Source: Pseudomonadota bacterium | GTDB lineage: Bacteria > Pseudomonadota > Gammaproteobacteria > GRL18 | Assembly (NCBI GenBank): GCA_030632745.1 | Contig: DAOVUE010000009.1 | Coordinates: 1-10,770 of the forward strand | Direction of reading: 5' to 3' | DNA length: 10,770 nucleotides | Part shown: piece after piece, positions 1 to 10,770 of the stretch | Layout of the letters: every line of letters starts with the position of its first letter | Numbering within the stretch: position 1 is the stretch's first letter | Program-made: the position numbers and the translations under genes | Notes under the pieces: generated by a model | What the model was told of the DNA's origin: nothing | The model's input: the letters and a program-made list of their open reading frames with translations, nothing else | The model's database searches: none

Positions 1-1330
1 CTACCAGCCCGATGAACAGAGGATTTCTTTTGATAAAATCAAACTTGTTTTACCCGGTATTTTGCCTCTTCAATCTAATGCAATGGTCAATATTACTTCT
101 GGTTATACAGCTATAAATAAATTTAAAACTGATCTTATAGTACAGGATCTGGCTCTTCTTAATGATAATTATTTGAAGAACATACTTGAAGGTACTGATT
201 ATGAAGGTTTAGATGTTGATGGAAAGATTAATGTGGAGGTTAAATATTTAAACGAAGTGATGACGATTTCCTCAGAAATTAATGAACTATCATTAGAGTT
301 TAAAGGTCTGTTTTCTTTTGCTGATATTAACGGGCATCTGTTCTGGAATAATAAAATAAACAGTTCTGTCCGGGAAAGCCGAATTTCCTGGGAAAGTGCT
401 GTTTTAAATAAATTACCCCTGGGTAATACACTAATTAATTTTATTAGTCACAATGATCAATTCAGTTTAACGAAGGAGATAGAAATTGCTTTATTTGACG
501 GCAGCCTTAATATCAACCGTCTGGATATCAATAATATCGGAAATAACTTTGGCAGTAACTTTGGCAGTAACTTTATAAATAACACTGTAATTAACACTGG
601 ACAAGCATCTGATGCAGATAAGAAGTTATCTGTAATTGTTGAGGGTATGATAAATCCTATTTCACTCAGTCAGGTATCGGAGCATTTTAACTGGCCTATA
701 CTGGACGGTACCTTATCCGCTATTATCCCATCCACTACTTATAATGAAGATCATTTTGAAATTGGAGGCGCGATGCTGCTGCAGGTTTTTGATGGAGCGG
801 TTATTATCAAAGATTTAAACATAGAACACCCGCTCCAGGATTATGCCCGGCTTGAGGCGAATATTGATTTAACTAATCTTGATTTACAGTCATTAACAAA
901 AACCTATAATTTTGGGGAAATTCAGGGCAGGTTGGAAGGAAATTTCAGTAATCTGGTGTTACAATCATGGCTGCCGGTTTCTTTTGACGCTTATATTCGT
1001 ACTCCTGAGAATGATAAAAGTAAACATCGAATCAGCCAGAGAGCTATTGATAATTTATCCAGTCTGGGTGGAGCTTCCGGTCTGTTGTCGCGCAGTTTCT
1101 TGAGCTTTTTTAAAACCTTTTCCTATAATAAAATAGGTTTAAGCTGTAAACTTAAAAATAATATTTGTTCTATGTCTGGTGTCGAAGCAAAGGGTGAAGG
1201 CTATTATATTGTGAAAGGCGGCGGCGTGCCCAGGATTGATGTTATGGGCTTTCAAGATCGGGTTAACTGGCAGGTTCTGATCAATCGCTTAAAAGCGATC
1301 CAGTCTGTTAATGAAGCGGTGATTGAATAA
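1..1330 (+). CDS. ydbH: YdbH-like intermembrane lipid transport protein, C-terminal half (5' partial)
   Basis: The reading frame is open from base 2 to a TAA at 1328-1330, giving 442 visible residues, so the gene starts outside the window; the TTG at 62 is not a real start. The last ~80 residues carry the conserved YdbH C-terminus: a cysteine-containing strand (SCKLKNNICSMSG), then GYYIVKGGGVPRIDVMGF and a closing helix. E. coli YdbH has about 880 residues, so roughly half is seen. The visible part is mostly alternating beta-strand-like segments with no membrane helix, as expected for the periplasmic beta-groove of an AsmA-type bridge. In E. coli, YdbH spans the periplasm, works with the lipoprotein YnbE and helps move phospholipid to the outer membrane, partly redundantly with TamB and YhdP. 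The DUF1318 lipoprotein gene directly downstream supports the call. A 12-bp tandem repeat lies inside the gene. Family assignment is confident; function is inferred from the family. Confidence 0.85.
   Translation, partial: YQPDEQRISFDKIKLVLPGILPLQSNAMVNITSGYTAINKFKTDLIVQDLALLNDNYLKNILEGTDYEGLDVDGKINVEVKYLNEVMTISSEINELSLEFKGLFSFADINGHLFWNNKINSSVRESRISWESAVLNKLPLGNTLINFISHNDQFSLTKEIEIALFDGSLNINRLDINNIGNNFGSNFGSNFINNTVINTGQASDADKKLSVIVEGMINPISLSQVSEHFNWPILDGTLSAIIPSTTYNEDHFEIGGAMLLQVFDGAVIIKDLNIEHPLQDYARLEANIDLTNLDLQSLTKTYNFGEIQGRLEGNFSNLVLQSWLPVSFDAYIRTPENDKSKHRISQRAIDNLSSLGGASGLLSRSFLSFFKTFSYNKIGLSCKLKNNICSMSGVEAKGEGYYIVKGGGVPRIDVMGFQDRVNWQVLINRLKAIQSVNEAVIE
539..574 (+). repeat. 12-bp tandem repeat, three units, inside ydbH
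   Basis: GGCAGTAACTTT occurs twice in tandem (551-562 and 563-574), preceded by a diverged copy GGAAATAACTTT (539-550). It encodes GNNF-GSNF-GSNF. The 12-bp unit keeps the frame, so copy-number change would add or remove four residues without disrupting the protein. Confidence 0.85.
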
Positions 1331-1401
1331 CAACTGTATAATCTATTCATAAATTATTCAGTTGGGTTATGATATATTATACTTCTGTTGTTTGTGTCAT
1401 C

Positions 1402-1429
1402 GTAAAGACGTTGCATGCAACGTCTCTAC
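1402..1429. repeat. 28-bp palindromic repeat (central 20 bp perfect)
   Basis: The core AGACGTTGCATGCAACGTCT (1406-1425) is a perfect palindrome. Flanking bases extend the dyad to 28 bp with one mismatch (A1405 against C1426). It lies between ydbH and the DUF1318 gene, ends 22 bp before the latter's ATG, and has no T-tract, so it is not an intrinsic terminator. From memory, very similar palindromes are abundant dispersed repeats in some bacterial genomes, notably filamentous cyanobacteria. A dispersed repeat is the likeliest reading; a protein-binding operator is the alternative. Confidence 0.8.
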
Positions 1430-1451
1430 ATAAATCTATTATGGTGATAAA

Positions 1452-2156
1452 ATGAATTCAATAACTCATGCTTTATATTATTATCAATTCCGCCAGTTAG
1501 TATTAGGCCTGTTGATCAGTTTCTCTATTATATCCTGCGTCACGATTAATATTTACTTCCCTGCGGCTGCAGCTGAAGAAGCGGCCGAAAAAATTGTCGA
1601 TGAAATATTAAATACCAACCATTTAAACACCGATGAGGTGAAGCCTGAACTCAATCAATCTACTGATCAAACACTTAATCCTGCACAAAGAGACGCACGA
1701 ATAGATTCACAAAGAAATGCACAAAGTTTTATTAATACACCAATAATTGAAAGCTCATTAGTTTCAGTTATTAATTTCTTTATTCCCGCAGCACAAGCCG
1801 GCCAGGCAAATATTTCCATTGATTCAGCAAAAATACGCTCTATTCGCAACAAGATGAAACAGCGTCAAGCTAAGCTAAATCCTTTTTATAAATCTGGTAA
1901 CATAGGCTTTACCAATAAAGGTTTTATCGCTTCTGTGTCAGATAAGGGCTTATCTATAAAACAGAAATCAACAGCCAAAAAGCTGATAAATGCCGAAAAT
2001 AATGACCGTAAAGCTCTATACAGGGAAATAGCCAACGCAAATGGCCATCCTGAATGGCAGAATGATATTCAAAAAACCTTTGCTCAGACCTGGATCGCTA
2101 AAATCCCTTCCGGCTGGATGTATCAAACCAGTGCCGGCCAGTGGAAAAAGAAATAA
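1452..2156 (+). CDS. DUF1318 (YdbL-like) lipoprotein with YnbE-like N-terminus
   Basis: This 234-residue protein starts at ATG 1452, with a weak GGTGA ribosome site about 4-8 bases upstream. Residues 1-29 form a type II signal peptide: hydrophobic LVLGLLISFSIIS, then Cys29 in an I-I-S-C lipobox. Lys or Arg near the N-terminus is sparse (Arg14). The segment after the cysteine, VTINIYFPAAAAEEAAEKIVDEI, recalls the TINI-type beta-strand motif of YnbE lipoproteins. Residues 55-100 are polar and probably unstructured. Residues 102-116 (LVSVINFFIPAAQA) resemble a second signal peptide end with an AQA/G signal peptidase I-like site. Residues 120-234 match DUF1318, with the AENNDRKALYREIANANG core and the GWMYQ...WKKK end. 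In E. coli the lipoprotein YnbE and the periplasmic YdbL are separate partners of YdbH; no separate small YnbE gene is visible here. It probably sits in the outer membrane as partner of the upstream YdbH homologue, 121 bp away. Confidence 0.8.
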   Translation: MNSITHALYYYQFRQLVLGLLISFSIISCVTINIYFPAAAAEEAAEKIVDEILNTNHLNTDEVKPELNQSTDQTLNPAQRDARIDSQRNAQSFINTPIIESSLVSVINFFIPAAQAGQANISIDSAKIRSIRNKMKQRQAKLNPFYKSGNIGFTNKGFIASVSDKGLSIKQKSTAKKLINAENNDRKALYREIANANGHPEWQNDIQKTFAQTWIAKIPSGWMYQTSAGQWKKK

Positions 2157-2175
2157 TCATCATTATTAACCCATT

Positions 2176-2382
2176 GAGGTACTAGCAAAACTCCGTCATT
2201 CCCGCATTTTTAAGCGGGAATCCATGTTTTTGATTGTAATCCTTTGATTTCCGGATTCCTGCCTTCGCCAGTGAGACTTTGTTAGCTTGCTAACTCTTGT
2301 CGAACAAGTACTCTTGGGGTGCGCAGAGCCTGTTCCTGGTGTACGCAGGGGAATGATGTGTTAGGGAGTTTTGCAAGTACCT
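2176..2382. mobile_element. MITE-like non-autonomous repeat element, ~207 bp
   Basis: Terminal inverted repeats are GAGGTACTAGCAAAACTCC (2176-2194) and GGAGTTTTGCAAGTACCTC (2365-2383), with one mismatch in 19. CCATT occurs directly outside each end (2171-2175 and 2383-2387), consistent with a 5-bp target duplication; since the right copy shares C2383, exact ends are uncertain by a base or two. A second, inner inverted pair lies inside (GTCATTCCCGC at 2195-2205 against a relaxed copy near 2346-2358). The interior has stacked dyads: ATTCCCGC/GCGGGAAT (2198-2221), GCGGGAATCC/GGATTCCTGC (2214-2262), GTTAGC/GCTAAC (2281-2294) and CTTGT/ACAAG (2296-2308). It has no coding capacity. The GTCATTCCCGC...GGAATCC text is typical of dispersed proteobacterial hairpin repeats. 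It fills almost the whole gap between the DUF1318 and HPP genes. Confidence 0.75.
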
Positions 2383-2411
2383 CCATTAATCAGCAATTTT
2401 GGAATAAGTTT

Positions 2412-3608
2412 ATGCAATGGAAACAATTAGTAAAGCTGTTCGGTCCACATTCATCAACGGTTTCCATTAATGAAAAGCTAATCTCTGCAGCTGCCGGACT
2501 CATTGGTATTGGGCTGATTATGCTTGTCAGTCAATATTTTCTCGGTACTGAAGGTGCTCCCTGGGTTGTTGCATCCATGGGCGCTTCAGCCGTATTACTC
2601 TTTGCAGTACCTCAGGGACCATTATCACAGCCCTGGTCATTTGCTGCAGGTCACCTGTTTTCTGCTTTTATTGGTATTTCTATAGCCAAATTAGTCTCAG
2701 ACCCGGTGGCAGCCTCTGCTCTGGCTGTTTCACTGGCTATATTTGTAATGTACCTCACCAATTCTCTACATCCTCCCGGTGGTGCGACTGCATTAACTGC
2801 AGTTGTGGGAGGCTCAGCAATTACTGATCTGGGTTACTGGTATATGCTGACACCTATCAGTATTAATGTATTCATTATGCTGAGTTGGACCATCATTATT
2901 AATAATCTTTTACCTAATCGTCATTACCCCAATGGAATTAATCATCTGCTTAATTTGTTTAAGTTTAGATCTGTGCAATCACTAGAGCCTTCTGTGCAGC
3001 AAAGGAACTTGCACAATAAGGACCCGTTGCAATCCCCGAATTTAATTCACCGTGAAGACCTTCATCAGGCATTGACAGAAATGGATGTTTTTGTTGATGT
3101 ATCTGAGGATGATTTGAATAAAATATTTCATCTTTCGCTGATGCATACTCATAAAAAAAAGATGGGTAATATTTTATGCCGTGATATTATGACAACCCCT
3201 GTCGTCACAGTAAACTATGATACTGAAGTTGAAACGGTCTGGCAGTTAATGATAGAAAAAAGAGTGCATGCTTTTCCGGTTGTTGATAAGGCTGGACATG
3301 TCCTGGGTATTATCAGTCTCACTGATTTCTTAAATGAAATTAATGTTAAGCCCGGTTCTTCTATAAAATCTCTATTAACTGAATTTATAACAAAAACGAC
3401 TGGAAACACTACAGACAAAGCCGAATATGCGGGACATTTGATGTCTAAACCGGCCATCACTATTGATGAAAATAAACATATTCTTGAACTATTTGAATTA
3501 TTTTATACTCATAATGTCCATCATTTGCCCGTTATTGACCGGCAAAATAAACTCACCGGCATCATTACACCAAAAGATTTATTAATTGCCTTTCAAAGCC
3601 CAAACTAA
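2412..3608 (+). CDS. HPP-family integral membrane protein with C-terminal CBS pair
   Basis: The 398-residue protein starts at ATG 2412, preceded by GGAA at 2401-2404. The frame stays open further upstream, but that part lies in the MITE-like repeat, so a GTG at 2319 is rejected. Residues ~23-166 hold about five hydrophobic segments (near 23-44, 50-67, 75-94, 99-117 and 145-166). The family signature SLHPPGGATAL is at 118-128, with a companion WVVASMGASAVLLF at 51-64. After a polar linker (~170-250), two CBS motifs follow: residues ~259-315 (DIMTTPVVTV...HAFPVVDKAGHVLGIISLTDF) and ~343-397 (LMSKPAITI...VHHLPVIDRQNKLTGIITPKDL). CBS pairs commonly bind adenine nucleotides and gate transport. Some HPP proteins of cyanobacteria and plant plastids have been linked to nitrite transport; whether that applies here is unknown, and no nitrogen gene is nearby. 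The gene ends 13 bp before the first rimP promoter, with no terminator between. Confidence 0.88.
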   Translation: MQWKQLVKLFGPHSSTVSINEKLISAAAGLIGIGLIMLVSQYFLGTEGAPWVVASMGASAVLLFAVPQGPLSQPWSFAAGHLFSAFIGISIAKLVSDPVAASALAVSLAIFVMYLTNSLHPPGGATALTAVVGGSAITDLGYWYMLTPISINVFIMLSWTIIINNLLPNRHYPNGINHLLNLFKFRSVQSLEPSVQQRNLHNKDPLQSPNLIHREDLHQALTEMDVFVDVSEDDLNKIFHLSLMHTHKKKMGNILCRDIMTTPVVTVNYDTEVETVWQLMIEKRVHAFPVVDKAGHVLGIISLTDFLNEINVKPGSSIKSLLTEFITKTTGNTTDKAEYAGHLMSKPAITIDENKHILELFELFYTHNVHHLPVIDRQNKLTGIITPKDLLIAFQSPN

Positions 3609-3620
3609 TTACAAAAGAGC

Positions 3621-3649
3621 TTGCTATAACACGCACATATCCCTATAAT
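3621..3649 (+). promoter_or_regulatory. Sigma70-type promoter P1 of the rimP operon
   Basis: A consensus TATAAT -10 (3644-3649) lies 17 bp after TTGCTA (3621-3626, 4 of 6 matches to TTGACA). Transcription would start near 3656. The sequence after the -10, CTAGCGC, is GC-rich for this region, as in growth-rate-regulated promoters of translation genes. It lies just after the HPP stop codon and points into the rimP leader. Predicted from sequence only. Confidence 0.7.
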
Positions 3650-3696
3650 CTAGCGCATAAATTCACATGCCGATTAATACTGTGTTTATATGTGAT

Positions 3697-3737
3697 TTTT
3701 AGTGCACTTTTGTGATATTTTGTGCTCTTTTGTAATA
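3697..3737. repeat. Helically phased T-tracts (10-bp period)
   Basis: TTTT runs begin at 3697, 3708, 3718 and 3728. The last three head near-identical 10-bp units: TTTTGTGATA, TTTTGTGCTC and TTTTGTAATA. T-tracts spaced at one helical turn are expected to curve DNA. They lie between P1 and P2 and run into the P2 -35 region. Confidence 0.65.
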
Positions 3738-3757
3738 GAACATGGAAATAATATAAT
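3730..3757 (+). promoter_or_regulatory. Possible second promoter P2 of the rimP operon
   Basis: A consensus TATAAT (3752-3757) lies 16 bp after TTGTAA (3730-3735, 4 of 6). The predicted start near 3764 falls at the base of the 19-bp hairpin, which would put that hairpin at the 5' end of the transcript. It is weaker than P1 because the local sequence is very AT-rich, so a chance TATAAT is possible. Confidence 0.45.
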
Positions 3758-3764
3758 TTCCGAG

Positions 3765-3805
3765 CTGTTCAGGTCATTGCTTATTTTAAGCAATGACCTG
3801 AACAG
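3765..3805 (+). promoter_or_regulatory. rimP leader hairpin, perfect 19-bp stem
   Basis: CTGTTCAGGTCATTGCTTA (3765-3783) is the exact reverse complement of 3787-3805, with a three-base TTT loop. It is followed nine bases later by the terminator hairpin, all in the untranslated leader of rimP. A structured leader with a premature terminator before rimP is a described gammaproteobacterial motif (the rimP leader of Rfam); I assign this region to that type by position and layout, not by a covariance search. It could also act as a transcript-stabilising 5' hairpin or an RNase III target. Confidence 0.7.
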
Positions 3806-3814
3806 ATTTATGAG

Positions 3815-3836
3815 TGGGCCTATGGCCCATTTTTTA
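3815..3836 (+). terminator. Rho-independent terminator/attenuator in the rimP leader
   Basis: The stem TGGGCC (3815-3820) / GGCCCA (3824-3829) with a TAT loop is followed at once by a T-tract (3830-3835). It lies 57 bp before the rimP ATG and downstream of both predicted promoters, so it must be read through for the operon to be expressed. It would also stop transcripts coming from the HPP gene. Because the operon encodes NusA, which enhances intrinsic termination, feedback on its own operon is an attractive inference. I found no clear competing antiterminator pairing. Confidence 0.85.
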
Positions 3837-3892
3837 TTGGTGAAGGAAAAATATTTGCTTTTCTTTCTCTCATATTGATACTGAGAAATTTG

Positions 3893-4381
3893 ATGGACAT
3901 TAAAACTCAACAACTGGAAGCACTATTAGAACCTGTTGTCACTTCTATGGAGTATGAGTTTGTTGGTATGGAATATATTTCTCAGGGGCGTCACTCTATC
4001 TTACGTATTTATATTGATACTGCTGACGGGGTTAATGTAGATGATTGTGCAAAAGTCAGTCGTCAGCTCAGTGCTGTATTAGATGTAGAAGATCCAATTA
4101 CGGGAGAATATTCATTAGAAGTATCTTCTCCCGGATTGAACCGGCCGTTATTTAAGCTGTCACATTATGAACAGTTTATTGGTCAGGAAGTAAAATTTAA
4201 AACTTTACGTCCTCAATATGGTCCGCATATTGGAGAGGGACAACGTAAGTTTAAAGCTGTAATTAATTCGGTAGAAGATGATACAGTCATTTTTACCCTT
4301 GAAAACAATGAAATACTATCTATAGCTTTTGTTGATATAGAGAAAGCAAATTTAGTCGCGGCTATTAACAAAATTAAATAA
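3893..4381 (+). CDS. rimP: Ribosome maturation factor RimP
   Basis: This 162-residue protein (E. coli RimP has about 150) is needed for 30S subunit maturation and helps S12 and other proteins assemble on 16S rRNA in the cytoplasm. The N-terminal domain shows the family pattern EYEFVGMEYISQGRHSILRIYID (residues 20-42), then DGVNVDDCAKVSRQLSAVLDVEDPI (45-69) and the hallmark LEVSSPGLNRPL (75-86). The C-terminal SH3-like domain (~90-160) ends in VDIEKANL. Residues ~104-118 form a loop slightly longer than in E. coli. The ATG at 3893 matches the family's N-terminus; an in-frame TTG at 3875 would only add six unconserved residues. The ribosome site is weak (GAGA at 3882-3885). It is first gene of the operon and lies 34 bp before nusA. 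Confidence 0.97.
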   Translation: MDIKTQQLEALLEPVVTSMEYEFVGMEYISQGRHSILRIYIDTADGVNVDDCAKVSRQLSAVLDVEDPITGEYSLEVSSPGLNRPLFKLSHYEQFIGQEVKFKTLRPQYGPHIGEGQRKFKAVINSVEDDTVIFTLENNEILSIAFVDIEKANLVAAINKIK

Positions 4382-4415
4382 TAAGCAGTTTAACTGGCAC
4401 TGTTAAGGTAATAAT

Positions 4416-5990
4416 ATGAGTAAAGAAATTCTCCTGGTCGTTGATGCCGTTTCACATGAACGCGGCATAGAAAAAGAAATAATATTTCAGGCACTTGAGT
4501 CGGCCTTAGCATCAGCGACTAAGAAGAAATATACTAAAGACATCGAGGTAAGAGTAGCGATTGATCGTGAGACCGGGGAATATGAAAGTTTTCGCTGCTG
4601 GCAGGTTCTTGACGATGAGGTCGATCCTTTTGAACATTATGACAAACAAGTCCTGCTGTCTCGTGTTATTGCTGATAATCCGGACATTAAGCCCGGAGAA
4701 TTTATAGAAGAACCTATTGAGTCTGTTGAATTTGGCCGTATTGCTGCTCAGGCCGCTAAACAGGTTATTGTGCAAAAAGTCCGTGAAGCTGAACGTAAGA
4801 AAGTGGTTGATGAATTTCAACTGCGTATTGGAGAAATGTTATCCGGTACCGTTAAGCGTATCGAACGCGGTAATGTTATTGTCGATTTGGGTAGTAATAT
4901 TGACGGCATTATTAAGAGAGAGAATATGATCCCCAGAGAACCCGTTCGTAATGGCGATCGTCTTCGCGGCTATCTCTATGATGTAAGCAGTCAAACCAGA
5001 GGGCCTCAATTGAGTTTCAGCCGTGTTTCGCCTGAGTTTTTAATTGAATTATTTAAAATTGAAGTTCCTGAAATCGGGGAAGAACTCATTCAAATACACA
5101 GTGCCGCACGTGATCCCGGCTTACGTGCTAAAATTGCAGTTGAGGCACATGACGAACGAATTGATCCTATAGGCGCCTGTGTTGGTATGCGGGGCTCTAG
5201 AGTACAGGTTGTGTCTAATGAATTGGCTGGTGAACGGGTTGATATCATTTTATGGGATGAAAATCCGGCGCAATTCGTTATTAATGCCATGTCCCCCGCA
5301 GAAGTACAGTCAATTGTTGTTGATGAAGAAAGCAATTCAATGGACGTTGCAGTGGAAGAGTCACAGCTTTCTATGGCAATTGGCCGCAACGGACAAAATA
5401 TCAAGTTAGCATCTCAGCTCACGGGCTGGACACTTAATGTCATGACGACTGAAGATGCTGAAAATAAAGATGAAGAAGAAACACAAAAAGTATTAAATCA
5501 GTTAATCGAAGATTTGGGTATTGATGAAGATCTGGCTATTATTCTGCTTAATGAAGGTTTTACTTCCTTAGAAGAAGTTGCTTATGTTCCGCTGCAGGAG
5601 ATGTTAGAGATTGAAGAACTTGATGAAGATATCGTTTTAGCATTGCGAGAACGTGCCAAGGATGTTTTATTAACCAGGGCAATTTCTGATGAAGAACAAT
5701 TAGGAGATGCTGAACCTGAAACTGATTTACTTGAAATGGACGGCATGGATGAACAACTGGCTCACCAGTTAGCATCCAGAAACATTATATCAATGGAAGA
5801 TCTAGCAGAGCAGTCAGTTGATGAACTGATGGATTTGGATGGAATGGATAAAAAACGTGCTGCTGAACTTATTATGACAGCTCGTGCTCCCTGGTTCGCA
5901 GAAATTGAGTCAGAGTCAGAGTCAGAGTCAGAAGCAGAAACTGCTGGCAATGAAGAAACAAGTGATCAGCCAACAGAAGATAAGCAGTAA
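4416..5990 (+). CDS. nusA: Transcription termination/antitermination protein NusA
   Basis: This 524-residue protein (E. coli NusA has 495) binds RNA polymerase, promotes pausing and intrinsic termination, and takes part in antitermination of rRNA operons. Domains in order: polymerase-binding N-terminal domain (~1-130); S1 domain (~137-200, [16 protein letters not shown]); KH1 (~230-280, GXXG loop GMRG at 257-260); KH2 (~305-345, GRNG at 323-326); and two acidic repeats (~365-420 and ~438-494). A hydrophilic tail from ~495 holds (Glu-Ser)4 encoded by a hexanucleotide repeat, then more acidic residues; it accounts for much of the extra length. The ATG at 4416 has AAGG at 4405-4408, seven bases upstream. 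The gene is 20 bp before infB. In enterobacteria NusA affects expression of its own operon, consistent with the leader terminator seen here. Confidence 0.98.
5907..5936 (+). repeat. Hexanucleotide microsatellite in the nusA 3' end
   Basis: GAGTCA is repeated four times without change (5907-5930), followed by the one-off variant GAAGCA (5931-5936). It encodes Glu-Ser four times, then Glu-Ala, in the acidic tail after the second acidic repeat. A six-base unit keeps the frame if copies are gained or lost. Confidence 0.95.
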
Positions 5991-6010
5991 TACAGGGCGA
6001 GGAAAAAATT

Positions 6011-8608
6011 ATGTCAGAAACAACCGTTTCACAATTTGCAAACACAGTCGGTACGCCTGTAGAACGTCTTATCGAACAAATGCACGGAGCCGGCATTAAA
6101 GCTGCCGGTCCTGATGCAGTCATTAGCGATGAAGAAAAACAAAAATTACTGGCCTTTTTACGTAATAAGCATGGTTCTGTTGACAAGACATCGCCCAATA
6201 AAATTACTTTAAAGCGTAAAACAACCAGTGAATTAACAGCTGCGTCCAGTGCTAATAAATCAGGTAATAGAGTCAAAGTTGAAGTTAGAAAAAAACGCAC
6301 CTATGTGAAAAAGAGTGAAATAGACACAAAGGTTATTTCGGCTGACGCTGAATTACTGGAAGCACGCCGCGTAGCACAGGAAGCTAAAAAATTAGAAGAT
6401 GAAAATATCAGGAAGGAAACTGAGGCACGTGATGCACTAAAAACTCAGGAAGAACGTGAACAACTTAAGCAGCAGGAAGCACTTGAAAAGCAGAAATTAG
6501 ATGAACAAAAAGCTTTACACGCCGCTGAAAAAAGTCAAAAAGATAAACGTGAAATTGAACAGCTGGCGAGAAAACAAACTAAACCCATTCTTAAAGAAGC
6601 ACCCCGGGGTGGAACTGCTAAAAAAGAGCTATCAGCTAAAAAAGAACCCTCTACAAACAAATTGCAGAAGGCTAAACAACGTCATCCGGACAAGCCTAAA
6701 CTATCGGCTGCAGATGCTAAAAAAGGCCCTGCCCATAAGCGTAAAGGCAAATCCTCAAGTGATCGTAATGGTTCAGGACGTTTTAAAGGCAAGCGATCCA
6801 GAAAACAGGATCCAGAGATTGAGACCCGCCATATTTTTGAAATGCCGACAGAAGTAAAAGTAATTGATGTTGAGCTTCCTGAAACCGTAAAAGTGGGTGA
6901 TCTGGCTAAAAAAATGTCAGTTAAAGCGGCTGAAATCATTAAAATAATGATGAATCTCGGTAGTATGGTGACAATTAACCAGATGTTAGATCAGGAAACA
7001 GCCTCTATTGTCGTTGAAGAAATGGGTCATAATCCGATATTCATGAAAGATGATCAGATTGAAGATGATCTAATGGAAACACATAATGAAGGAGAAGCAG
7101 TGAATCGTGCTCCTGTGGTTACCATTATGGGGCACGTTGACCATGGTAAAACCTCTTTACTGGATCATATACGTGATTCAAAGGTTGCAGATGGGGAGGC
7201 TGGAGGAATCACCCAGCATATTGGTGCCTATCATGTTGATACAGATAAAGGCATGATTACCTTTCTGGATACCCCGGGACATGCTGCATTTACTTCTATG
7301 CGTGCCCGTGGTGCTAATGCAACAGACATTGTAATTGTTGTTGTTGCTGCCGATGACGGAGTGATGCCGCAAACTAAAGAAGCGGTTCAGCACGCTAAAG
7401 CTGCTGGTGTACCAATTATCATCGCAGTAAACAAAATTGATAAGGAAGCGGCTGATCCAGAACGGGTTAAAAATGAATTATCCGCCTTTGATGTAATCCC
7501 TGAAGATTGGGGTGGTGATGTTATGTTTATGCCGGTTTCTGCTAAAACAGGGCAGGGTATTGACGAATTACTGGATGCCATCTCAGTGACTGCTGAAATG
7601 ATGGAATTAAAGGCAATTCCAGATGGTCCTGCAAAAGGTATTGTTATTGAATCCCGTCTTGATAAAGGACGCGGTTCTGTTGCTACTATTCTGGTGCAGA
7701 GCGGTCTGTTACAGAAAGGCGATATGATCATTGCCGGTCAGGATTATGGCCGCATTCGTGCGCTATTTGACGAAAATGGCCAGCATGTTAAAAAGGCCGG
7801 CCCTTCAATTCCTATTGAAGTGTTAGGTTTATCAGGTACTCCAACAGCCGGAGCTGAAGTCCTTGTTGTTAAAGATGAGCGTAGAGCTCGTGAAGTTGCA
7901 TTGTTCCGCCAGGGTAAATACCGCGATATTAAACTGGCCAGGCAGCAGGCTGCCAAGCTTGAGAATATGTTTAATAAAATGGAAAGTGGTCATGTACAAA
8001 GCCTCAACATTGTTCTCAAAGCGGATGTGCAAGGTTCTGTAGAAGCTATTTCTGATGCTCTGAAAAAATTATCTACCGATGAGATCAAAGTTAATATCGT
8101 TTCTGATGGTGTCGGTGGTATTAATGAATCGGATGCACAGTTGGCCCTGGCTTCAGGTGCTATTATCATTGGTTTTAATGTACGTGCAGATGCGTCAGCT
8201 AAGAGAATTATTGAAGCAGAAGGGATAGACCTACATTATTATAGTATTATTTATGATGTACTGGATGAAATTACATCTGCCATGACAGGTATGTTATCAC
8301 CTGAATTTAAAGAAGAGATTGTTGGTCTGGCTGAAGTACGGGATGTTTTCCGGGCACCGAAAATTGGTTCCATTGCCGGTTGTATGGTGCTTGATGGAGA
8401 GATGAAACGTAATAATCCCATTCGAGTGCTGCGTGATAATGTTGTAATATATGAAGGTGAACTCGAATCATTAAGACGTTTTAAAGACGATGTCAATGAG
8501 GTTAAATCCGGTTTGGAATGCGGTATTGGTGTTAAGAATTACAATGATGTCAAATCAGGTGATCATATTGAAGTGTATGAACGTGTTCAGGTTAAAAGGT
8601 CGTTATAA
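6011..8608 (+). CDS. infB: Translation initiation factor IF-2
   Basis: This 865-residue GTPase recruits fMet-tRNA to the 30S subunit and promotes subunit joining. Residues 1-52 form the first IF2_N domain. Residues ~85-265 are a long Lys/Glu/Ala-rich, probably helical and flexible linker. A second IF2_N domain follows (~280-335). The G domain has all motifs: G1 GHVDHGKT (374-381), G2 GGIT (398-401), G3 DTPG (420-423), G4 NKID (474-477) and G5 SAK (510-512). Domain II starts near 541, and the C-terminal half includes the [10 protein letters not shown] segment (671-680) and the initiator-tRNA-binding domain near the end. The ATG at 6011 is preceded by a GAGGA site. Length is close to E. coli IF2 (890). 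Shorter IF2 forms from internal starts are known in E. coli; I see no convincing equivalent start here. The stop lies two bases before rbfA. Confidence 0.98.
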
Positions 8609-8610
8609 TT

Positions 8611-9018
8611 ATGGCCGATGTTAATCGTTCCCGCAGAGTGGGTGAGCTGATTCAGAGAGAGTTAGCGACCCTGTTAAGTAGAGAGATTAAAGACCCCCGT
8701 CTTGCACTGGTTTCCATTACTGGCGTCGATGTCACTCGTGATATGGGATTTGCTAAAGTTTTTTATACTGTTATGGATCTTGATTCTGATCTGACGTCTA
8801 ATTCCCGGGTGGAACATGAAAAAATTCATAATGTAAAAGAGAGCTTAAAAAAAGCTGCTGGTTTTTTACGTTATGAACTGGGGAAGAGAATTCAGCTGCG
8901 TATTGTTCCACAGCTCAGTTTTCATTATGATGAATCTATTGTGCGCGGTTCCCAGCTATCTCAATTAATTGATAATGCGATTAAAGATGACAAAAAACGT
9001 CATAATCCTTCTGCATAA
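8611..9018 (+). CDS. rbfA: Ribosome-binding factor A
   Basis: This 135-residue KH-fold protein (E. coli RbfA has 133) binds the 30S subunit near 16S rRNA helix 1 during late maturation and cold adaptation. Family motifs seen: the N-terminal helix RVGELIQRELATLLSREIKDPRL (residues 9-31), the strand VSITGVDVTRDMGFAKVFYTV (34-54), the AAG kink in LKKAAGFLRYELGKR and the strand LRIVPQLSFHYDES. The gap to the infB stop is two bases, with AAAAGG in the infB end serving as ribosome site, so the genes are probably translationally coupled. The next gene, truB, is 113 bp downstream, an unusually long gap within this operon, and that gap holds a long imperfect hairpin. Confidence 0.97.
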   Translation: MADVNRSRRVGELIQRELATLLSREIKDPRLALVSITGVDVTRDMGFAKVFYTVMDLDSDLTSNSRVEHEKIHNVKESLKKAAGFLRYELGKRIQLRIVPQLSFHYDESIVRGSQLSQLIDNAIKDDKKRHNPSA

Positions 9019-9051
9019 AAGCCTTTGACGATAAGAGCCCTCAGCCAAATA

Positions 9052-9106
9052 TTGTTACCGCTGTCATTTTGCTAACATACAAAAGCAAATATGGCAGTGG
9101 TCACAA
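9052..9106 (+). promoter_or_regulatory. Long imperfect RNA hairpin between rbfA and truB
   Basis: Arms 9052-9073 and 9084-9106 pair along about 21 positions, with two G-U pairs, one mismatch (T9056/C9102) and one bulged base (T9090). The loop is AACATACAAA. There is no T-tract after it, so it does not look like a terminator. An alternative 7-bp pairing, CTAACAT (9072-9078) with ATGTTAG (9108-9114), would compete with the top of the stem and sits directly before the truB ribosome site. Role unknown; an RNA processing site or translational control are possible. Confidence 0.55.
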
Positions 9107-9131
9107 CATGTTAGATAAGAGGTAATTCACC

Positions 9132-10067
9132 ATCGCTCGAAAAAGAAAGGGCCGTCCAGTTAATGGTATTCTGGTTCTTGATAAACCCGCTGGAATGACA
9201 TCTAATGCCGCACTGCAAAAGGTATAACGATTATATCAGGCCCAAAAGGCAGGCCATAGCGGTAGTCTTGATCCGCTGGCTACCGGGGTGCTGCCGCTGT
9301 GTTTTGGTGAAGCCACTAAAGTATCCCATTATCTTCTTGATGCAGATAAAACCTATATTGCTAAATGCATTCTGGGTTCAGTCACTACAACGGGTGATGC
9401 TGATGGTGAAGTAATAGCAACAAAACCCGTAGCGCTACTTAATAAACAACAATTGCTCAAGCTATTATCTGCTTTTACCGGCATACAGCAGCAAACCCCA
9501 CCGATGTATTCCGCTCTTAAACATAATGGTCGTCCATTGTATGAATATGCCCGCAAAGGCATTGAAATTGAGAGAAAGTCACGTCAGATTACTATTTTTG
9601 ATATTAAACTGCTTAATTACTCTTTTGCTACTGTAAAAGAAAGCTTTATTGAAATTCAGGTACATTGTTCAAAGGGTACTTATATCCGAACTTTGTGTGA
9701 GGATATAGGCCAAACATTGGGTTGCGGTGCTTATATCAGTGCCTTACGCCGCATTCAATCCGGTCCGTTTTCTATTTCTCAGTGCGTTACTTTAGATCAA
9801 CTTAATGAATACGATGAGTCTTCTGCTAAGATGCCATTAGATTCATTATTGCTCGCAACTGACAGCGCTATTGAAAACTTCCCCAAAGTAAGCCTCAATG
9901 AGTCACAATACGATCTGATCAATCATGGCCATAGTATTGATTGCTCCATAAACCTTTCTTCTGAACCTGGAAGCAATTATCGTTTATATTATCATGAAAC
10001 TTTGACTGCATTAGCGATCCTAACTGAAGAACGACAGCTAAAGCCTAAAAGACTGCTTTTTTTATAA
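9132..10067 (+). pseudogene. truB: tRNA pseudouridine-55 synthase TruB, start codon lost and internal stop
   Basis: The frame from 9132 to the TAA at 10065 covers 311 codons, close to E. coli TruB (314), and aligns with it throughout: [30 protein letters not shown], then a stop, then RLYQAQKAGHSGSLDPLATGVLPLCFGEATK. Two lesions are visible. The expected first codon is ATC (9132-9134), nine bases after a good AAGAGG site, with an in-frame TAA at 9123 ruling out an upstream start. Codon 32 is TAA (9225-9227), where E. coli has lysine; AAA to TAA is one substitution. The catalytic aspartate (GSLDPLATG, codon 47, 9270-9272) lies after the stop. The next start candidate, GTG 9288, would yield a 259-residue protein lacking it. 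The rest (PPMYSALKHNG, LYEYARKGIEI, HCSKGTYIRTLCEDIG) is intact with no frameshift, so inactivation would be recent. Alternatives: sequencing error, or AUC initiation plus readthrough. Confidence 0.85.
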
Positions 10068-10124
10068 TCTTCCAGATCAAATCTAAACTATTTTATTTCT
10101 GAAACCGGAGGCTGCTGATTTTAC

Positions 10125-10153
10125 TTGTTTAAAATCATATGAGCAGGTAAAAT
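10125..10153 (+). promoter_or_regulatory. Promoter for rpsO with overlapping dyad
   Basis: TAAAAT (10148-10153) lies 17 bp after TTGTTT (10125-10130), with a GC-rich stretch CTCGCC after the -10 and a predicted start near 10160. In E. coli rpsO also has its own promoter after truB. The -35 lies within an 8-bp inverted repeat, TGATTTTA (10116-10123) / TAAAATCA (10130-10137). The dyad might be an operator or the end of the truB transcript; it has no T-tract. Confidence 0.55.
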
Positions 10154-10159
10154 ACTCGC

Positions 10160-10261
10160 CTTGTTTGAATACCAATAATCAGTTTGTATTCATCCTTTAG
10201 TTGAGTTGCACTGGTTTAAACATGCTGTTTTTACTGGTACTTTAATTTTTTAGGAGTAGTT
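10160..10261 (+). promoter_or_regulatory. rpsO 5' leader, candidate S15 autoregulatory region
   Basis: About 100 untranslated bases separate the predicted start from rpsO. They contain a 7-bp hairpin, TGAATAC (10166-10172) / GTATTCA (10186-10192), and a short AAACA/TGTTT pairing (10218-10230) before the ribosome site AGGAG (10252-10256). S15 is known to repress its own mRNA by binding leader structures in several bacteria, with structures that differ between lineages. This leader is long and structured enough for that, but binding is not shown by the sequence. Confidence 0.4.
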
Positions 10262-10528
10262 ATGATTTCTGTACAGCAGAAAAGTGAAATAATAAAAGAA
10301 CATAGTCGCGGCACCAATGATACGGGTTCCCCTGAAGTCCAGGTCGCGATATTAACAGCTAAAATCATTGATTTAACAGAACATTTTAAAGTTCATAATC
10401 ATGATTTTCACTCTCGCCAGGGCTTATTAAGAATGGTGAGTAAACGTCGTAAAATGCTGGATTATTTAAAAAGAAAAGATGGTCAGCGTTACCTCTCGCT
10501 TATTTCTAAATTAGGCCTGCGTAAGTAA
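10262..10528 (+). CDS. rpsO: Small ribosomal subunit protein S15 (uS15)
   Basis: This 88-residue protein (E. coli S15 has 89) is a primary 16S rRNA-binding protein of the central domain and also forms an inter-subunit bridge. Family signatures seen: [15 protein letters not shown] (residues 21-35), the rRNA-binding loop [26 protein letters not shown] (45-70), and the end [13 protein letters not shown]. The ATG at 10262 has a strong AGGAG site (10252-10256) five bases upstream. The gene has its own predicted promoter and is followed, after 129 bp with a long RNA duplex, by pnp. The stop region repeats TAAG (AAGTAAGTAAG), with no obvious consequence. Confidence 0.98.
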
Positions 10529-10564
10529 GTAAGTTCGCACACAAAATTTATCAATTCTTAAAAA

Positions 10565-10632
10565 CTAATGGGTGTTCCTGTCCTGAGTCAGCCTTTTTAA
10601 AGTTGCAGGAAATAGACAGGAGTGTTCATTAG
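10565..10632 (+). promoter_or_regulatory. pnp leader duplex, probable RNase III site
   Basis: Arms 10565-10582 and 10615-10632 form 18 consecutive pairs, of which five in a row (10571-10575 with 10622-10626) are G-U or U-G and so pair only as RNA. Shorter inner pairings, CTG (10583-10585) / CAG (10606-10608) and CAGC (10589-10592) / GTTG (10602-10605), are mutually compatible only in part. In E. coli the rpsO-pnp gap carries a long stem cleaved by RNase III, which lets PNPase repress its own mRNA. Position, length and lack of a T-tract fit that role. I see no convincing intrinsic terminator after rpsO. Confidence 0.7.
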
Positions 10633-10657
10633 CTGAATGCAATGGAGCACAAACAGC

Positions 10658-10770
10658 GTGACACCAATTAAAAGATCTTTTCAGTATGGCCAGGATACGA
10701 TTACTCTTGAAACCGGCGAAATAGCTCGTCAGGCATCAGGGGCCGTCATGGTCAGTGTAGGTGGAACTTC
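10658..10770 (+). CDS. pnp: Polyribonucleotide nucleotidyltransferase (PNPase), N-terminus (3' partial)
   Basis: Only 37 codons are in the window, but they match the PNPase N-terminus: [36 protein letters not shown], the first strands of the first RNase PH domain (compare E. coli [25 protein letters not shown]). PNPase is a phosphorolytic 3'-5' exoribonuclease and a degradosome component. The chosen start is GTG 10658, with GGAG at 10644-10647 ten bases upstream; it gives the usual family N-terminus. An in-frame ATG at 10637 would add seven unconserved residues and cannot be fully excluded. The frame is open to the right edge. Confidence 0.93.

Follow-up and report, generated by a model that had tools for sequence, protein, structure and literature searches.

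Does a truB gene that has ATC in place of an ordinary start codon and a TAA at codon 32 still make its enzyme, and do these two changes have one cause or two? The window analysed here, a stretch of 10,770 nucleotides, is contig DAOVUE010000009.1 (C107) of assembly GCA_030632745.1, a bin of 2.07 Mb in 407 contigs that is 71.5% complete. It holds rimP, nusA, infB, rbfA, truB and rpsO as well as the first part of pnp. A sequence-only reading had noticed both changes and offered three accounts of them: very recent loss of truB, AUC initiation (as at infC) combined with readthrough of the TAA, or two base-call errors.

The truB locus

The truB frame lies on the forward strand at 9132–10067 and, as judged from its translation and a match to PF01509, is interrupted once, by the TAA. 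Its inferred start codon is the ATC at 9132–9134, the codon also found in two related genomes, G001 (locus L032) and G006 (L031). A Shine-Dalgarno-like AAGAGG (9117–9122) stands 9 bases 5' of the ATC, the 20-base upstream stretch giving a duplex energy of -7.2, and is followed by an in-frame TAA (9123–9125). All three features had been reported by the sequence-only reading and can be read directly in the DNA. Codons 2 to 21 occupy 9135–9194, and codon 22 (9195–9197) is an internal ATG which, from aligned proteins and DNA, is the point at which gene callers start the protein in relatives. The TAA at codon 32 (9225–9227) falls on lysine 33 of E. coli TruB when the related protein P0001 is aligned with chain 1r3f, bearing out the claim that E. 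coli has a lysine there. In the same alignment the GAT at 9270–9272, which lies beyond the TAA, pairs with residue 48 of E. coli TruB, an aspartate that we take to be catalytic. There is no in-frame ATG, GTG or TTG between the TAA and this codon; the next listed in-frame start is a GTG at 9288.

Beyond the TAA, 279 codons are open up to the stop at 10065–10067, in keeping with the roughly 280 intact codons first described, and PF01509 (TruB_N) matches this part of the frame with an E value of 4.5e-55. The window gene carries both the TruB_N domain and the GH.G.LDPLATG motif that mark a TruB tRNA pseudouridine 55 synthase; what it lacks, in this assembly only, is an uninterrupted frame. The suggested search for a second truB found none, PF01509 having a single match in a bin that, at its level of completeness, leaves room for a second copy elsewhere. 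A search of a plasmid collection gave zero matches, a tRNA scan of the window found no tRNA, and a scan of 57 stretches of G006 gave nothing bearing on the truB question.

The neighbouring genes have ordinary starts. On the forward strand, the start is ATG in infB (6011–8608), rbfA (8611–9018) and rpsO (10262–10528) and GTG in the beginning of pnp (10658–10770), and each of these is the same in the window, G001 and G006. Likewise, nusA (4416–5990, also on the forward strand) has ATG in the window and in G006, and rimP has ATG in the window. None of the window's other complete genes has an internal stop.

A probable AUC start codon kept within a clade

The host clade is a group of marine sulfur-bacteria relatives. 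The nearest named relatives of the window's genome (G000) are G006, from a symbiont of the clam Taylorina, and G001, isolate C1.bin.13. Other members of the genus are symbionts of Lucinoma myriamae, of Bathyaustriella thionipta and, probably, of the snail Gigantopelta aegis; such symbionts are placed in order Thiohalomonadales, family SZUA-152, by PMC9938160.

A truB gene was found in all 16 genus members examined, with ATC as codon 1 in three (G000, G001 and G006) and ATG in the other 13. Six further members of the family (G016 and G018 aside) have ATG, and all 82 of the more distant loci examined have ATG, GTG or TTG. The comparison with close relatives that had been proposed as a check thus returned the ATC twice and the codon-32 TAA nowhere else. 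Two further genomes carry the ATC at this very codon, which makes its presence more than chance. The 60 bases 5' of truB are identical at only 18 to 19 of 60 positions between ATC genomes, and at this background a match of all three bases across three sequences should, by rough arithmetic, arise about once in a thousand. An upstream in-frame stop is present in all three ATC genomes, so a start farther 5' is ruled out, and from that stop to codon 22 none of the three has an in-frame ATG, GTG or TTG. The AUH codon is thus kept where relatives have AUG, with no usable AUG, GUG or UUG beside it.

Protein databases can extend this picture. In two protein-cluster searches, each scoring the best 8000 candidates and listing 120, at least 14 clusters (P0001–P0013 and P0016) among the matches listed group with the three ATC genomes. 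Twelve of the 14 start at the internal methionine of MTSN, which is codon 22; P0008 starts farther in, and P0007 extends upstream with isoleucine at codon 1. A TruB tree of 74 rows was built with the N-terminal residues left out. The 17 rows in which codon 1 is not the called start fall into a single clade (support 100/98), and the label changes once. In the remaining 56 rows, as judged by eye, the called start is at codon 1; P0014, with its ambiguous start, was not counted. Codon 1 was seen as DNA in three genomes of this clade, the missing ATG of the other 14 rows being read from gene-caller starts. The DNA-verified ATC occurs in both main branches of the clade. Two cases could be checked: over the compared region P0004 matches L031 exactly and P0012 matches L032 almost exactly, and in both an internal start call accompanies the ATC.

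Evidence for translation from the AUC

If the ATC is a start, the codons behind it should be kept as protein. Among the three ATC genomes, codons 2 to 21 have pN values of 0.05–0.16 against pS values of 0.56–0.71; pN lies far below pS, the mark of coding constraint from the AUH codon onward, and this segment looks selected as protein. It also holds an LDKP motif that is found in relatives with ordinary starts. The three ATC copies have strong Shine-Dalgarno sites: their duplex energies are -7.2, -6.4 and -9.2, whereas the 13 ATG copies have a median of -2.9 (p = 0.016, on rows that are related to one another). The strongest site overall, at -10.7, nevertheless belongs to an ATG relative.

In 12 of the 14 related clusters the called protein begins at codon 22, and one could suppose that this internal ATG is the clade's true start and that codons 1 to 21 are untranslated. 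We consider this very improbable, as it leaves the protein-level conservation of codons 2 to 21 and the LDKP motif shared with ordinary-start relatives without a reason. Two other readings of the ATC were rejected. A base-call error, which the sequence-only reading had allowed for both changes, does not fit a codon that recurs in two other genomes, and recent decay does not fit an old, shared ATC that is confined to a single clade, with codons 2 to 21 conserved and a zero-length end branch for the window gene.

The ATC is, then, a conserved and probably working AUC start codon, and for the clade as a whole AUC initiation, with the codon-32 TAA a separate and private change, is the best explanation and a highly probable one. 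Most simply, ATG would have changed to ATC once at codon 1, in the ancestor of the clade, and would then have been kept. The good Shine-Dalgarno site would put the initiator tRNA on the AUC despite a poor codon–anticodon match. By analogy with infC, the likely result would be a low level of TruB synthesis restrained by IF3, and we infer that translation of truB may be weak and IF3-sensitive.

The TAA at codon 32

The sequence-only reading had treated the two changes together, as one decay, one unusual decoding or one set of errors. By the comparison of genomes they are instead independent events, the ATC being much the older. No truB relative displayed has a stop at codon 32. P0001, a protein 99% identical to the window's, has lysine there and may come from the same sample. 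Two further residues also differ, and P0001 is thus not encoded by the window. In the 74-row tree the window gene has a zero-length end branch over the part compared, and the TAA is therefore the lone sign of damage within that part. On this evidence the TAA would be a nonsense mutation that arose very recently in the sampled strain, or else an error of assembly. A real TAA should abolish TruB in that strain, since translation has no start codon to use between the TAA and the active-site aspartate.

Of the two marks of a pseudogene, a disabling mutation in the frame is present at 9225–9227, unless it is an error; relaxed selection on the remaining frame is absent, the end branch having zero length, although a loss that is too recent would look alike. 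A decaying truB, in which the start was lost, a nonsense mutation followed and pseudouridine 55 synthesis went with them, is favoured by a stop before the active site, by the lack of another truB in the bin and by another probable in-frame stop elsewhere in this genome, within a diguanylate cyclase gene. Against this, the ATC is common to genomes whose truB is otherwise intact, the window's branch carries no extra protein change and codons 2 to 21 are still conserved; decay could therefore begin only with the TAA. Decay in this sense is a serious candidate, though we would put it somewhat short of an even chance, and it is the part of the recent-loss account that survives. An assembly or sequencing error at the TAA, in a strain whose truB is intact but for its AUC start, stands at about even in our estimate. 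The lysine of P0001, the zero-length branch and the fragmentation of the bin into 407 pieces all speak for an error, but the window's other complete genes are without internal stops, so the local error rate looks low. The readthrough half of the AUC account fares much worse than its initiation half, which conservation supports. It is scarcely credible that ribosomes read past the TAA or take it for a sense codon: the open, conserved frame 3' of it, and nothing else, favours the idea, while the stop is private, P0001 has lysine, no displayed relative has a stop there and no other complete gene of the window contains an internal stop.

Other broken genes were sought in 108,269 bases of the window's genome (the window and 20 further contigs of the 407). 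Five same-frame junctions were checked with Pfam, of which four looked like ordinary neighbours and one like an in-frame stop, a TAG at about 2273–2275 on the minus strand of L124 (G000:C100), in a probable diguanylate cyclase gene. Nonsense changes, real or artefactual, thus occur elsewhere in the bin too. On the same contig, the signal-peptide region of a neighbouring phosphonate-binding-like gene holds a TGA.

Relation to known AUH starts

The same enzyme family includes E. coli TruB (1r3f, 1k8w), which was aligned through the LDPLATG motif; the E. coli gene starts with AUG, whereas the gene here has AUC. A closer parallel in initiation is infC, which encodes IF3. Like truB here, infC is a housekeeping gene of translation whose AUH start follows a good Shine-Dalgarno site, and in this genus it has the same codon: infC begins ATC GCA after AGGAG in all 13 genus members where it was found (L111–L123), and was not located in G000, G001 and G010, all of which are incomplete. 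The IF3 proteins of those 13 members, compared by eye with an E. coli sequence, showed nothing striking. The two genes differ in one respect: there is no known action of TruB on its own start codon, and any control of truB by IF3 would therefore be indirect.

Two papers give further precedents. In E. coli, infC has an AUU start against which IF3 itself acts, and pcnB is a second gene with AUU (PMC9410913). It resembles truB in having a poor start codon and encoding an RNA-modifying enzyme that is no initiation factor, and differs in its codon (AUU, not AUC) and in being a different gene. In S. aureus, infC starts with AUA, and conserved AUA and AUU starts with strong Shine-Dalgarno sites yield, in poor medium, about one tenth of what AUG does (PMC13009471). 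The Staphylococcus genes ccpN (AUA) and cvfC1 (AUU), described in the same paper, share with truB a lineage-conserved AUH start and a strong Shine-Dalgarno site. Their starts were established by initiation-site profiling and reporters, whereas that of truB is supported by sequence comparison. Conserved AUH starts are thus already known (infC, pcnB, ccpN), and truB joins them as a new case; among the papers listed by searches of the open-licence PMC literature, no title or abstract shown reports a non-AUG truB start.

Other genes without ordinary starts

A scan for AUH starts can reveal whether truB has company. In G006, 1.134 Mb with 734 coding ORFs gave 116 candidate positions, from which infC, truB, mutL, mreC and lipB were picked by eye. 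The other rows displayed were fragments, a split kinase or chance, and false leads were many. The score of truB was low (3.0), so the scan serves as a pointer and not as proof. A smaller scan of 334 kb of G006 flagged 6 of 224 ORFs, with infC and truB credible, and one of 108 kb of G000 picked out 3 ORFs among 60: the truB frame past the TAA and two that we take as noise. Two side observations come from G006. At about 210385 of contig C1 (L177) a serine/threonine kinase-like gene is apparently split by a frameshift just before the DFG motif, and lipB (L239, contig C7) has ATT in this one genome, against TTG in most relatives.

The mutL locus was obtained from 22 of the 24 genomes of the family (L208–L222 and L312–L318, with L210 on G000:C332 for the window's genome). 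At the place where ATG is expected it has GTT in 15, ATT in two, ATC in one, GTG in two and ATG in two. The GTT, ATT and ATC codons lie 7–8 bases past GGAG, and the GTT occurs in 10 loci of the genus and five of a sister genus. Of these 15 loci, four have an in-frame GTG that overlaps the Shine-Dalgarno site and one has TTG codons far upstream; one ATT case (G001) is at a contig edge. Outside the family, 29 mutL loci of the class were compared, of which 28 have ATG and one has GTG. If it is used as these alignments suggest, a GUU start of mutL would be very unusual.

For mreC, all 13 genus loci with an N-terminus (L224–L236) have ATA (10) or ATT (three: G000, G001 and G006), and no canonical in-frame start lies upstream in any of them. 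Across the class (L254–L282), 28 loci were aligned; ATC, ATT or ATA occupies the start position in 19, and 18 of these lack a canonical start upstream. Set against the mutL and truB counts, the habit of mreC is wide and those of mutL and truB are local. A search of open-licence PMC listed no paper on mreC and its start codon.

Implications

Taken together, these genes may point to a group that the genus runs from poor start codons (infC on AUC, truB on AUC, mreC on AUA or AUU, and mutL on GUU, AUU or AUC), held back by IF3, rescued by strong Shine-Dalgarno sites and hidden from gene callers. We offer this idea tentatively and hold it to be less probable than its absence. If it were true, an IF3-governed group would join tRNA modification, mismatch repair and cell shape, and such genes would be hidden from gene callers that take only AUG, GUG and UUG. 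The truB case also shows what gene callers do to such proteins: the predicted N-terminus is moved inward, here to codon 22 or farther, or the gene is given the look of a pseudogene. By taking up a poor start codon in a housekeeping gene and keeping it, the clade offers a natural experiment on how such a codon sets protein dose, and with truB, mutL and mreC together one could test directly whether IF3 governs genes beyond its own.
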